Positions 1 through 64,000 of a DNA stretch of 64,000 nucleotides are shown here, in pieces. Origin of the DNA: Heyndrickxia coagulans 36D1 (GTDB lineage: Bacteria; Bacillota; Bacilli; Bacillales; Bacillaceae_C). The position numbers and the translations under genes are program-made. The stretch covers positions 558,001 through 622,000 of the forward strand of contig NC_016023.1 of NCBI RefSeq assembly GCF_000169195.2, read 5' to 3'. The notes under the pieces were generated by a model. That model was given only the letters and a program-made list of their open reading frames with translations, did no database searches and was not told where the DNA came from. Position 1 is the first letter of the stretch, and every line of letters begins with the position of its first letter.

Positions 1-404
<404 letters not shown>

Positions 405-414
405 TCAATCTTTT

Positions 415-1455
415 TCAACCAAAAATCCATTTTGTATGGGCACGGTATGTTTCACCCGGCTCTAGAATCACAGACGGGTATTCAGGGTGATGGATCGCAT
501 CCGGCACACCCTGCGTCTCAAGGCAGACCGCCAAATAATCTGAAGGCTTGCGGCCGCGGATTTCATATTCGTCATTGCCCATTGTATTGCAAGTATAAAC
601 GACGACGCAAGGCTGGTCGGTTTCCACCGTCAGCACGCGCCCGCTCTCTTCGTCTTTTAAGCGGATCGTTTTTTCCGTTTCCGGCAATAAAAACGCGTGG
701 TCATAGCCGTTTCCGACAAGGACGTTTTGCGGATGATCTGATACCGTGCCGTCTTCGATTTTTCGCCCGTTCCGAAAATCGAACGCGGTGCCGGTGACAT
801 CGAAAGTTTTCCCTGTCGGCAGCGTTTCCTGGCCAAGTTCAAGCACACGGTTACTCGGGATTTGCAATTTGTGCCCGCGTACATCGCGTTTCATATCGCC
901 GCTTAAATTGAAGTATGCATGATTGGTCATGTTGACGATCGTTTTTTTATCCGTATGTGCCTGATAAGACAGCTTCAGTTCTTGTTCATTTGTTAAAAGA
1001 TAGGTCACGGTGGCATCGAGATTTCCGGGATAGCCTTCTTCGCCGTCCGGGCTTATATGCGTAAATTTCACACCAACTGCGCCGTCTTGTTCAATGGGTG
1101 TGCTGTCCCAGATGACGGCGTTAAACCCTTTGAAGCCGCCATGGAGATGGTTGCGGTTTTCATTGGCAGAAAGCTTGTATGTTTTGCCGTCCAGTTCAAA
1201 AGAAGCTCCGGCGATCCTGCCGGCAATACGGCCGATGATAGCGCCGAAATACGGAACACCATGGAGGTAGCCGTCAAGGTTGTCATACCCGAGCACGATA
1301 TTTTCCGGTTTGCCGTTTTTGTCCGGCACGATGATCTTATTGATGATGCAGCCGTATTCAAGCACCGTTACAGATACGCCACAGTCATTTTTCAATTCAT
1401 AAGCATGGACCGGACGCCCTTCCAATTCCCCAAACAATGCCTTTTTGATTTCCAT
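415..1455 (-). CDS. galM: Aldose 1-epimerase (galactose mutarotase)
   Basis: A 346-residue cytosolic enzyme of normal family length that interconverts beta- and alpha-D-galactose, giving the anomer that galactokinase uses. Visible family features are GRIAGRIAG and NRNHLHGG near the N-terminus, TNHAYFNLSGD in the middle (the catalytic histidine region) and LETQGVPDAIHHPEYPSV near the C-terminus (the catalytic glutamate region). It follows galT after an unusually long 312-bp gap that can form hairpins, so its expression may be set separately from galKET. Confidence 0.93.
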   Translation of the reverse strand: MEIKKALFGELEGRPVHAYELKNDCGVSVTVLEYGCIINKIIVPDKNGKPENIVLGYDNLDGYLHGVPYFGAIIGRIAGRIAGASFELDGKTYKLSANENRNHLHGGFKGFNAVIWDSTPIEQDGAVGVKFTHISPDGEEGYPGNLDATVTYLLTNEQELKLSYQAHTDKKTIVNMTNHAYFNLSGDMKRDVRGHKLQIPSNRVLELGQETLPTGKTFDVTGTAFDFRNGRKIEDGTVSDHPQNVLVGNGYDHAFLLPETEKTIRLKDEESGRVLTVETDQPCVVVYTCNTMGNDEYEIRGRKPSDYLAVCLETQGVPDAIHHPEYPSVILEPGETYRAHTKWIFG

Positions 1456-1767
1456 TTTGATCAGCCCTTTTCCGTTAAAGATTGCGGGCCATATAAAACG
1501 GCCCGGTGTACCCGTCTGAGCTAAAAGTTACGGAATGTGATCTGCAGCCCCCTATATGCGTCAAAAGCGTATGCTAAAAATGTTGGAACGCGTTGCCGGC
1601 TCCTGTTCCCCGCGGCCGCGCCAAACGCTTCCGGAATCCGCAGCCGGCCTGAAAGCCACGTAAAAAACCGGCCTGCTGTTTGGTGTGCGCGGTACATTCC
1701 GGAAGGCGTTTAGCAGCCCGCACCCTTTCACCGTGAACATGCGCAAAAAAAGGTTGGAACGGACCGC
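1456..1767 (-). other. Structured galT-galM intercistronic region
   Basis: I see no gene in these 312 bp. The strand transcribed with the operon can fold. GGGCC and GGCCC around 1490-1506 form a short GC hairpin. A longer inverted repeat pairs AAACGCTTCCGGAAT (1623-1637) with ATTCCGGAAGGCGTTT (1696-1711), and a nested GGCC-rich stem lies inside it beside a run of Ts on the minus strand. This could be a partial terminator or an RNA-processing signal that lowers galM-galR relative to galKET. The repeats are seen; the function is inference. Confidence 0.45.
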
Positions 1768-3261
1768 CTACAACTTACGCAAAAAATTCCGGAATGCCTG
1801 TTTTCCTCTTTCGTCCCGTTTAAAGACGCCGGCGTGCTGCAAAACTTGCAAGAAGACTTTGCCCACTTCGTTGCGGACGATGCCTTCCACGTTTTCCGCT
1901 GCCACCGTGCCTTCGTATTTTTTCTTTAAACCGTTTGCCCAGTCAAGATGGTAGGCGGCAATGGCGTTCGGCTGCCCGAGCAAATATTTATCCACTTCGG
2001 CCAGCTCATTTTTCAGCCGCGCCGGCAGAACCGCAAGCCCCATCACTTCAATCAGCCCGATGTTTTCTTTTTTAATATGATGGACCTCAGCGTGCGGGTG
2101 GAAAATGCCAAGCGGATGGGCTTCGCTTGTCCGGTTGTTGCGGAGCACAAGATCGAGTTCAAACCGGCCCACGCGTTTTCTTGCGATCGGTGTAATTGTG
2201 TTATGCGGCGTTCCGTTTGTTTCTGCGAGAATGTCGGCGGAAGGGTCGCTGTACTGTTTCCAGATTTGCAAAATATGATCCGCGGCCTCTGTAAGCCTTG
2301 CTGCCTCTGCACTCCGCAGCCGGATGACCGACATCGGCCATTTGATAACGGCGGCTTCCACATCCGGAAATGCCTTCATTTCAAACTGCCAGTCGTCAGC
2401 CGCTTTTGCCATCGCAAATTCATAACGCCCGCCCTGATAATGGTCGTGCGACAAAATCGAACCGCCGACAATCGGCAGATCGGCATTTGAACCAAGGAAA
2501 TAATGCGGGAACCTCCCGACAAATTCAAGCAATCTTTGAAAAGCCGCTTTGTCGATTTTCATATCACGGTGCGTTTCCGACAGCACGATGCAATGTTCGT
2601 TGTAATATACATACGGTGAATATTGCAAATACCACGGCTCGCCGCCGAGGGTAAGGCGGATAAGCCGGTGGTTCGACCGTGCCGGATGCCCCGTTCTGCC
2701 GGCATATCCCTCGTTTTCCATACAAAGCAGGCATTTCGGGTAATGCCCTTTTTTGGCGTTTTTTTCCCTGGCAATGGACTTCGGGTCTTTTTCCGGTTTT
2801 GAAAGATTGATGGTAATGTCAAGATCGCCGTATTCCGTTGGCGTCTTGTATACAATGTTTTTCGCAATCTGCTTCGTTTGGATATAATTGCTGTGTTTGC
2901 TTAATGCGTAAAAATAATCGGTCGCTTCAGCCGGGCTTTCCGCATATTTTTCCCGGAAAATATAGTTTACCGTTGACGGGCGCGGCGTAAACACATTCAT
3001 GATGTGGCTTGCAAAAATGTCTTTCTCATCCAATACATCCTGAATGATGCCTTTTTCGCACGCGTAACGGACAAGGATGCGGAGGAGATCAGGAATATCC
3101 TGATCCGCCCCGCCTTCTTCCGGTTCATGAAATTCATCCAGATGCAAAAGTGACAGCACCTGGTTTCTCGCATACACCCGGTCTTCTTCCCCGATTAACC
3201 CGGCACGGACAGCCTTGTTTACAAGCTGCTCGACCGTTTCAAAAATGGCCAATGATTTCAC
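1768..3261 (-). CDS. galT: Galactose-1-phosphate uridylyltransferase, Firmicute type
   Basis: A 497-residue cytosolic enzyme that exchanges UDP-glucose and galactose-1-phosphate for UDP-galactose and glucose-1-phosphate, the central Leloir step. The length and features such as PKCLLCMENEGYAGR, GGSILSHDHYQGG and FHPHAEVHHIKKENIGLIEV are those of the long GalT form of Gram-positive bacteria, not the short Escherichia coli type. It starts at GTG (3259-3261), which overlaps the galE stop by four bases (GTGA), so translation of the two is probably coupled. Confidence 0.95.
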   Translation of the reverse strand: MKSLAIFETVEQLVNKAVRAGLIGEEDRVYARNQVLSLLHLDEFHEPEEGGADQDIPDLLRILVRYACEKGIIQDVLDEKDIFASHIMNVFTPRPSTVNYIFREKYAESPAEATDYFYALSKHSNYIQTKQIAKNIVYKTPTEYGDLDITINLSKPEKDPKSIAREKNAKKGHYPKCLLCMENEGYAGRTGHPARSNHRLIRLTLGGEPWYLQYSPYVYYNEHCIVLSETHRDMKIDKAAFQRLLEFVGRFPHYFLGSNADLPIVGGSILSHDHYQGGRYEFAMAKAADDWQFEMKAFPDVEAAVIKWPMSVIRLRSAEAARLTEAADHILQIWKQYSDPSADILAETNGTPHNTITPIARKRVGRFELDLVLRNNRTSEAHPLGIFHPHAEVHHIKKENIGLIEVMGLAVLPARLKNELAEVDKYLLGQPNAIAAYHLDWANGLKKKYEGTVAAENVEGIVRNEVGKVFLQVLQHAGVFKRDERGKQAFRNFLRKL

Positions 3262-4253
3262 CTTCTGTCGTCGTAACCGTTTGGATGGCTTTCATGCCAG
3301 TTCCATGCATCTTTGATAATCTGGCGGATATCCGTTTTTTTCGGATTCCAGCCGAGCACACGCTTTGCCTTGTCGGATGAAGCGATCAGCGTGCTCGGAT
3401 CCCCAGCGCGGCGGTCGCCGATTTTGACGTTAAAGCCCTTGCCGGTCACTTCCCGCACGGTATCCACAATTTCTTTGACAGAAAATCCGTTGCTTGATCC
3501 GAGGTTGAACACATCGCTTGCGCCGCCGTTCTGTAAATATTGAAGCGCAAGAATATGGGCATCAATCAAGTCCTCCACATGGATGTAATCGCGGACGCAT
3601 GTCCCATCTTTTGTATCATAGTCTTCGCCGAAAATGGTGATCGCCTCACGTTTTCCAAGCACCGTTTCCAATACAACCGGGATGAGATGCGTTTCCGGAT
3701 GGTGGTCTTCGCCGATTTCGCCGGTTGATCTTGCGCCGGCTACGTTAAAATAGCGAAGTGCAACGTATTTAATGCCGTACGCTTTTTCACACCATTTCAT
3801 CATTTTTTCCATCGTCAGTTTTGTCTCGCCGTAAGTGTTGGTCGGAACGGTCGGCATTGTCTCTGTAATCGGCACGTGTTCCGGTTCCCCGTATGTTGCA
3901 GCGGTCGAAGAAAACACAATATGCGGCACATGGAATTCTTTCATCATTTCAAGCACAATTTGCGTGCCATATACGTTGTTGTCGAAATATTTCAGCGGCT
4001 GTTCCATCGATTCGCCGACAAGCGAGTTGGCTGCAAAATGAATGATCGCGTCAATTTTTTCTTTCCCGAAAACTTCCTGCATAAAGGCACGGTCGCGAAT
4101 ATCACCTTCGTAAAATTTTGCCTTTGGATGGATTGCGGCGCGGTGGCCGGTTTGCAGATTGTCAATCACCACCACGTCATATTTTTGGTCGATCAGTTGA
4201 TATACGGCATGCGAGCCGATATAACCGGCTCCACCTAAAACTAAAATGCTCAT
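3258..4253 (-). CDS. galE: UDP-glucose 4-epimerase
   Basis: A 331-residue short-chain dehydrogenase-type epimerase that regenerates UDP-glucose from UDP-galactose using bound NAD. The N-terminus has the Rossmann motif GGAGYIGSH. The catalytic residues are visible as [10 protein letters not shown] (serine region) and NTYGETK (YxxxK, about residue 145). Further GalE features are [11 protein letters not shown] and LRYFNVAGA. It overlaps galK upstream and galT downstream by four bases each, so the three genes form a tightly coupled unit. Confidence 0.96.
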
Positions 4254-5431
4254 ACAAGTTCCTCCATTGTCATTTCTTTTGCTCCATCACCGATGCTTGC
4301 GGTGTAGAAGTCCGCCCGGTAGCCGATTTCTTTTTCATAGACGTCCCCGACATTTTTGATGAACGCATCGACTTTGTCATTTTCAACAATTGCGATTGCG
4401 CACCCGCCGAATCCCGCGCCCGTCATTCTCGCCCCGAGCACGCCCTCCTGCTTCCAGGCGGTTTCGGCCAGCGTATCGAGTTCTTTGCCGGTCACTTCAT
4501 AATCATCCCGCAGCGAACGGTGGGAGGCATTGATCAGTTCTCCGAAAGCGGGCAGGTCGCCACGTTTTAATGCGTCAAGTGCTTTTAGCGTGCGCGCATT
4601 TTCGTAAACCGCATGTTTTGCCCGTTTCCTCACAATCTCATTGTCTATGATTTCCTTGTTTTTTTCAAATGCTTCTTCTGTCAAATCGCCGAGCGTTTCG
4701 ATATCGAGTTTCTTTTGCAGCTGTTTCAGTGCCGATTCACATTCCGCACGTCGTTCATTATATTTAGAGTCCGCAAGTTCACGGCGTTTATTCGTGTTCA
4801 TAATCAAAATTTTATGGTGATCCAGCTTGATCGGGGCATATTCGTACGCAAGCGTGGCACAGTCGAGCAAAATGCCCGCGTCTTTTTTGCCCATCCCGAC
4901 TGCGAACTGATCCATGATCCCGCTGTTTACGCCGATAAATTGGTTTTCCGTTTTTTGCCCGAGCTTGACAAGATCGAGCCGTTCCACTTTCAGGTTGAAC
5001 AATTTTTCAAGCATCACGCCGGTTAATAGTTCAATGGAGGCGGAAGAAGACAGGCCGGCCCCATTCGGAATATTGCCGTACACGAGGCAGTCAAAACCCT
5101 GTTCTATTTCATGCCCCGCTTCCTTCAAATACTTCAGCATGCCTTTCGGGTAATTGGCCCAGTCATGTGCTTTGTTGTATGCCAGATCGTCAAGCGTAAA
5201 TTCGATGACGCCTTTTTCTTTAAAATTCAAAGATACAAAGCGAATGTTGCGGTCATCGCGTTTTTTGGCCAAAGCATATGTCCCCATGGTAATCGCGCAC
5301 GGAAACACATGGCCGCCGTTATAGTCGGTATGCTCCCCGATCAGATTAATCCGGCCCGGCGCAAAAAACGCGCGCTCCGCCGCCGTCCCGAAATACTCCT
5401 TAAAAGCCTGAGACAAATTTGGGTTGCTCAT
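4250..5431 (-). CDS. galK: Galactokinase
   Basis: A 393-residue GHMP kinase that phosphorylates galactose at C1 with ATP, the entry step of the Leloir pathway. The N-terminal signature [15 protein letters not shown] binds the sugar. The ATP-binding GHMP motif is [13 protein letters not shown], and the C-terminal glycine motif is [13 protein letters not shown] start at the ATG at 5429-5431 ([10 protein letters not shown]) because a GGGGG ribosome binding site sits just upstream; an in-frame extension of 15 codons lacks one. It is the first gene of the operon, behind a vegetative-type promoter and a cre box. Confidence 0.95.
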
Positions 5432-5470
5432 GTTCGTTCCCCCTAAGTGTAATAGAATAGAATAAAAAGA

Positions 5471-5485
5471 TTGCAAACGTTTTCT
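5471..5485 (-). promoter_or_regulatory. cre box (CcpA site) of the gal operon
   Basis: TTGCAAACGTTTTCT matches the Bacillus cre consensus WTGNAANCGNWNNCW at every position. It lies about 10-25 bp downstream of the expected transcription start, a position where CcpA acts as a roadblock, so glucose repression of galKETMR is likely. A LacI-family GalR could also use such a site. Confidence 0.75.
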
Positions 5486-5493
5486 TCAATTCC

Positions 5494-5522
5494 ATCTTAC
5501 ACGCAGAAGTAAAAAAAGGCAA
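5494..5522 (-). promoter_or_regulatory. gal operon promoter
   Basis: On the minus strand there is a -35 box TTGCCT (5522-5517), a 17-bp spacer and a -10 box TAAGAT (5499-5494), about 65 bp before the galK start codon. This fits a vegetative sigma-A promoter. Confidence 0.65.
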
Positions 5523-5525
5523 CAT

Positions 5526-5536
5526 TTTTACTAAAA
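5526..5536. promoter_or_regulatory. Possible GalR operator
   Basis: TTTTACTAAAA is a near-perfect palindrome just upstream of the gal -35 box, and its left half recurs as TTTTTACT a few bases on. Its place beside the promoter of an operon that encodes a LacI-family repressor makes it a candidate operator. No binding evidence is available. Confidence 0.35.
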
Positions 5537-5566
5537 TTTTTACTGGTAATATTCCATTTCTAAATA

Positions 5567-5789
5567 GGGCTTGCTGAACGAATCCGATTCTGAGTTTGTA
5601 CCAAATTTGTCTGCAAGCTCTGTCGCAAAATATATGTGAGAATGCGTGATTTTGTCTTCTAAATACGTTGAATCGGCTTTCGAGTGCAAGCTTTTCCCTG
5701 GATTTGTTGTAAAATCCTTGCATTTAAATTGTTGCCAAAGCTGTCAGCACTCTTGCCAAATCTAGGAATTTTGCTTATTCAGCAAGCCT
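5567..5789. mobile_element. MITE-like element, copy 1
   Basis: A 223-bp non-coding element with 11-bp perfect terminal inverted repeats (GGCTTGCTGAA / TTCAGCAAGCC). It is flanked on both sides by TAAATA, which looks like a 6-bp target duplication. Related copies lie near 20216, 39178 and 41361, with a half-copy near 52700. Its interior matches the 39178 copy in blocks, for example GTCTTCTA followed by CGAGTGCAA. No transposase lies inside, so it would need one supplied in trans. Confidence 0.7.
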
Positions 5790-5854
5790 TAAATAATACA
5801 GCCTCAGTACAATCATTTACCATTCCAATGCGATCCACTGCTGTAATAACTGAT

Positions 5855-6073
5855 TTAAGATTTTTTCTCTTCTTTTTTTAAATCATCTTTTAAATACTCC
5901 ATATCTTTTATGTACCTTTGGATTGTTTCTTCTATTGCATCTTTTATTACTCGGGGATATCCCTTTTCATCTTCTCGTTTTTGTTCCTTCTTTAGCTCAT
6001 CTATATCTTTAGTAAGCAAAGATATAGCCTTCTTCTTCTCATCTTTACTCATGAATTCATAGATTTTTCTCAT
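5855..6073 (-). CDS. Small charged hypothetical protein
   Basis: A 72-residue protein very rich in lysine, glutamate and aspartate, predicted to be mostly helical and soluble. It has no signal peptide or membrane segment, and I do not recognise a family. A GAGG ribosome binding site precedes the ATG by eight bases. It lies alone between the MITE-like element and the beta-galactosidase stub, in DNA more AT-rich than the gal operon, so it may have arrived separately. Confidence 0.5.
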   Translation of the reverse strand: MRKIYEFMSKDEKKKAISLLTKDIDELKKEQKREDEKGYPRVIKDAIEETIQRYIKDMEYLKDDLKKEEKKS

Positions 6074-6144
6074 AAAAAATACCTCGGCAATAAATTATTT
6101 CTAAATTTTTATTTTTTTATTATAATACGTTTTGATAAGGAGGA

Positions 6145-6303
6145 GGCTTTTGTTATACGCAGCTTTCAGATGTCGAGCAGGAAACAAACGGCCTGCTGTC
6201 TTACACCCGCAAGCCGAAAACCGCCCCGGAAAATATCAGGAAAATCCTTGAAAAATGGCAGGATGAAATTGTACGGGCTTATCCGGCACATCATCGAACG
6301 TAA
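6145..6303 (+). pseudogene. C-terminal remnant of a GH2 beta-galactosidase
   Basis: Read from 6145, this frame gives GFCYTQLSDVEQETNGLL and then SYTRKPKTAPENIRKI, the conserved end of the catalytic domain of glycoside hydrolase family 2 beta-galactosidases and glucuronidases, closing with a natural TAA at 6301. An in-frame stop lies at 6136-6138, and nothing upstream encodes the other several hundred residues. It is therefore a deletion remnant of about 52 codons. It sits beside the Leloir operon, where a lactose hydrolase gene would be expected. Earlier insertion and deletion near the MITE-like element may explain the loss. Confidence 0.75.
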
Positions 6304-6452
6304 GCAAACCATGGAGCGGCAACAGTGCATTTATCAGCAGTTGCCGCTTTTTTAGCAGTAGCGACAAAGCGGACCGAAAAAAGCGGCGGCGCTTTGCTGC
6401 TTTGCGCCCCCCCTTTTTCCCGGCTGCTTAGACCATCGGGTGCTTTTTGATT

Positions 6453-6599
6453 TTACACGCGTGCGCCGAGCTGCATAAGGACGGTATCATCCATCGGCGG
6501 ATTGTGTAATCCCGCATGCACATCACGGTAATAGCGCTGCAGCGGGCTTTTTTGAAAAAGGCTGCGGGCGCCGACTATCCTCATGGCCAGATCCACAAT
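6453..6599 (-). pseudogene. Duplicated C-terminal tail of the acyl-CoA dehydrogenase
   Basis: This stretch encodes 48 residues and a stop that differ from the last 48 residues of the neighbouring dehydrogenase (6641-7777) at only five positions. The match continues into the 3' flank (about 6420-6452 against 6608-6640), so a segment of about 180 bp is present twice in tandem, offset by 188 bp. No start codon or N-terminal part accompanies the copy. It is either a partial tandem duplication or the last trace of a deleted paralogue. Confidence 0.85.
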
Positions 6600-6640
6600 T
6601 CTGTTTTCCCGCTGTTTAGACCATCGGATGCTTTTTGATT

Positions 6641-7777
6641 TTACACACGCGCGCCGAGCTGCATAAGGACGGCATCATCCATCGGCGGGTTGTGGAGCCC
6701 GGCGCGGACATCGCGGTAATAGCGCTGCAGCGGACTTTTTTCGGACAGGCTTCTGGCACCTACGATTCGCATCGCTAAATCAACTGCTTCTATCGCATGA
6801 TTCGTAACCGCCATTTTCGCTGCCCCAAGTTCCGGGCCCATCTCTTTTCTTTGTTCTGCTCCGGCTTCATCCCACATTTTCGCAACCGAATACAGAAAAT
6901 GCCGCGCCTGCATCAATTTCAGCTCGATTTCACCGAATTTCTGGCGGATAGCCGGCAGTTCCGCAATCGGATGGTTCAGGCTGTTCGGCGTATACGATTT
7001 AGCAAAGCGAGCCGCTTCCCGTTTTGCTGCCTCGGCAATGCCTAAATAACAGGCAGGGATATGGAGCAGATAACCGGCCGGCTCCTTCTTTTTCGTCTGG
7101 ATCTCCGCCAGGTTCGCAAGCGGGACTTTGACGTTTTCCAGCACAACATCATGGCTGCCGGTTGCCCTTAAAGCAATGCTGTCCCATGTTTCGACGATGG
7201 AGAGGCCAGCCGTATCCCGCGGAACGACAAAACTGCCAACCGCTTCTTTTTCCGGAATCGTTGCGGTAATGATAAAAAAGTCGAGCACCGGAGACATGGT
7301 GGCAAAAGTTTTTCTCCCGTTTAACACCCATTCGCCGTTCTTTTCCGTTGCCGTTGTTTCCGGCATGCCACCGCGCGTCGGGCTGCCCGTTTGCGCTTCT
7401 GTTGCGCAAGTGTTGATGAGGGCGGCCTCCCCTGCTGCCGCACGGCAAATGCGTTCAAACAATTGCCCGTTCCATGTTCTTGTTTCGGACAAATGCATTA
7501 AAATCCCCATATGCCATCCAATGGAAAGGGCAGTCGACCCGTCCGCAACCGCGATGGCCTCTTGCAGGCGGACAAGCTCATACAGCGAAATGCCGCCCCC
7601 ACCGTAGTTTTGTGGCACAGTCAGCTTTGTATAGCCTGTTTCTTTTAAATCTTGAATATTTTCAAAAGCAAACCGTCCTTCCAAGTCATTGGCAGCCGCC
7701 CTTTCGGAAAACGGGCCGGCAAGCGTTTGAATTAGGTCCAGTTTTTCCTCCAACGTTGAGGCTTTTAAAAAATCCAT
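6641..7777 (-). CDS. Acyl-CoA dehydrogenase family flavoprotein (YdbM-like)
   Basis: A 378-residue member of the acyl-CoA dehydrogenase fold, expected to bind FAD. It shows the helical N-terminal domain, the flavin-contacting beta domain ([14 protein letters not shown], about residue 123, and [10 protein letters not shown]) and the C-terminal helical bundle ending in [22 protein letters not shown]. It most resembles Bacillus YdbM proteins, whose substrate is unknown to me. A GGGAGGAAAGG ribosome binding site precedes the ATG. It stands alone, upstream of the tRNA genes on the opposite strand. A partial copy of its tail follows it. Confidence 0.8.
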
Positions 7778-7864
7778 ATCCTTTCCTCCCCCGGAAACAT
7801 CTTTTCTCTTATTTTACCGGAAACATGCCGGAAAAACATTACAACACTTTTTTTAAATTTCCTC

Positions 7865-7893
7865 TTGCAATCCGGATTTTATTATAATATAAT
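7865..7893 (+). promoter_or_regulatory. Promoter of the tRNA-Thr/tRNA-Ser unit
   Basis: TTGCAA (7865-7870), a 17-bp spacer and TATAAT (7888-7893) form a strong sigma-A promoter about 25 bp before the first tRNA. Confidence 0.8.
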
Positions 7894-7917
7894 TTACATT
7901 GTCCTGATTGATTCCAT

Positions 7918-7990
7918 GCTGGTGTAGCACAGTTGGTAGTGCACTTCACTCGTAATGAAGGGGTCGGAGGTTCGAGTCCTCTCACCAGCA
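7918..7990 (+). tRNA. tRNA-Thr (anticodon CGU)
   Basis: The 73-nt cloverleaf has acceptor arms GCTGGTG and CACCAGC with discriminator A. The anticodon stem CTTCA/TGAAG encloses the loop CTCGTAA, so the anticodon is CGT (reads ACG, threonine). The T arm contains GGTTCGAGTCC. The 3' CCA is not encoded. It is the first of two tRNAs in one transcript. Confidence 0.95.
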
Positions 7991-8008
7991 TCTTTCTTTT
8001 TTTCATAT

Positions 8009-8099
8009 GGAGAAGTACCCAAGCGGCTGAAGGGGACGCACTCGAAATGCGTTAGGGCGGGTGACCGTCGCGTGGGTTCAAATCCCACCTTCTCCGCCA
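8009..8099 (+). tRNA. tRNA-Ser (anticodon CGA)
   Basis: A class II tRNA with a long variable arm (GGGCGGGTGACCGTCGC region). The acceptor arms are GGAGAAG and CTTCTCC with discriminator G and an encoded CCA at 8097-8099. The anticodon stem ACGCA/TGCGT encloses CTCGAAA, so the anticodon is CGA (reads TCG, serine). It follows tRNA-Thr by 18 bp. Confidence 0.95.
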
Positions 8100-8114
8100 T
8101 ACATAGTGCATATA

Positions 8115-8143
8115 AAAATTCCGGAGAACTCCGGAATTTTTTT
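8115..8143. terminator. Bidirectional terminator between tRNA-Ser and the phosphatase gene
   Basis: A 12-bp stem (AAAATTCCGGAG / CTCCGGAATTTT) with a two-base loop is followed by Ts on the plus strand and preceded by As. It can end both the tRNA transcript and the convergent phosphatase transcript. Confidence 0.85.
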
Positions 8144-8147
8144 GCGT

Positions 8148-8933
8148 TTATGAACCACATGGCAATTCATGCTCCCAATCCCCGTAAACCGGATTCGGGA
8201 ATACGATAAATTTGCGGCCAAATGCATGGCGGAAACGGTCTGCTTCCAGGCTGCGCGCCTTGTTTCCTTTTCCGTCAAATGTCTTAAAAAAGTCACCCAG
8301 ATTATCACCGAACAAGGCAATGATGTCGTGGTCCTTTTCAACAACTTGCCGGCGCGTTTCTTTGCTGCTTGTTCCTGTTTGCAACAGCACATGGGAACGG
8401 ACGGCCTGCGGGATCCCTTCTTTTTTCAAGTTGCGAAGGGTGGCATCCATATATTTTTCGTCCCGGTTTGAAATGTAATAAATATCGATTCCTTTTTTAT
8501 CGGCATATTTTAAAAAGGAAAGTGCCCCCGGGAGCGGTTTTGCTTTTGCTTTTTTCACCCATGTCCCCCAGCCGCTGCCAAACGAAATGCCTTTTTCTGC
8601 CATATAAGATAAGTAGGGTCCGTTATCCAGCACCGTTTCATCGAGATCCAGCACGATGGCCCGCTTCTTTTTTACTTTAGTTTTCAGGCTCTCCTTAATA
8701 CGCTGTTTTCCGATATTGTATCCTTGATAATAGAGCGCTCTTGCTTCCCCGGATGTCCGGTACCAGGCAACCCCCATTTTGGTCTGTTCCGCTTTTTGCT
8801 TTGCCGTGCAGCCCGTAACCGGAACCGTCTTCATGACGGCAGCTTCCCGGTTTTGTTTGCCGCCTTCAGCAGAGCACCCCGCATTTCCAAGCACCAGCGC
8901 AAAGACAATTAGCAACCCTGCAAAATAGTTCAT
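8148..8933 (-). CDS. 5'-nucleotidase/acid phosphatase, lipoprotein e(P4) family
   Basis: A 261-residue secreted lipoprotein. The N-terminus is a lipoprotein signal with a lipobox-like LGNAGC, putting the lipidated cysteine near residue 20 and the enzyme on the outer face of the membrane. The catalytic HAD motif DLDETVLDN (about residue 97) and the later ALFGDNLGDF identify the class C acid phosphatase/e(P4) group, which dephosphorylates nucleotides and other phosphomonoesters so the cell can take up the products. It stands alone and shares a terminator with the convergent tRNA unit. Confidence 0.88.
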   Translation of the reverse strand: MNYFAGLLIVFALVLGNAGCSAEGGKQNREAAVMKTVPVTGCTAKQKAEQTKMGVAWYRTSGEARALYYQGYNIGKQRIKESLKTKVKKKRAIVLDLDETVLDNGPYLSYMAEKGISFGSGWGTWVKKAKAKPLPGALSFLKYADKKGIDIYYISNRDEKYMDATLRNLKKEGIPQAVRSHVLLQTGTSSKETRRQVVEKDHDIIALFGDNLGDFFKTFDGKGNKARSLEADRFRHAFGRKFIVFPNPVYGDWEHELPCGS

Positions 8934-9481
8934 GCTTGCCCCTTCTTTCTAAAATGCTTTTACGATTAGTATAAGGGAACCCCGGAAATTGATACATGCT
9001 AAAATGGCATCTTTCACGGGGGTTGTTAGGCACTTCGAAGCGGTCTATTCTGATTTACGACGGGATTTTCATTCTTCCGCTGGCATGTATTTTTTGTGAT
9101 ATGGGCGTTTACGTACATTGTTTGTCGGAATTTCGCCCGCTTCCTTAACGTAGACCCGTTCTACGTTAAGAAACACGGCGTTTTTTCCGCGCTTCCTTCA
9201 CTTAGACCCGTTCTACGTTAAGGAACAACGGAATTTTCGCCCGCTTCCTTCACATAGGCGCGTCCTACGTTAAGAAACAATAATTTTTTCCCGCGCTTCC
9301 TTCACTTAGACCCGTTCTACGTTAAGAAACACCAGTTTTTGCGCCCGCTCCTTCACCTATACTCGTTTTATGCTCACTTTTCAAAAAAATAGTTGGCCTG
9401 TTTGCTCACTTACCATCTCTTTACCGTACTTTAGCTAAAAGGTTACCTGCTTCCTCCGCCTCGATCTAAAACCGTGCCAGC
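8934..9481. repeat. Intergenic region with a tandem hairpin-repeat array (about 9130-9385)
   Basis: The gap holds no gene. From about 9130 there are four good and one degenerate copies of a unit of about 53 bp built on GCTTCCTTCACTTAGACCCG, then TTCTACGTTAAG, then AAACA. The first unit contains a perfect 10-bp stem, CTTAACGTAG (9144-9153) and CTACGTTAAG (9161-9170), with a 7-base loop. Later units keep the right arm and vary on the left. The same family recurs at about 59600-59745. The units vary too much to be a recent expansion, and they have no spacer pattern like a CRISPR array. Confidence 0.8.
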
Positions 9482-9526
9482 AAAAAAAGCAGCCCTTTCC
9501 CAATTTGGATAAGCGGCTGCTTTTTT
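9482..9526 (-). terminator. Terminator of the marR-MMPL operon
   Basis: AAAAAAGCAGCC (9483-9494) pairs with GGCTGCTTTTTT (9515-9526). On the minus strand the stem ends in a T run, immediately after the transporter stop codon. Confidence 0.88.
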
Positions 9527-9528
9527 CA

Positions 9529-12500
9529 TTATCGCTTGGATGATTCTTTCTCCAGCTCCAAGTTTTCTTTCTTTTTGTCCGAAAATATTTTTTCCAAGGC
9601 TTCCGGCAAGGCGATCATGCCTGGCAGAAAGAATGGCAATAGGATGAAGCAAAGCACGACAAGGCCGGTAATGACGGCGATCGCCAATTCAGCCAGCAGC
9701 AGCATTCCTGAAGGCATCAGCGTGGCAAATGTGCCGCCTAAAATAACGACCGCGGAAATAATGACACCGCCTGTATGTCTCGAAGCGAGTATAATCGCTT
9801 CCCTCGGGTCAAGCTGCGGGTATTCCTTATAGCGCATCATCAGGAAAATGCTGTAATCTACACCAAGCGAGACGATGATGATAAAGGAAAAGAACGGCAC
9901 AAACGAAGAAATGCCTTCATAGCCCAGCATGCCAAGAAAAATAGAGTTGATGACAAACATGGCTGTATAATAGGCACCGACAAGGGATGCCGTAATGAAA
10001 ACCGGCGGCCAGAAAGACCGTATAACCAACAGAAGCACAAGCAGCACGCTGATGGTCACGATCACGGTTGATTTGGCAAGGTCCCTTGACAGAATATGGT
10101 TCATGTCGTTGGTCGTTGCACTCGTTCCGGCTGTCCCGCTGTCGGCTTTTGAAAACACAGTTCCTTTCAGCCCGGTGACAACCGTTTTATTGATCTTATC
10201 AATGGTATCCAATGATTGATTTGAATAAGGATCGTTGCTCAACACGACAGTCAGTTTCGTCACTTTTCTGTCATCCGACATATACGTGTCCATTGCTTTT
10301 TTAAAATCTTTGTCGGCGAGCGCTTCTTTCGGAATATGGAATGTTTTTTCCGTTTTCAGCTGTGCCAGATAGTCATTTGTTTTGCCAAGGCCGTCTGAAA
10401 TTTGCTTTAATCCGCGGTTAACATCCGACAACTTATCGCCGAACTGTTTAAAACCGCTAAGGCCGGAAGCGAGTTGCTGCTGGCCCGATTTCATCTGGCC
10501 CAGCCCTTTTGTCACATCGTTCATATTGGTTACTATTTTGCCGATGCCATCAGACGCCTGGCCAAGCCCGCTTTCGGTTTTCTTGAGCCCGTCTGCCATT
10601 TGCGAAAGCCCGCCAGCCATCTTGGATAGATTGTCGTTCGCTGTCTTGAACCCGGCTGTCGTCTTGTCGTAATTGCTGTTCAGCGTGTTGATCCCTTCCG
10701 GCGTGATTTGCTTGAGGGATGATGAGAGCTGGTTTGTCATTTGCTTCAGCGCCAAATAGTTCCGGTCGCTCTGCACACTTGGCGTACTTTGCCCGAGCGC
10801 CGTCACGAGCGTCTGCATTTGCGCAATCGCACTTTTTACACCGAGCAGTGCTTGTGCAGCCTGCTGATAATTTTTGCCCATTTCAGCATAGCCGGCCTGC
10901 ATTTTCCCATAATTTGCTGACAATGTGCTGACCCCGCTGCTCATTTGGGAAAGATTTTTTTCAATGGTAGCGATGCCGTTTGCCAGTGTTTCCGGCTGGC
11001 CGGACCCATTGCCAATGCCGTTTTGAATTTTTTCGAGCCCGGTGGTGAGAGCGGCCATTCCATTTTCAAGTTTGGCGGTTCCATCTACCATGTCGTTCAC
11101 TTTCGAAAAATCGGCGGATCCGAGTTTCTCCTGGGCTGTCTTTAATCCAGCATTGATTTGGTCAACCCCGTCCTGCGTTTGCGACAAGCCGTCCGTTACC
11201 GTAATCATCTGCTTGTCGATGTAAAAGTCCTCCATTTTCTTTCCTTCAGGCCGCGTAACCGAAGAAACTTTCCCGACACCGTCTATTTTTTTCAGCCTTT
11301 GTGTAATATTGTCAATGACAGCCATGGATGCGTTGTTATCCATTGCTTTTCCGTTCTCAATCACAACCTCCGCAGGCATGGACTGCCCTTTCCCGAAATG
11401 TTCAGCAACAAGGTTGATCGCTTTGGAAGAAGGATATTTATTGCCAAGTTCTCCAACCGTATCAAAATTCAGCTTCTCCTGGTGAAAAATCAATGCCGGG
11501 GCAATGATCAAAAGAATGAGTGTGACTGTAATAATCGGATGTTTTACGGCGATGAAAGAAGCTTTTCCCCAGTACCGGTTCGGCTTATGCCCGCTTGCAT
11601 TTTTCGACGGCCAGAAAAGCTTTGTACCAAGGACTTTCATGATGAAAGGGGTTAGGGTTAAAATTTCAAGCAAAAGGATCGTTACCCCGATCACCACAAC
11701 GACACCTGACCGATATATCGGCGATTCGGAAAATATAAGCGCCAGAAATGCGATAAAAACAGTCACAATACTATAGGCGATCGTTTTTCCTGCCGTCCGG
11801 TATGTGCGGACAATCGCTTCATCAATCGGGTGCCCGTGGGACAACTCTTCCCTGAACCGGTTAAAAAGCAGGATATTATAATCGGTTCCGATTCCAAATA
11901 AAATCAGCACAAGCAGCATCTGCGTCAAGCTTGTCACCGGAAATCCGGCTTTGTCGATAAGCTGGGCGGCAATCCCCATTGAACACAAATAGGAAAAAGC
12001 GACAGCCGCCAACGAGACGAGCGGGGTCACAACGGAGCGGAACACAATCACCAGCACAACGAGAATAAAAATGACCGTTAATGCTGCGCTCCGCTCCACA
12101 CCGGCTTGGGAGGCCTTCAAATAGTCATTGTTAATAAAATCTTCCCCGCTCAAATAATAATCGACAGGCGAATGTTTCAGCCTGGCATCAAACTGTTTTT
12201 GGATGTCATCGATTTCTTTCCCTTTTTTATCCAGCTTGAAGCTGACCATAAGCGTGGTGCCGTCTTTTGATAAAAGGGAACTTTTCGCTTCCGGCGTATG
12301 GATCGGGTCAATCACATTGGAAATGCCGAGTTCGGATTTGCTTTCTCTAATTTTGTCTAAACAATCACCGATTTTTTCCATTTCGGCCTTTGAAATTTTA
12401 TTTTTATCGTAAAAAACAATCAAATTGTTCGTGCCTTTGCCGGCATCGATCTTTTTTAACATTTTGTCTGCTACAACGGAAGGGCTTTTGCTCGAGGTTC

Positions 12501-12618
12501 CCTGCTGCCCCCGTTCCCGCAGGATAGCATTAACATCCGGCTGGATCGCTGTCAGCACAATCGTGGCAATGAGCCATACGGAAAAAATGATCCAACGGCC
12601 TTTCAGAATTTTTCTCAC
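9529..12618 (-). CDS. MMPL/RND-superfamily membrane transporter
   Basis: A 1029-residue integral membrane protein with two halves, each one helix, a large extracytoplasmic loop and a cluster of about five more helices (total about 12). The RND signature GIGTDYNILLFNRFREE lies near residue 245, and its counterpart SLGVDYSIFLMMRYKEY near residue 950. The second loop (about residues 480-780) is a long run of heptad-like GL..M..G segments predicted to be coiled coil, longer than in B. subtilis YdfJ-type proteins. It probably exports drugs or lipids. It starts at GTG and overlaps the marR stop by four bases, so the regulator is co-transcribed with its probable target. Confidence 0.88.
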   Translation of the reverse strand: MRKILKGRWIIFSVWLIATIVLTAIQPDVNAILRERGQQGTSSKSPSVVADKMLKKIDAGKGTNNLIVFYDKNKISKAEMEKIGDCLDKIRESKSELGISNVIDPIHTPEAKSSLLSKDGTTLMVSFKLDKKGKEIDDIQKQFDARLKHSPVDYYLSGEDFINNDYLKASQAGVERSAALTVIFILVVLVIVFRSVVTPLVSLAAVAFSYLCSMGIAAQLIDKAGFPVTSLTQMLLVLILFGIGTDYNILLFNRFREELSHGHPIDEAIVRTYRTAGKTIAYSIVTVFIAFLALIFSESPIYRSGVVVVIGVTILLLEILTLTPFIMKVLGTKLFWPSKNASGHKPNRYWGKASFIAVKHPIITVTLILLIIAPALIFHQEKLNFDTVGELGNKYPSSKAINLVAEHFGKGQSMPAEVVIENGKAMDNNASMAVIDNITQRLKKIDGVGKVSSVTRPEGKKMEDFYIDKQMITVTDGLSQTQDGVDQINAGLKTAQEKLGSADFSKVNDMVDGTAKLENGMAALTTGLEKIQNGIGNGSGQPETLANGIATIEKNLSQMSSGVSTLSANYGKMQAGYAEMGKNYQQAAQALLGVKSAIAQMQTLVTALGQSTPSVQSDRNYLALKQMTNQLSSSLKQITPEGINTLNSNYDKTTAGFKTANDNLSKMAGGLSQMADGLKKTESGLGQASDGIGKIVTNMNDVTKGLGQMKSGQQQLASGLSGFKQFGDKLSDVNRGLKQISDGLGKTNDYLAQLKTEKTFHIPKEALADKDFKKAMDTYMSDDRKVTKLTVVLSNDPYSNQSLDTIDKINKTVVTGLKGTVFSKADSGTAGTSATTNDMNHILSRDLAKSTVIVTISVLLVLLLVIRSFWPPVFITASLVGAYYTAMFVINSIFLGMLGYEGISSFVPFFSFIIIVSLGVDYSIFLMMRYKEYPQLDPREAIILASRHTGGVIISAVVILGGTFATLMPSGMLLLAELAIAVITGLVVLCFILLPFFLPGMIALPEALEKIFSDKKKENLELEKESSKR

Positions 12619-13145
12619 TTGTCGTTCTCCTTTTTCCTAGATTTGAAGCTTTCATTTTCGTCACGAAAAAAGAACACATCAAAAGATTCATATTTATGAA
12701 GGCCATCCCGCTCGATTTTTTTCTTCACAGCATTTACGAGCAGTTTGATGCCTTGTTCCACGATGTCCTGTTCATTCGGCTGCAACAGGTTCAATGCATC
12801 TACAAATGACTGGTTGATGATTCTTGATATGTTTTCACTCAGTTCGCCTTCCAGTTCCGATGACGGGGAGATCTCCACCGACCGTTTATCCGATGCGCTC
12901 GGGGTTTTCACAAGCAGCCCTTTTAACGTCAGCCGCTCCACGATATCCGAAACGGTGCTCTGCGTCATTTTCAAATTCCGGGACAGCAATTTGATACTAA
13001 CCCTTTTGCCCGTTAACACCTCCGCCAGCACCCTGACCTGGGGAACAGTTAAACCAAACTCCTCCGCTTCTCTTTGCAAACTTTTGATGATATAACGCTG
13101 CAAAAAATCAATTGAATCCCGAATAAATTCGGCTCTTTCACTCAT
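12615..13145 (-). CDS. MarR-family transcriptional regulator
   Basis: A 176-residue winged-helix DNA-binding protein. The recognition region reads VSIKLLSRNLKMTQSTVSDI followed by VERLTLKGLLVKTPSASDKR, the MarR helix-turn-helix and wing. Flanking helices form the dimer interface. A GGGGAGGGGAG ribosome binding site precedes the ATG. It is the promoter-proximal gene of a two-gene unit with the MMPL transporter, and a large palindrome overlaps its own promoter. It therefore very likely represses the unit until an exported compound relieves it. Confidence 0.9.
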   Translation of the reverse strand: MSERAEFIRDSIDFLQRYIIKSLQREAEEFGLTVPQVRVLAEVLTGKRVSIKLLSRNLKMTQSTVSDIVERLTLKGLLVKTPSASDKRSVEISPSSELEGELSENISRIINQSFVDALNLLQPNEQDIVEQGIKLLVNAVKKKIERDGLHKYESFDVFFFRDENESFKSRKKENDK

Positions 13146-13178
13146 ATGCTCCCCTCCCCCGCATATTTATCATTGAAT

Positions 13179-13228
13179 CGCCTAATATACATCGTATCCG
13201 ATATATCGTACACGATGTATATTAGGCG
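13179..13228. promoter_or_regulatory. MarR operator palindrome
   Basis: A perfect 17-bp inverted repeat, CGCCTAATATACATCGT (13179-13195) and ACGATGTATATTAGGCG (13212-13228), separated by 16 bp. One arm contains the -10 box of the marR promoter, so binding would block RNA polymerase. The length could hold two dimers. Confidence 0.8.
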
Positions 13229-13247
13229 AAAACAGGATCATTGTCAA
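13219..13247 (-). promoter_or_regulatory. marR-MMPL promoter
   Basis: Minus-strand -35 TTGACA (13247-13242), 17-bp spacer, -10 TAATAT (13224-13219). The -10 box lies inside the right arm of the palindrome. Confidence 0.8.
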
Positions 13248-13595
13248 TAAAATATCTGCTATATAAAATGAAGGAAAAATTCCGATGAGCGCCAAACCAT
13301 TCATTGTATGATTAGCTTACAGCAGGCAATATTTCGTTATACTTCAGGACGATTATTTTTGCAGGCAACAGAATAGCCTGTTTCCGTTCACTTTATATAG
13401 TAAAAACCGGGACGAGCACCAGCCTGTGTTTCCATGATTGGACCCGCAACGTTTTTCCCCGCAGATTCGCGACCGGTGAGACCGGATTTAAAACTTTCCC
13501 CAGCCTGTTTTGTGTTTTCAGGTACGGTTGTCCTTATTTTTTTCCGGTAAGCTGTGGCGAAGAGACCGGTGCACTTTATTAAGAAATGTTTCCAG
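13248..13595. other. Intergenic region, no gene seen
   Basis: This divergent spacer lies between the marR promoter and the tetR operators. Short open frames are present, but none has a ribosome binding site or recognisable protein features. Confidence 0.5.
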
Positions 13596-13678
13596 TGACA
13601 CGGTGTCATTTTTTCATTGACATCTTAACACGGTGTCATATATAATCTTCTTATTGTTTCTTTTATGACACGGTGTCA
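13596..13678 (+). promoter_or_regulatory. tetR-MFS promoter with three TetR operators
   Basis: The palindrome TGACACGGTGTCA occurs at 13596-13608 and 13666-13678, and with one mismatch (TAACACGGTGTCA) at 13626-13638. The promoter -35 TTGACA (13617-13622) and -10 TATAAT (13641-13646), 18 bp apart, straddle the middle copy. The copies are 30 and 40 bp apart, close to whole helical turns, so three dimers could sit on one face of the DNA upstream of, within and downstream of the promoter. Confidence 0.88.
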
Positions 13679-13732
13679 TTTTCAGGACAGTTGCCCGTGC
13701 CGTAATTTTTCAAGATAGGAGAATATGCTGCC

Positions 13733-14374
13733 ATGCCGAAGCCAACTTTTTTCCGGTTGCCGAAAGAAAAACAGGACACTTTGATTCAAGCTGCAAAAAA
13801 AGAATTTTCAAGAGCACCGCTGCACGAATCCTCTATCGCAAATATTGTAAAGGAGGCTTGCATTCCAAGAGGCAGCTTTTACCAATACTTTGAAGACAAG
13901 GAGGATTTGTTTTATTATTTGCTGCGTTTGCTCTCGCGAAAAAGCAAAGAACAGTTTATTTCCACTCTCCAAAAAAAGGGCGGAGATTTATTTGCGGCTT
14001 TTACCGAGGTCTTTCAATTTGCCATTCAAGACATTCGAAACCAGGAAAATGCCAATTTTTTCAAAAATGCTTTTTCCAATATGAATTATAAAACCGAAAA
14101 TACTTTGGCAGAAAATTTTTTTGAAGAGGATCTGAAAAAGCAGGATTTGGCTTTGCTCCGGTCCGTTAACACAAAAAAACTGAACATCAATGACGAACGG
14201 GAACTGCAGGATATGATCACGATTTTGGAAGCCGTCACCTTTCATAATCTTGTGCAAGCATTTGCCGGGGAATTAACGGCCGAAGAAGCACTCGATCATT
14301 ATCTTGCCCAAATGGAACTGCTTAAAAAAGGATTGTACAGGGAACCTTCTCCGGCAATTTCAAGCGGGAAATAA
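13733..14374 (+). CDS. TetR/AcrR-family repressor
   Basis: A 213-residue regulator. The N-terminal helix-turn-helix is seen in FSRAPLHESSIANIVKEACI followed by PRGSFYQYFEDKEDL (about residues 25-60), a standard TetR pattern. The C-terminal helical domain would bind the inducer. It is the first gene of a two-gene unit with an MFS exporter 30 bp downstream. Three matching palindromes surround its promoter, so it should repress itself and the exporter and be released by a substrate of the pump. Similar pairs in Bacillus include ycnC-ycnB and lmrA-lmrB, but I cannot choose between these names. Confidence 0.9.
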   Translation: MPKPTFFRLPKEKQDTLIQAAKKEFSRAPLHESSIANIVKEACIPRGSFYQYFEDKEDLFYYLLRLLSRKSKEQFISTLQKKGGDLFAAFTEVFQFAIQDIRNQENANFFKNAFSNMNYKTENTLAENFFEEDLKKQDLALLRSVNTKKLNINDERELQDMITILEAVTFHNLVQAFAGELTAEEALDHYLAQMELLKKGLYREPSPAISSGK

Positions 14375-14404
14375 AAACAACTTACAAAAGGGGAAAAAGA
14401 TAAT

Positions 14405-15916
14405 ATGAATCCAGCAATACAACATAAAAAGCCGCCCTATCTCATGATCGGGGTTCTTTTTATCGGCGCTTTCGTTTCATTTCTCAATAACTCGCTGCTC
14501 AATGTAGCACTGCCTTCCATCATGGCAGATTTACACATCAAAGATTATTCCACCATTCAGTGGCTCGCAACTGGTTATATGCTAGTCAGCGGCGTGCTGG
14601 TTCCTGCATCCGCCTTCCTGCTGACCCGCTTTACAAACCGGCAGTTGTTTATTACGGCCATGTTAATCTTCACGTTAGGGACTGCTCTGGCAGCATTTGC
14701 CCCGAACTTCGGGCTGCTGCTGACAGGAAGGATGATCCAGGCTGCAGGATCTTCTGTCATGGGGCCATTGCTCATGAATATTATGCTGGTTAGTTTCCCG
14801 ATTGAAAAACGTGGAACAGCCATGGGGGTCTTTGGCCTTGTCATGATTACAGCCCCGGCAATCGGCCCGACGTTATCCGGCTACATTGTCGAATACTTTG
14901 ACTGGCGCTTTCTGTTTGAAATGATTTTGCCATTAGCCGTTATCAGTCTTGTTTTGGGGATCTGGAAAGCGGAAAACGTCATGGAGCAAAATAAAAAAGC
15001 AACGCTTGATTATCTCTCGGTCGTCTTATCTTCCATCGGGTTTGGTGGTTTGCTTTACGGATTCAGTTCTGCAAGTTCGGACGGCTGGACAGATCCGGTG
15101 GTTTTAACGGCACTGATTGCCGGCAGTGTGGCTTTAATCGCCTTCGTTATTCGGCAGTTTATGATGGATGAACCATTATTGGATTTGCGCGTGTATAAAT
15201 ATCCGATGTTTGCCCTTGCCTCTGTCATTGCCATTGTAAATGCGGCAGCCATGTTTTCCGGCATGATTTTAACACCTGCCTATGTGCAAAACGTACGGGG
15301 CATCTCTCCGCTTGACTCCGGCTTAATGATGCTGCCGGGCGCAATTGTCATGGGGATTATGTCGCCGATCACCGGAAAGCTGTTTGATCAGTTCGGTCCC
15401 CGCGTGCTGGCTGTCACGGGGCTTTCCATCACAGCTGTTTCCACCTATATGCTGGCGAATTTACAAATTGACTCGAGCTACACGTATATTATTCTGGTTT
15501 ACACGCTCCGGATGTTCGGGATGTCGATGGTGATGATGCCGATTATGACGAACGGCTTGAATCAATTGCCTTCCCGGCTGAACCCGCACGGAACGGCGGT
15601 TAATAATACAGCACAGCAAGTTTCCGGGTCAATCGGAACAGCCGTTTTTGTCACGATCATGAATGCTGTCACAAAATCGAAAGCGGAAGACCTGATGTCC
15701 GGGATCAATCCGCTTCACTTTACAGCAGCTGATAAAGCCGCCTTAGGACAAAAAGCGTTGCTGGCCGGCATCCAATATTCCTTCTACGTCGCGCTCGCGA
15801 TTAATATTGTCGTATTGATCATGTCCCTTTTTGTGAAACGGGCAGATACATTTAAACCAGGCGCCAAAAAGGAAAACAGAAAGAAAACCATGCAAACAAA
15901 ACCGGCTTCAGATTAA
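14405..15916 (+). CDS. DHA2-type MFS multidrug efflux transporter
   Basis: A 503-residue, 14-helix proton antiporter of the EmrB/QacA group. Supporting motifs are NNSLLNVALPSIMADL in helix 1, WLATGYMLVSGVLVPASAFL (the family-typical helix 2 region), the motif C segment APAIGPTLSGYIVEY and DWRFLFEMILPL. It follows tetR in the same transcript, behind a GGGG ribosome binding site. The substrate cannot be read from sequence; family members export dyes, lincosamides and similar drugs. The C-terminus is short, basic and cytoplasmic. Confidence 0.9.
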   Translation: MNPAIQHKKPPYLMIGVLFIGAFVSFLNNSLLNVALPSIMADLHIKDYSTIQWLATGYMLVSGVLVPASAFLLTRFTNRQLFITAMLIFTLGTALAAFAPNFGLLLTGRMIQAAGSSVMGPLLMNIMLVSFPIEKRGTAMGVFGLVMITAPAIGPTLSGYIVEYFDWRFLFEMILPLAVISLVLGIWKAENVMEQNKKATLDYLSVVLSSIGFGGLLYGFSSASSDGWTDPVVLTALIAGSVALIAFVIRQFMMDEPLLDLRVYKYPMFALASVIAIVNAAAMFSGMILTPAYVQNVRGISPLDSGLMMLPGAIVMGIMSPITGKLFDQFGPRVLAVTGLSITAVSTYMLANLQIDSSYTYIILVYTLRMFGMSMVMMPIMTNGLNQLPSRLNPHGTAVNNTAQQVSGSIGTAVFVTIMNAVTKSKAEDLMSGINPLHFTAADKAALGQKALLAGIQYSFYVALAINIVVLIMSLFVKRADTFKPGAKKENRKKTMQTKPASD

Positions 15917-15930
15917 CAGCTGGAAAATGG

Positions 15931-15962
15931 GCACCGCCTTTTTAAAAGAGGCGGTGCTTTTT
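15931..15962. terminator. Terminator between the MFS and permease genes
   Basis: GCACCGCC (15931-15938) and GGCGGTGC (15950-15957) form a strong stem followed by TTTTT, ending the tetR-MFS transcript. The convergent permease transcript ends against the same hairpin. Confidence 0.85.
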
Positions 15963-15969
15963 GCTGTGC

Positions 15970-17361
15970 TTAAGATTTTATACTTGAATCCTCACTATCC
16001 AGTGGCAGCACATTTGTTTTTTTAGGATGCAAAAGGAAATACGAGCCGACCACGAGAACGGCAATAAGCAAAGTCAGCAGTACTTGCGGACGCAATGAGT
16101 CGATAAAGATCATCGCGACTAAAACCGCAACAATGCCCAAAATGGTGACATAAGTTAAATACGGATACAGCCACATTTTCACCTTCAAGGCATCCGGGTT
16201 CGTTTTTTCCACCGTCCGACGCATGCGCAAATGGGAAAAGGCAATGACAAGGTAAACCAATAAAGCGATCCCGCCTGAACTGTTTACTAAAAACAAGAAT
16301 ACTTTATCGGGGGAAATATAATTAAAAACAACCCCGACATAAGCGAAAACCGTGCCGCACAAAACGGCATAAACCGGTACCCCGTTTTTATTTAACTTCA
16401 GAAAAATTTTCGGGGCATCGCCGGCTTTTGCCATCCCGTACAGCATCCGTGAATTTGTATATAAACCAGAATTCAAACAGGAAAGTACGGCGGTCAGCAC
16501 AATGAAATTCATAATCTGAGCCGCTGCCGGAATGCCAACATGTTCAAGAACGGCGACGAACGGGCTCTTTAAAATATTCGCCGAGTTCCACGGAAGCAAG
16601 GTGGCTACAATCGCAATCGAACCGACATAAAAGATCAGAATTCGCCAAATGACACTGTTAGTAGCTGTTCTGACTGCCCTTTCCGGTTCGGAGGATTCCC
16701 CCGCCGCCACTGCCACAATTTCGGTCCCCATAAAAGAAAAGATGACAACCGTAATGCCCAATAAGACGCTACCAAAGCCATTCGGCATAAAACCGCCATT
16801 CCCTGTTAAGTTGGAAAGTCCTGGGGATTGGACGCCCGGAACGATGCCGAAAATAACGGAGAGGCCGAGCAGCAGGAATAAAACAATGGTGGCCACTTTA
16901 ATGATTGAAAACCAATATTCGAATTCACCGTACGATTTAACGGAATATACATTTGTGAGCGTTAATAAAACGGTTAATATTAAACTTAAAAGCCACGATG
17001 GCATTTCCGGGAACCAGTATTGAATATTCGCTGCCCCCGCAGTTGCTTCAATCGCAATGACAATGACCCAAAAGAACCAGTACAGCCAGCCAATCGTGTA
17101 TCCTGCCCAAGGGCCAATGGCTTCACGCGCATAGGTGGAAAACGAACCGCTTGTCGGGTTCACCGATGCCATTTCCCCCAGCATTCTCATAACAAAAATG
17201 ACAAGTAAACCTGCCAAAGCATACGAAATGACTGCACCCGGGCCGGCCGAATGGATGACGGCGCCGCTTCCCATGAACAAGCCGGCGCCAATGACTCCTC
17301 CGATCGAAATCATCGTAATATGGCGAATTTTCAAGTCCTTCTTCAGTTGCTGATTCTCCAA
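15970..17361 (-). CDS. Amino acid permease, APC superfamily (GabP-like)
   Basis: A 463-residue, 12-helix transporter. The N-terminal IGGVIGAGLFMGSGAVIHSA followed by GPGAVISYALAG is the amino acid-polyamine-organocation signature, and SFMGTEIVAVAAGES in helix 6 is typical of the AAT/GABA permease branch. It follows the aminotransferase gene by about 44 bp in the same direction. The permease probably imports the amine or amino acid that the aminotransferase degrades, such as GABA, beta-alanine or putrescine. The specific substrate is an inference from context. Confidence 0.87.
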   Translation of the reverse strand: MENQQLKKDLKIRHITMISIGGVIGAGLFMGSGAVIHSAGPGAVISYALAGLLVIFVMRMLGEMASVNPTSGSFSTYAREAIGPWAGYTIGWLYWFFWVIVIAIEATAGAANIQYWFPEMPSWLLSLILTVLLTLTNVYSVKSYGEFEYWFSIIKVATIVLFLLLGLSVIFGIVPGVQSPGLSNLTGNGGFMPNGFGSVLLGITVVIFSFMGTEIVAVAAGESSEPERAVRTATNSVIWRILIFYVGSIAIVATLLPWNSANILKSPFVAVLEHVGIPAAAQIMNFIVLTAVLSCLNSGLYTNSRMLYGMAKAGDAPKIFLKLNKNGVPVYAVLCGTVFAYVGVVFNYISPDKVFLFLVNSSGGIALLVYLVIAFSHLRMRRTVEKTNPDALKVKMWLYPYLTYVTILGIVAVLVAMIFIDSLRPQVLLTLLIAVLVVGSYFLLHPKKTNVLPLDSEDSSIKS

Positions 17362-17405
17362 ACCCTCTCTCTCCTTTGAAGCGCATTTTCTAACAAGAAA
17401 CGTTT

Positions 17406-18743
17406 TTACAATTGGGAGATGCTTTCTTTTAAAACTTGCACGATCGTGCGAAAGTCATCATCGGTTATGCTTAACGGCGGGGAAAGCTGCAATACATTGT
17501 TAAATCCAGCAACAGTATCACCGTTCTTGCCGATTAACAGGCCTTTTTCTTTGCAGGTGCTTATCACTTTATTCAGTTTCTCGACTGCAGCCGGTTCCTT
17601 TGTTTGTTTATTTTCCACCAGCTCAATGCCAACCAGCAATCCTTTTCCGCGGACATCCCCTACATTTGGATGATCCTTCAGGCTTTTTAGCGCTTCTAGC
17701 AGCCGTTCACCCAGTATGCGGGAACGTTCAAACAACGCTTCATTTTCCATTAATTCCAAATTTTTTAAAGCCAGTGCACAGGCTGCAGGATTTCCTCCGA
17801 ATGTGTTGACGTGGCGGAAACGGTCATAATCTTCACTGCCCGCATACGCCTCGTAAATTTCCCTTTTGACAGCAGTCGCTGATAGCGGGAGATAACCGCT
17901 CGTAATCCCTTTTGCCATTGTAATGATGTCCGGCTTCACGCCGTAGTGCATAAAACCAAATGCCTTTCCGGTCCGTCCGAATCCGCAGATGACTTCATCA
18001 CAAATCAGAAGGGCACCGTGCTTTTCGCAAATCTCTTTCACCTTCGCCATATAACCATCAGGCGGCAGTAAAATCCCTCCGCCAGTAATGATCGGTTCCA
18101 TAATAACACCGGCAATCGTTTCACTTAGCTCCCACGTCATTACACGGTCGATTTCCTTGGCACTTTCAAGCGTTTCCACGTCATCCGGATGCCGGTACGT
18201 GTCAGGAGGTGCAACATGAAGAAATCCCTGTCCAAGCGGTTCATACTTATACTTTCTTTGTGCCTGGCCTGTTGCCGCAAGCGCCCCCATCGTATTGCCG
18301 TGATACGCGCGATAACGGGAAATAAACTTGTACCGGTCCAGGTCCCCTCTTTGCCGGTGGTATTGGCGGGCAATTTTAAAAGCCGTCTCATTGGCTTCCG
18401 AACCGCTGTTAGAGAAGAAAATGACGTAATCCCCGCCAAGCCATTCGTTTAATTTTTCGGCCAGCTGAATGGCAGGCACGTGGCTTTGGGATAACGGATA
18501 GTACGGCATCTCAAGAAGCTGCTTGTATGCCGCTTCCGCCAATTCTTTCCGGCCGTAACCGGTATTCACACACCATAACCCGGCCATCCCGTCCAAATAG
18601 CGGTTACCCTCAATGTCCGTTACCCAAGCACCTTCCGCTTTTGTGATAATCAAATTGGGCTGCCCGGGACTTGCGGCTCCCCTCATGGCATGCCATAAAT
18701 ATTTTTCATCTGTTTCCTGTAACGTTTTTGTTTGCAAATGCAT
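17406..18743 (-). CDS. Class III (omega) aminotransferase
   Basis: A 445-residue PLP enzyme. The N-terminal GAWVTDIEGNRYLDGMAGLW, the phosphate-binding FFSNSGSEANETA (about residue 115), the cofactor aspartate in LLICDEVICGFGRTG and the Schiff-base lysine in DIITMAKGITSGYLPLSA (about residue 285) are all present. It resembles beta-alanine/omega-amino acid:pyruvate transaminases such as Bacillus YhxA. A GGGAGG ribosome binding site precedes the ATG. It is upstream of the amino acid permease in one operon, pointing to use of an imported omega-amino acid as nitrogen or carbon source. Confidence 0.88.
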   Translation of the reverse strand: MHLQTKTLQETDEKYLWHAMRGAASPGQPNLIITKAEGAWVTDIEGNRYLDGMAGLWCVNTGYGRKELAEAAYKQLLEMPYYPLSQSHVPAIQLAEKLNEWLGGDYVIFFSNSGSEANETAFKIARQYHRQRGDLDRYKFISRYRAYHGNTMGALAATGQAQRKYKYEPLGQGFLHVAPPDTYRHPDDVETLESAKEIDRVMTWELSETIAGVIMEPIITGGGILLPPDGYMAKVKEICEKHGALLICDEVICGFGRTGKAFGFMHYGVKPDIITMAKGITSGYLPLSATAVKREIYEAYAGSEDYDRFRHVNTFGGNPAACALALKNLELMENEALFERSRILGERLLEALKSLKDHPNVGDVRGKGLLVGIELVENKQTKEPAAVEKLNKVISTCKEKGLLIGKNGDTVAGFNNVLQLSPPLSITDDDFRTIVQVLKESISQL

Positions 18744-19479
18744 TCATCCTCCCATCCCCTTGATTAAGTTACACGCTGTCGTCTTTTTTGCGCGTAAAAA
18801 CAGTGTGCATCCTTCCCCCCATTTCCCGGCCAAAAGCAGCTCAATGGCAATATTCCGACTGCCTTGCTGCTGGCGGGTATGGGCTTCCGTTCTTTTGACG
18901 GTGCCATGTTCGCCCTGGCATGGCATTCATCCTGAAAAATGTACTGGATGACTTTCATTCTTCTCTGCGAAACGGGCGCCTCCCCACTGCCACCCATATC
19001 GATTTTTCACCATCTGCCATGCCATACCCCTGTTCGAAGTCATTTTTGTAAGCGGATTCAGTGAAGGGTTTGACAAATGATTCACCTATTCACATTACAT
19101 TCCGACAGAGAACCATCCTCCAACCATAAAACTGAAGAAACCAGTAGCCAGAATTTTGGATATAAAAGGGGTCCCCATGCCCGGAAAATCACAACGGTTG
19201 GCTAAACAACACTATGCGCATATTATAGAATGAATTTTTTCTCTTTTCAATACCTTTTTTCTGACCACAGGCAGAAAAGATTTTATTGCAGCCGTGTCTG
19301 ATCAAGATTGTAACCTATGATCGGGAAGATAACCACATAGAAAAGAGAAAACAGTTAACAGTTCGGAAAAAAATTAATTTTCCTTGGATTTTATGGAGGC
19401 GATTTCGAAAGGATGCTATAATAAAATTGCTCAAAGCTTGATCTGGGCATAGCATGAATGATGAATGGAGGTGTACGGC
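18744..19479. other. Long leader and intergenic region upstream of the aminotransferase
   Basis: No convincing gene is seen in these 736 bp. The best minus-strand promoter (19222-19250) would give the aminotransferase operon a leader of about 470 nt. On the plus strand an extended -10 element, TGCTATAAT (19415-19422), precedes the small membrane gene at 19480. I did not find a riboswitch fold I recognise. Confidence 0.45.
19222..19250 (-). promoter_or_regulatory. Probable promoter of the aminotransferase-permease operon
   Basis: Minus-strand -35 TTGAAA (19250-19245), 17-bp spacer, -10 TATAAT (19227-19222). It is the strongest sigma-A match upstream of the operon, although it lies about 470 bp from the start codon. 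Confidence 0.5.
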
Positions 19480-19662
19480 TTGAAAAGCTTTATTTTATCT
19501 AAAACGTTTGTCATTACTTATGTGATTGTCTTAGCCATATTTGGATTACAATTAATGAGGCCAGCTAAATTTATTAATTTTCTTGTCTTGTTCGTTGGAT
19601 CTTTTTTCATCGCTGCAGGAATTTCATTTATCATAAATGCATTCCGGAAAAAAACATCTTAA
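19480..19662 (+). CDS. Small membrane protein
   Basis: A 60-residue protein with two predicted membrane helices (VITYVIVLAIFGLQLM and FINFLVLFVGSFFIAAGISF) and a short basic C-terminus. I start at the TTG at 19480 because GGAGG lies eight bases before it. An in-frame ATG at 19465 overlaps that ribosome binding site and is unlikely to be used. I do not recognise the family. A large terminator-like inverted repeat follows directly. Confidence 0.6.
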   Translation: MKSFILSKTFVITYVIVLAIFGLQLMRPAKFINFLVLFVGSFFIAAGISFIINAFRKKTS

Positions 19663-19789
19663 AAAAGCTCCTATATAAATGAACAAAATATCGCGGCTCC
19701 GTTGCCTGCTGAATAAAGTAGGCCTCATGCAAATTGTTGCTCATGCTTGATGAAAAACTTAAGTTTATTTTATATAATAGGGGCTTTTT
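19662..19789 (+). terminator. Long-loop inverted repeat after the small membrane gene
   Basis: AAAAAGCTCCTATATAAA (from 19662) pairs, with a G-U and a small bulge, with TTTATATAATAGGGGCTTTTT ending at 19789. The loop is about 85 nt and the right arm ends in Ts. It may be a terminator carrying an inserted loop, or a small non-coding element. Confidence 0.4.
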
Positions 19790-19863
19790 CTTAACACCGT
19801 TGTTTTCATTTTAAACATTCGCATGAGTAGGCACCATCAGCAACTCGGCTTTCTACATTAAAA

Positions 19864-19897
19864 GAAAGCTCTTTTCGCGGCTACAAGAAGAGCTTTC
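19864..19897. terminator. Terminator-like hairpin
   Basis: GAAAGCTCTT (19864-19873) pairs with AAGAGCTTTC (19888-19897), with T-rich tails on both strands. No adjacent gene clearly needs it. Confidence 0.45.
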
Positions 19898-20110
19898 TTC
19901 CATTTTTAAATTTTTCATTTTAAGTGATTTGAAGCGTCCCACAGCATTTTTAGCAGTAAATCCGTTCATACGGATCCATTCATCCGCTTTAGTGTGTTTC
20001 CTTTTAAAATGGCAGCCATGGAGGTCCGGACCATTTACACTTATCTCATCTCTAAAATTCCCCAAACCAATTGGTTATTTATTTCCAGCAGGATTTGCAT
20101 TTTTCTTTTT

Positions 20111-20180
20111 GAACAATTATAGCGGCTATCCCCCACTAAATCAAAGATCTAGAAAGGGACTGCGCTGCTATTAATTGTTC
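20111..20180. repeat. Inverted repeat of about 70 bp
   Basis: GAACAATTATAGC (20111-20123) and GCTATTAATTGTTC (20167-20180) are inverted with one extra base. No gene lies inside. It is probably a small insertion or a terminator. Confidence 0.4.
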
Positions 20181-20215
20181 AATTTTGATTACTTATTCGT
20201 AACGAAAAGTAACTA

Positions 20216-20268
20216 GAGTTTGCCGGACGAATCAGCTTTTGGCCTGTTCTGACTCGTCCAGCAAGCTC
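20216..20268. mobile_element. MITE-like element, short copy
   Basis: A 53-bp element with ends GAGTTTGCCGGACGAATC and GACTCGTCCAGCAAGCTC (the second is the reverse complement of GAGCTTGCTGGACGAGTC). These match the ends of the elements near 5567 and 41361. Almost nothing remains between the arms. Confidence 0.6.
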
Positions 20269-20284
20269 GTCCAGATTATTGCTT

Positions 20285-20749
20285 TTAATACTCGCCTTTT
20301 ATGACAAAAAATGACCCCCGTATGGTGCCGGCCAGTTTTGACTTTTGTCTGGCAAATTTAAATTTCCCTTCTAATTCCTTTGGTACTTCCATCCCCTCAG
20401 AAAGTTTAAAACCAACCGCCCGCTTCTTCGGATCATCTACGGAATACATTACATTGACAACGAGGCCATCCTCGTAAAAGACGTAAGCAAATTGGATATT
20501 TTCCACTTGAAAACGCGAAGTTTCCAATGGCTTGGCTGCAAATTCAATGCCGCGTTCTTCTTTCAAAATCCTATTCACATATTCTAGGGTCTCTACGCTT
20601 TCTGCAGCTGGCAAAACAGTAAATACGTGTTTGTATTTATTCATAAAATAGCGCGCCTCATTCGCACGCAAACCGGCTAGCGCCTTCGCAACAGGTGAAG
20701 ACTCTAGACCAACATCAGACACATTTTTGAAATCAACGATATAGGACAT
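20285..20749 (-). CDS. Hypothetical protein, 154 residues
   Basis: A soluble protein with no signal peptide or membrane helix. I do not recognise the family. It reads as an alpha/beta protein with a C-terminal half rich in beta-strand pattern and basic residues (KFKFARQKSKLAGTIRGSFF). I start at the ATG at 20747-20749 because an AAGGAG site lies eight bases upstream; a longer in-frame start has none. It stands alone between the short repeat elements and the allantoin genes. Confidence 0.6.
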   Translation of the reverse strand: MSYIVDFKNVSDVGLESSPVAKALAGLRANEARYFMNKYKHVFTVLPAAESVETLEYVNRILKEERGIEFAAKPLETSRFQVENIQFAYVFYEDGLVVNVMYSVDDPKKRAVGFKLSEGMEVPKELEGKFKFARQKSKLAGTIRGSFFVIKGEY

Positions 20750-21349
20750 GCGCAACGCTCCTTTTCCTAAATGGATTTGATGTAAACACAACAATATATA
20801 AAAACCATTCTATACTTAACCGCTTACAATATTTGTCCTCGCTCACCAGAAATGATCACTGATATTTTTGGGCTCTCACCTAGCATTTCTATTATAACAA
20901 AATTGGTAGCACTGAATGGGGAAATTGCTGAGGCGAGTTTTCGGTGCAAAACATCCATACAAATCCGGCCGTGACCATTTTTGCTAAAAAATCCTGGTTG
21001 AATCATGTGCAGAATCTGCTGTTTTTACATTTCCTACAGCAGCGATTATTTGGATAAAGGATGTCTCCTCAAACCCAAGCTTTTGTTTTCACCAAGAAAA
21101 AATCTTTCAGCTCTCCCTCCTATTCATGTTAAGTTACCTTACATAAAAAACAAAGAAAACACCAACACTGGTTCTACTTTATCTATTTTGAATAATAAAT
21201 AGATAAAGAATTGTGCAAAATCGCTAATGAAAAATCGTTTATCCTTTGCTATATTAAAAATACAGATGACATTATATGTGATATTAAATGACATCAAAAG
21301 AAACATCCCAAATTCACTACCGTAAATTTATTGAAAAGGAGCTGAAGCA
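20750..21349. other. Intergenic region upstream of the allantoin genes, with a perfect inverted repeat
   Basis: No gene seen. CTTTATCTATTT (21177-21188) and AAATAGATAAAG (21197-21208) form a perfect 12-bp inverted repeat with an 8-bp centre, about 140 bp before the permease start. It could be a regulator operator. A TGCTATATT extended -10-like element lies about 40 bp downstream. The PucR consensus is not evident. Confidence 0.45.
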
Positions 21350-22786
21350 ATGGCTACTCAATTGGAAAGTGCTTATCCGCAACCGCAGAAGAAGGCGAGT
21401 ATGGATCCCTCCCTGATCCCGAAAACAGATGCAGACAGAACAGTTGGCCCTTTGAATTATATTTTTATGTGGATTGGGGACGGGGTCAATATTGGAAATA
21501 TTACGCTTGGTGCAAGTCTGATTGTGGCCGGGATGGCGACATTAAACATTTACCAAACTTTTGCTGCGGCATTGATCGCCATCAGTATTATTTCAACCAT
21601 CTTTTCATTGAACGACAGATTAGGCTACAAAACAGGCATTCCGTACGTTGTCCAGCTGAGAATGTCCTTCGGCGTAAAGGGTTCGATATTCACATCGCTT
21701 TGCCGCGGTATACCTGCCATTGTTTGGTACGGATACCAAAGCTGGATTGGCGGCACGGCTTTAAATGAAATGGCCAAAATTGCAACGGGCGGAGCTTTTG
21801 ACAATGCGGCTGTTTGCTTTATCGTGCTCCAATTGTTTCAAATTGCGCTCTCCCTCTATGGCTTTCATGCGATTAAGTGGGTGGAGGCCCTGACTTCAGT
21901 CGTGATTTTAGCTGCACTTTTCTATGTGTTCAGCATTCTTCTCACATCCCATAGCGCCACGATTGCAAACAAATGGGTGCATGCAAAAGGAACGTGGGGG
22001 CTGCCATTCTTTGCTTTTATCATGACGTTTATGGGCAATTATGCCGCCATCTTTTTAAGTGCAGCGGATTATTCAAGAGAATTGAAAGCCGGGATCAGCC
22101 ATACAAAAAGAAGGTTATTGTATTTTATTCCGATCTTTATCGCATACGGGTTTGCTTTAACGATGGGGGCCATGCTTGCTTCTGCTACCGGTATTACAAA
22201 TCCTGTAAAGGCCTTTTCGGTGGTGGTCGATAATCCTTATATTACATTTTTCGTGTCTGCGTTTATCGTGATCGGGACCGTTTCGGTGAATATGGTTGCC
22301 AATATTATTCCGCCAACTTACGTCATTACATTGCTTACGAAATTAAAGTATAAGTATGCTGTCACCATTACAGGGCTGCTTGCTTTTGCATCTTTTCCAT
22401 GGGTGCTTGTCCGGGATTCTTCAGCAAAGGGGCTCGACATTTTTATTCTGGCTTACTCGGCATTTTTAGGTCCGATTGTAGCCATTCTATTGATTGAGTA
22501 CTACATCTTCCGAAAACAAAAGGTAAATATCGCCGACTTGTACGCGGAAGACGGGCCTTATTCCGGCTATAACCCTGCGGCTGTCATTTCATTAGTAATT
22601 GGCGCGGCTGCCGCACTTGCAAAAGTGGAACTGGCATGGATCATCGGCTTTGTTGCGGCTGGTTTAGCCTATGTCATTCTGTCAAAATACGCATTTCCAT
22701 TTTCAAAATTTAAAAAGGATACAATTTTTCAAAACACAGTCGTTCTCGAACCAAATCACAGGGAGGGCATTCACAATGAAATATGA
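21350..22786 (+). CDS. pucI: NCS1-family allantoin permease
   Basis: A 478-residue, 12-helix transporter of the nucleobase-cation symporter-1 family. The N-terminal NYIFMWIGDGVNIGNITLGA, the GIPAIVWYGYQSWIGG segment and NYAAIFLSAADYSRE are typical of the PucI/allantoin subgroup. An AAAGGAGC ribosome binding site precedes the ATG. The allantoinase gene overlaps its 3' end, so it most likely imports allantoin for that enzyme. The gene name follows the B. subtilis homologue and depends on the pairing; uracil or hydantoin transport would be the alternatives. Confidence 0.85.
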   Translation: MATQLESAYPQPQKKASMDPSLIPKTDADRTVGPLNYIFMWIGDGVNIGNITLGASLIVAGMATLNIYQTFAAALIAISIISTIFSLNDRLGYKTGIPYVVQLRMSFGVKGSIFTSLCRGIPAIVWYGYQSWIGGTALNEMAKIATGGAFDNAAVCFIVLQLFQIALSLYGFHAIKWVEALTSVVILAALFYVFSILLTSHSATIANKWVHAKGTWGLPFFAFIMTFMGNYAAIFLSAADYSRELKAGISHTKRRLLYFIPIFIAYGFALTMGAMLASATGITNPVKAFSVVVDNPYITFFVSAFIVIGTVSVNMVANIIPPTYVITLLTKLKYKYAVTITGLLAFASFPWVLVRDSSAKGLDIFILAYSAFLGPIVAILLIEYYIFRKQKVNIADLYAEDGPYSGYNPAAVISLVIGAAAALAKVELAWIIGFVAAGLAYVILSKYAFPFSKFKKDTIFQNTVVLEPNHREGIHNEI

Positions 22787-24173
22787 TACGCTCATTAAAA
22801 ATGGAAAAGTTGTTTTTAGAAACAGCGTTAAAATCGCTGATCTTGCCATCCAAAATGGAAAAATTGCTGTAATTGCGGATAAAATTGAGGAAACAGCAGA
22901 ACAAGTTTATGATGCTTCAGGCCAATATGTAATGCCGGGAATGGTCGACATCCATGTACATATGTGCGAACCGGGACGGACGGAATGGGAAGGGTTTGAA
23001 ACCGGAACAAAGGCGCTTGCCGCCGGGGGAACGACAACGTATGTAGATATGCCTTTAAATGCGCTGCCTGCCACGACAACAAAAGATGCTTTAGAAAAAA
23101 AGCTTGCCGCTGCCGCCGAAAAAAACTATGTGGACTACGCCTTTTACGGCGGATTAGTGCCCGGTAATCTCGATCACTTAAAAGAACTCTCTGATTGCGG
23201 CGTGGTCGCTTATAAATGTTTTATGGCCAGCTGCGGAACCGATTTGCCGGGAGACTTTAAAAATGTAGATGATTACACGCTTTATGCGGGGATGAAAAAA
23301 TTAGCCGAGCTGGGACATATTTTATTGATTCATGCAGAGAATGCCGCCATTACCGATGGGTTAGCAGAGGAGATGATCAAACAAGGGAAAACAAGTCCGG
23401 CTGATTATGTTTCAACACGGCCGGTATTTACAGAAGTGGATGCCATCAAGCGGGCGCTGTATTTTGCGAAACAAACCGGGTGCAAACTGCATTTTGTCCA
23501 TGTCAGCAGTGCGGAAGGAGTGGAAGAAATTACGAAAGCGCGGAACGAAGGACAGGATGTCACGCTTGAGTCATGCCCCCATTACTTTACCATCACAACA
23601 GCCCAATTTGCGGAAATCGGCCCACTTGCAAAATGTTCCCCGCCTTTACGCAGCGAAGCGGAGCAGGAAAAACTTTGGGAAGTATTGAAACAAGGAAAAA
23701 TCGATATGCTGACATCCGACCATTCCCCTTGCCCGCCTGTAATGAAGGACAGCGAAACCGGTAATATTTTTGAGGTATGGGGCGGCATAACCGGGTGCCA
23801 GCATAATGTCGATTTGATGTTCGATGAGGCTGTCAAAAAGCGCAGTATTCCCATTACGCAATTTACGCGCATGATTGCAACCAACCCTGCCGAACGTTTT
23901 GGCTTAAAATCGAAAGGGGAAATTGCGCTCGCAAAAGATGCGGATCTCCTCTTTCTCGATCCCGACCGGCCATACACGGTAAGTGCGGAAGACCTCTATT
24001 ACCGCCATAAGCACAGCCCGTATATCGGCAGAAAAATTGATTGCCGGGTTACGAAAACTTTTGTAAGAGGACAGCTCGTATTTGATCTGGATGGCGGTGG
24101 TATCAAGGGTGAGCCGGTTGGCAAATGGATCCGGCCAGCGAAGGTTTCAGACTATGCCGGAGTGCCGTCATAA
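22776..24173 (+). CDS. allB: Allantoinase
   Basis: A 465-residue cyclic amidohydrolase that opens allantoin to allantoate. The zinc ligands are visible as DIHVHMCEPGRTEWEG (about residue 60), a carbamylatable lysine in AYKCFMASCG, and histidines in LLIHAEN and LHFVHVSSAEG. The catalytic aspartate is in LTSDHSPCPP near residue 310. I start at the ATG at 22776, which has a GGGAGG site and overlaps the permease stop by 11 bases. Later purine-degradation genes and a PucR-type regulator are not in this window. Confidence 0.92.
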   Translation: MKYDTLIKNGKVVFRNSVKIADLAIQNGKIAVIADKIEETAEQVYDASGQYVMPGMVDIHVHMCEPGRTEWEGFETGTKALAAGGTTTYVDMPLNALPATTTKDALEKKLAAAAEKNYVDYAFYGGLVPGNLDHLKELSDCGVVAYKCFMASCGTDLPGDFKNVDDYTLYAGMKKLAELGHILLIHAENAAITDGLAEEMIKQGKTSPADYVSTRPVFTEVDAIKRALYFAKQTGCKLHFVHVSSAEGVEEITKARNEGQDVTLESCPHYFTITTAQFAEIGPLAKCSPPLRSEAEQEKLWEVLKQGKIDMLTSDHSPCPPVMKDSETGNIFEVWGGITGCQHNVDLMFDEAVKKRSIPITQFTRMIATNPAERFGLKSKGEIALAKDADLLFLDPDRPYTVSAEDLYYRHKHSPYIGRKIDCRVTKTFVRGQLVFDLDGGGIKGEPVGKWIRPAKVSDYAGVPS

Positions 24174-24222
24174 TGCCAACAGCATCAGGCTCTGCTTTCA
24201 AGAGCCTGATTTTGCTGGCATA
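24174..24222 (+). terminator. Terminator of the allantoin operon
   Basis: ATCAGGCTCT (24184-24193) pairs with AGAGCCTGAT (24201-24210), and the stem extends outward through TGCCA / TGGCA. It lies a few bases after the allantoinase stop. Confidence 0.75.
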
Positions 24223-24297
24223 AATTTTGGCCGGTTATCAATAGCTGGCATCCTGTATGCGCCGTGGCAATGCCTTCATTCCTCCCCGGTGTTTCGC

Positions 24298-24825
24298 TCA
24301 AAACTTACGGTTGCTTACGGTATGATTGATCATTCTGTCCCACCCTTTATTTTTTTGTAAAACTTTTATCAAAACATAGCCAAAAATGGCCCCTGCAAAA
24401 GAGCTTAAAAAGAAGGCAGGGATAAATCCGAAAAGCGTTGACGCTTGGCCGAGTAAGAAAACAGCAATGGGATAACATGCCAAGGCACCGAGAATGCCTG
24501 TCCCCATGACCTCCCCAACAAAGGCAAAAATGAGCTTATTCGTCTTCGCGTACAGATAAGCTGCCAAAAACGCGCCGATCATGCTTCCCGGAAAGGCAAA
24601 AATACTCCCCGTCCCAAGCAAGTTACGTAAAAGCGAGGATATAAAAGCTTGCGCAACCGCATAACCGGGGCCGAGCAAAACAGCCGAGAGTATGTTGGCA
24701 AAATGCTGTACCGGAAAAATTTTTGCAAAACCAACCGGGATATAAATCAAACTGCTGGATACAGTTGTGATAGCTGCAATAACTGCAGTTGCTGTTATTT
24801 TTTGTGTTTTTCTCATTAGAACCAA
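24298..24825 (-). CDS. thiW: Energy-coupling-factor S component ThiW
   Basis: A 175-residue membrane protein of about six helices, the substrate-binding subunit of an ECF vitamin importer. The N-terminal KITATAVIAAITTVSSSLIY, then PVQHFANILSAVLLGPGYAVA and GSIFAFPGSMIGAFLAAYLY, are characteristic of ThiW, which takes up a thiazole precursor of thiamine. It would need the shared EcfA/EcfT module encoded elsewhere. It follows tenA by about 30 bp in a TPP-riboswitch operon, which supports a thiamine-precursor role. Confidence 0.88.
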   Translation of the reverse strand: MVLMRKTQKITATAVIAAITTVSSSLIYIPVGFAKIFPVQHFANILSAVLLGPGYAVAQAFISSLLRNLLGTGSIFAFPGSMIGAFLAAYLYAKTNKLIFAFVGEVMGTGILGALACYPIAVFLLGQASTLFGFIPAFFLSSFAGAIFGYVLIKVLQKNKGWDRMINHTVSNRKF

Positions 24826-24855
24826 CCTTCCCTCCTTTTTAGTTGCGAATGAAAA

Positions 24856-25533
24856 TCAGACCGGCCAGTCTTGTTTTTTATCGTTCATATCCCAAAATAA
24901 ATACTCATACTTTGAGGCTATTTGAAAATGGCGTTCTAAGACTGCCAGTTCCGTTTCTGATTTTCCGCTTGCCAGTTGGTCCATTAAGTCAATTAACCAC
25001 TGCGTTCCGGAGCCGAACGTTTCTGAAGAATAGGTTTCGATCCATTTCTTGTAAGGATTGGCCTCCAATGTGTCTCGATGATTTACTTTTAGCAGTTTCC
25101 CAATTTCCCAATAATCCCAGGCACACGGCAACAAGCAGGCAACAAGTTCAGCCAAGCTTCCATTGGCGGCCACTTGCAGCATGTAACTCGTGTAAGCAAG
25201 GTTGACCGGCGTTGGTTGGGTTGCTTCTAAATCCGTCCGAGTAACGCCAAACTCGGCAGCGTATTGGCGGTGCAGTTCCATCTCAAAATGCAACGATTCA
25301 TGGAGCACCGCAGCAAATCTCGTCATCATGCCGAGGTTACCCGCTTTCACAACACCCATGGCAAACAGTTTTGCGTACTCAACTAAATATACGTAATCCT
25401 GCTTTAAATAATAGATAAATTTATCTCTTTCTAAAGTTCCGTTTCCCAGTCCCACGACAAAAGGATGGTTATGGTTTTTCTCCCAAATCGGCTGGACATT
25501 TTGATATAGTCTTTCTGTAAAAGATCGTTTCAA
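24856..25533 (-). CDS. tenA: Thiaminase II / aminopyrimidine aminohydrolase
   Basis: A 225-residue soluble helical protein that hydrolyses amino-HMP-type breakdown products of thiamine so the pyrimidine can be reused. Family features are NHPFVVGLGNGTL, FIYYLKQDYVYL, HESLHFEMELHRQYA, the cysteine in ACLLPCAWDYWEIG (the catalytic region) and YKKWIETYSSETF. I start at the TTG at 25531-25533, eight bases after an AAGGAGG site. A longer in-frame start runs back towards the riboswitch terminator and lacks a ribosome binding site. Confidence 0.92.
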   Translation of the reverse strand: MKRSFTERLYQNVQPIWEKNHNHPFVVGLGNGTLERDKFIYYLKQDYVYLVEYAKLFAMGVVKAGNLGMMTRFAAVLHESLHFEMELHRQYAAEFGVTRTDLEATQPTPVNLAYTSYMLQVAANGSLAELVACLLPCAWDYWEIGKLLKVNHRDTLEANPYKKWIETYSSETFGSGTQWLIDLMDQLASGKSETELAVLERHFQIASKYEYLFWDMNDKKQDWPV

Positions 25534-25629
25534 CAATGATTCCTCCTTGTTTACCGGAAAGCCGAATGCGGTTTGCAGGCTGGTTTCACCCTTTGCCCCG
25601 AGCAATGGCAGGAGGAGCATCCTCAAAAT

Positions 25630-25657
25630 AAAAAAACCGCCCTCCATCGGAAAGCGG
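25630..25657 (-). terminator. Riboswitch-controlled terminator
   Basis: On the minus strand CCGCTTTCC and GGAGGGCGG form a 9-bp stem (G-U pairs included) followed by seven Ts. It lies between the TPP aptamer and tenA, so thiamine pyrophosphate probably promotes this hairpin. Confidence 0.75.
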
Positions 25658-25695
25658 GTGTATCAATTACAAATCATCAGGTGTAATTTCATCAC

Positions 25696-25767
25696 CTACT
25701 TCCCTTCGCTAGTACGAACTAGATCAGGTTCAAAGGGTACTTCTCAGCCAACCCGGCGCCCCTAGTA
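25696..25767 (-). ncRNA. TPP riboswitch (thi box)
   Basis: The minus strand carries the conserved aptamer blocks in order: CTAGGGGCGCC, GGCTGAGA, ACCCTTTGAACCTGATCT, a variable P3 arm GTTCGTAC, and GCGAAGGGAAGTAG. These are the thi-box hallmarks for thiamine pyrophosphate binding. It precedes tenA-thiW with a terminator in between, so excess TPP should switch the operon off by early termination. Confidence 0.96.
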
Positions 25768-25799
25768 GATTATTATGAATATTCATTTACATTACTCTT

Positions 25800-25828
25800 A
25801 CCATATCATAGTATCGTATTTTGTGCAA
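25800..25828 (-). promoter_or_regulatory. Promoter of the tenA-thiW operon
   Basis: Minus-strand -35 TTGCAC (25828-25823), 17-bp spacer, -10 TATGGT (25805-25800), about 30 bp before the aptamer. The 270 bp further right, to 26103, show no gene. Confidence 0.6.
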
Positions 25829-26103
25829 CAGGAGATTTATTGTCCGTCTTTTAAGTTTTTGTAAAATATGGAAACAGAGCCAAAGAATGTTGACTCAAAT
25901 GCTGCCCGTACCACGCTTCAGTTCCCGAGATACGGTATTTTTATTACAGCCAACCATATCAGTGATTACTTGCATGGATTTCCTTCTGCACGAAGGGTGG
26001 CAATCTTCACCATAGATAAACCCCCGTATTGATTGCGTTTTTATCGCAAACGGTTTATCATGTTTTTTTTCATTTATTTAGCTTGTTGCATTTGATTATC
26101 CAA

Positions 26104-26997
26104 CTAGCCTTTTGTAATTTTATCAAAAAAGCCTATATAATCTACTATTGCATTTTCAAAATAATCACCTAAATAAATATCGAAATGTCCACAGTCATAC
26201 TCTTTTATCGTTGCTTTCTTGGAGCGTTTTGCACACTTTATGGTTGCCCAAGCAGGTGCTAATGTATCTTTCCGACAAACCGCATAAAATATCGGTATTC
26301 CTATATTTTTAGTGTATCTACTAGGCGAATATTTAAAGAATTCTAAAACCGATCTTGCGGGGGCTTTATTCACAAACTTTAAATTTTCAGGCATCAACTT
26401 AAAAACCTTTTTGTAGTCAGAAACAGCCATCATCGCTACTTTCCCCGGCGCATCCACCAATTTAATCATGACCGGATGATACCCGGTAATAGAAGATAAA
26501 ACGTCAGCTATGGCAAAGGGGAATATTTTTAGGGCAGATAGTGGTGAGACCGTTTTCACTGTAGCTAAGGTGTTTGTATATGGGCACTGTGCCACGGTTG
26601 CAAGAATATCTATTCGATGAGCTGATAGGGTTATAACGTGTCCCCCACTAAACGAACTTCCAAACAGGAGTATTTTACTATCATCAATGCTATCATTCTT
26701 TTTGATGAAATCAATGGCAGAGTTCCAATCTGCAAGTTGTTCTTTTACATTTATCCGTTGTCTTTTATTTCCGTCACTTGCTCCATGGTTACGATAATCA
26801 AATAAAAAGCAGGCATACCCGGCAGCAGCAAACCTTTCAGCATATGCGTCCAACCGCATTTCACGCACTCCACCCAAGCCATGAGCCATTACAATGACCG
26901 GGCACCTTTTATCTACATTGGGTAGATATAGCCACGCGCTACACCTTGTTCCATTTGAATAAAAGTCAATATCTTCTCGTCGAAATTGATTGTTCAT
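26104..26997 (-). CDS. Alpha/beta hydrolase
   Basis: A 297-residue cytosolic hydrolase. The oxyanion-hole region is VIVMAHGLGGVREM, the nucleophile elbow is LFGSSFSGGHV (Gly-Ser-Ser-Phe-Ser-Gly, about residue 110), a likely acid is in CRKDTLAPAW and the histidine is in YDCGHFDIYLG. This fits the dienelactone hydrolase/DUF-like esterase group; the substrate is unknown. I start at the ATG at 26995-26997 behind GGAGAAGGGAG. It is downstream of a broken toxin-antitoxin pair on the same strand, with no evident functional link. Confidence 0.8.
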   Translation of the reverse strand: MNNQFRREDIDFYSNGTRCSAWLYLPNVDKRCPVIVMAHGLGGVREMRLDAYAERFAAAGYACFLFDYRNHGASDGNKRQRINVKEQLADWNSAIDFIKKNDSIDDSKILLFGSSFSGGHVITLSAHRIDILATVAQCPYTNTLATVKTVSPLSALKIFPFAIADVLSSITGYHPVMIKLVDAPGKVAMMAVSDYKKVFKLMPENLKFVNKAPARSVLEFFKYSPSRYTKNIGIPIFYAVCRKDTLAPAWATIKCAKRSKKATIKEYDCGHFDIYLGDYFENAIVDYIGFFDKITKG

Positions 26998-27193
26998 TTT
27001 TCTCCCTTCTCCCGCTTTAGGCGAGCACAAACATTGCACGAAATAGAATTGACATATACGTATAAAAATGGCTCCACAGTGAACTACTCTCACTTCGATG
27101 GGTCACTCGAAGTAGGGGTTTCTCGACTTATCGTTACTTTACGAGCTAATGAAAGCTGACCAAGCGATCCTTTTTGTTCCAAGCGTTTATGTT

Positions 27194-27298
27194 TCATACT
27201 AACACCAATAAGCATATGCCTTCTTGTTTGTATCCCCGAATATTGCTCAATTCGTCCAGCGCAGTTTGTGACCAAAATACACGATACTCTTTGTCCAT
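27194..27298 (-). pseudogene. Truncated ParE/RelE-type toxin
   Basis: The frame begins MDKEYRVFWSQTALDELSNI, the typical N-terminus of ParE/RelE-superfamily toxins, then drifts and stops after 34 residues, far short of the usual 90-100. The catalytic C-terminal part is absent, and the following DNA encodes nothing recognisable. It starts two bases after the antitoxin stop, the normal arrangement of such modules. Confidence 0.65.
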
Positions 27299-27300
27299 GC

Positions 27301-27561
27301 TTAAGACCCCTTGAAACATCTCCGAAGATACTTAAGCCCCTGTTCTTTGCTGTAAATGCGTCCGTTTCGCCGATCTTCGCGACTCTTTTGAACCTGACGA
27401 ACAACTTCTTCATCTTTTGCCAGATATTCAACTTCCTTTTCGTTTAGTGCTTGTTCTCCCCGCTTGAAGGTTAAAAATTCAATAAAATCATACACTTCAA
27501 GGACATCTTGTTCAGGAATTTGATCAATCATCCGCTTTAATTCTTCACGGCTCACTCTCAA
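27301..27561 (-). CDS. Antitoxin-like small protein
   Basis: An 86-residue acidic then basic protein beginning RVSREELKRMIDQIPEQDVL followed by EVYDFIEFLTFKR, a pattern common in small antitoxins and DUF2281-like proteins that precede ParE/RelE toxins. The C-terminus is basic and should wrap the toxin. It is intact, but its partner is truncated, so it is an orphan antitoxin that might still neutralise related toxins. The 290 bp upstream show no gene. Confidence 0.6.
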   Translation of the reverse strand: MRVSREELKRMIDQIPEQDVLEVYDFIEFLTFKRGEQALNEKEVEYLAKDEEVVRQVQKSREDRRNGRIYSKEQGLKYLRRCFKGS

Positions 27562-27850
27562 AACGTTTCACCGCCTTGTGGTTTATTTTCTCATTATATT
27601 TTTTAAATGCAAACACACTCCACATGGCTCAGGTGCTGTGAGATATCAGGACGTCCTATCCGTTAAGCAGAATCTGGGTTAGCCATGAGACATCTTTTAA
27701 AACGATACTCAATCAATAGCGTTTGCTGCGACATTGAAGGGTATTGATTCTGGCCCGGCCTTAAAATAGCAGTACCGGCCACTTTCCCTAATTTGCCGCG
27801 TTTCGGCACTGTCCAGGAAATGGCCGAAATTGGTTAAAAATACTTCAATT

Positions 27851-28054
27851 TCAGGACTTATATTTTCGGAAATCTATTTTATCAATGTCTTTATAATTGT
27901 TATGATCTGCTCTATAACTATTCATAGAGGAAGCCTCATAAACACATAAATATTGTTCAGGATTTAGTAAATAAAATTGAACATCCCCCTTTTGATGCAT
28001 TTCCGGATCTTCTAATTTTACGCCTGCAAAATTGGGGAAAGTGGGTAGTTGTTC
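27851..28054 (-). pseudogene. 3' fragment of an unrecognised gene
   Basis: An open frame of 67 residues plus stop reads EQLPTFPNFAGVKLEDPEMH and on through DVQFYLLNPEQYLCVYEASS. The residue mix looks protein-like, but there is no start codon or ribosome binding site, and an in-frame stop lies just before it. It is probably the tail of a deleted gene. I do not recognise the family. Confidence 0.4.
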
Positions 28055-28084
28055 TTACCCGTTGCCCTGCAGGCGGTCAATCAG

Positions 28085-28861
28085 CTAAATAGTTGCCTTC
28101 CATATTGTCCACCGGTCTTTTTCAACGATGTTATTTTCCTTTGTCACCTTTTTCTGGACATAATCGGTCAGCAAACTTAGTTCTTGATCATCCAGTTCAT
28201 ACAAAATGCTTCTTCCTGTTCTCTCACTTATGTCTTTTAATAATTGCGCTTTATTCTCGTGTACCTTTCTTATTTCCCATAATTTAACTTCTTCGATTTT
28301 TTTGAACCCCGCTTCTTGCAAAGCCTCGATAACCGTTTGGCTGCTATGCCTGCGTTTTATTTCCTTTTCAATTAATTTTGGAAATAACTCAAATAAATAC
28401 CCTCTGATGTTTGTGTTATCTCCTTCTAATAAGCAATCATCGGGTGTGCGATCTTGAATAATGAAAACTCCGCCATCCTTTAACAGTCTGTGTGCTTCTT
28501 TAAAACAAGCAAGCAAATCCCGAAGATGGTGTATTAACGCTCTTTCAATCACCAATTGAAAACTTTGGCTTTCTAAGCCTGTATCATAAGCGTTTCCGAG
28601 TTGAAAGGAGATATTTTTATAGTCTTTACAATTTTCCTTCGCTCCTTCAAGAATCGGTTCCGAAAAATCGATGCCTATAACAGTTTGAACGCCCATATCT
28701 GCCAAGGCTTTTGAATAAATCCCTCCTCCGCACCCGATATCTAAAGCGTTTGATATATGCTCGACAGTTAGCAGACTTCTCATCATGTCAATCCAGGAAC
28801 GATCCGCAACACGGGTTGTATAAGTCAATCGATTTTGCCTACTGTGAAAATCAATTCCCAT
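28085..28861 (-). CDS. Class I SAM-dependent methyltransferase
   Basis: A 258-residue Rossmann-fold methyltransferase. Motif I is ALDIGCGGGIYSKALADMG (about residue 40), the acidic end of strand 2 is IGIDFSEPILEGA, and the post-I region is VIERALIHHLRDLLACFKEA. The fold resembles the UbiE/Methyltransf_11 group acting on small molecules; the substrate is unknown. A weak GAGGG site precedes the ATG. It marks the left edge of the AT-rich accessory island. Confidence 0.8.
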   Translation of the reverse strand: MGIDFHSRQNRLTYTTRVADRSWIDMMRSLLTVEHISNALDIGCGGGIYSKALADMGVQTVIGIDFSEPILEGAKENCKDYKNISFQLGNAYDTGLESQSFQLVIERALIHHLRDLLACFKEAHRLLKDGGVFIIQDRTPDDCLLEGDNTNIRGYLFELFPKLIEKEIKRRHSSQTVIEALQEAGFKKIEEVKLWEIRKVHENKAQLLKDISERTGRSILYELDDQELSLLTDYVQKKVTKENNIVEKDRWTIWKATI

Positions 28862-29200
28862 TTCTTATCCCTCATCTCTATTGAAAAATCATATTACTCT
28901 AAAAACTGAACTTAGGTTTTTATATTAAGACCAAGTCATCCATTCTGCATCATGATTGCTTCGCAGCCAGCAAAAAAATAGCAATGTTTAGCACATTTTA
29001 TCCAGCTTTATTTTATTAAACTTCAGCGAAAAGAAAAATTCGGAAAATTTTATTGCAAATCATAAATATTCATTATGGTTCCGGTAATAAGCCATTTATT
29101 GGAGATTTTCGATGTTGAATAAAAAATAGCCCTAATTTTGGAAAAATTGATTTTCACAAAAACCTGACACGTATTTGGGAAAATGTCTGGGTTGTACGGC
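28862..29200. other. AT-rich intergenic region, no gene seen
   Basis: About 340 bp at the left boundary of the restriction-modification island. I see no open frame with a ribosome binding site and no clear terminator, att-like repeat or tRNA end. Confidence 0.4.
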
Positions 29201-30748
29201 TCAATGCTGGCTCTCTTCGACGAATTCTTCGTGAAATTTCTTTAGCTCTTCTGAACGATTAAATACTTCCATATTATGCTTGTCCGGATTAAACGTCGGC
29301 ACTCTGTTATAATCCGGTGTAGCTTTACGGAACATTATAGAATCGAGGTATACTACAATGTCAATTTTGGAGGCTTTATTTAGCTTTAAATCAAATAGAA
29401 GGCAGCATTCATCTACATGCAGTTTTGCATAATCTGTAAGATCGAGGCTTCCATTTTCTAACCTTTTAATGTATTTTGAGTCGTTAATAACGTAATGACC
29501 ATCAACATAAATAAAATTACCGCTGTCTATAATCTTTGCGAATTCCGGATTTGCATAGTATTCAAAAAAGGAATCGCTTAGGCTAATACTGTATGTTTGA
29601 TTCTTATGTAATGAGTCTGCTTTAAATGAATAATTGCTGATAAAGTGGTCATCGACGTATGTATATACACCTTCAACTTCCTTATATCCAAGGTCAAGCA
29701 TCCTTATTTTGGCTGCTATCCTTGACACCTGGAAGAAGTCTGCCAATTCATACACGACGTTTTCCATTATATTTAACCTGTCATGAGTACCAAAAAGGAG
29801 CTCATTCTTTATTATCAGCTCCTCAATCTTTTTAATGGTCATTGATTTAGGCATAAGGATGCGAGGTGCTATTCCGTTAGCATGCCATTCCATCCAGTCT
29901 TCTGGTGTCCATTGCTTTTTGTATTTTGTTGTTTCGTTTACTCTACAGCTTATCAGCAAAGCATCGCTGTTATATGTCTTAACTAACTCATGGTATTTTC
30001 TATGCTTATACCAATGAACACACTCATGAATAATGGTATTGTTCATACACCCTATGTTTCGCATGAAATACACATTAGGATCTACGAGAATTGTTCCTCT
30101 TGAAACTTCCAAAGGCTTATATGTTCTTTCATTTCTGTCGTAATACTCTATTGTGCAATCGTCAAAGACTATTTGACCAAATATAGTGAAATGCTTTGTA
30201 AGCTGGATTTCCTTAACCTTAAGCCCCATTCTTTTCACTACTTCATCTACTGGAATGGGCATAGGAACACTTAATGCTTCTGGGCAAAACTCATTTAGAA
30301 ACTCAGTAGCAACATCGTCAAACTGTTCCTTTTCTATAATTGGCACTAAATACTCAGACAGTCGGCCTAATTTGCTCTCTCTGTACTTGTTATATATTGA
30401 AACAGAGTTGATTTGAAAATTCTGAATCCCGTCATCAAGGTCAGCTTTACAGGAGATACGGAACCATTGTTCTATACCGTCAGTCTCGCGATTCCTTCGT
30501 ACTGTTTCTGCTATTTCAACTTCTGCGGAAATAATTACATCAAATAAAATACTGTTACCTGGCGAGTCGGTTATGTCTATAGTTATAATGTCAAAGTCGG
30601 ATAATGCCGCTTCATCCGGTGATTGCACACGGTATGAGTTGGATTCCAGCTTATCCGGGTTGTCCTCAATATACTCGGACAATTCGTCAAAGAGTTCATT
30701 GTAATACATATTTGCAATAACATCTCTGAACGAGCTGACGCTTGCCAT
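29201..30748 (-). CDS. ImmA/IrrE-family metallopeptidase, large form
   Basis: A 515-residue protein with three visible parts. Residues 1-150 are an unrecognised acidic domain. Residues about 160-345 contain the zinc peptidase motif HECVH (241-245) within NTIIHECVHWYKHRKYHELV, and the second family block EWHANGIAPRILMP (287-300), as in ImmA/IrrE proteins. Residues about 360-515 are an unrecognised C-terminal domain. Such peptidases usually cleave a partner XRE repressor. A small XRE gene is divergently transcribed 160 bp away. A GGGAGG site precedes the ATG. The role in the island is inferred, not shown. Confidence 0.8.
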   Translation of the reverse strand: MASVSSFRDVIANMYYNELFDELSEYIEDNPDKLESNSYRVQSPDEAALSDFDIITIDITDSPGNSILFDVIISAEVEIAETVRRNRETDGIEQWFRISCKADLDDGIQNFQINSVSIYNKYRESKLGRLSEYLVPIIEKEQFDDVATEFLNEFCPEALSVPMPIPVDEVVKRMGLKVKEIQLTKHFTIFGQIVFDDCTIEYYDRNERTYKPLEVSRGTILVDPNVYFMRNIGCMNNTIIHECVHWYKHRKYHELVKTYNSDALLISCRVNETTKYKKQWTPEDWMEWHANGIAPRILMPKSMTIKKIEELIIKNELLFGTHDRLNIMENVVYELADFFQVSRIAAKIRMLDLGYKEVEGVYTYVDDHFISNYSFKADSLHKNQTYSISLSDSFFEYYANPEFAKIIDSGNFIYVDGHYVINDSKYIKRLENGSLDLTDYAKLHVDECCLLFDLKLNKASKIDIVVYLDSIMFRKATPDYNRVPTFNPDKHNMEVFNRSEELKKFHEEFVEESQH

Positions 30749-30821
30749 ACCGTACCTCCCAATAACACTTCATCATACAGACCAGATATTTCCTTATGTA
30801 AATTATAGCATGAATTTCGCA

Positions 30822-30864
30822 AAACACAATAATTAATTTGCGGGCTCAAATTTTTATTGTGTTT
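30822..30864. promoter_or_regulatory. Divergent operator-like inverted repeat
   Basis: AAACACAATAA (30822-30832) and TTATTGTGTTT (30854-30864) are perfect 11-bp inverted arms 21 bp apart, in the spacer between the peptidase and XRE genes. They are a good candidate for XRE binding controlling both directions. A TATAAT lies at 30887-30892, but it is so close to the xre start that its use is doubtful. Confidence 0.55.
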
Positions 30865-30907
30865 CATCCTACTTTGTGGTATTCTCTATAATGGCGAGGT
30901 GAAAATT

Positions 30908-31114
30908 ATGACCGTAAGCTATAAAAAACTTTGGAAACTCTTAATTGATAAAGATATGAAAAAGAGAGATTTAAGAGAAGCGGCTGGTATTAGTACATCT
31001 TCTATGGCAAAACTCGGGAAAAACGAAAATGTAACGACTGATGTTCTTGTGAAGATTTGCAAGGCCTTAAAGTGTGATATTTCTGATATTATGGAGATTG
31101 AGCCGGATGAATAG
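30908..31114 (+). CDS. Small XRE-family transcriptional regulator
   Basis: A 68-residue protein that is almost only a Cro/C1-type helix-turn-helix: DLREAAGISTSSMAKLGKNE and VTTDVLVKICKALKCDISDI are the recognition and closing helices. This short form (YozG/HTH_26-like) often sits next to defence and mobile genes. I start at the ATG at 30908 with a GGCGAGGTG site. It is 103 bp upstream of mod on the same strand, so it could set restriction-modification expression, and it is divergent from the ImmA/IrrE gene. Confidence 0.85.
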   Translation: MTVSYKKLWKLLIDKDMKKRDLREAAGISTSSMAKLGKNENVTTDVLVKICKALKCDISDIMEIEPDE

Positions 31115-31217
31115 TGTAGCATCAGCTTTTGTTTAATAGTAACGCAACAATGATGTTAATTGATTTATTATGAACAAAGCTGGAATTAATAAAATATTTT
31201 GAAGTGAGGTTATAGAG

Positions 31218-32888
31218 ATGAATAATCAATTTTTTAATACTGTTCTTGAGATATTAAAACAGGATCAACGTTTTTTTACTGATAACGGGGAATTGCTACG
31301 TAATTCTGTATACGAAGCAGCAATGCAAATGGATTCAAATCTCATTAAATTACTATTATCAAACGAAGAAACTAAAAAGCGCTTCTTTACTGATATTGAC
31401 GGAATTCTCGTTTTCGATAAAGTAGGATTCGGATGGGTAATAAACAACAGAGAATTCTTGCCTGATTCATATACTCGTTATAAAAATAAAATAGGCCTCG
31501 CAAACAGCCGAGATGAGTATATATCTACATCAAAAGATGTGGAACTCGTTTTTCCCTATAAAGACTGCATACTTGAAGGCGGTCAGACAAAAGAAGACCA
31601 AAAGCGGGAAGAGATATTTTACAATGAAACGCTTGCACCGGATGAAGTGGACAGGCTCTTATACCCCAAGGTATTCAGCAATGCAAAGCGTTATTATACC
31701 GATGGTACAGAGCCCGTCACCGAGTTTAAAGACACTGATAACCTCATTATAAAAGGAAATAATCTGCTTGCAATTTCTTCTTTACTCAAAAGATATGAGG
31801 GGAAAATAAATCTTATTTACATAGATCCACCCTATAATACGGGAACGGATTCTTTCGGATATAACGATAACTTTAAGCGTTCGACATGGCTCACATTTAT
31901 GAAAAACCGTCTGGATATTGCTCAGAAGCTGTTGTCTCCTGAGGGTGCCATTTACGTTCAATTGGATTATCATCAGGTTCATTATGCTAAAGTATTAATG
32001 GATGAAATATTCGGGGAAAGCAATTTTCAGCGTGAAATTATATGGCGAATCGGTTGGTTGTCAGGCTATAAAACGACAGACAACAACTGGATAAGAAATC
32101 ACGATACAATACTATTTTATTCAAAGGATTATAAAAGGCTCAAATTCATAAAAAATTATATTCCAAAAAGCGAATTCAAGGAAATAGCAAATACTAATAT
32201 CGAAAGGTACCCTATCGAAGATGTTTGGAACGCAAATGAATACGACGACCTTAATAGCATTGCTATTGTATCGTTTTCCGGAGAAACCGTTTCAAAAATG
32301 CTCACACCTCAGGATGAAGTAAAAGGTCAGAAGTCCGAAAAATTAATAGAGCGAATAATAAAAGCGCATACAAATGAGGGTGATATCGTATTGGATTTCT
32401 TCGGCGGTACCGGTACTACCGCTGCAGTTGCCCATAAATTAAGACGACGTTATATAGTATGTGAACAACTCGATAAACACATAGATATCTGTATTCGCCG
32501 TATGAATAAGGTTATCGAAGGAGAACAAAGCGGCATATCAAAAAAGAACAACTGGCAAGGCGGCGGCTCTTTTGTTTATTGCGAGCTTGTAAAGCTAAAT
32601 CAGAATTATGCCGATAAAATACAAATTGCCGAAAATGATAATGAACTTTCCGGTATTTGGTACGAAATGAAGGAAACCGGTTTTATAAGCTGCTATGTAA
32701 ATCCAAAAGACATTGATATCGAGTCAGAAGATTTTAAATCTCTCTCATTTGATGAAAAAAAGCGTTTACTTATGGAGCTGCTTGATAAAAATCAACTCTA
32801 CGTTAATTACTGTGACATTGATGATGAGGATTATAATATTTCAGAAGCTGACAAGGCATTTACTAAAAGCTTTTACGAGGGGGTATAA
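31218..32888 (+). CDS. mod: Type III restriction-modification DNA methyltransferase (Mod)
   Basis: A 556-residue adenine-N6 methyltransferase and recognition subunit. The catalytic motif DPPYNTGT (203-210) comes before the SAM-binding motif [14 protein letters not shown] (about residue 392). This beta-class order is used by type III Mod proteins. The segment between the motifs is the expected target recognition domain. A GAGGT site precedes the ATG. The res gene starts two bases after the stop, so the two are translationally linked. I see no simple-sequence tract of the phase-variable kind. The target sequence cannot be read. Confidence 0.92.
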
Positions 32889-32890
32889 TA

Positions 32891-35482
32891 GTGTACCTAT
32901 ATGAGCAAATTCAACAAGCAAAGAATTATGGAGCATACAAAGAATTACCAAAATATATTCCTGATAATCTAAATCCTTCTTTTGAATTACGTCCGTATCA
33001 AAAAGATGCCTTTTGCGATTTTATAACATATTTCGAAAATGAAGCACTTTGTAGAAAGCCAACACAGACACTTTTTCATATGGCAACTGGTAGTGGAAAA
33101 ACACTTATTATGGCAGGACTTATGCTATATCTTTTTAAACAAGGATATAGAAATTTTCTCTTTTTTGTAAATTTATCTAATATCGTACAAAAAACAAAAG
33201 AAAATTTCTTAAATCGTACTTCATCGAAGTATCTTTTTGCTGATGAAATTAATATTGACGGAGAAAAAGTTAAAATTCGTGAAGTTAATAACTTCCAAGC
33301 AAGCGATCCGAATGAGATAAATATTTGCTTTACAACTATACAAGGGCTTCATTCAGATATATGGTTTGTCAAAGAAAACTCTGTTTCTATAGATGATTTT
33401 CGTGATAATAAAATAGTTCTTATATCGGACGAAGCCCACCATCTCAATGTTGATACTCGCCGCGGCAACAAAAAAGAAATTGAAAATTATAGGAGCTGGG
33501 AAAGTACAGTTAAGAGTATTTTTGAAATGAACAATCAAAATGTATTACTCGAATTTACTGCAACATGTGACCTTGCAAACGAAAATATAAAACGCGAATA
33601 CGAGAACAAAATAATATTCGATTATCCTCTAAAGAAGTTTAGGGAAGATGGATACTCAAAGGAAATACGCACCATGCGTTCCGACATACCAATTATGGAA
33701 CGAGCATTACAGGCGATTGTATTAAGTCAATACCGCTTAAAAATATTCGAAGATTTTCGCATTAGCTGCAAACCAGTTGTCTTATTTAAAGCTAAGACTA
33801 TTGCTGAAAGCAAAGCGTTTATGAAAGAGTTTATTGATACCATAAAAAATCTGAATGGTTCAGTCCTAGAACGGCTGGCATCTATTACGGAAATAGACAC
33901 TATGAAAAAAGTATATTCGTATTTTGAAAAAAACGGAATAACCTTTGAGCAATTGGCACAAGAAATAAAAGAAGCTTTTGGGGAAGATAAGTGCCTTTCA
34001 GTTAATGAAGATTCTGAGGCAGAAAAGAATCAAATAATTGTCAATTCGCTCGAAGATGCCGATAATCCCTATCGAGCAATTTTTGAAGTAAGAAAACTAG
34101 ATGAGGGTTGGGATGTACTTAATTTGTTTGACATTGTACGTCTTTATGAAACTCGAGATGCAAAAAATGGCGTCCCCGGCAAAACGACAATAGCAGAAGC
34201 ACAGCTTATAGGACGAGGAGCAAGATATTATCCGTTTAAAGTGGAAGAATGGCAAAATAAATATCAGCGAAAATTTGATAAAGATTTGGATCACCCCCTT
34301 CGCGTCTGTGAAGAACTATATTATCATTGCCAAAATGAATCTCGTTATATTGCCGAATTATATAGAGCACTAAAAGAAATTGGTCTCTATATGGAAAATA
34401 CAGTCACGAGAACATATAAATTAAAGGATGAATTTAAAGCAGATCCACTTTATCAGCAAGGATATGTATTCTATAATGAAAGGCTGATAAAAAACAGATC
34501 AGAAGTTACAGGTCTATCACCTACTATACGCAATCATTCATATGATGTAACTATTGCAACTGGTCGTGCAGCTGAGGATACTATAATGTTAGGTGAAGAA
34601 GGAACAAAAGAGAGTTCGGTAACAACATACACTAAACATACATCTTTTGCTGAAATGGCAAGGATTAATTATTCGTTAGTACATCGAGCTCTTCGTAAGT
34701 ATGATGTGTTTAAGTTCAATAGACTAAAAAGCTATTTCCCACAATTAAAATCTATAAGCCAATTTATCTTTGACGATAATTATCTTGGAAATGTAAAAAT
34801 AGATATTACTTCAAGATATGAGGATCCTTCACCTGCTATCCTTTATGAGGCTTGCGTCAATGTTTTGAAAAAAATAGCTACTTCAATTTCTAGTATTGAA
34901 GAAACTTATGAAGGATCTAAAACGTTCATTGCAAAATATATTCGAGAGGTATTTAAAGATAAGCGGGTAAATTATACTAATCCTACAGATGGAGGCTTAG
35001 GTGTTTCACAAAACGATAGTACTGTCCCTATGGCCTGGAAGCTTGATTTATCTAAAGAAAATTGGTTTGTATTTGAAGATAACTATGGAACATCAGAAGA
35101 AAAAGCATTTATTGCGTATTTCAAACAATATGTTGATAAACTAAAAGCTAAGTATGATAAAGTTTACCTAATACGGAATGAGCGCCAATTAGCAATATAT
35201 TCTTTTGATGGTGGTGAACGCTTCGAACCAGATTATCTATTATTTTTACATTCGCCTAAAGTTAATGGGTATGAACAACTACAGATATTTATTGAGCCGA
35301 AAGGTACCCATCTTGTAAAAAATGATGGATGGAAAGAAGACTTTTTATTACAACTTGAATCAAATGCCATTCCTGTAGTTAAATTTGCAGACGACAATAA
35401 TTACAGGATATGGGGATTCCATTTCTTTAACAGGGATTTAAGACGTAAAGAGTTTGATGAAGATATGAATCGGCTTTTATAA
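32891..35482 (+). CDS. res: Type III restriction endonuclease subunit (Res)
   Basis: An 863-residue superfamily 2 helicase-nuclease. The Walker A motif is MATGSGKT (ending at residue 71), the DEAH-like box is LISDEAHH (about 178-185), and helicase motifs continue with AEAQLIGRGARYYPF (motif VI, about 435-450). The C-terminal endonuclease shows FEPDYLLF and FIEPKG (about 778-803), a PD-(D/E)xK arrangement. It acts with Mod to cut unmodified DNA after ATP-driven translocation. It starts at GTG. All motifs look intact, so the system is probably active. Confidence 0.92.
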   Translation: MYLYEQIQQAKNYGAYKELPKYIPDNLNPSFELRPYQKDAFCDFITYFENEALCRKPTQTLFHMATGSGKTLIMAGLMLYLFKQGYRNFLFFVNLSNIVQKTKENFLNRTSSKYLFADEINIDGEKVKIREVNNFQASDPNEINICFTTIQGLHSDIWFVKENSVSIDDFRDNKIVLISDEAHHLNVDTRRGNKKEIENYRSWESTVKSIFEMNNQNVLLEFTATCDLANENIKREYENKIIFDYPLKKFREDGYSKEIRTMRSDIPIMERALQAIVLSQYRLKIFEDFRISCKPVVLFKAKTIAESKAFMKEFIDTIKNLNGSVLERLASITEIDTMKKVYSYFEKNGITFEQLAQEIKEAFGEDKCLSVNEDSEAEKNQIIVNSLEDADNPYRAIFEVRKLDEGWDVLNLFDIVRLYETRDAKNGVPGKTTIAEAQLIGRGARYYPFKVEEWQNKYQRKFDKDLDHPLRVCEELYYHCQNESRYIAELYRALKEIGLYMENTVTRTYKLKDEFKADPLYQQGYVFYNERLIKNRSEVTGLSPTIRNHSYDVTIATGRAAEDTIMLGEEGTKESSVTTYTKHTSFAEMARINYSLVHRALRKYDVFKFNRLKSYFPQLKSISQFIFDDNYLGNVKIDITSRYEDPSPAILYEACVNVLKKIATSISSIEETYEGSKTFIAKYIREVFKDKRVNYTNPTDGGLGVSQNDSTVPMAWKLDLSKENWFVFEDNYGTSEEKAFIAYFKQYVDKLKAKYDKVYLIRNERQLAIYSFDGGERFEPDYLLFLHSPKVNGYEQLQIFIEPKGTHLVKNDGWKEDFLLQLESNAIPVVKFADDNNYRIWGFHFFNRDLRRKEFDEDMNRLL

Positions 35483-35724
35483 TATCGCATTTATACAAAT
35501 ATTGCTAAATTTATATTTGATTTACATCTATCCTGTATCCTCAACCCCCGAAAAAACGGCGGTTATCTAATCTGGTAACTCAACTATAGATTTTCGGGAC
35601 GGTTGATATGTTCCCTCAAGCAACAAAAATAGGGTTTCCTGACATTGCCACACATCCGGCAGATCGGCCTTGAGAAAAGCTAAATGTCTGGAAACCCTTT
35701 ATTTACAAGCTTTTCAGTTTTTTA
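35483..35724. terminator. Convergent intergenic region with two inverted repeats
   Basis: CCCGAAAA (35547-35554) and TTTTCGGG (35591-35598) form one hairpin. AGGGTTTCCTGACAT (35631-35645) and ATGTCTGGAAACCCT (35684-35698) form a 15-bp near-perfect pair with T runs on the minus side, a likely terminator for rlmD after intron splicing. The second pair could also be the ends of a tiny insertion. It separates res from the rlmD 3' exon. Confidence 0.5.
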
Positions 35725-35738
35725 TTACTCAACTCTTG
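35725..35738 (-). other. rlmD: Predicted 3' exon of rlmD
   Basis: If the group II intron ends at 35739, the next 14 bases complete the split codon as TCA and continue AGA GTT GAG TAA, giving a C-terminus VTLMSRVE. This reading depends on the intron boundary, which I placed from domain VI and the terminal AY rule. Confidence 0.65.
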
Positions 35739-37640
35739 ATAGAGTAGAACAGTGGGAATACCACCGTCCCCTCATCAAACCGTACGTGCGGTTTTCCCGC
35801 ATACGGCTTTCCGATATTCTTCTTCCTTCAGCATTCAGCCGCAAATACTTGCCAGTCCTGCCTGTACGGTCAATTCTCTGACCTTAGCCGCATTCCCAAG
35901 CCTGTAGTTGCGTTGTTTCTTCCGATTGTACCACCGGGTAAATTTGTGATTGATATACTTATCTATCTTCCACAACCATGGTCTGGCAAATCGTCTGGTA
36001 TAATAGTTTCTCATACCAATGATTTTTGGATTGAGCAGCTTCACCATTTTTTCCATGCTCAACAGCAGTTTACTCGGACTTGCAAACACCTCTTTTATGT
36101 TGGCTCTCATTTTCTTCATAGCCTTCTTGGACGGTACCTGCTGTAATGTCCAATACCACTGCCAGCTTTTGTTTCTGAAACGCTGAAATCTATTATTAAA
36201 GCCAAGAAAATCAAAACTGTCTTTTCCAAAATACATATCAACCAGCCTTGTTTTCTCACTATGTAGTGTTAATTCCAGCTTTCTCATAATCCACTTGACT
36301 GCACGTAAGGCTTCCTCTGCATGAGATAATCTCTTGCACAGTATCACAAAATCATCTGCATAACGTACTAATTCACCCAGATGTCCAAAAGCTTTATTCC
36401 AATATATATCAAAATAATTCAGATATACGTTGGATAACAATGGTGAAATAACTCCGCCCTGTGGTGCCCCAACTGTACTTTCACTGTACTGACTGTCTTC
36501 CAGCACTCCTGCCTTCAGCCAGCCTTTTATCAGCTTCAGCACTCTACGGTCAGTTATTCTCTGTTTGACCAGCAAAAGTAGTTTGTCATGGTTGATGCTC
36601 CCGAAATAATCTTTTATGTCAGCATCTATTACCCATAATGCCCCACCTTTGTCAGCTACTTCGAATATCCTATCCATTGCCTGTTTAGCACTTCGTTTCG
36701 GTCTAAAGCCATACGAACAAGGCTGAAAATTGGCTTCAAATACTGGTTCTATTACTATCTTTGTAGCCATCTGTACTACTCTGTCCTTAATCGTAGGTAT
36801 TCCTAATGCTCTTTTTCTACCATCTTGTTTTGGAATATAGGTTCGTCTAACAGGCTTGCATCGATATTTCTCTGTCCGCAATTCTTCCGCTATTTCGTTC
36901 AGCAGTTTTTCTTCGCCGTACGCTTTCACGTCTTCAATACTGACTTTATCGACACCACCTGCTCCACCATTCTGTTTTACCCGTTTCCATGCTTCTTCTA
37001 AGATATCCTTACGGTATATCTTGTCATATATTGCATAGAACTTTCTCTTTCGGTCAGCTTTGGCTGCAAGGTATAGTCTGTTTTGGAAGTCTCGTACTTT
37101 TTCATGGGTGTTAATAGCTTTATCGGCAATCACCGGTAACTACCTCCTTTACAGACATGAATAAAGTTGTGCCCCTTTCCTATGTACAGTTTTGCTGTCT
37201 GTACAATCTTCGGTACTATGAGCACTTCTGACTGCCTCTTTGCAGGATTGCAACTTCGCTATCGCTTATATGCATCCTCTTTACAGTTTCCTGTGCAAAG
37301 TAGGCTCTCTCCAGTTCCGACAAATACTTTCCTAACGTGTCACTACCTCTACACCGCAGGGTTCCTAGGTATTGCATTTAGGGTTCTTCATACCGTCTGC
37401 TGTCTTCGCTGTTGATGTCCCAGCTCGACTCCCTGTTGTTCCCTTTCGGGAATGTCAATAACGGTGCGGCAGTATTCACTTCATGTTACGACCCGTCAGT
37501 TTGTCTGCTCTTTTCAGAGCATTCCGTAACGCTTCAACGCATAAATTGCTTCATACGCTGGTTACTGACTAAGTGGCTGCCCTACCTTTACCACTACAGG
37601 ACTTTCACCTGTTAGCATTTGCCAGCTTCGCTGGACGCAC
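35739..37640 (-). mobile_element. Group II intron inserted in rlmD
   Basis: The minus strand begins GTGCGTCC at 37640, the group II 5' consensus GUGYG, followed by a structured leader. An intron-encoded reverse transcriptase occupies the domain IV position. Near the 3' end a 34-nt domain V (35777-35810) has the AGC triad and a GAAA-like tip, closing as CGTACGGTTT. Domain VI follows, ending CTACTCTAT at 35739. The total of about 1.9 kb is normal. Removing it joins ATGT to CAAGAGTTGAGTAA and restores the rlmD frame, which supports both boundaries. Confidence 0.88.
35835..37133 (-). CDS. ltrA: Group II intron reverse transcriptase/maturase
   Basis: A 432-residue intron-encoded protein. Reverse transcriptase blocks are visible in order: RRTYIPKQDGRKRALGIPTI, FQPCSYGFRPKRSAKQA, DIKDYFGSINHD, APQGGVISPLLSNVYLNYFD, and the catalytic VRYADDFVILC (about residue 275). 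The maturase domain X follows (IIGMRNYYTRRF). There is no C-terminal HNH endonuclease, so mobility would rely on nicked or replication-fork targets. It helps the intron fold and splice and copies it into DNA. All catalytic residues are present, so it looks intact. Confidence 0.95.
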   Translation of the reverse strand: MIADKAINTHEKVRDFQNRLYLAAKADRKRKFYAIYDKIYRKDILEEAWKRVKQNGGAGGVDKVSIEDVKAYGEEKLLNEIAEELRTEKYRCKPVRRTYIPKQDGRKRALGIPTIKDRVVQMATKIVIEPVFEANFQPCSYGFRPKRSAKQAMDRIFEVADKGGALWVIDADIKDYFGSINHDKLLLLVKQRITDRRVLKLIKGWLKAGVLEDSQYSESTVGAPQGGVISPLLSNVYLNYFDIYWNKAFGHLGELVRYADDFVILCKRLSHAEEALRAVKWIMRKLELTLHSEKTRLVDMYFGKDSFDFLGFNNRFQRFRNKSWQWYWTLQQVPSKKAMKKMRANIKEVFASPSKLLLSMEKMVKLLNPKIIGMRNYYTRRFARPWLWKIDKYINHKFTRWYNRKKQRNYRLGNAAKVRELTVQAGLASICG

Positions 37641-39018
37641 ACATCAATGTGACGCACTCCACATGCACCGTATGCGGAAACAGGTCCACCGGCTGGACGG
37701 CAGTCAGTTTGTAGCCAAACGGTTCGAGTTCTTTTATATCCGTTGCAAATGTGTCCGGATTGCAGGAAACATAGACGATCCGCTGTGGTTTTGCCCGGCC
37801 GATTTTGCGCATCACTTTGCCGCCGGCGCCGGAACGCGGGGGATCGAGGAGCAGCAGTTCCGGGTTGCCGAAGCTTTCCAGCACTTCATCAATCCCTTTG
37901 CGTGCGTCTTTGGCAAGGAAATATGTGTTTGAAATGCCATTGTCTTTTGCATTCCGTTTGGCAGATTCAATCGAGGTTTCGACGATTTCAATGCCGGCAA
38001 GTTCCCCGACACGGTCCGCAAACGGCAGCGAGAATGTGCCGACGCCGCAGAACAGGTCAATCATTTTTTCCGTTTTCTCCGGCCGGCCCATTTCAAGCGC
38101 AAGATCGACGAGTTTCTGTGCCTGTACCGGGTTGGTTTGGAAAAATGTATCGAACCATATCCGGTAACGGTAACCGCCCATTTCATCGTAAATAAAATCA
38201 CGTCCAGAGAGGACATGTGTTTTTTCCGCCTGTGTCCGGTCTGCCCAGTCGGTATTTTCGAGCCAGAGCAGGCTTTTTACTTGCGGGAATTTGCCGGTGA
38301 TCCGCTCTGCCAAATCGCGGGCCGCTTCAGCTAGTTCCCCATCCGGCGCTTTTGTTGCAAACAGGGCGAGCATCATTTCCCCTGTTGCAAAAGACTGGCG
38401 CACCATTAAGTGGCGTAAGAGGCCTTCGTGCGCATCTTTGTCATAGCCTTTTAAGCCATGCTCTTTTACCCACGCGGCCACTTCCATCGTGCCATCCACC
38501 ATTTCTTTTCCGGCAATCAGGCAGGTTTCAAGTGGAATCACTTTCCGGAAATTCCCTTGCTCATGGAGGCCGAGCGATCCATCCGGAGCAAATGTAAATT
38601 CCATTTTATTGCGGTAATGCCAAGGATTGTCCATGCCGATCGTATCACGGACAAGCGCCGGGTCAAAGCCTTGTGCGGCAATGGCTTCTTTTACATGAGC
38701 AGTTTTTTGTTTTAACTGGCCCTCGTATGCCCAGTGCTGCCAGACACAGCCACCGCAACGGTCAAAGTGCGGGCACATGGGCACCACCCTTTCCGGATGG
38801 GCTTTCAGAATTTCATCCGGCAGCGCCTTTCTTCTTCTTTTCTCCGGCTGATCCACGGTGACGCGTACTTTTTCCCCCGGAAGCGTACGCGGAATGGTCA
38901 GTTTTAATTTTTTCGCGTTACCAAGTTCATTTTCACGCCAGACAACCGCCTGCCCGGAACCTTTTGCATCAAGGCCGCGGATTTCTGTCACCAATGATTC
39001 CCCTTGCAAAATGGCCAA
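37612..39018 (-). CDS. rlmD: 23S rRNA (uracil-C5)-methyltransferase RlmD/RlmCD, split by a group II intron
   Basis: A SAM-dependent RNA methyltransferase (B. subtilis YefA/RlmCD type) that methylates uridines of 23S rRNA. It has an N-terminal TRAM-like domain, iron-sulphur cysteines in CPHFDRCGGC, the SAM motif IDLFCGVGTFSLPFA, the DPPRSG motif and the catalytic cysteine in VYVSCNPDTFATD. I start at the TTG at 39016-39018, eight bases after AAGGAG. The coding exon proper ends at 37641. Unspliced RNA reads ten residues into the intron (CASSEAGKC, stop at 37612), while splicing gives SRVE. Either product keeps the whole catalytic domain. Confidence 0.92.
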   Translation of the reverse strand: MAILQGESLVTEIRGLDAKGSGQAVVWRENELGNAKKLKLTIPRTLPGEKVRVTVDQPEKRRRKALPDEILKAHPERVVPMCPHFDRCGGCVWQHWAYEGQLKQKTAHVKEAIAAQGFDPALVRDTIGMDNPWHYRNKMEFTFAPDGSLGLHEQGNFRKVIPLETCLIAGKEMVDGTMEVAAWVKEHGLKGYDKDAHEGLLRHLMVRQSFATGEMMLALFATKAPDGELAEAARDLAERITGKFPQVKSLLWLENTDWADRTQAEKTHVLSGRDFIYDEMGGYRYRIWFDTFFQTNPVQAQKLVDLALEMGRPEKTEKMIDLFCGVGTFSLPFADRVGELAGIEIVETSIESAKRNAKDNGISNTYFLAKDARKGIDEVLESFGNPELLLLDPPRSGAGGKVMRKIGRAKPQRIVYVSCNPDTFATDIKELEPFGYKLTAVQPVDLFPHTVHVECVTLMCASSEAGKC

Positions 39019-39177
39019 TCCAATCACTCCTTCCATTGAAAAACAAATATCTTGAACACGTTTAAAGTGTAAAATTTTCGATTCAAAAAAACGGGCGTTT
39101 CACTGCCTTGTAATAGTATAATGGAAAAAAAGCGGTTTGCAAATGTGCATCGCGCCGTTGCAAGCCATCCCGTAAGT

Positions 39178-39362
39178 AGAGCTTGCTGGGCGAATCCGAT
39201 TTTCTACCCAATTGATCAGCAGATGCTGTCTCAATATATAGAAGAAACTATCTGCAAAATGAGGGATTCTGTCTTCTAGTACGATGAAACAGCTCGCGAG
39301 TGCAATCTTTTCTCTAGATTTTTATAAACCAAATCTATAAATTTTGCTTATTCAACAAACCC
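39178..39362. mobile_element. MITE-like element, copy 2
   Basis: A 185-bp non-coding element with ends GAGCTTGCTGGGCGAATC and TTGCTTATTCAACAAACCC. Interior blocks match the element at 5567 (TGTCTTCTA, CGAGTGCAA, CCAAATCTA). The terminal repeats are more decayed here and I see no clear target duplication. It lies between rlmD and the acyl-carrier-like gene. Confidence 0.65.
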
Positions 39363-39363
39363 G

Positions 39364-39415
39364 AAGCAAAACAAAGCCCGTGAATCTCGAGTTATCCACG
39401 GGCCTTGTTTTGCTT
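39364..39415 (-). terminator. Terminator overlapping the end of the ACP-like gene
   Basis: GCAAAACAAAGCCCGTG and CACGGGCCTTGTTTTGC form a long stem with one mismatch. It covers the last codons and the stop of the ACP-like gene on the minus strand. Confidence 0.75.
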
Positions 39416-39718
39416 TCTGATTTCCAGTATTTTTGGCAGTTTGATCGCCAGATGTTCACGACATTTTCGCTGTTTTTCATATATATAGTCTGTTGCCTTT
39501 TCAATGGAAACAAGCTTGTTGATTTCATCTTCCTCTATATCGAAATCAAATTCATCCGATAACTCCACAGCCAGCTCTGAAAGATCGATCCAGTCCGCAC
39601 CGAGATCATCGACAAAAAGGGTGTCGTCCTTTATTTCCGAAGGGTCATCATCGAAATCATTCAACACAATGTCGCGCACTCTTTCCCGGATATTTTCTTT
39701 TGAAATGGTTTCCCGCAT
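39392..39718 (-). CDS. Acyl-carrier-protein-like protein lacking the attachment serine
   Basis: A 108-residue acidic protein with the four-helix acyl carrier fold signature. The conserved site, normally GADSLD, here reads GADWID, with tryptophan at residue 43 where the serine carries 4'-phosphopantetheine. The codon is TGG (39590-39592 on the plus strand as CCA), one base from the serine codon TCG. The rest of helix 2 (LSELAVELSDEFDFDI) is intact, and there is a basic C-terminal tail of about 25 residues absent from AcpP. I start at the third of three tandem ATGs, nine bases after GGAG. It cannot be an ordinary carrier protein as read. Confidence 0.75.
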   Translation of the reverse strand: MRETISKENIRERVRDIVLNDFDDDPSEIKDDTLFVDDLGADWIDLSELAVELSDEFDFDIEEDEINKLVSIEKATDYIYEKQRKCREHLAIKLPKILEIRKQNKARG

Positions 39719-40014
39719 CATCATCAGCTCCATTGTGTAAATGTTAACAAATTGTTTCTCATCTACTTTTAATAATAGTCATTTTACAACGCCAGCACAA
39801 GAATGCAATACCTGACGCCAGCTCTGAAGAGTAAATTCATCAATTTTTAGATGTTTTATGATAAAATGACTTATCCACATTTAGAAAATTTTTCCATCTA
39901 TTTTTTCTGCTTTCAAAGCCAAAAAGAGCCGAATTTGCAAATTTCTTTTTTAAAATTGTGGATAACTTCAAAAAAACCTTTTTTTACATCACATCCTTTG
40001 CTATAATATAACCA
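39719..40014. promoter_or_regulatory. AT-rich spacer with two perfect DnaA boxes
   Basis: TTATCCACA at 39871-39879 and its inverse TGTGGATAA at 39957-39965 each match the DnaA box consensus TTATNCACA exactly. They point towards each other across a very AT-rich 77-bp stretch. A TATAAT lies just after, near 40002, reading towards the transposase end. No gene is seen. DnaA-mediated control of the ACP-like gene or DnaA titration is possible but unproven. Confidence 0.55.
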
Positions 40015-41325
40015 TTAAGTAAACCTTACTTGTATTGGCTTACTTAAATGGGTGAAATCCTCGTCTGTTAAAATGCGTGTCCGAAACGATTCCAACAGAT
40101 TTGAGGATTTTTCTTTTGCCGTTTTTTTGAGTGCTTTTAAGATTGACGAACCTTTTTCAAACAGCTGTCTAATAATATCTGTTATTTGAACTAATAAATA
40201 ATGATTTTTCATGGCTGTGTAGTTTTGGCTATTGGCATGTTCTATATTGTAACGATTATTTTTTTGTTCGTTAAATCCTTGATTTTCAATCTTCCAGCGG
40301 CTTCTTCCTGCAGCGATGAGCCGTTCCACGTTCTTTTTCGTGATTTTAATATCCGTTATAAATACATACTCTTTCGATTTCCCATCCTCTGTTTTCATTG
40401 TGGCCTCCATCAGATTGACCGTTCTGTCTTTGTAGGCAATATCATTCACCCAAACTAATGAATTCTGATCCTTACTTTGTTCCAGCTCTTTTATTGCCTT
40501 AAACTCCGTCGAGATACTTTTAATTCTCCCTTCCTTAAATCTGCATATATATTTCCATTTGTGCGCCCTGCACAGATTAAATACCGTTTCACATGCATAG
40601 AGACTATCTCCCAAGATACAAATCGGTAGTCTTTTAAATATTTTTTTTATTTTCTTTGCCAGCCTGTCGAAGGCTTTTAATTCACAATCTTGCTTAGAAA
40701 CATTTTCTGATTCATTTTCGATAAATTCGGAGGCAATACTGAAGACCATATCCCCCACGACAAGCTTGGCTTCAAGTACATGGTGCATATAAAGTACGTT
40801 CGTTTCTCCTGTTTCTTTATTTGTATATGCCCGTCTCAGGCAGTGTTTACAATGTTTCTCATGAAAGGTGTGTAATCCAGTTCCATCAATGATGACACCC
40901 CAGTACTTTCCTTCAATTCGATAAGACTCGAGAGACCTTTTTTTCAATAATTCTTTAATCATATACGTTCTAATTTTTTCTAATTCATTTACATCTAAGC
41001 CAGATAAAAAGTCGTTAATTGTATCATAATGTGGAAGTTCTTCAAGAGAATCTAAGCCTAACACCTTCCCTACATTTTTAATACATTCTTCTTTATTAAA
41101 ACTCTCACTCATGTTTCTCATGGATTTTAGGCCGGTCATATTTTTCAACATCATCGTAAATAAAAGGACCTCTGGACCATAAGTGATATAGCTTTGATGT
41201 CGGTGGTCTGCTACCTTTTTTAGGTTATTCATCAGGTCTTTGAAAAAATGCTTCTGAATTTTAAGGAACTCGAAAAAATAATTTGCTTCTTTTTCACGAT
41301 TTCTTTTTTCTTTTCTGGTAACCAA
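40015..41325 (-). CDS. IS4-like DDE transposase
   Basis: A 436-residue transposase with an RNase H-like catalytic core split over the protein. The first aspartate is in WGVIIDGTGLHTF (about residue 147), the second in ICILGDSLYACETV (about 240), and the glutamate in RSRWKIENQGFNEQKN (about 345), a YREK-like block typical of IS4-related elements; ISNCY/ISDol1-type is another label. It starts at TTG behind GAGGAGG. The frame is intact. I could not define terminal inverted repeats with confidence. A MITE-like copy lies 35 bp from its start. Confidence 0.85.
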   Translation of the reverse strand: MVTRKEKRNREKEANYFFEFLKIQKHFFKDLMNNLKKVADHRHQSYITYGPEVLLFTMMLKNMTGLKSMRNMSESFNKEECIKNVGKVLGLDSLEELPHYDTINDFLSGLDVNELEKIRTYMIKELLKKRSLESYRIEGKYWGVIIDGTGLHTFHEKHCKHCLRRAYTNKETGETNVLYMHHVLEAKLVVGDMVFSIASEFIENESENVSKQDCELKAFDRLAKKIKKIFKRLPICILGDSLYACETVFNLCRAHKWKYICRFKEGRIKSISTEFKAIKELEQSKDQNSLVWVNDIAYKDRTVNLMEATMKTEDGKSKEYVFITDIKITKKNVERLIAAGRSRWKIENQGFNEQKNNRYNIEHANSQNYTAMKNHYLLVQITDIIRQLFEKGSSILKALKKTAKEKSSNLLESFRTRILTDEDFTHLSKPIQVRFT

Positions 41326-41360
41326 AATAAAAACCTCCTCAAAACAGCCAAGTTTAATTA

Positions 41361-41439
41361 GGGCTTGCTGAACGAATCAAATTTTAGCTTGTATTCGACT
41401 TGTCACTAAGCCATGCCAAAATATTCGTCCAGCAAGCTC
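41361..41439. mobile_element. MITE-like element, copy 3
   Basis: A 79-bp element. The ends GGGCTTGCTGAACGAAT and, inverted, GAGCTTGCTGGACGAAT match over 17 bp with two differences. TAATTA on both sides (41355-41360, 41440-41445) is a 6-bp target duplication, like TAAATA around the copy at 5567. The DNA from here to 41828 has no other gene. Confidence 0.75.
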
Positions 41440-41660
41440 TAATTATTTAAATTATTACATATTTAGCCGCGTTTTTGGGAGGTTTATTTAAATTATCACG
41501 AAAAATTTTTACTCCTCAGGGCTGACCTGACGCTAACTTTTTTATGCCAAATTTTTCCGTGGAAAGGCCGCTGCCGCATTCCTTGGATGCGGATGCGCCC
41601 GCACAGCTACTCTACAAATCAAGTGACAAGGACGGATGCAAACACTAAAATGATAGTAAA

Positions 41661-41675
41661 GTGTAAACGGATTCT
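41661..41675 (+). promoter_or_regulatory. cre box upstream of the alpha-galactosidase
   Basis: GTGTAAACGGATTCT fits the cre core TGNAANCGNWNNC, with only the outermost base off consensus. It lies about 155 bp before the start codon, consistent with CcpA control of a sugar hydrolase. Confidence 0.6.
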
Positions 41676-41828
41676 TTCGGTAAAGCATATGCACCATTCC
41701 TTTACCCAAAAGAATTTTCTCTAACCGTATATATCATATTGAACAAAACCGGGGATGCCTCGGCCATTCCAACTGATGCGACAAAACTGAAAATGGCCTC
41801 TGCACTTACGAAACGAGGAGGAAGATGG

Positions 41829-44021
41829 ATGATTAGTTTTGAGGAACAAACGAAAACTTTCCATTTGCAAAATGATGAAGTGAGTTACCTTTTACAAGTG
41901 GATGCATTCGGCTACGTGGAACATCTGTATTGGGGAAAACCGGTGAGGGCCTATCACGGAGGGCGCGCCTATCCGCGCATTGGCCGCAGTTTTTCCCCGA
42001 ACCCGCCCGGTGCAAAAGACCGCAAATTTTCGCTTGATACGGTACTGCAGGAATTCCCGGGTTACGGCAACGGCGATTTCCGTGAGCCGGCACATATTAT
42101 CCGACATGCGGACGGGTCAACGGTCACGGACTTCCGCTACCGGGCGTATGACATTTTAAAGGGCAAGCCGGCGCTTCCCGGGCTTCCCGCTACTTTTGCC
42201 AATCAAAATGAAGCCGAAACGTTGAAAATCATGTTGGAAGACAAGCTTACAGGCCTTCAATTAACGCTTTTATATACCATCTTTCGCGATTTTCCGGCGA
42301 TTTCCCGCGCGGCTGTGCTGACAAACGGCGGAAACAAACCTGTTCGAATTGAACGCTTGATGAGCCTGAATGTCGATTTCCCAGCCGGAAGTTTTGAACT
42401 TTTGCATCTCCCCGGCGCCCATAAACGCGAACGGCAAATAGCAAGAGAAATCGTAACGGACGGCATCAAGCGGATAGACAGCAAGCGCGGCGCCAGCAGC
42501 CATCAGGAAAATCCGTTTTTGGCGCTTGTCCGGCCTGAAACAACGGAATTCCAAGGTGAAGCATATGCAGTGAACCTCGTTTACAGCGGCAATTTTGCCG
42601 GAATGGTGCAGCAGGACCAGTTCGGGCAGGTACGCTTTGGAATCGGGCTGAATGATTTCGGGTTCAGCTGGACGTTGGAGCCGGGTGACACTTTTTATTC
42701 CCCTGAAGCGGTGATGGTATACAGCAGAGACGGGCTGAACGGGATGTCGCAAACGTTTCACACGCTCTACCGCCGCCACCTTTTGCGCGGCAAGCATAAA
42801 GATGCGGAACGCCCTGTATTGATCAACAACTGGGAAGCGACCTATTTCCGATTTCATGATGAAAAACTGCTTGAACTCGCCGACGAGGCGCAAAAGCTCG
42901 GCATTGAGCTGTTTGTGCTGGATGACGGCTGGTTCGGCCACCGGGACAATGATCGCAGTTCTTTAGGGGACTGGTATGAATACGCCGGAAAAATCCGGAT
43001 GGGGCTCAAAAACCTGGCGGAAGAAATCCATAAACGCGGGATGCAATTCGGGCTCTGGTTTGAACCGGAAATGGTTTCGCGGGACAGCGACCTTTTCCGT
43101 GAACATCCGGACTGGGCACTGCAAATTCCGGGCCGCGGGCTTTCTGAAGGGCGCTCCCAATATGTGCTCGATTTTAGCCGTAGGGATGTGCGCGAAAACA
43201 TTTTCCGGCAGATGACAGACATTCTGGATCATGTCCATGTTGATTACATCAAATGGGATATGAACCGCCATATGACAGAAGTCCATTCCGCCCTGCTGGA
43301 GCCGGAAAACCAGGGAGAGACCGCCCACCGCTATATGCTTGGGCTGTATGACTTTTTAGAAAAGTTGACGTCGCGTTACCCTGATATTTTGTTTGAAAGC
43401 TGTTCCGGCGGCGGCGGGCGTTTTGATCCGGGCATGCTGTATTATATGCCGCAAACGTGGACGAGCGATAATACCGATGCGGCCGACCGTCTGGAAATCC
43501 AGTACGGCACAAGCCTCGCCTACCCACCGGTTACGATGGGCGCGCATGTCTCGGCCGTTCCGAACCACCAAACCGGCCGGGTTACGCCGTTATCGACGCG
43601 CGGTGACGTGGCAATGGGCGGCAATTTCGGCTATGAGTTGGATTTGACAAAATGCACGGAAGATGAAAAAGCGGTGATCCGGGAACAGATTGCATTTTAC
43701 AAGGCACACCGGCAATTGTTCCAGTTTGGCCGGTTTTACCGCCTGATAAGCCCGTTTGAAGGCAACAGCGCCGCCTGGCAATTTGTCTCACCGGACCGCA
43801 ACCATACCATTGCCTATTTTTTCAACGTACTGTCTGAAGCAGCCGGCCCGTTGAAAATATTAAAACTGGCAGGCCTTGACCCGGACAAAAACTACCGGCA
43901 TATTGAAACAGACAAAATCTACGGCGGCGACGAACTGATGAACATCGGGCTGTATTTGCCATTGTTTAACAAACAGGACTTTGCAAGTTACAAGATGGAG
44001 TTTAAGGTGGTATACGAGTAA
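41829..44021 (+). CDS. Alpha-galactosidase, GH36
   Basis: A 730-residue cytosolic glycosidase that releases galactose from melibiose, raffinose and related sugars. It has the N-terminal beta domain, then the (beta/alpha)8 barrel with DDGWFGHRDND, the nucleophile aspartate in YIKWDMNRHMTE (about residue 475) and the acid/base aspartate in TSDNTDA (about 545), followed by the C-terminal beta domain. The length is standard for the AgaN/AgaR/RafA group. I start at the ATG at 41829 after GAGGAGGA. Its galactose product can enter the gal operon pathway at 0.4-5.4 kb. No sugar transporter is adjacent. Confidence 0.94.
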   Translation: MISFEEQTKTFHLQNDEVSYLLQVDAFGYVEHLYWGKPVRAYHGGRAYPRIGRSFSPNPPGAKDRKFSLDTVLQEFPGYGNGDFREPAHIIRHADGSTVTDFRYRAYDILKGKPALPGLPATFANQNEAETLKIMLEDKLTGLQLTLLYTIFRDFPAISRAAVLTNGGNKPVRIERLMSLNVDFPAGSFELLHLPGAHKRERQIAREIVTDGIKRIDSKRGASSHQENPFLALVRPETTEFQGEAYAVNLVYSGNFAGMVQQDQFGQVRFGIGLNDFGFSWTLEPGDTFYSPEAVMVYSRDGLNGMSQTFHTLYRRHLLRGKHKDAERPVLINNWEATYFRFHDEKLLELADEAQKLGIELFVLDDGWFGHRDNDRSSLGDWYEYAGKIRMGLKNLAEEIHKRGMQFGLWFEPEMVSRDSDLFREHPDWALQIPGRGLSEGRSQYVLDFSRRDVRENIFRQMTDILDHVHVDYIKWDMNRHMTEVHSALLEPENQGETAHRYMLGLYDFLEKLTSRYPDILFESCSGGGGRFDPGMLYYMPQTWTSDNTDAADRLEIQYGTSLAYPPVTMGAHVSAVPNHQTGRVTPLSTRGDVAMGGNFGYELDLTKCTEDEKAVIREQIAFYKAHRQLFQFGRFYRLISPFEGNSAAWQFVSPDRNHTIAYFFNVLSEAAGPLKILKLAGLDPDKNYRHIETDKIYGGDELMNIGLYLPLFNKQDFASYKMEFKVVYE

Positions 44022-44055
44022 AAACACCGCCCCTCTTCCCCGGCAGAGGACACTG

Positions 44056-44097
44056 AAAAACGGTGAGACACTATGAATGGGGGTGTCTTGCCGTTTT
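44056..44097 (+). terminator. Hairpin after the alpha-galactosidase
   Basis: AAAACGG and GACAC pair with GTGTC and CCGTTTT across a short loop. The T run is modest, so termination may be partial. Confidence 0.55.
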
Positions 44098-44239
44098 CTC
44101 TTGGACTTTTTCAGCGGCTTTTCCCCTCTCCTCTATTCATTTTTATTATGAATGAATATAACAATTTTTTATTTTCATTTTTTTCTATATTTTAGTATAG
44201 TATACATAAAACAAGTCTTAAAGAAAGAGGGGTTCAGCG

Positions 44240-44860
44240 ATGGATGCATTCGTAGAGGCATTCGGTTCTATTCCTACCACATGTATATCAGATGCTATGG
44301 ATGGCTTGAATAACTTGCACCCTAGGATTAAGCCATTGAAATCTTCCTATTTTCTCTGCGGCAAAGCTTTTACTGTTAAAATGCCGGTGGGTGACAATTT
44401 AGCCGTCCTAAAAGCCATCAGACATGCACAACCTGGCGATGTTCTTGTCGTGGATGCAAAGGGGGATGAGTACAGGGCCATTGCTGGCGACTTTGTGGTC
44501 GGGATGGCAAAAACTTTAGGCATAAGCGGGATCGTTGTGGACGGCGTCATTCGCGATATAGATGGCGTTAAAAAACTGAACTATCCTGTTTTTTGCAGAG
44601 GCACAACGGTAGCCGCCAGCGGAAAAAGCGGTATTGGCGAAATAAACGTCCCCATTTCCTGCGGGGGAGTAGCCGTACATCCCGGGGACATTATCGTGGG
44701 CGATGCGGACGGAGTTGTTGTGGTACCGGCAGAAAGAGGAGAAAAAATATTGCAAAAAGCACAGGAAAAAATGAAAAAAGACCAGCTTAGGGAAGAATCC
44801 GTCTCCGGAAACAAAGAAGAGATCATCAAGTATTTAGACTCAATGATCTCAAAATCATAA
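44240..44860 (+). CDS. RraA-family protein (possible HMG/oxaloacetate aldolase)
   Basis: A 206-residue protein with the RraA-like fold. The core motif GDFVVGMAKTLGISGIVVDG followed by VIRD (about residues 80-105) holds the metal- and substrate-binding residues of 4-hydroxy-4-methyl-2-oxoglutarate aldolase/oxaloacetate decarboxylase enzymes, and HPGDIIVGDADGVVVVP is the second family block. Members have been misnamed dimethylmenaquinone methyltransferases. A GAGGGG site precedes the ATG. It stands alone after the alpha-galactosidase. Whether it acts as an aldolase or an RNase E-type regulator cannot be judged; aldolase is likelier in this lineage. Confidence 0.82.
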   Translation: MDAFVEAFGSIPTTCISDAMDGLNNLHPRIKPLKSSYFLCGKAFTVKMPVGDNLAVLKAIRHAQPGDVLVVDAKGDEYRAIAGDFVVGMAKTLGISGIVVDGVIRDIDGVKKLNYPVFCRGTTVAASGKSGIGEINVPISCGGVAVHPGDIIVGDADGVVVVPAERGEKILQKAQEKMKKDQLREESVSGNKEEIIKYLDSMISKS

Positions 44861-44924
44861 GCTGCCTGTCTCTAGCACTATTGGGATTGTTGAACCACAG
44901 GAGATGCTCCCTGCCGGAAAAAGC

Positions 44925-45312
44925 AGCCACCATGCAAATGGATGTGTGGCTTTGAAATTAAATTCACTTTATTCTATAAAACAGGGAAACATTGTTATTT
45001 TGCCACCGGCTGCAAACACATGAAAATGGATGCGTAGTTTTGAAGTTAAGTTCACCTTCTTCGATAAACCGAGCGAATCATTGTTTTTTCGCTGTCGGCT
45101 GCAAACACCATGCAAATGGATGCGCGGCTTTGAAATTAAGTTCAGTTTCTTCGATAAACCAGTCGAAACATTGTTATTTTGCCACCGACTGCAAACACCA
45201 TGCAGATGGATAAGTGGCTTTAAAGTTAAGTTCACTTTATTCTATAAAACGGTCGAAACATTGTTATTTTGCTACCGGCCGCAAACACCATGAAAATGGT
45301 TAAATTGGCCCC
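44925..45312. repeat. Tandem 90-bp repeat array
   Basis: Four copies and the start of a fifth of a unit beginning AAACACCATGCAAATGGATG, then GGCTTTGAAATTAAGTTCA, then TTCGATAAACCAGTCGAAA and CATTGTTATTTTGCCACCG. Starts are near 44925, 45013, 45103, 45193 and 45283, so the last three intervals are exactly 90 bp. The period is a multiple of three and both strands stay open through the array, but no start with a ribosome binding site supports a gene. It fills the space between convergent rraA and the aminotransferase gene. Confidence 0.85.
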
Positions 45313-45367
45313 GATGCAAAAGCCTAAGTCTCTTTTTACACGACATACGGCGGACTGGCCAAATGCT

Positions 45368-46546
45368 TCATAGTTGATATTCATTTGCCAGTTTCCTGAA
45401 CGCTGCAAGCGACCGTTTCACTTTCTCTGTCGGGATGCAGTAGGCAATCCGGAAGTAGCCCGGAACACCAAACGTATCAGAAGGAACGAGCAGCAGGTCA
45501 TATTCAAGTGCTTTTTTGCAAAATGCCACAGCATCGTCTTCCAAGGCTTTCGGAAACATGTAGAATGTACCACCTGGCTTTGTGATGGAAAAACCCATAT
45601 CGGTCAAGGCATCATACAAAATATTCATGTTGGTTTCATAGACTGAAAGATCCGCTGTGATGTCCAGCACTTCGGCAACAGCGAGCTGGATGATCGACGG
45701 CGGGCAGTTGTGGCCGATGCCGCGTGAGATCTGACCGCACATATTGACAATCAATTCCGCATCCGGGCAGTCCGGGTTCACGGCTACGTACCCGATCCGC
45801 TCGCCTGGCAGCGACAGCGACTTGCTGAAAGAGTAGCATGTAATCGTGTACGGATGATATTTTGCAACGTACGGGGCCTCTACCCCCTTGAACACAATTT
45901 CCCTGTACGGTTCATCTGTGATGATATAAATCTCATGCCCGAATTCCTGCTCTTTTTCTTGCAAAATCTGCGCCAATTCCCGGATCGTAGCTTCCGAATA
46001 GACAGCACCTGAAGGATTGTTCGGCGTGTTGATTAAAACGGCTGCCGTTTTGGGCGAAATCATCCGGCGGAACGCGTCAAAATGAATTTGAAAATTTTCC
46101 GTATCAGCAGGAACAACTTTTAACACCGCGCCCGTTTGATTAACGTATGGCACGTATTCCGGAAAATACGGCGCAAACGTGAGCACTTCATCTCCCGGTA
46201 CGGTTACCGCCCTTAACGCGTGTGCAATGGCGCCGGCTGCTCCTGTCGCCATAAAAATATGTTCTTTCCGGTACGGCATGCCAAACCGCCGCTTTAAGGA
46301 ATTTGCAATTTTTTCACGGACGGAATCAATCCCAAGACTCGGGCTGTAGCCGTGCACCGCCGGATTTTTCGCAAGTTCCATAAGTTTTTCGGTAAAAGCT
46401 TGAGGGACCGGCACGCTCGGATTGCCAAGGCTATAATCAAAAACATTTTCAGACCCAATTTCCTTTGCCCGCACTGCCCCGTATTCAGCAATTTCCCGGA
46501 TGACCGATTTCTGGCCGAGCATCCTTTTGAATTCTTCCGCAATCAT
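45368..46546 (-). CDS. Class I/II PLP-dependent aminotransferase
   Basis: A 392-residue fold-type I enzyme. The features are the N-terminal DYSLGNPSVPVP, the cofactor segment ATGAAGAIAHALRA, NTPNNPSGAVYSEA (the substrate/cofactor asparagine), the aspartate-tyrosine pair in ITDEPYREI, the Schiff-base lysine in CYSFSKSLSLPGERIGY (about residue 235) and the terminal arginine in GYFRIAYC. The substrate is unknown; aspartate- or alanine-type donors are typical. I start at the ATG at 46544-46546 behind AGGAGG. It is divergent from yhbD, with no evident operon partner. Confidence 0.87.
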   Translation of the reverse strand: MIAEEFKRMLGQKSVIREIAEYGAVRAKEIGSENVFDYSLGNPSVPVPQAFTEKLMELAKNPAVHGYSPSLGIDSVREKIANSLKRRFGMPYRKEHIFMATGAAGAIAHALRAVTVPGDEVLTFAPYFPEYVPYVNQTGAVLKVVPADTENFQIHFDAFRRMISPKTAAVLINTPNNPSGAVYSEATIRELAQILQEKEQEFGHEIYIITDEPYREIVFKGVEAPYVAKYHPYTITCYSFSKSLSLPGERIGYVAVNPDCPDAELIVNMCGQISRGIGHNCPPSIIQLAVAEVLDITADLSVYETNMNILYDALTDMGFSITKPGGTFYMFPKALEDDAVAFCKKALEYDLLLVPSDTFGVPGYFRIAYCIPTEKVKRSLAAFRKLANEYQL

Positions 46547-46694
46547 GTTTTTCTTCCTCCTGAACATCAATCCTATGTATAGATATAACTATAACATATT
46601 TTGAGCCCGTTATGATGAAATTTTCTAAATTTGCTTTCTTGTTTACAGTGTAACAGTGTTATGTTATATTAAAAACAGCAAAGGAGTGGCGAAA

Positions 46695-47318
46695 ATGGAT
46701 GAAGACTTAATTTCCAAAAAAGATCTGCTCGAACAAACCGGCATCTCCTATGGGCAATTATACCGGTGGAAACGGAAAAACCTGATTCCGGAAGACTGGT
46801 TTATCCGCAAATCGACGTTTACCGGGCAGGAAACCTTTTTCCCCCGTGAACGCATTTTGGAGCGGATTGAAAAAATCCAGGCGATGAAAGAAAACCTTTC
46901 GCTTGATGCGCTTGCCGAAATGTTTGCACCGGGCGGCGGGAAACGGATCAGCAAGGCAGATATACTGAAACGGGGTATTGCCTCCGATTTTGTACTAAAT
47001 TTTTACATCGACCAAACGCAGGCGCAAGAACAGGCTTTTCCTTTTGAGGAAGTGCTCGCCATTTTTTTATTGGAAAAACTTTTGCACGGCGGGGAGATTT
47101 CCCTTGAGGAAGGAAAAATGCTGGTTGGGCTCTTGCAGGATGCAGAAAAATCTTTTGCAACGGAAGGCACAAACGTATGGCTGATCCGGAAGTTCGGCGT
47201 TTCCACCTGCTTTTTGACAAAAAAAGCGGAAGATATTTTGTTTGACCGTGAAGCAAAAGTGATTGTCAACCTTGATCTGATGGAGTTATCAGCAGAATTA
47301 AAAGGAAAATGGCTATAG
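46695..47318 (+). CDS. yhbD: YhbD-like protein (DUF4004)
   Basis: A 207-residue protein with an N-terminal MerR-like helix-turn-helix (LISKKDLLEQTGISYGQLYR followed by WKRKNLIPEDWF). This is the YhbD family, whose function is unclear; it is encoded with bactofilins in Bacillus. I start at the ATG at 46695 after AAAGGAGTGG. The stop is 13 bases before bacE, and the three genes run in one direction with short gaps, the same order as yhbD-yhbE-yhbF in B. subtilis. A promoter-like TATATT lies about 35 bp upstream. Confidence 0.85.
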   Translation: MDEDLISKKDLLEQTGISYGQLYRWKRKNLIPEDWFIRKSTFTGQETFFPRERILERIEKIQAMKENLSLDALAEMFAPGGGKRISKADILKRGIASDFVLNFYIDQTQAQEQAFPFEEVLAIFLLEKLLHGGEISLEEGKMLVGLLQDAEKSFATEGTNVWLIRKFGVSTCFLTKKAEDILFDREAKVIVNLDLMELSAELKGKWL

Positions 47319-47331
47319 GAGGCGGGCAAAA

Positions 47332-48033
47332 GTGGGAAATCTTGTCATAAACGGAGTCGCATCCTCAAACGGCGGGACTTTTGACGACGTAATCGTGAGC
47401 GGAAAAGGAACAGTGAATAGTGAAATCAAGTGTAAAAATTTGGAATCAAACGGAATAGCGGTTTTTAAAGGAAACATTGTTTCACAAAATGCCACTGTCA
47501 ATGGAACGGCAACCTTTCACGGTAGTCTCTCCAGTAAAAGCATGGAGGTTTCGGGATCGGCCAAGTTTTTGGATGATGTCCTGGCAGAAAATCTTCACGT
47601 ATCCGGGAATGCAAAATTTGGCGGCAAAGTGAAAGGAACGGAAATCCTGCTTGAAGGGAATGTGTCTGTTGCCGGAGATTGTGAAGCCGAGGAAATCAAC
47701 ATCCACGGCACCGTCAAAATGGAAGGCGAACTGAATGCCGAAAAGATTGAAATGAACCCGTTGTGGCGCTGTTTTATCCGCGAAATGGGTGAGCAGCAGA
47801 TCACGGTGAAAAAAGTCAATTCTATTTCAAGCTGGTTGAAGCCGTTTACGCCCACAGGCCTCACGGTTGACAGTATTGAAGGGGATGATATTGTGCTTGA
47901 AATGACGACAGCGAAAGTGGTGCGGGGCGCCCGTGTAAAAATCGGTCCAAAATGCGAAATTGATCTTGTGGAGTACAAGGATACGTTTGAAAAAGACAGC
48001 TCAGCGGTTGTGAAAGAATACCGGAAAATATAA
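47332..48033 (+). CDS. bacE: Bactofilin BacE-like cytoskeletal protein
   Basis: A 233-residue polymer-forming protein. Its body is a right-handed beta-helix built from short repeats with hydrophobic positions every two residues and glycine turns (GKGTVNSEIKCKNLESNGIA, ASGSAKF-like strings). It corresponds to B. subtilis YhbE/BacE, which is needed with BacF for flagellar assembly. It begins with GTG after AGGAGG and overlaps nothing. The C-terminal block (VDSIEGDDIVLEMTTAKVVR and GARVKIGPKCEI) is shared with the next gene, showing that they are paralogues. Confidence 0.88.
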   Translation: MGNLVINGVASSNGGTFDDVIVSGKGTVNSEIKCKNLESNGIAVFKGNIVSQNATVNGTATFHGSLSSKSMEVSGSAKFLDDVLAENLHVSGNAKFGGKVKGTEILLEGNVSVAGDCEAEEINIHGTVKMEGELNAEKIEMNPLWRCFIREMGEQQITVKKVNSISSWLKPFTPTGLTVDSIEGDDIVLEMTTAKVVRGARVKIGPKCEIDLVEYKDTFEKDSSAVVKEYRKI

Positions 48034-48050
48034 AGAAAGGCGTGCAGAAC

Positions 48051-48770
48051 ATGGAGAGAAATCCTTTGATTGTGAATGGTTCGGGCGCTTATGGCGGCGG
48101 ATTGTACGGAAATGTAAAAGTGAACGGAGAAGCGGAAATTGTCGATGCGCTCGATTGTTTGAACTTGTCGATCCGCGGTACAAGCAAGGTAAGCGGCAAT
48201 ACAACCGCCAAGACGATTTCAGTTTTTGGCGAGGGGATATTTGCCGGCAGTGTAGAGGCAGAGAAATTGAAAGTTTCAGGCAGCTGCCGGATTGAACGGG
48301 ATGCGGAAATCAAGACCAGCCTTGTACGCGGGGAGATGGAAATCGGCGGCCGGTTCAGCACGGAAAAAGCAGAGATCAAAGGGTCGCTTGACGTCAAAGA
48401 AGATGTCGAAGCAGAGGCTTTTATTTCAAAAGGAAAGTTTCTAGTTGGCGGCCTGTTAAATGCGGAAGAAATTGAAATTGCGTTAAAGTATAGCAACAGC
48501 CGCGCGGGCGAAATCGGCGGGAAGAAAATTGACGTCCGCATGCAAGGCGGGCTTCCCGGCATGTTTGGAAAAAAGCGGCATCTGTTGCACGCTGATATCA
48601 TCGAAGGAGATCAAATCTATTTGGAATACACTGAAGCCGGCACGGTTCGCGGGGAAAATATCGAAATCGGCCCCGGCTGCAAGATCGGTTTAGTGGAGTA
48701 CACGGGAACGCTGAACATTTCAAATGAGGCAGTGGTCGAAAAACAACAAGAGTCAGGAGCCAATTCGTAA
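48051..48770 (+). CDS. bacF: Bactofilin BacF-like cytoskeletal protein
   Basis: A 239-residue paralogue of the preceding protein, again a beta-helix of short repeats (GNTTAKTISVFGEGIFAGSV, GSLDVKEDVEAEAFISKGKF) with the same C-terminal block ADIIEGDQIYLEYTEAGTVR then GENIEIGPGCKIGLVEY. I start at the ATG at 48051, ten bases after AAAGG; a GTG three codons earlier is too close to that site. It is the last gene of the yhbD-bacE-bacF operon and is followed by a terminator. Confidence 0.88.
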   Translation: MERNPLIVNGSGAYGGGLYGNVKVNGEAEIVDALDCLNLSIRGTSKVSGNTTAKTISVFGEGIFAGSVEAEKLKVSGSCRIERDAEIKTSLVRGEMEIGGRFSTEKAEIKGSLDVKEDVEAEAFISKGKFLVGGLLNAEEIEIALKYSNSRAGEIGGKKIDVRMQGGLPGMFGKKRHLLHADIIEGDQIYLEYTEAGTVRGENIEIGPGCKIGLVEYTGTLNISNEAVVEKQQESGANS

Positions 48771-48773
48771 ACA

Positions 48774-48799
48774 GGGGGCTAAATTTGCTCCCTTTTTTT
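48774..48799 (+). terminator. Terminator of yhbD-bacE-bacF
   Basis: GGGGGC pairs with GCTCCC (one G-U) around a loop TAAATTT, followed by seven Ts. Confidence 0.8.
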
Positions 48800-48904
48800 G
48801 TCTCCCACAGCCTGATGAAGATATTTTGGACGCGGTTGTTTCGCGGCGCACAGGCATTTGGATTGGGGGCTGGGCCTAAGAAAGCGGGGGAAAATGACAA
48901 TCTT

Positions 48905-49020
48905 GACTTAGAACCCCTCTAATTGAACAAAAGCTCAACGCTCCCTGAATGTTTTGTCTAATTAGAAGGTCCAATTAGACAAAAGCTCCCCGACTGGCGT
49001 TCGTTTTGTCCAATTGGCTG
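48905..49020. repeat. Tandem repeats of the TTTTGTCCAATTAGA family
   Basis: Two or three related units occur here. The clearest is a perfect 12-bp inverted pair, TTTTGTCTAATT (48952-48963) and AATTAGACAAAA (48973-48984). The same core recurs in the seven-unit array at 61555-61905. Confidence 0.7.
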
Positions 49021-49025
49021 ACCTG

Positions 49026-49950
49026 CGTGAAGAAAGCGAGAAAAAAGATATTCCGGCGTTGTCAAACTCGCTTTTGTTCCTCTTGAACCCTGCAGCCCAA
49101 CCTGTTTCGCCCCCTATTCCGATCGCGGCCACTCCCTTTTTTCCAAATAACGGAAGCCCCACCTTCTTGGCAATCCTGTTTTTTTCTTGAACGGCATGCT
49201 TCCCAAATGAAAAGGCAGTGCGATGAACGGGTACTTCATCGCACTGCCTTTAGTTTGGTATTACAGGGGACCCAACCATGCCGCATCCTGTATACATTTT
49301 CACATTCGGGGGGTAGCTCCCCAATCTATGAATGGGGTTTTCAGCCTTTTCCCGGCTGCCGGAGTGTGATGTTATCAGGACGCCTGTCGTCGGCTCCGTG
49401 ACAGATACAAATCTTTGTTAAGATTTGCTGCTTTTAAAGCTTGTGCCTTAAAAGATCCGTAACTGATCCGGCTTTCCTTTGCCTTTCCATATTCTTTTGC
49501 CTGAAAGTTCATTGACATTTCATTTGACTGTTCAGCACTTTTTCTCATGAATGAATTGCTTTGCGGCCTTTTCCTTTTGAAAACTTTCCTTAGAAAACTT
49601 TCATCGTCGGAAACTGGTTCCCCAATTGCTTTCATTCATTTACTCAAGTGCCTGGAGTTTCCATGATTCTTCAAATCACTTTTTCGGCAATCGTTTATGT
49701 CCCGGCAAAAGGTTTGCTTTTCAGCTGCCTGAACGGGCGGAGAGCATTCGCCAATTCCTTTTTAGTGGACCGGTTGCGCTCACCGTTCTGGGCTTTTCGA
49801 AATATACGCGTGAAGACGGAACCAATCGGGATGGTTGAGTCTCCTGCAATCCCAAACTGTAAGGGCTTTCCTTCCTTACACTTGTAGTATAGCATGGGCA
49901 GCCGGAAAAAGCTGTGTCGAAATTGTTAACGTTTTCACATTTTGAAAACT
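49026..49950. other. Region of about 0.9 kb with no secure gene, including a strong hairpin
   Basis: AAAGGCAGTGCGATGAA (49211-49227) and TTCATCGCACTGCCTTT (49235-49251) form a perfect 17-bp stem with T tails on both strands, a terminator with no obvious gene. To its left, the minus strand has a protein-like fragment (IAKKVGLPLFGKKGVAAIGI) without a start codon, perhaps a gene remnant. Short minus-strand frames at 49375-49635 and 49695-49895 are possible but weak. Confidence 0.4.
49375..49635 (-). CDS. Possible small basic protein
   Basis: An 86-residue frame rich in lysine, arginine and serine, starting with ATG but with only a weak upstream purine run. I recognise no family and it has no membrane segment. 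It could be a chance open frame; I list it because the composition and length are compatible with a small real protein and nothing else explains the stretch. Confidence 0.25.
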   Translation of the reverse strand: MKAIGEPVSDDESFLRKVFKRKRPQSNSFMRKSAEQSNEMSMNFQAKEYGKAKESRISYGSFKAQALKAANLNKDLYLSRSRRQAS

Positions 49951-49979
49951 AAAAGCAGTGCGGACGATCGCACTGCTTT
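49951..49979 (-). terminator. Terminator of the MATE gene
   Basis: AAAGCAGTGCG (49952-49962) pairs with CGCACTGCTTT (49969-49979), directly after the MATE stop codon on the minus strand. Its core resembles the orphan hairpin at 49211-49251. Confidence 0.82.
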
Positions 49980-49985
49980 CCGTCG

Positions 49986-51380
49986 TTAAACCAGTTTATG
50001 CGCATACCATTTGGCACCTTTGAAGCGGTTCATAAAAATGAGCCCGCGCACACCCCATTCGGCAATCATCGCGACCCAGACGCCAATGATGCCAAAACCG
50101 AATGTAATCCCTAAAATATAGCCGAGTATCACCCGCAAAAGCCACATTGACAACAGCGAAGCGACCGATGTAAATGTTGAGTCACCTGCTGCCCGGAGCA
50201 CGGCCGGCATAATAAAACTTTGCGGCCATAACAGCGGCTGCCCGAACGCAGAAATCAGGACAATCGTAAAGATCGTCGGAATAATCGAGTCAGGCGGATT
50301 AAACAATTGCATCATGACAGGGAAAAACGGCAAAAGAACCGCTGTCGTTACGATATAAAGCAGCGAAGACAAAACAATAAACGACTTTGCAAATTTCCGC
50401 GCGTCATCGATATTCCGCCGACCCATGCATTGTCCGACAATCGTAACAATCGCAATGCTGAGCGCGTTTGGTCCAATCTGGAAGAGCAGCGTGATTGAAC
50501 TTGCGATCGCATTTTCCGTTAGCGCCAATGTCCCAAGTTGCACAATAAATGTCTGTGTCAGCAGTTTCCCGCCGTTAAAAAAGATTTGTTCCGCCGCAAA
50601 CGGGATCCCGATAAACATCACTTTCTTCAATAAAGAAAAATCAAGGTGCAGCGCATTTTTTATTTTAAAACGAATCGTCTCATTGTACTTCATAACGTAA
50701 AAAATGGAAGCGATCATACCGAAAATTCTTGCACATAAAATGGATGTCACAAGGCCGACGACACCCATATGAAAAATAGTGATAAATACAACATTGAGCA
50801 CGGTATTCGTTAAGTTCATAAACAGCGACAAGCCGAGGCATGGCTTTGTTTCCCCGACGCCGCGCAAACCGCCCAGTACTGCCTGGAAAATCGCAATAAA
50901 AGGATACGAGAGACAGCTGCCAATCAAATAAATTCTCGCATTATGAAAAACGGCTGCATCTGCTTTCCCGAACAGTAAATTGAGCGTCGGCGTGTTGAAC
51001 ACAATCACAAACACGGCAAGCACGACCGAAAAAATAGCAACAGCAGAAATGGCTTGTGTCGCGGTCTTTGACACCATTTCTTTATTGCCGATTCCTTTAT
51101 ACTGGGCAACAATCACCGTTCCACCGGTTGCGATCGCTATAAATACGTTGACAAGGAAAATATTCAATGAATCTACCATGTTTACGGCACTGACAGCACT
51201 GACGCCGGCAGAACTGATCATCGCCGTATTTAGAAAACTCATTAAGATCAAAAACGTCTGATCAACCAAAATTGGGATAATAATGCCAATAACTTCCCGA
51301 TAATCTATAGAATCCCCCGTTAAATATCTGTTCAGGTAAAAAGTAGACTTCTGCTTGAGTTTGACAGCTTTGATTTCCAT
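49986..51380 (-). CDS. MATE-family efflux transporter
   Basis: A 464-residue, 12-helix cation/drug antiporter. Two homologous six-helix halves are visible, beginning IIIPILVDQTFLILMSFLNT and VMFIGIPFAAEQIFFNGGKL. Supporting segments are AVSAVNMVDSLNIFLVNVFI, AVLGGLRGVGETKP and VLRAAGDSTFTS, all usual in MATE proteins. I start at the ATG at 51378-51380 with an AGAGAGG site; a longer frame extends upstream without one. A TATAAT lies upstream near 51440 on this strand. It is a single-gene unit; the substrate is unknown. Confidence 0.88.
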   Translation of the reverse strand: MEIKAVKLKQKSTFYLNRYLTGDSIDYREVIGIIIPILVDQTFLILMSFLNTAMISSAGVSAVSAVNMVDSLNIFLVNVFIAIATGGTVIVAQYKGIGNKEMVSKTATQAISAVAIFSVVLAVFVIVFNTPTLNLLFGKADAAVFHNARIYLIGSCLSYPFIAIFQAVLGGLRGVGETKPCLGLSLFMNLTNTVLNVVFITIFHMGVVGLVTSILCARIFGMIASIFYVMKYNETIRFKIKNALHLDFSLLKKVMFIGIPFAAEQIFFNGGKLLTQTFIVQLGTLALTENAIASSITLLFQIGPNALSIAIVTIVGQCMGRRNIDDARKFAKSFIVLSSLLYIVTTAVLLPFFPVMMQLFNPPDSIIPTIFTIVLISAFGQPLLWPQSFIMPAVLRAAGDSTFTSVASLLSMWLLRVILGYILGITFGFGIIGVWVAMIAEWGVRGLIFMNRFKGAKWYAHKLV

Positions 51381-51649
51381 AAGACCTCTCTTCTTCATTT
51401 TGCGGGCTTTTTCATCCGTTCTTTTGAATGCAACCCATATTATATCACCTTGATAAAAAGAGTAAAGCTTTTTCGCCTGGCGAAATTTACGATTTTGTGA
51501 ATAGCAGGTAACCCGGAAAACAAGCGCCAGCAAGCCAAATGAGGCCTGAAAAACTGTATTTTTTCATCGGTAGCTATTCAATTTTTGACGCTTCATTTCC
51601 ATGGTGATACGATAGACATGTAAGGGGTTACATAAATGGGAAAGGGTGT

Positions 51650-52531
51650 ATGATGATGGACTTTCAAAATATCACCATTGCAGGGAGCGGCGTACTCGGA
51701 AGCCAAATTGCCTATCAAACGGCTTTTAAAGGCTTTGGTGTATACGTTTATGATATTTCTGCCGAGGCAATCGAACAGGCAAAAGAAAGAATTTCCGGGT
51801 TGAAGGCCCGGTACCAGAAAGATCTTGGTGCAACAGAGCAAGAAGTGAATGAAGCCTATCATAGAATTTCTTTTTCTGATGATCTGGGGCAAGCTGTAGC
51901 CAATGCCGATCTGGTCATTGAGGCCATTCCAGAAGTGGTTTCCATTAAAAAGGATTTTTACCAAAAGCTTGGAAAATTAGCACCGGAAAAAACGGTCTTT
52001 GCCACGAACTCCTCGACCCTGCTGCCAAGCCAGTTTGCAGAAGCAACCGGCCGCCCGGAAAAATTTCTGGCGCTCCATTTTGCCAATGAAATTTGGAAAA
52101 ACAATACAGCAGAAGTCATGAAACATCCTGGCACAGATGAAAAAGTGTTTCAGGATGTGATCGCATTCGCAGAGGCAATTGGCATGGTAGCGCTGCCCTT
52201 GCATAAAGAGCAGTCGGGCTATATTCTGAACTCATTACTCGTACCGCTGTTGGAAGCAGCCCAAATGCTGCTGGTAAAAGGGGTTGCCGATCCGGATACG
52301 ATTGACAAAACATGGCGCATTGCAACAGGCGCTCCGGCCGGACCATTCCAAATTTTGGATGTTGTCGGCATCAACACCGCCTACAATATCAGTTTGGCAA
52401 AAGCAGAAGCTAGCGGCGATGAACTGTATAAAAAAATAGCAGATTTGCTGAAAACGGAATACATTGACAAAGGCAAACTCGGAAAAGAAACAGGAGAAGG
52501 CTTTTATAAATATCCTTCCACCGATTCCTGA
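51650..52531 (+). CDS. 3-hydroxyacyl-CoA dehydrogenase family protein
   Basis: A 293-residue NAD-dependent dehydrogenase. The N-terminal Rossmann motif is ITIAGSGVLGSQIA, then ADLVIEAIPEVVSIKKDFY and FATNSSTLLPSQFAEATGRP. The catalytic histidine is in FLALHFANEIWKNN, where the usual HFFNP is altered but a glutamate and an asparagine remain. The C-terminal domain is intact (GETGEGFYKYP-like end). It probably oxidises a short 3-hydroxyacyl substrate or a related 3-hydroxy acid. Three ATGs in a row begin the gene behind AAAGGG. It is a single-gene unit ended by a terminator. Confidence 0.85.
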   Translation: MMMDFQNITIAGSGVLGSQIAYQTAFKGFGVYVYDISAEAIEQAKERISGLKARYQKDLGATEQEVNEAYHRISFSDDLGQAVANADLVIEAIPEVVSIKKDFYQKLGKLAPEKTVFATNSSTLLPSQFAEATGRPEKFLALHFANEIWKNNTAEVMKHPGTDEKVFQDVIAFAEAIGMVALPLHKEQSGYILNSLLVPLLEAAQMLLVKGVADPDTIDKTWRIATGAPAGPFQILDVVGINTAYNISLAKAEASGDELYKKIADLLKTEYIDKGKLGKETGEGFYKYPSTDS

Positions 52532-52539
52532 TGTAAAAG

Positions 52540-52568
52540 AAGGACCCGCACAAAGCGGGGCCTTTTTT
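52540..52568 (+). terminator. Terminator of the dehydrogenase gene
   Basis: AAGGACCCGC pairs with GCGGGGCCTT (one mismatch) across ACAAA, followed by TTTTATTTT. Confidence 0.85.
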
Positions 52569-52699
52569 ATTTTGTCTTGCTTTTATAGTGATCCCGAAAA
52601 AACTTAATTCAAAAGCCACAGCCATAGATAGAAAAGAATCAACCTGTATCTGGTAAACATTGCAGCACTTACTGAATGGGCCGGATAAAAAGCAAAAAC

Positions 52700-52718
52700 G
52701 GATTTGTTCGGCAAGCCC
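52700..52718. repeat. Half copy of the MITE-like terminal repeat
   Basis: GGATTTGTTCGGCAAGCCC is the inverse of GGGCTTGCCGAACAAATCC, matching the ends of the elements at 5567 and 41361. I find no opposite end nearby, so it is a remnant next to the yhaN stop. Confidence 0.5.
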
Positions 52719-52721
52719 TGT

Positions 52722-55700
52722 TTAATGCACGGCAATTTTCTGCCCGTGGAAAGCCAAGTACTGGACGGCTTCCGGCGGGGCGATTTCCTGCATCATGTCG
52801 ACAAGGCGCTGATGATGTGTGAAAAAGATGATTTGCGTGCAGCTGGAAAGTTCGAGCAATACTTTCAATGTTTCTTTTGAACGTTCATCGTCGAAATGGA
52901 CGAGGATGTCATCGACAATGAACGGTAGCGGCTCGTTTTCAGCTGCGTATTTTTCAATGCTCGCAAGGCGTAAGGACAGATACAGCTGGTCGGTCGTCCC
53001 GTCGCTCATCCCGTTCAGCGGCACATTCTCCCCGCCGCGCACGCCCATTAAAACAGGCTCGTCCTGCTCGTTGTAATCCACCGCCAACCCGTCAAAAGAA
53101 TGAAGTGTCAGCCGCGCAAAAATATCACCCGCACGATTTAAAATCGGATTTTGATTTTGGCTCCGGTAAAATTCAATCCCCTTTTGCAGCAAAGCGGCAG
53201 CGAGTTTCAACTGGATATATTGCTCCGTCAAACTGGCGATTTGCGCATGCACGCTTTCCCTTTCCTGGCCGGCTTCAATGGCTGTCATGTTGGCGCCGCG
53301 AATCTGTTCTTCGTATTCTTTTTTGACCGCCCCATATTCCTGCTCCACCTCGGAACGCGAGGCTTCCAAACGGTCAAGTTCACGCCCGGTTTCCGCCAAA
53401 TCGGCGTCAATCGAATCTGCATCAAACCGGGCCGCCTCATCAAGCAATTCCTGCAGTGATTTACCGGCACCCGCATCCAGCATGTCCGCTTCGATTTGCC
53501 GAATGTCTTTTTCAAAACTTTTTTTCAGCAGGAAAGCTGTTTCAATTTGCTTTAGTTCTTCGATTGTGCTGCAGCCTGCCTGTTGGAAAAGTTCTGTTAA
53601 AACCGCTTCAGCTGCTTCCAGTGCTTCTGTTTCTTCTTTTCTCTCATTCTCCAAGTCTTCTAAACGGCGTTTGAGCTTTTTCAAAGCGGCATCGTCCTGT
53701 TGGGCATTTTGCAATAGCTGATACATCTGGCTTACGGCAACAGCGGCATTCTCCCCGTTCGATGGAAGTTGGGCCGTTTCAAGGATATGCTGCACTTTTT
53801 CTTCAAAGCGCGCCATTTTTTCAGTAACGGCTTGCTGCTCTTTTTCAGTCTGGTTGTATGCATCATAGAGTTGCATACATGTTTCATAGCGGGCGAGCAG
53901 GGATTCAGCAACCGCCGGCGGCACCTCTTCCAATATTGCCGTGCCCGCGACAGCCGAAGACCAATTTGCCAGCCATGCTTCGCGTTTCTTCCCGATTTCC
54001 GCTTTCTCCGTTTGCATTTCTTCCCGTTTTTCTTTTAAATCGCGGATAGCCGTTTCGAGGCTGTCCTTCTTTGCGGCAAGATTGCGGACTCGTTTCAATT
54101 CGTTTTCTGCAAGACTTACCAGTTCCGCAAGCGGCTGCCCTTCTGAAACGGCGGCAAATGTTTTCAGCACGGCAGATAGCGCATTGCAGCAGTCCGCACG
54201 GCTATCATGGAGCGCGCGCATTTTATCTTGCTCCTTCTCATAATCCTGCATCAAGCTTTTAATTTGCGCGTGTTTTTGCAGCCATTCCCGCATCTCTCCA
54301 GGCGTAAGCGGACGGATTTGCGCCGGCGCCCAAAGATTTTGCCAGCCGGATTCCCACGCACGCAAAGCTTCTTCAAGTCCGGATTTCTCTTTTTCAAGCT
54401 GTTCCTTTTTCCCGCGGAACTTTCTAATATCGGCTAAAAGTTTATTCTTCTCGCCGACTTTTTCCGCTTCCAGCCGCATCGTATCCGCAATCTGGTCAGC
54501 TTCAAGGACATGTTTCTCATAAACCGACGCGGCCGGCTCTCCCTTTGTATATGTTTCAGCCGTTTCAAGCCAATGGCCGGTTTCAAGTTTGGTGCGTATC
54601 AGCTGCCAGCCGGCATCCCTTAAGGCACGGACGGCCGACAGCTTTTCTTCGGACGGGATCTCGGCAATGGAATCAAGCCGGCGGATGCTTTCTTCTGAAG
54701 CTTCGATGTCCTCTTCCAACCGGGAAATCCGGCTTTGCACCGAGTCCAGCTGCCGCGTCAATTGCTCCGCCTCTTTTTCAAATTTCTTCACCGTTTCTTC
54801 TAAACCGGGCACCGGGAGTTTGACAAGTTCTTCCGCCTCACCATCCCATAACGGCAAAGTACGGACGGCTTCTTCCACTTGCCGCTGCTTTTGCCGGCAT
54901 TCCGCGGCCAGCTCGTGTATCGCCGCTTCCACGTCCCCTGCACGGTTCACCTTTGCCAGGACGGCTTCCAGTTTTTCCACGTCCGGCAGATCAGGCAAGG
55001 CAGCCAATTCTTCCAGCTTCTTTGCCAGCTCTTTTTCCAGTTTTTCGCCTTCCCGTTTCAATGATTCATAAGCCTGGTCGAGCAACGGCTTTTGCTTGCA
55101 AAGCTCGCGGATCATTTCTTTTTGGGCGGAAGGCAGCCGGTAAAGTTCTATATTTTCAACGGCTGCACGGCCCGGGTCGATCTCCTTCATAACGGACATC
55201 AATTGGGCTTGGAGCTGCTGCTTTTTCCCTTCGAGCTCAGGCAACATTTTTTCATCGTCTTCGTACTGTTGCACTTGGCGGTAAAGGGCTGTAATCGCGG
55301 CAGCCTGTTCTAAAATGTGTTCCGGAATGCTGATTTCTTTCATTTCCGCTTCGGTGCCCGCCAGTTGCCGGGAAATTTTGTCCAAGTTTGCCCGGGAAGC
55401 GTTCCATTTGTTTTCCGCTTCGGCACGGACTTCGGCAATATTATCTGGAAGATCCGGGACATCGCCGAGCGCTTCCAATTTTTGCAAAAGGTTTTTCCGG
55501 TTTGCGATCTTCGGCAAAATCCATTTAACGCGCTGCAGCTGTTCTTTTTGGCTGCGGAGCGTCTTTATTTTTGCGGTGAGGGCGCCGAGTTCTTTTTCCA
55601 ACTCCCGGTAACGTGCCTCAAAAGCTTTCCATGTCTGTACTTTCAACTGCTGCTCATTGATTTTTTTCGAAAGCTCTTTTTCCCGCTTGAGCAGCTGATT

Positions 55701-56243
55701 TAATTCAGGGACGGAACCGGTTTTTTTGTACAGCGCGCCTGCCTGTTTGTCAAAGTTCTCGAGAACCCGGCGTAGCACATTGATGCCCGAAGCGGCGGTG
55801 AAAAAACTTTCCCCGGCATTGCCCCCGCTTTCCAAAAGGCTTTCGCCACCTTCACGGAGACGGACATGGTCAAGGGCAAACATATTTAAAAACTGGGATT
55901 CCGGCATATGGTTTAAAAAAGCCGCGACCGTATTTTCCGGGACCGGGTTGCCGTCCGGGTCAAGTGCCGTATTCTTTTTCCCTTTTCTGCGGGTAAACTG
56001 CAAGGCTTCCCCTTTTGTGTTGCGCAAAAGCCCTTCAATTCTTAATTTCGTATTGCCATGGAGGAAAGCGTCGTTCGTTTTTTGCGGAAATCCGTATAAA
56101 AAATGCGTAATCGAGCGGAGTGTTGTACTTTTTCCGGCTTCGTTCGGCCCGAACAGCAGATGGAAGTTTTTCTCCGGATCAAAGGAAAGCATCTGATCTG
56201 TAAAATGCCCGTAAGCAAGCAGGTTCAAATAATCAAATCTCAT
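52722..56243 (-). CDS. yhaN: YhaN, SbcC/Rad50-like coiled-coil ATPase
   Basis: A 1173-residue SMC-like protein. The Walker A motif GPNEAGKST (32-40) lies at the N-terminus. Two long coiled-coil arms, rich in glutamate, lysine and leucine, occupy about residues 170-1000, with a hinge region in between. The ABC signature LNGMSDGTTDQLYLSLRLA and Walker B FIVDDILVHFDDER lie at the C-terminus. It forms a DNA-end-processing complex with the YhaO nuclease. Its start overlaps the yhaO stop by four bases (ATGA). The gene yhaM, which follows in B. subtilis, is absent here. Confidence 0.93.
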   Translation of the reverse strand: MRFDYLNLLAYGHFTDQMLSFDPEKNFHLLFGPNEAGKSTTLRSITHFLYGFPQKTNDAFLHGNTKLRIEGLLRNTKGEALQFTRRKGKKNTALDPDGNPVPENTVAAFLNHMPESQFLNMFALDHVRLREGGESLLESGGNAGESFFTAASGINVLRRVLENFDKQAGALYKKTGSVPELNQLLKREKELSKKINEQQLKVQTWKAFEARYRELEKELGALTAKIKTLRSQKEQLQRVKWILPKIANRKNLLQKLEALGDVPDLPDNIAEVRAEAENKWNASRANLDKISRQLAGTEAEMKEISIPEHILEQAAAITALYRQVQQYEDDEKMLPELEGKKQQLQAQLMSVMKEIDPGRAAVENIELYRLPSAQKEMIRELCKQKPLLDQAYESLKREGEKLEKELAKKLEELAALPDLPDVEKLEAVLAKVNRAGDVEAAIHELAAECRQKQRQVEEAVRTLPLWDGEAEELVKLPVPGLEETVKKFEKEAEQLTRQLDSVQSRISRLEEDIEASEESIRRLDSIAEIPSEEKLSAVRALRDAGWQLIRTKLETGHWLETAETYTKGEPAASVYEKHVLEADQIADTMRLEAEKVGEKNKLLADIRKFRGKKEQLEKEKSGLEEALRAWESGWQNLWAPAQIRPLTPGEMREWLQKHAQIKSLMQDYEKEQDKMRALHDSRADCCNALSAVLKTFAAVSEGQPLAELVSLAENELKRVRNLAAKKDSLETAIRDLKEKREEMQTEKAEIGKKREAWLANWSSAVAGTAILEEVPPAVAESLLARYETCMQLYDAYNQTEKEQQAVTEKMARFEEKVQHILETAQLPSNGENAAVAVSQMYQLLQNAQQDDAALKKLKRRLEDLENERKEETEALEAAEAVLTELFQQAGCSTIEELKQIETAFLLKKSFEKDIRQIEADMLDAGAGKSLQELLDEAARFDADSIDADLAETGRELDRLEASRSEVEQEYGAVKKEYEEQIRGANMTAIEAGQERESVHAQIASLTEQYIQLKLAAALLQKGIEFYRSQNQNPILNRAGDIFARLTLHSFDGLAVDYNEQDEPVLMGVRGGENVPLNGMSDGTTDQLYLSLRLASIEKYAAENEPLPFIVDDILVHFDDERSKETLKVLLELSSCTQIIFFTHHQRLVDMMQEIAPPEAVQYLAFHGQKIAVH

Positions 56244-57514
56244 GCCTTTTCCGCCCCCGTTTCCGTTAAGGAATAAAGAATGAAGTCTTCCACATCTTTT
56301 ATCCGCTTTTTGACGAGGCCAGGGTTGGAAAAATCAAACCCGTCTTCCCCTTCTTTCAGTTCATGCGGAATGGCCTGGCGGATATCGCTGAATTCATCCA
56401 GCAGCGCTTCAAGCATCTCCTCATCTTCGGCCGTGCTGCGGATAAATTTTAGCACCGTCCCGATTGGCGATTGTTCATCGGAAAAGGCATCGGCATCGTT
56501 CAGCCCTGTTGTCTTGATTTTTACTTTCTCCACCCAGATTTCGCCGAAACCTGTCTCAAGCGCAATGGAACGCAGCTGGTTCAAGAGGAGGTCTTTTTTT
56601 GCAATCAGTTCCCTGTGCATTTTCGTTGCGCCGGCCAATTCAAAACGCACCGCCAAGTAACGCCCGTCTGCTTCCGCATATGCCTTTTCAAGCGCACTGC
56701 GGGCCGCGTCCATGAGCCCGTCCACCGTTTCAATGTCGCCCATATCAACCGGGCATAATGTCCAGCGCAACACATCAAGCGGGATGGGTTCCATCTTTTC
56801 AATCGTCCCGTCTTTTATTTCCACATAGGTGCAGCCCTTTTCTCCTGTCTCCCGAATATGCCGTCCCTGGATATTTCCCGGGAACAAAATCACCGGATCA
56901 TGCGGATGGAGCAATTCCCGCATATGGATATGGCCGAGCGCCCAATAATCATACTGCTTCTCCATCATATCTTCTATCGTGCACGGCGCGTAATTTTCAT
57001 GCCCTTCACGCCCCGTCGCGCTTGTATGTAAAATGCCGATATTGAAATAGCCTTCTTTTTTCGGCGGATAGTTTTTCACAAGATTTTCTTCCACTGCCCG
57101 TTGTGCAAAACCTTGCCCGTGTATGGCGACGCCAAGCGCATCAAGGGTAACCGTTTCCGGCGCTTTGACCGGAAATTCGTGGACATTCTCCGGCAGTTTC
57201 AGAGATTTCGTCATCAAATTGGCCGCATCATGGTTGCCGCGGATGAGGAAAACAGGAATGCCTTCTTTCTGCAGGCGCACCATCTGGCTTGTGAAAAAGA
57301 GGCCGGTATTGTAATCTTTCCAGTTGCCGTCATACAAATCGCCGGCAATGATGAGAAAATGGACTTGCCGTTCAATCGCCGCATCCACCAAATTTTTAAA
57401 TGCTTCACGGGTTGCACCGCGGATTTTTTCCACTGGTGCTCCCTCGTATTGCTCCAGGCCGGCCAAAGGGCTGTCCAAATGAATATCAGCCGCATGGATA
57501 AATGAAAAAGACAA
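56240..57514 (-). CDS. yhaO: YhaO, SbcD/Mre11-like metallophosphoesterase
   Basis: A 424-residue nuclease of the calcineurin fold. Metal-binding motifs run in order: HAADIHLDSPL, IIAGDLYDGN, LIRGNHDAAN, ILHTSATG and WALGHIHMREL. The C-terminal part contacts the YhaN coiled coil. I start at the TTG at 57512-57514, seven bases after GGGAGGG; a longer frame lacks a site. The pair yhaO-yhaN is the SbcCD-like module of Firmicutes, acting on DNA ends and hairpins. Confidence 0.92.
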   Translation of the reverse strand: MSFSFIHAADIHLDSPLAGLEQYEGAPVEKIRGATREAFKNLVDAAIERQVHFLIIAGDLYDGNWKDYNTGLFFTSQMVRLQKEGIPVFLIRGNHDAANLMTKSLKLPENVHEFPVKAPETVTLDALGVAIHGQGFAQRAVEENLVKNYPPKKEGYFNIGILHTSATGREGHENYAPCTIEDMMEKQYDYWALGHIHMRELLHPHDPVILFPGNIQGRHIRETGEKGCTYVEIKDGTIEKMEPIPLDVLRWTLCPVDMGDIETVDGLMDAARSALEKAYAEADGRYLAVRFELAGATKMHRELIAKKDLLLNQLRSIALETGFGEIWVEKVKIKTTGLNDADAFSDEQSPIGTVLKFIRSTAEDEEMLEALLDEFSDIRQAIPHELKEGEDGFDFSNPGLVKKRIKDVEDFILYSLTETGAEKA

Positions 57515-57788
57515 GGCACTCCCTCCCGAATTTAAAAACGAGAACATTTATTTGCTATTTTCATTTTACATGGACAGGGAGGGAATGATCAAGAGAAAAA
57601 CCGTTTTTCTGAAAAATTTTTATATTTCGGTAGGTTTTTTTGCAAGTCGTTGTAGTTTAAACAGAGGAGTTACGCCCGGCCGATTCCCAGTTTATATTGA
57701 ATATCGTTCACCAGTTTTTGGTATCTTTTTTCTTCCCGGAGAGCTGCAAAAACGGGATTTTCCTTTACTCTCCTACCACCTGCATCAG
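57515..57788. other. Intergenic region, no gene seen
   Basis: The spacer is T-rich near yhaO and presumably holds its promoter, which I could not fix. No open frame here has a ribosome binding site. Confidence 0.4.
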
Positions 57789-57822
57789 AAAAGGGCGGAC
57801 AGTTTTAGCTGTCCGCCCTTTT
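57789..57822. terminator. Bidirectional terminator
   Basis: AAAAGGGCGGACAG (57789-57802) and CTGTCCGCCCTTTT (57809-57822) form a perfect 14-bp stem with A and T tails. It follows the FMN reductase gene on the minus strand. Confidence 0.85.
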
Positions 57823-57848
57823 CTGAATCGTCCGGTACGTGCGCGGCT

Positions 57849-58430
57849 TTAATCACGGGAGATGTACGCTGCTTCTTTTGCTTCTTTTGCTTCTTTTATT
57901 TTTGCATACGTTTCCGTAAGCATGACGGTGTCCTCCACAAGCCGGCTGATGCGCAAGAGGACGTCTTCATTGACAATTTCTTTCTGGTAAAAATCTTTTT
58001 CCTCTATAAAAACATAAGACTGGACAATTTGTGCCCGCATGTAAGACAAAATCGGCTTGATCTGCTGCTCGGCAATCAAATAATGTTTCGGTGAGCCGGC
58101 CGTGACAATGATGCTTGCCACCTTATCCCGAAGTGATTTTTCGGGCAGCAGGTCAAACACATTTTTCAATGTCGCCGGAATGGATGCCTGGAAAACCGGC
58201 GTGCCGATGATAAGCGCATCCGCGTCCATGACAGTTTGCGCCACAAATTTGGTATCCCCTTCGTAATCCATATAATGGCGCCCGTCGCTGAACTGCACAT
58301 CGTAATCCGCCAGATCAAGGAGCGTGACTTCCGCGTTTGGATATTTCCCACGGATCACGTTTACCGCGTAGTTCATCGCTGTTCTTGTTTTCGAGCCGAC
58401 TCGCGAGCCCGAAAGTGCAACAATCTTCAT
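57849..58430 (-). CDS. NAD(P)H-dependent FMN reductase
   Basis: A 193-residue flavodoxin-like reductase. The phosphate-binding loop is ALSGSRVGSKTRTA (residues 5-18), followed by IIGTPVFQASIPATLKNVFD, the GTPxYxxSxP-like motif that holds FMN, and VTAGSPKHYL. It is of the SsuE/YwqN/azoreductase type and probably supplies reduced flavin or reduces quinones. The C-terminus ends in a short lysine-glutamate-alanine run (KEAKEAKEA). Unlike SsuE in alkanesulfonate operons, it has no monooxygenase neighbour. Confidence 0.87.
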   Translation of the reverse strand: MKIVALSGSRVGSKTRTAMNYAVNVIRGKYPNAEVTLLDLADYDVQFSDGRHYMDYEGDTKFVAQTVMDADALIIGTPVFQASIPATLKNVFDLLPEKSLRDKVASIIVTAGSPKHYLIAEQQIKPILSYMRAQIVQSYVFIEEKDFYQKEIVNEDVLLRISRLVEDTVMLTETYAKIKEAKEAKEAAYISRD

Positions 58431-58657
58431 TTATGCTCCCCCTGGTTCTTTGCTGTATATTTTTCAATGCCGGTAAAAAGTCCGCCGATTTCTCTATTTT
58501 TTCAAACAGCCTGTGCCGGCCGGGATTGACAGACTGCCGGCGTTATTGCTGTTATACCTTTTCTGTAAACTGCTGCTTTGTTCTTTTGTAACTATTATAA
58601 TATGAAAAAAGAACGGTTGCACTTAATCGCGCTTCGGAATCGGCTCCGGTACATTTC

Positions 58658-58686
58658 AAAAGGCTGTCCAAATGAACAGCCTTTTT
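58658..58686 (-). terminator. Terminator of the aldo/keto reductase gene
   Basis: AAAAGGCTGT and ACAGCCTTTT pair across an 8-base loop. The T run on the minus strand follows the reductase stop codon. Confidence 0.82.
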
Positions 58687-58694
58687 CTTTCCGT

Positions 58695-59516
58695 TTATTT
58701 TTCTGTCTCTTTCAACTGATCGAGATATTGCATGTCTTCACTGGAAATTTCAAAGTCTACGTCCGCATTTTGCAGGATAAATGCCTCATGCGTCGATTTT
58801 GGGAGTGGCAGCACGCCTTTTTGCAAGCAGTAACAGATGCAAACTTGCGGAAGTGTTTTGCCGTATTTGTCTGCAATTTTTTGTATCTCGGCGTTTTCCA
58901 GAATTTTTCCAGTAGCAAGCGGCGAATAGGCCTCAACCAGAATGCCATTGTCCTGGCAGAATGCTGTCACATCTTCCTGTGTATGTCCAATGAAGTAACG
59001 GATTTGATTGACCATCGGCTTGATTTTTGCATTTTCCATCACGGCTTTCAGGTCGGAAACGCTGAAATTGGAAACGCCAATTGCCCGGCAGCGCCCGCTT
59101 TCATAGATCTCCTCCATCGCTTTCCAAACTTCAATATTTTCTTTCGTGTAATCGGCCCCCTTTTCGCTCCACGGCCACGGGGCATGAATCAGATAAAGGT
59201 CGAGCTGCTCAAGGCCAAAATTTCCCATTGTTTCGTCAAATGTTTTCAGCGCTTTGTCATACGACTTGATTTCCGCCGGCAGCTTGGACGTGACAAAAAT
59301 GTCACGCCGGTCAATGCCGGAATCCCGCACTGCTTTGCCGACACTTTCTTCATTATGGTAAGCATAGGCTGTATCAATATGGCGATAGCCGTTTTTTAAA
59401 GCAAAAGATACGGCATGGTAAGTGGTTTCGCCATTCGGGACTTGCCATGTACCAAGGCCGATTTTCGGGATCGCCACCCCGTTTTCCAATACAAAAGTTT
59501 CATGTAGACTTGACAT
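58695..59516 (-). CDS. Aldo/keto reductase (AKR5-like)
   Basis: A 273-residue TIM-barrel NADPH oxidoreductase. The catalytic tetrad is visible: aspartate and tyrosine in GYRHIDTAYAYHNEE (about residue 50), lysine in FVTSKLPAEI, and histidine in LYLIHAPWPW. The cofactor-binding end has LPKSTHEAFI. This is the small aldehyde/methylglyoxal reductase group (YtbE, YvgN-like). The ATG follows GGGAGGAATG. It is a single-gene unit. Confidence 0.9.
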   Translation of the reverse strand: MSSLHETFVLENGVAIPKIGLGTWQVPNGETTYHAVSFALKNGYRHIDTAYAYHNEESVGKAVRDSGIDRRDIFVTSKLPAEIKSYDKALKTFDETMGNFGLEQLDLYLIHAPWPWSEKGADYTKENIEVWKAMEEIYESGRCRAIGVSNFSVSDLKAVMENAKIKPMVNQIRYFIGHTQEDVTAFCQDNGILVEAYSPLATGKILENAEIQKIADKYGKTLPQVCICYCLQKGVLPLPKSTHEAFILQNADVDFEISSEDMQYLDQLKETEK

Positions 59517-59599
59517 ATACATTCCTCCCAATTTTACAAAAATGGTTTATAATACAGCACCGGCCGTTTCGGTTGCAGCCTATGTGAAGGAACTACGAT

Positions 59600-59745
59600 T
59601 TTTTTGCTTGCTTTCTTTACATAAACACGCTCTATGTTGAGGAACAAGACATTTTTTGCGCGCTTCCTTCAAGTAGACGCCTTCTACGTTAAGGAACAGC
59701 GATTTTTACGCCAGCTTCCTTTACATAGACGGACTCTGCGCGCGT
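59600..59745. repeat. Tandem repeats of the CTTCCTTCA...CTACGTTAAGGAACA family
   Basis: Three units of about 53 bp match the array at 9130-9385, for example GCGCTTCCTTCAAGTAGACG followed by TTCTACGTTAAGGAACA. They fill the gap upstream of the aldo/keto reductase. The remaining DNA to 59838 shows no gene. Confidence 0.75.
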
Positions 59746-59838
59746 GGTAAAGTCCCAAAAACATGAAACTTCTGATTTTCTTGAACCCTTTTCTGAGCCA
59801 TCAAGAACCGTTTTCCCGGACCGTCAAATTCCCCTCAA

Positions 59839-60588
59839 TTAAGCATTAGCCGGAAACTGGCCGAGCACTTTATGAAGCCAGGAAACGCTCAGGCCAAACC
59901 ATTTTTCAACATCTGCATCCACATTTGCTTTTAATCCGTTTGAAGTGTGGGGTTTGGCGAGCGACAATCCATGCTTGCCTTTTTGAAAAATATGCGACTC
60001 AAATGGAATGCCGTGCGCATTCAACGCCTGCAAGAAGGCAATTGAGTTTTCAATCGGCACGGTTTGATCTTCAAACGTTGAAAACAGAAAAACCGGCGGC
60101 GTTTCGGCAGTCACTTCCTTGTCAACAGACGGCACCGGAAAAGCAAGGCTTTCGCTCATCGAATCCAAAATACACGGGTAGCCTAAAATCAAGGCATTGG
60201 GCTTATTTTTCCCGATCGTACCGAGTGCGGCGGCAAGATGGCCTCCTGCAGAAAAACCAACAACTGCAATTTTTTCAGGGTCGGTATGCCAGTCTTTCGC
60301 ATGCGCGCGGATCATCGCAATCGCTTCTTCCGCATCTTGTAAAGCCGCTTCAAACCGGAATGATTCCCCGACTGAATAGCGCAGTACAAACGCGTTGAAT
60401 CCTTCCGCCAAATATGCCATTGCAACCGGTTCCGCTTCCCTGTCCGAGGTAAACCGGTAGGCGCCACCGGGAAAAATAAGCACAACCGGGCGCGCCTCGA
60501 TATTGCTGAACTCAGGGGATCCATCCAGTACGTACGCCGTCAGTTCAGCATTCTGATGCGCCTTTAAATGTAAAGTTTCTGTCTTCAC
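59839..60588 (-). CDS. Alpha/beta hydrolase, acetyl-esterase type
   Basis: A 249-residue hydrolase of the BD-FAE/xylan acetylesterase-like group. The oxyanion motif is VLIFPGGAYRFTSDREAEPV, the nucleophile elbow is VVGFSAGGHLAA (about residue 115), the aspartate is probably in FEDQTVPIEN and the histidine in KGKHGLSLAKP. No signal peptide, so it acts inside the cell, perhaps removing acetyl groups from imported sugars. The ATG follows GGAGG. It is divergent from the spore coat gene. Confidence 0.85.
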   Translation of the reverse strand: MKTETLHLKAHQNAELTAYVLDGSPEFSNIEARPVVLIFPGGAYRFTSDREAEPVAMAYLAEGFNAFVLRYSVGESFRFEAALQDAEEAIAMIRAHAKDWHTDPEKIAVVGFSAGGHLAAALGTIGKNKPNALILGYPCILDSMSESLAFPVPSVDKEVTAETPPVFLFSTFEDQTVPIENSIAFLQALNAHGIPFESHIFQKGKHGLSLAKPHTSNGLKANVDADVEKWFGLSVSWLHKVLGQFPANA

Positions 60589-60737
60589 AACGCTCTCCTC
60601 CTTCTGCCCATTTCCGGGACGGCTTTATTTTTACAGTAGCACCGGAAATTACAAAAAACAATGAAAACGTTTCTGTATATCCTGCCCCGTTTAAAACAAA
60701 ATAAGGTTGGTTTTAAAAATGAAGTGGAGGTTGAATC

Positions 60738-61364
60738 ATGAAATTAGCCGCACATGAACTGTACGATTTAAATGAACTGGCGATGAGCTGTGTCAACTCG
60801 ATTACGAACATGGCATATATGCTCCAGCATGTCCAGGATCCGGCGTTCAAAAAAATTCTTGAAAAACATTTTCCGCTCCATATCCGGGACTACAACATGA
60901 AAGTCGAATTTTTAAACAAAGCTGAAGGGGCAAAAAAAGAATTGCCGTTGTTAAAAGAAAATCAAGAGATCTCCAATATGGCACTGCAAATGGCCCCGCC
61001 GGCTGTCCCTGTCCAGCCGCGGACGATGGTTGAAGATATGAACGACCGCGAAATGGCAACTGCGTATCTGTTAACGCTAAAACGGGCCGGGCGGGAATAT
61101 GCATGGGCGGCGATGGAAATGGCAAATCCTGAAATCCGGTCGTTTTGCCAGACTGCCTTTATGATGAGCTGCGCCCACGCCTATGATATGTGGCAGTATA
61201 TGGCATCAAAAGGCTACTATCCGGTTGACCAGGCAGAATCTGTGGATACGGCAAAAATCGGCGCCATGTACCAGGTTGTTCCGGAAAACCAGCCGCAAAT
61301 CCAGCAGTACATGGCACAGTCCCAGAGCCCAACTGCCGGAGACAGCGGGCAATTGTATCAATAA
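60738..61364 (+). CDS. CotF-like spore coat protein
   Basis: A 208-residue helical protein of the CotF family. Two ferritin-like helical pairs are seen: HELYDLNELAMSCVNSITNM with LEKHFPLHIRDYNMKVEFL, and DREMATAYLLTLKRAGREYA with FCQTAFMMSCAHAYDMWQYM. It ends in a glutamine- and proline-rich tail (PENQPQIQQYMAQSQSP). Coat proteins of this type are made in the mother cell during sporulation; I could not pick out the sigma-E or sigma-K promoter with confidence. GTGGAGG precedes the ATG. It indicates a spore-former. Confidence 0.85.
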   Translation: MKLAAHELYDLNELAMSCVNSITNMAYMLQHVQDPAFKKILEKHFPLHIRDYNMKVEFLNKAEGAKKELPLLKENQEISNMALQMAPPAVPVQPRTMVEDMNDREMATAYLLTLKRAGREYAWAAMEMANPEIRSFCQTAFMMSCAHAYDMWQYMASKGYYPVDQAESVDTAKIGAMYQVVPENQPQIQQYMAQSQSPTAGDSGQLYQ

Positions 61365-61400
61365 TGGCTTCATTCCGGTGAGCCCGGGGTATCAGTGAGT

Positions 61401-61436
61401 AGCCTATTGCAGAAGCAGCTGCTTCTGCAATAGGCT
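61401..61436. terminator. Perfect 36-bp palindrome
   Basis: AGCCTATTGCAGAAGCAG followed directly by its exact reverse complement, with no central spacer. A moderate T-rich tail follows on the plus strand. It is probably the cotF-like terminator. Confidence 0.65.
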
Positions 61437-61554
61437 TATTTGTCTATCGTTTAAAACCAACTTACATAACAAAAAGAAGAGAAAGGCATTTGATTTTATC
61501 TCTAAGTCAATTCCTTGAACTCCTCCCCTTTTGCCGCCCATAATGTATTTGTGG

Positions 61555-61905
61555 AGCTTATGTCCAATTGGAACACCTAACGGGACAGTTCTTCCGCGAC
61601 GGCAGGGGCTTTTGTCCAATTAGAACCGCTAATGGGACAATTTCACCGGAGCTGCCAGCGCTTTTGTCCATTTAGAGCAGCTAATGGGACAATTCCACCG
61701 GAGCTGCCAGCGCTTTTGTCCATTTAGAGCAGCTAACGGGACATTTTCACCGGGGCTGCCAGCGCTTTTGTCCATTTAGAATCGCCAACGGGACAATTCC
61801 ACATGGGCAGCCAGGGATTTTGTCCAATTAGAGCAGCTAACGGGACAATTCACACGGGCGGCAGGGGCTTTTGTCCAATTAGAACCGCTAACGGGGCAAT
61901 CCTCT
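61555..61905. repeat. Seven-unit tandem 52-bp hairpin-repeat array
   Basis: Seven units of about 52 bp with the core GCTTTTGTCCAATTAGA, then CCGCTAA, then GGGACAATT, CACCGG and GCTGCCAG. In each unit TTGTCC and ATTAG can pair with CTAAT and GGACAA, forming a stem of about 11 bp with one mismatch. Units differ at a few positions, for example CATTTAGAGCAG against CAATTAGAACCG, and several changes occur on both sides of the stem. The array fills the space between the coat gene and the aldo/keto reductase gene. Confidence 0.85.
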
Positions 61906-61937
61906 CAAAAAAATTATGACAAAAGGCGGCGAATTTG

Positions 61938-62897
61938 ATGAAAATGGTACAAATGCAAAATGACAAAATTCCTCCGATTGCGCTTGGGACCTGGTCATGG
62001 GGCACCGGCGCAAACGGCGGGGATACCGTATTTGGTAATCACCTTACAGCAGCTGATCTGAAACCGGTGTTTGATGCAGCAATGGATGCTGGGCTGAACT
62101 TATGGGATACAGCTGCTGTATACGGAATGGGCGCTTCCGAAACGATTCTGGGTCGTTTTATCCGTGAGCGCGGGGACACCCTGATCTCCACAAAATTTAC
62201 CCCTGGCGGCGAACAGGACGACAATGCGGTGGAAACGTTTCTGGAAGGCAGCCTTGAGCGACTTGGTGTGGATCATGTTGATCTTTACTGGATCCACAAC
62301 CCGGGCGATGTAAAAAGATGGACCCCGAAGCTGATTCCACTCATGAAAAGCGGAAAAATAAAGCATGTCGGCGTTTCCAACCACAATCTGGAGGAAATCA
62401 AGCTGGCTGCCGATATTTTAGCAGCGGAAGGGCTGAAACTTTCTGCCGTGCAAAACCATTACAGCCTGCTGTACCGCTCTTCAGAAGAAGCCGGGATTCT
62501 GGATTACTGCAATCAAAACGGCATTCTGTTCTTCCCTTATATGGTACTCGAACAGGGGGCGTTAACCGGAAAATACGGACCGCAAAACCCATTCCCTGCC
62601 GGCACGAGGCGAGGCGATGCATTTACTCCGGATGTGCTTAGCAAACTGGAAGATTTAATCCGGGTGATGAAAAAAATCGGCAGCAAATACGAAACAGGCC
62701 CGGCACAAATCACAATCGCATGGGCCATTGCGAAGGGAACGGTGCCGATTATCGGCGTAACAAAGGTTTCGCAAATTGAAGACGCCGTTTCGGCCACTGA
62801 AGTCCATTTGACAGAACAGGAAATCCGCGAACTGGAAGCGGCGGCAAAAGCAACCGGTGTGGAAATTAAGGGCGCCTGGGAAAAACCGATGCACTAA
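61938..62897 (+). CDS. Aldo/keto reductase
   Basis: A 319-residue TIM-barrel oxidoreductase of a longer type than the one at 58.7 kb. The tetrad residues are in LNLWDTAAVYGMG (aspartate and tyrosine, about residue 50), ISTKFTPGG (lysine) and DLYWIHNPGD (histidine). IKHVGVSNHNLEEI and PIIGVTKVSQIED are cofactor-side motifs. It belongs to the YajO/YccK-like AKR branch; the substrate is unknown. I start at the ATG at 61938 after AAGGCGG. A strong terminator follows. Confidence 0.9.
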   Translation: MKMVQMQNDKIPPIALGTWSWGTGANGGDTVFGNHLTAADLKPVFDAAMDAGLNLWDTAAVYGMGASETILGRFIRERGDTLISTKFTPGGEQDDNAVETFLEGSLERLGVDHVDLYWIHNPGDVKRWTPKLIPLMKSGKIKHVGVSNHNLEEIKLAADILAAEGLKLSAVQNHYSLLYRSSEEAGILDYCNQNGILFFPYMVLEQGALTGKYGPQNPFPAGTRRGDAFTPDVLSKLEDLIRVMKKIGSKYETGPAQITIAWAIAKGTVPIIGVTKVSQIEDAVSATEVHLTEQEIRELEAAAKATGVEIKGAWEKPMH

Positions 62898-62899
62898 AG

Positions 62900-62933
62900 C
62901 AACAGGGGCTGATATATCAGCCCCTGTTTTTCA
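62900..62933 (+). terminator. Terminator of the second aldo/keto reductase gene
   Basis: AACAGGGGCTGATA and TATCAGCCCCTGTT form a nearly loopless perfect stem followed by TTTT. Confidence 0.88.
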
Positions 62934-62948
62934 TCAAAAACGAAGGGA

Positions 62949-64000
62949 ATGGCTGATTTGTTATCTTCACTGAAACTGATCGCAAAAGCAAAAGCGGGAA
63001 ATACGGATATTCTCCACGAACATAAATGGCTTTCATACTTGTACCGTACAGACGAAAAAAATGTGAACCTCGAACAAGTCGAATCATTGGAAAACCTTGA
63101 ACCGAATCCGGTCCTGCACTATGTTGAAAAAACGCTAGCCATATTGGACCGCTGTTATGCAGACTTGCCCGCATCTGAAAAAGAAATCATTGAGGAAGTT
63201 TTAAGATGGAGCGAGGTGGCAAAATGCGGGTCTGCCCAAAAGCGGGAAGAATGGCGCAGGCGCGGTTTTCAATTGCGTATCCATAATATCGGATCAGCGC
63301 GGATTTATGCCCATGAACAAATGGCGGTTCCATTCGGGCAGCGTCATTTGCAAAAAGAAGACCTGATCTATACGCTCATCCTGACCCACGGCCTTGTCGG
63401 GCAGTTTATCAGGGGAGAAGTCCGCTACCGCCAGCTGTATCCTCTAATTGATTGGATCCAAAGCCACCGGTCATCTTTAAAATGGGATATCAAACGCATT
63501 TTGCTTGCCCTCAATCACTGTATTATTGAAGGGGTATCCCCCGCTATATGGGAAAAAGTCCGTGCAGAAACTTCACAAATCACAAGCTGGATTGCCGCGG
63601 GAGAAAAAAGCCGGGAGCATTCCCTTAAAGAACGGCTCAGACGATTAAGAGAATGTTCCATCCAAAAAGGCGAGGACTTTGAGGCTTTATACACAAAATG
63701 GTTCAGCAACCGGGAACTTGCCAGTATGTTTCACTTACTTTTCCAGAAAACGGATATTTGGTATGTGGAATCCGCACTGCAGGATTTTTCTTTTGAAGAA
63801 TTCCTGAAAATTTTTCTTCTCGTCTATCAGAAAACAAACCTGCTTACCGTTGAGCAAATCAGTTTTGAGCCGTTGATGAAAGATATCTATTATGATTACA
63901 AAGGGAAAAAATCGGTTAATTTGTATAAAAAAAGAATTATAGAAGCGTATTTAAAAGCTTGTCCGCTAGCAGGCCTGATCAGCGGAGATACGCAGCCGAA
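62949..64000 (+). CDS. Unrecognised protein, runs off the right edge
   Basis: An uninterrupted frame from the ATG at 62949 to the end of the window, at least 350 codons. The product begins MADLLSSLKLIAKAKAGNTD and contains no membrane segment. It is rich in helices, aromatic residues and charged pairs (RWSEVAKCGSAQKREEWRRR, HGLVGQFIRGEVRYRQLYPL). I do not recognise the family. GAAGGG lies very close to the ATG, so the TTG at 62958 is the likelier initiator. It follows the terminator of the previous gene. Confidence 0.75.
   Translation, partial: MADLLSSLKLIAKAKAGNTDILHEHKWLSYLYRTDEKNVNLEQVESLENLEPNPVLHYVEKTLAILDRCYADLPASEKEIIEEVLRWSEVAKCGSAQKREEWRRRGFQLRIHNIGSARIYAHEQMAVPFGQRHLQKEDLIYTLILTHGLVGQFIRGEVRYRQLYPLIDWIQSHRSSLKWDIKRILLALNHCIIEGVSPAIWEKVRAETSQITSWIAAGEKSREHSLKERLRRLRECSIQKGEDFEALYTKWFSNRELASMFHLLFQKTDIWYVESALQDFSFEEFLKIFLLVYQKTNLLTVEQISFEPLMKDIYYDYKGKKSVNLYKKRIIEAYLKACPLAGLISGDTQP

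Follow-up and report, generated by a model that had tools for sequence, protein, structure and literature searches.

A one-chain peptidase family as a candidate controller of restriction-modification operons, and its shortened copy in Heyndrickxia coagulans 36D1

The type III operon and its divergent neighbour

The stretch of DNA analysed here (the window) comprises 64,000 nucleotides of Heyndrickxia coagulans 36D1, and all positions refer to it. Its forward strand carries two genes, mod (31218..32888, 556 amino acids) and res (32891..35482, 863 amino acids, GTG start), which are separated by 2 bp and form one operon. Mod matches TypeIII_RM_meth (PF12564, 1.2e-26), N6_N4_Mtase (PF01555, 1.6e-46) and the PADLOC profile MTase_III (7.5e-173), as a type III Mod should; Res matches ResIII (5.4e-34) and, at full length (residues 17-855), REase_III (5e-131). 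The pair is predicted to be a type III restriction-modification (R-M) system, enzyme activities included. Compared with its counterpart in the related locus L056, Mod is 90% identical over the first 205 residues and 82% over the last 130, while residues ~205-400 are replaced.

The operon begins with a small XRE gene of the HTH_26 family (mini-XRE, 30908..31114, forward strand, 68 amino acids, 6.9e-22), whose stop codon lies 103 bp before the mod start. At E 1, it matched neither the PADLOC profile capH, which would have marked a separate CapH partner, nor Control_protein, the mark of R-M C proteins. Divergent from it, on the reverse strand, lies a gene for a 515-residue protein (29201..30748) composed of an N-terminal alpha+beta domain, an ImmA/IrrE (PprI/CapP-like) peptidase and a middle domain. 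The first-pass annotation of this DNA had reported these four genes, with mod and res intact, and the 103-bp spacer; coordinates, reading frames, profile matches and spacer all bear it out.

The zinc-binding motif HECVH of the peptidase (residues 241-245; 30014..30028, reverse strand) is evident from the DNA and from invariant alignment columns: H241, E242, H245 and the later E287, a presumable third ligand, do not vary in a 10-row family alignment. By sequence the ImmA/IrrE core proposed earlier is only weakly recognizable, the match to Peptidase_M78 (PF06114) reaching E 0.0018 and 18.5 bits against a curated cut-off of 22. Relatedness to CapP is indicated by the sole PADLOC match of the long protein, capP, with E 1.5e-8 for the window peptidase and for that of L056. 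An AlphaFold2 model of the peptidase domain, computed for a relative that shares 97% identity along the protein (pLDDT 89.6), found its best PDB matches in PprI (ssDNA complex 8sln, E 7.7e-5) and IrrE (3dti, 1.1e-4; 3dte also matched) at a TM-score of ~0.38, which supports a PprI/IrrE fold of the core. Weak full-length fold matches included SinR and DdrO (E 0.07-0.2), and the C-terminal end of relatives consists of XRE domains by profile.

Comparison does not bear out that the 515-residue protein is complete. Peptidases of L053, L056 and L132, 97-98% identical to it, continue to a length of ~640 residues, with a helix-turn-helix (HTH) at the end. Such a C-terminal HTH is present in 105 of the 111 complete non-redundant frames, the window copy being counted among the 111 and lacking that end. 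Its frame stops early, ~26 bp beyond the stop still align to relatives, and homology ends at 29175. The window gene is truncated at its 3' end, with the C-terminal DNA-binding HTH missing. Codon changes unique to it are 22 synonymous and 5 non-synonymous (dN/dS ~0.05).

The spacer between the divergent genes contains the perfect 11-bp inverted repeat noticed before (30822..30864), with arms at 30822-30832 and 30854-30864. It encloses a second palindrome, present in more distant relatives, AATTTGCGGGCTCAAATT (30835..30852), a candidate operator. The motif TTTGCGNNCGCAAA, derived from the same spacers in which it was then counted, is situated 71-92 bp upstream of the XRE gene in each of the 16 spacers of the list, that of the window among them, with an XRE at least 78% identical to the window's; the palindrome occurs in 2 of 19 spacers with less similar XRE. 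Peptidases beside the 16 palindrome-bearing spacers are 97-98% or only ~40% identical; the palindrome tracks the mini-XRE, not the peptidase. A promoter scan found no promoter in the spacer. By eye, TTGTGT boxes, possible -35 elements, face outwards in this spacer.

Prophage surroundings of the block

Over 26-36 kb the GC content per kilobase is 33-40%, most other kilobases having 40-53%; the AT-rich island described earlier is real. By blastn, homology to L056 spans 29175-31834 and 32410-35739, and L053, L132, L052 and L073 match parts of the segment; relatives in prophages cover the whole of 29175..35739 except the mod core. The outer border of the segment coincides with the rumA 3' end in both L053 and L056. 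A conserved stretch of ~216 bp (35524..35739), present in all five closest relatives, adjoins rumA in L053 and L056 and other genes in L052, L073 and L132, and is probably attachment-side prophage DNA. In the window, rumA itself (37612..39036, reverse strand; PF05958, 1.5e-23), a host gene for a RumA-type uracil-5 RNA methyltransferase, is separated from the prophage end by a group II intron (35739..37614, reverse strand, ORF 35835-37133), which is recognized by Rfam RF02003 at 37481-37614, RF00029 at 35739-35811 and group_II_RT_mat (1.5e-127) and stands outside the R-M/peptidase system. The segment and its conserved attachment-side DNA lie on the 3' side of rumA, as in a rumA-integrating prophage, and rumA serves these prophages as attachment gene; the gene adjoining the cargo in relatives is of the same protein family.

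From the replication module of such prophages (DUF2800, PolA, VapE), no DUF2800 was found in the genome, with a probe that also gave no match in any of 14 control genomes. The sole PolA match in the genome, at 36%, is to a frame of 931 residues located elsewhere, and no phage-type PolA was found. Because DUF2800 was not found and the only PolA match lies elsewhere, the block is best described as a prophage relic beside rumA, left from the cargo end of a rumA-integrating prophage that has decayed. The genes are under constraint beyond chance: compared with L056 or L053, the peptidase gene has a dN/dS of 0.047-0.06 and the XRE gene one of 0.045, res has 0.069 (against L056), and mod, with dS saturated, has 0.14. 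The prophage relic, the lost DNA-binding end and the palindrome inside the inverted repeat had all escaped the first-pass annotation.

Linkage of the peptidase family to restriction-modification genes

A strict R-M marker is present within 9 kb upstream in 67 of 89 non-redundant peptidase loci and missing from the other 22, whereas it occurs in 2 of 40 control windows of 9 kb with arbitrary placement, which represent no more than 20 regions in 9 genomes, and in 1 of 93 flanks on the downstream side. Most of the R-M markers had been collected at peptidase loci of this kind; when those contributed by the locus under test, or by near-copies of it, are disregarded, the count is 66 of 89. The adjacent gene belongs to an R-M system (LlaJI, HsdR, HsdS or GmrSD) and lies on the same strand in 16 of the 89 loci, 15 of them with a gap below 80 bp (operon-like, -10 to 75 bp); in 20 of the 89 it is a divergent mini-XRE.

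Relatives of the peptidase adjoin R-M systems of many types, and type III genes form a minority among the loci listed. The earlier proposal that peptidase and XRE form a switch for restriction, which may time or protect it, fits the comparative data in its general part, but its coupling to type III fails by the refuting condition named with it, homologues found mostly without type III genes. Neighbours do differ between genomes, as chance adjacency would have it, but because they are mostly R-M genes (67/89 against 2/40) simple chance adjacency is not the answer. In L053 the peptidase is 97% and the XRE 96% identical to those of the window, yet the type III system is unrelated; in L056 res is closely related to that of the window. 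R-M systems are thus swapped behind a constant pair of peptidase and XRE.

Modules of the family recur in other proteins. Type I HsdR proteins of L060 and L063, with type I domains present, carry its middle and HTH module at their C-terminus, and free middle-HTH proteins are encoded directly 5' of the peptidase gene in L112, L146, L164, L170 and L028. Cellular members of the short ImmA/XRE pair score as capP and capH, and a CapH/CapP-like pair can occupy the peptidase slot in sister prophages.

A candidate control unit and its alternatives

Drawing on computed gene content, prophage origin, truncation, R-M linkage and operon-like or divergent layouts, as well as on palindrome conservation, peptidase fold and HsdR fusions, we propose, with a probability of about one half, that the long protein belongs to a family of one-chain CapH/CapP-like controllers of R-M operons, degraded in the window.

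The presence, within a mobile element, of an ImmA/IrrE peptidase close to an XRE regulator resembles the ImmR/ImmA-type switches of integrative elements and prophages. The long peptidase could be such a lysogeny regulator in one chain, with R-M cassettes bringing their own HTH_26 controller into a hotspot between rumA and the replication module. In agreement with this, 65 of the 73 non-redundant loci whose flanks extend over no less than 3 kb (upstream) and 4 kb (downstream) contain phage-module genes; in its favour are also a CI-like S24 repressor encoded on the opposite strand, next to or near the long protein, in Streptococcus prophages, and cargo other than R-M (TrkH/TrkA in L052 and its near-copy L167, subtilase in L061). 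Sixteen evaluable DUF2800-bait prophages, not de-replicated, contain R-M in 14 cases and the long peptidase in four, always with R-M; ten have no peptidase at all. Because the slot carries R-M without peptidase, a shared cargo hotspot may lie behind part of the linkage. However, 12 of these 16 prophages lack the long protein, and two of the 12 have a short ImmA in its stead; it is therefore no core switch, and its ties are to R-M cargo. The operon-like tail to R-M genes and the C-terminal module fused to HsdR likewise argue against lysogeny control, which we consider unlikely, though deserving of weight.

The surroundings of the mini-XRE speak in part against the proposed controller and bear on the next alternative, a separate anti-phage effector that shares the R-M cargo slot without regulating R-M. 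A mini-XRE match at 1e-12 occurs in 81 of 398 genomes; a peptidase adjoins it in 6 of 30 fetched loci (1.5 kb flanks), and L313 has a 58-residue fragment. Among 67 non-redundant viral mini-XRE loci, the divergent place is taken by the long peptidase in 22 and in 15 by a short ImmA, which in most cases is accompanied by an XRE of 128 residues; another neighbour is found in 27. These others include defence-type genes (HamA with helicase, DUF2326), and a portion of PMC9519451 lists an ImmA/IrrE peptidase domain among finds of a functional defence screen. Yet in 21 of the 27 the nearest gene lies on the R-M strand, while the peptidase often diverges over a conserved palindrome, and the DNA-binding end and the capH/capP-like substitute point to regulation; a separate effector is improbable. 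Still less credible is control by the mini-XRE alone, in the manner of C proteins or RptR, with the peptidase as dead wood hitchhiking beside a selfish R-M system: the lost HTH, the end of prophage homology at 29175, the missing DUF2800 and phage-type PolA and a palindrome that follows the XRE would suit it, but the window-unique codon changes given above do not, unless the truncation is too recent to show.

For the proposed R-M controller, a course of events can be suggested. In intact relatives, the mini-XRE would bind the spacer palindrome and set both divergent promoters; a damage cue, perhaps ssDNA as in PprI and CapP, would lead the peptidase to cut a repressor, be it the mini-XRE, a free paralogue of the middle-HTH type or the C-terminal part of the same chain; and R-M output would rise during phage attack or DNA damage. 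In the window, a type III operon led by its own 68-residue HTH_26 controller faces a truncated copy of the one-chain peptidase-repressor across the shared spacer. Because the DNA-binding end is gone, the circuit now working in this genome is probably the mini-XRE with R-M, the peptidase being a remnant or a trans-acting protease.

Lau et al. 2022 reportedly described CapH and CapP as controllers of CBASS and other immune operons. Such control is also the subject of parts of PMC13373217 and PMC10904395, the latter stating that PprI, and CapP too, is activated by ssDNA. The family shares with CapH/CapP an ImmA/IrrE-type peptidase and an HTH protein beside an immune operon, the capP match, and a divergent place that short ImmA can fill. 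It differs in uniting peptidase and HTH in one chain, the fused HTH standing in place of a separate CapH, in its extra N-terminal and middle domains, in the R-M nature of the operon and in a separate mini-XRE without CapH match; the window copy moreover lacks the HTH. PprI (IrrE)/DdrO of Deinococcus is similar in peptidase fold, with DdrO among the weak fold matches, but here there is one chain, no GAF-like domain was identified and the host is not Deinococcus; the damage regulon is no part of the likeness. With RptR, as a section of PMC12255303 presents it, and C proteins the mini-XRE has in common that a tiny DNA-binding protein comes first in the R-M operon with a palindrome in the promoter region; it differs in belonging to HTH_26, not to the RptR fold, in preceding many R-M types and in facing a divergent long peptidase in 22 of 67 viral loci. 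CapK with CapS, and CapW/BrxR, are portable damage-responsive regulators upstream of many kinds of immune operon, kinase or WYL based according to an extract of PMC13373217, where ours would be peptidase based.

Little is known of how bacteria raise or restrain restriction when they are attacked, and the same section of PMC12255303 leaves the removal of the RptR repressor open. A peptidase family placed last in, or divergent from, R-M operons of very different types is a direct, testable candidate, to which the HsdR fusions in two genomes add. Because intact relatives adjoin many kinds of R-M system, the data suggest a reusable control unit for bacterial immunity. With this candidate, the idea of portable immune-operon controllers such as CapH/CapP, CapK/CapS and CapW would extend to front-line restriction, and controller and R-M type would be seen to be shuffled independently in prophages. 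It is rather doubtful that a dedicated family of one-chain protease-repressors (built like PprI joined to its own repressor target) controls restriction of any R-M type in many Firmicute prophages and some plasmids, and that through the module fused to HsdR in some lineages the protease has the restriction enzyme itself as a possible target, which would amount to proteolytic control of restriction.

Streptococcus rum-type prophages (phi-m46.1, phi-SC181 and others, many named after rum) contain the same long protein family and similar replication genes, with a CI/S24-like repressor nearby; there the long protein is called hypothetical or an XRE regulator, or two genes encode it in separate parts.

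A damaged copy of a peptidase family with a C-terminal helix-turn-helix

The layout and reading frames of the four genes are located where the first-pass annotation had placed them. The gene for a 515-residue ImmA/IrrE (PprI/CapP-like) protein (29201-30748, minus strand) diverges from that of a 68-residue HTH_26 protein (mini-XRE, 30908-31114, plus strand, start ATG at 30908), the first gene of an operon in which type III mod and res are both intact, full subunits according to Pfam and PADLOC. The HECVH motif of the long protein lies at 30014-30028. As for the peptidase core ascribed to it, PADLOC recovered the domain as capP (1.5e-8), whereas the Pfam M78 score remained under the cut-off. NCBIfam assigned no family to this protein and a sequence search of the PDB with it gave no relevant match. 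The protein of Tepidanaerobacter sp. GT38 (locus L056) is 97% identical to it; when its peptidase domain was modelled separately, as a second model, the best PDB matches were PprI with ssDNA (8sln, 7.7e-5) and IrrE (3dti, 3dte). Relative to the same locus, the core of Mod in the window (methylase motifs and target region, 31834-32410) is replaced and the N- and C-terminal parts of Mod, together with Res, are kept, which amounts to a whole-core specificity swap.

What the window holds is a damaged family member; the finding is the family more than this copy. Window-like relatives (97-98% identity; L056 and two further loci, L053 and L132) are about 640 residues long. The C-terminal end of a reference is reached by 105 of 111 complete non-redundant frames (the window counted in, 14 further frames that touched a contig end left outside), and the window copy is one of the six ending short of it. 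In profile and alignment searches, the C-terminal end of intact members resembles XRE proteins (HipB, C.BclI and, weakly, 7t5u), the alignment-search matches being almost exclusively XRE helix-turn-helix domains at the C-terminus. Fold search with the full-length protein returned nothing with E < 0.001; SinR and DdrO were among the matches (E 0.07-0.2, aligned range not printed), and, judging from the XRE matches of the alignment search, they probably fall on the C-terminal end as well. A helix-turn-helix remnant downstream of the window stop was rejected, as tblastn with the C-termini of six relatives found nothing below E 0.8; only about 26 bp past the stop align with relatives at the DNA level. 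The first 515 residues are under constraint (dN/dS 0.047-0.06) and, among five sequences compared, the codon changes that the window copy alone carries are 22 synonymous and 5 non-synonymous. This low dN/dS does not date the loss of the C-terminus.

Prophage cargo and linkage to restriction-modification genes

Comparison with the closest relatives by blastn confines all prophage homology in the window to 29175-35739; beyond 29175 none was found. L056 aligns to 29175-31834 and 32410-35739, and partial matches come from four other loci (L053, L132, L052 and L073). The outer edge of the homologous segment is the 3' end of rumA (37612-39036 in the window) in L053 and L056, and other genes in L052, L073 and L132. 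In the window, a group II intron with a maturase ORF (35739 to about 37614) separates the prophage end from the 3' end of rumA; position 1631 of L053 aligns twice, at 35739 and 37641. DUF2800 has no match in the window genome, an absence that is weakly tested because 14 control genomes were equally silent, and the sole PolA match is a 931-residue frame at another location. Streptococcus phages, many with rum-derived names, carry the same long-protein family. Also in the window are a transposase-like gene (DDE_Tnp_1-associated, 40015-41325), near the island across rumA, and a TPP riboswitch (25684-25773, minus strand) ahead of the genes 24856-25647 and 24298-24825.

To count neighbours, 161 loci (window included) were reduced to 125 by redundancy removal and further to 89 having 3 kb upstream or reaching rumA. 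Restriction-modification (R-M) genes were linked at 67 of the 89, and at 66 once markers from the tested locus were left out. The markers were drawn mostly from such loci themselves, so that unusual R-M genes go unnoticed and the control value may be too low. Genes of the PADLOC candidate families PDC-M30A/M41A, carried by two loci (L116, L161), were not scored as R-M, and intergenic gap lengths rest on our own gene-start calls.

A shared cargo hotspot may lie behind part of the linkage. R-M genes occupy the prophage cargo slot also without the peptidase: in prophages chosen by a DUF2800 bait, 16 of 80 loci were evaluable (64 were not; the 16 were not de-replicated), and 14 of these held R-M genes, 4 the long peptidase (all with R-M), 2 a short ImmA and 10 neither peptidase. 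The presence of the peptidase in 4 of these 16 also weakens the idea that it is a core prophage switch. Simple chance adjacency, which the first-pass annotation had named as fatal to its proposal, is rejected by arbitrary-window controls (40 windows, two each from 20 hand-placed regions in nine genomes) and downstream-flank controls. Its coupling specific to type III systems is rejected too, type III genes being a minority among the loci surveyed.

Other cargo beside the peptidase comprises TrkH/TrkA or subtilase genes, a CI-like S24 repressor adjoins the long protein or lies near it in Streptococcus members, and only eight non-redundant loci lie outside phage-type surroundings (five with R-M, window included). 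Together with R-M genes lacking the peptidase, these cases make the coupling frequent, not obligatory. TrkH/TrkA potassium-transport genes take the cargo slot in place of R-M in L167 and L052; in the latter the reading frame of the mini-XRE is disrupted and the peptidase is shortened. On Enterococcus faecium plasmids, a homologue split across two annotated genes (L031:8068-9319) follows genes for an Eco57I-type methylase and a DUF262 protein. In Streptococcus phages L027 and L029, the surroundings of the peptidase gene include genes for drug resistance (mefA, cat, optrA and one for an aminoglycoside enzyme).

The divergent spacer

A near-TTTGCGNNCGCAAA palindrome lies 71-92 bp ahead of the mini-XRE start. 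At a match of at least 8 of 12 letters, it occurs in all 16 of the listed spacers with a mini-XRE sharing 78% identity or more with that of the window (a set taking in the window and the near-identical loci L080, L082 and L084). Of 19 divergent-peptidase spacers whose mini-XRE is less similar, 2 have it. Because the motif was derived from the spacers in which it was counted, the count is a description and no independent test. The chance per spacer is about 0.07 at 8 letters and about 0.008 at 9, the latter match being attained by 14 of the 16. Peptidases facing these 16 spacers are either 97-98% or about 40% identical to that of the window, two being fragments; the palindrome thus follows the mini-XRE. 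In the window it sits between the arms of the 11-bp inverted repeat, which is perfect, as had been noted; as the operator itself this repeat was ranked behind the inner palindrome. By eye, and uncounted, the same arms are seen again in the closest relatives. Generic palindrome search of the spacers mostly gave no excess over shuffles. A sigma-70 scan found no site in the window spacer, so that -35/-10 assignments there rest on eye.

Fusions, substitutes and the proposed controller

The module composed of the middle domain and C-terminal helix-turn-helix of intact peptidases also occurs apart from them. It is carried C-terminally by an HsdR with type I domains in Sporosarcina luteola (L060:6785-10753) and a Clostridia MAG (L063:4165-8085), followed after 64 bp and 42 bp, respectively, by a full peptidase gene, to whose protein the fused module is 36-37% identical. 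The two HsdR are 89% alike, and the fusion may therefore be one event. In five further loci (L028, L112, L146, L164, L170), the module is a free protein directly ahead of the peptidase.

Damage-responsive controllers of adjacent immune operons have been described, namely CapH/CapP, CapW and CapK/CapS (PMC13373217). PMC10904395 states that ssDNA activates PprI and that cutting of CapH by CapP is ssDNA-activated. Our reading is that the intact long protein represents such a controller in a single chain and acts on R-M operons beside the mini-XRE; it would cut a putative target upon a presumed signal. A separate CapH partner belongs to the CapH/CapP system, whereas the window system is without it and falls outside that system on this point, though it may work in a similar way. 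Searches of open-licence PMC text listed no paper on the combination of peptidase, mini-XRE and R-M, and the LlaJI paper, in its available part, makes no mention of the downstream gene.

The mini-XRE itself has matches in 81 of 398 genomes searched, and the peptidase adjoins it at 6 of 30 loci examined, plus one fragment. A search of viral contigs baited with the mini-XRE gave 67 non-redundant loci among the best 80 of 120. A divergent peptidase of the long type stands at 22 of them and a divergent short ImmA at 15; 27 have other neighbours and 3 have too little flank. Within this best-80 set, the short ImmA is mostly paired with a 128-residue XRE; two of the 15 are doubtful, as L350 is a fragment and L381 has a more distant peptidase of full length. 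In cellular pairs of this type (L016-L018) the peptidase scores as capP (2.4e-8 to 2.6e-16) and the XRE as capH (8.7e-5 to 8.4e-8), HTH_VI or control-protein outscoring capH in two of the three. Among the other mini-XRE neighbours are HamA accompanied by a helicase, and DUF2326. In three related prophages (L359, L340, L377), HamA-like (Hachiman), DUF2326 and AAA_23 genes lie upstream of mini-XRE-led operons, in a defence hotspot adjoining the DUF2800/PolA module. Proteins of 368-400 and 257-264 aa, a pair recurring by size, stand behind the mini-XRE in L116, L161, L386 and L391, the larger being PDC-M30A/M41A-like by PADLOC in the first two.
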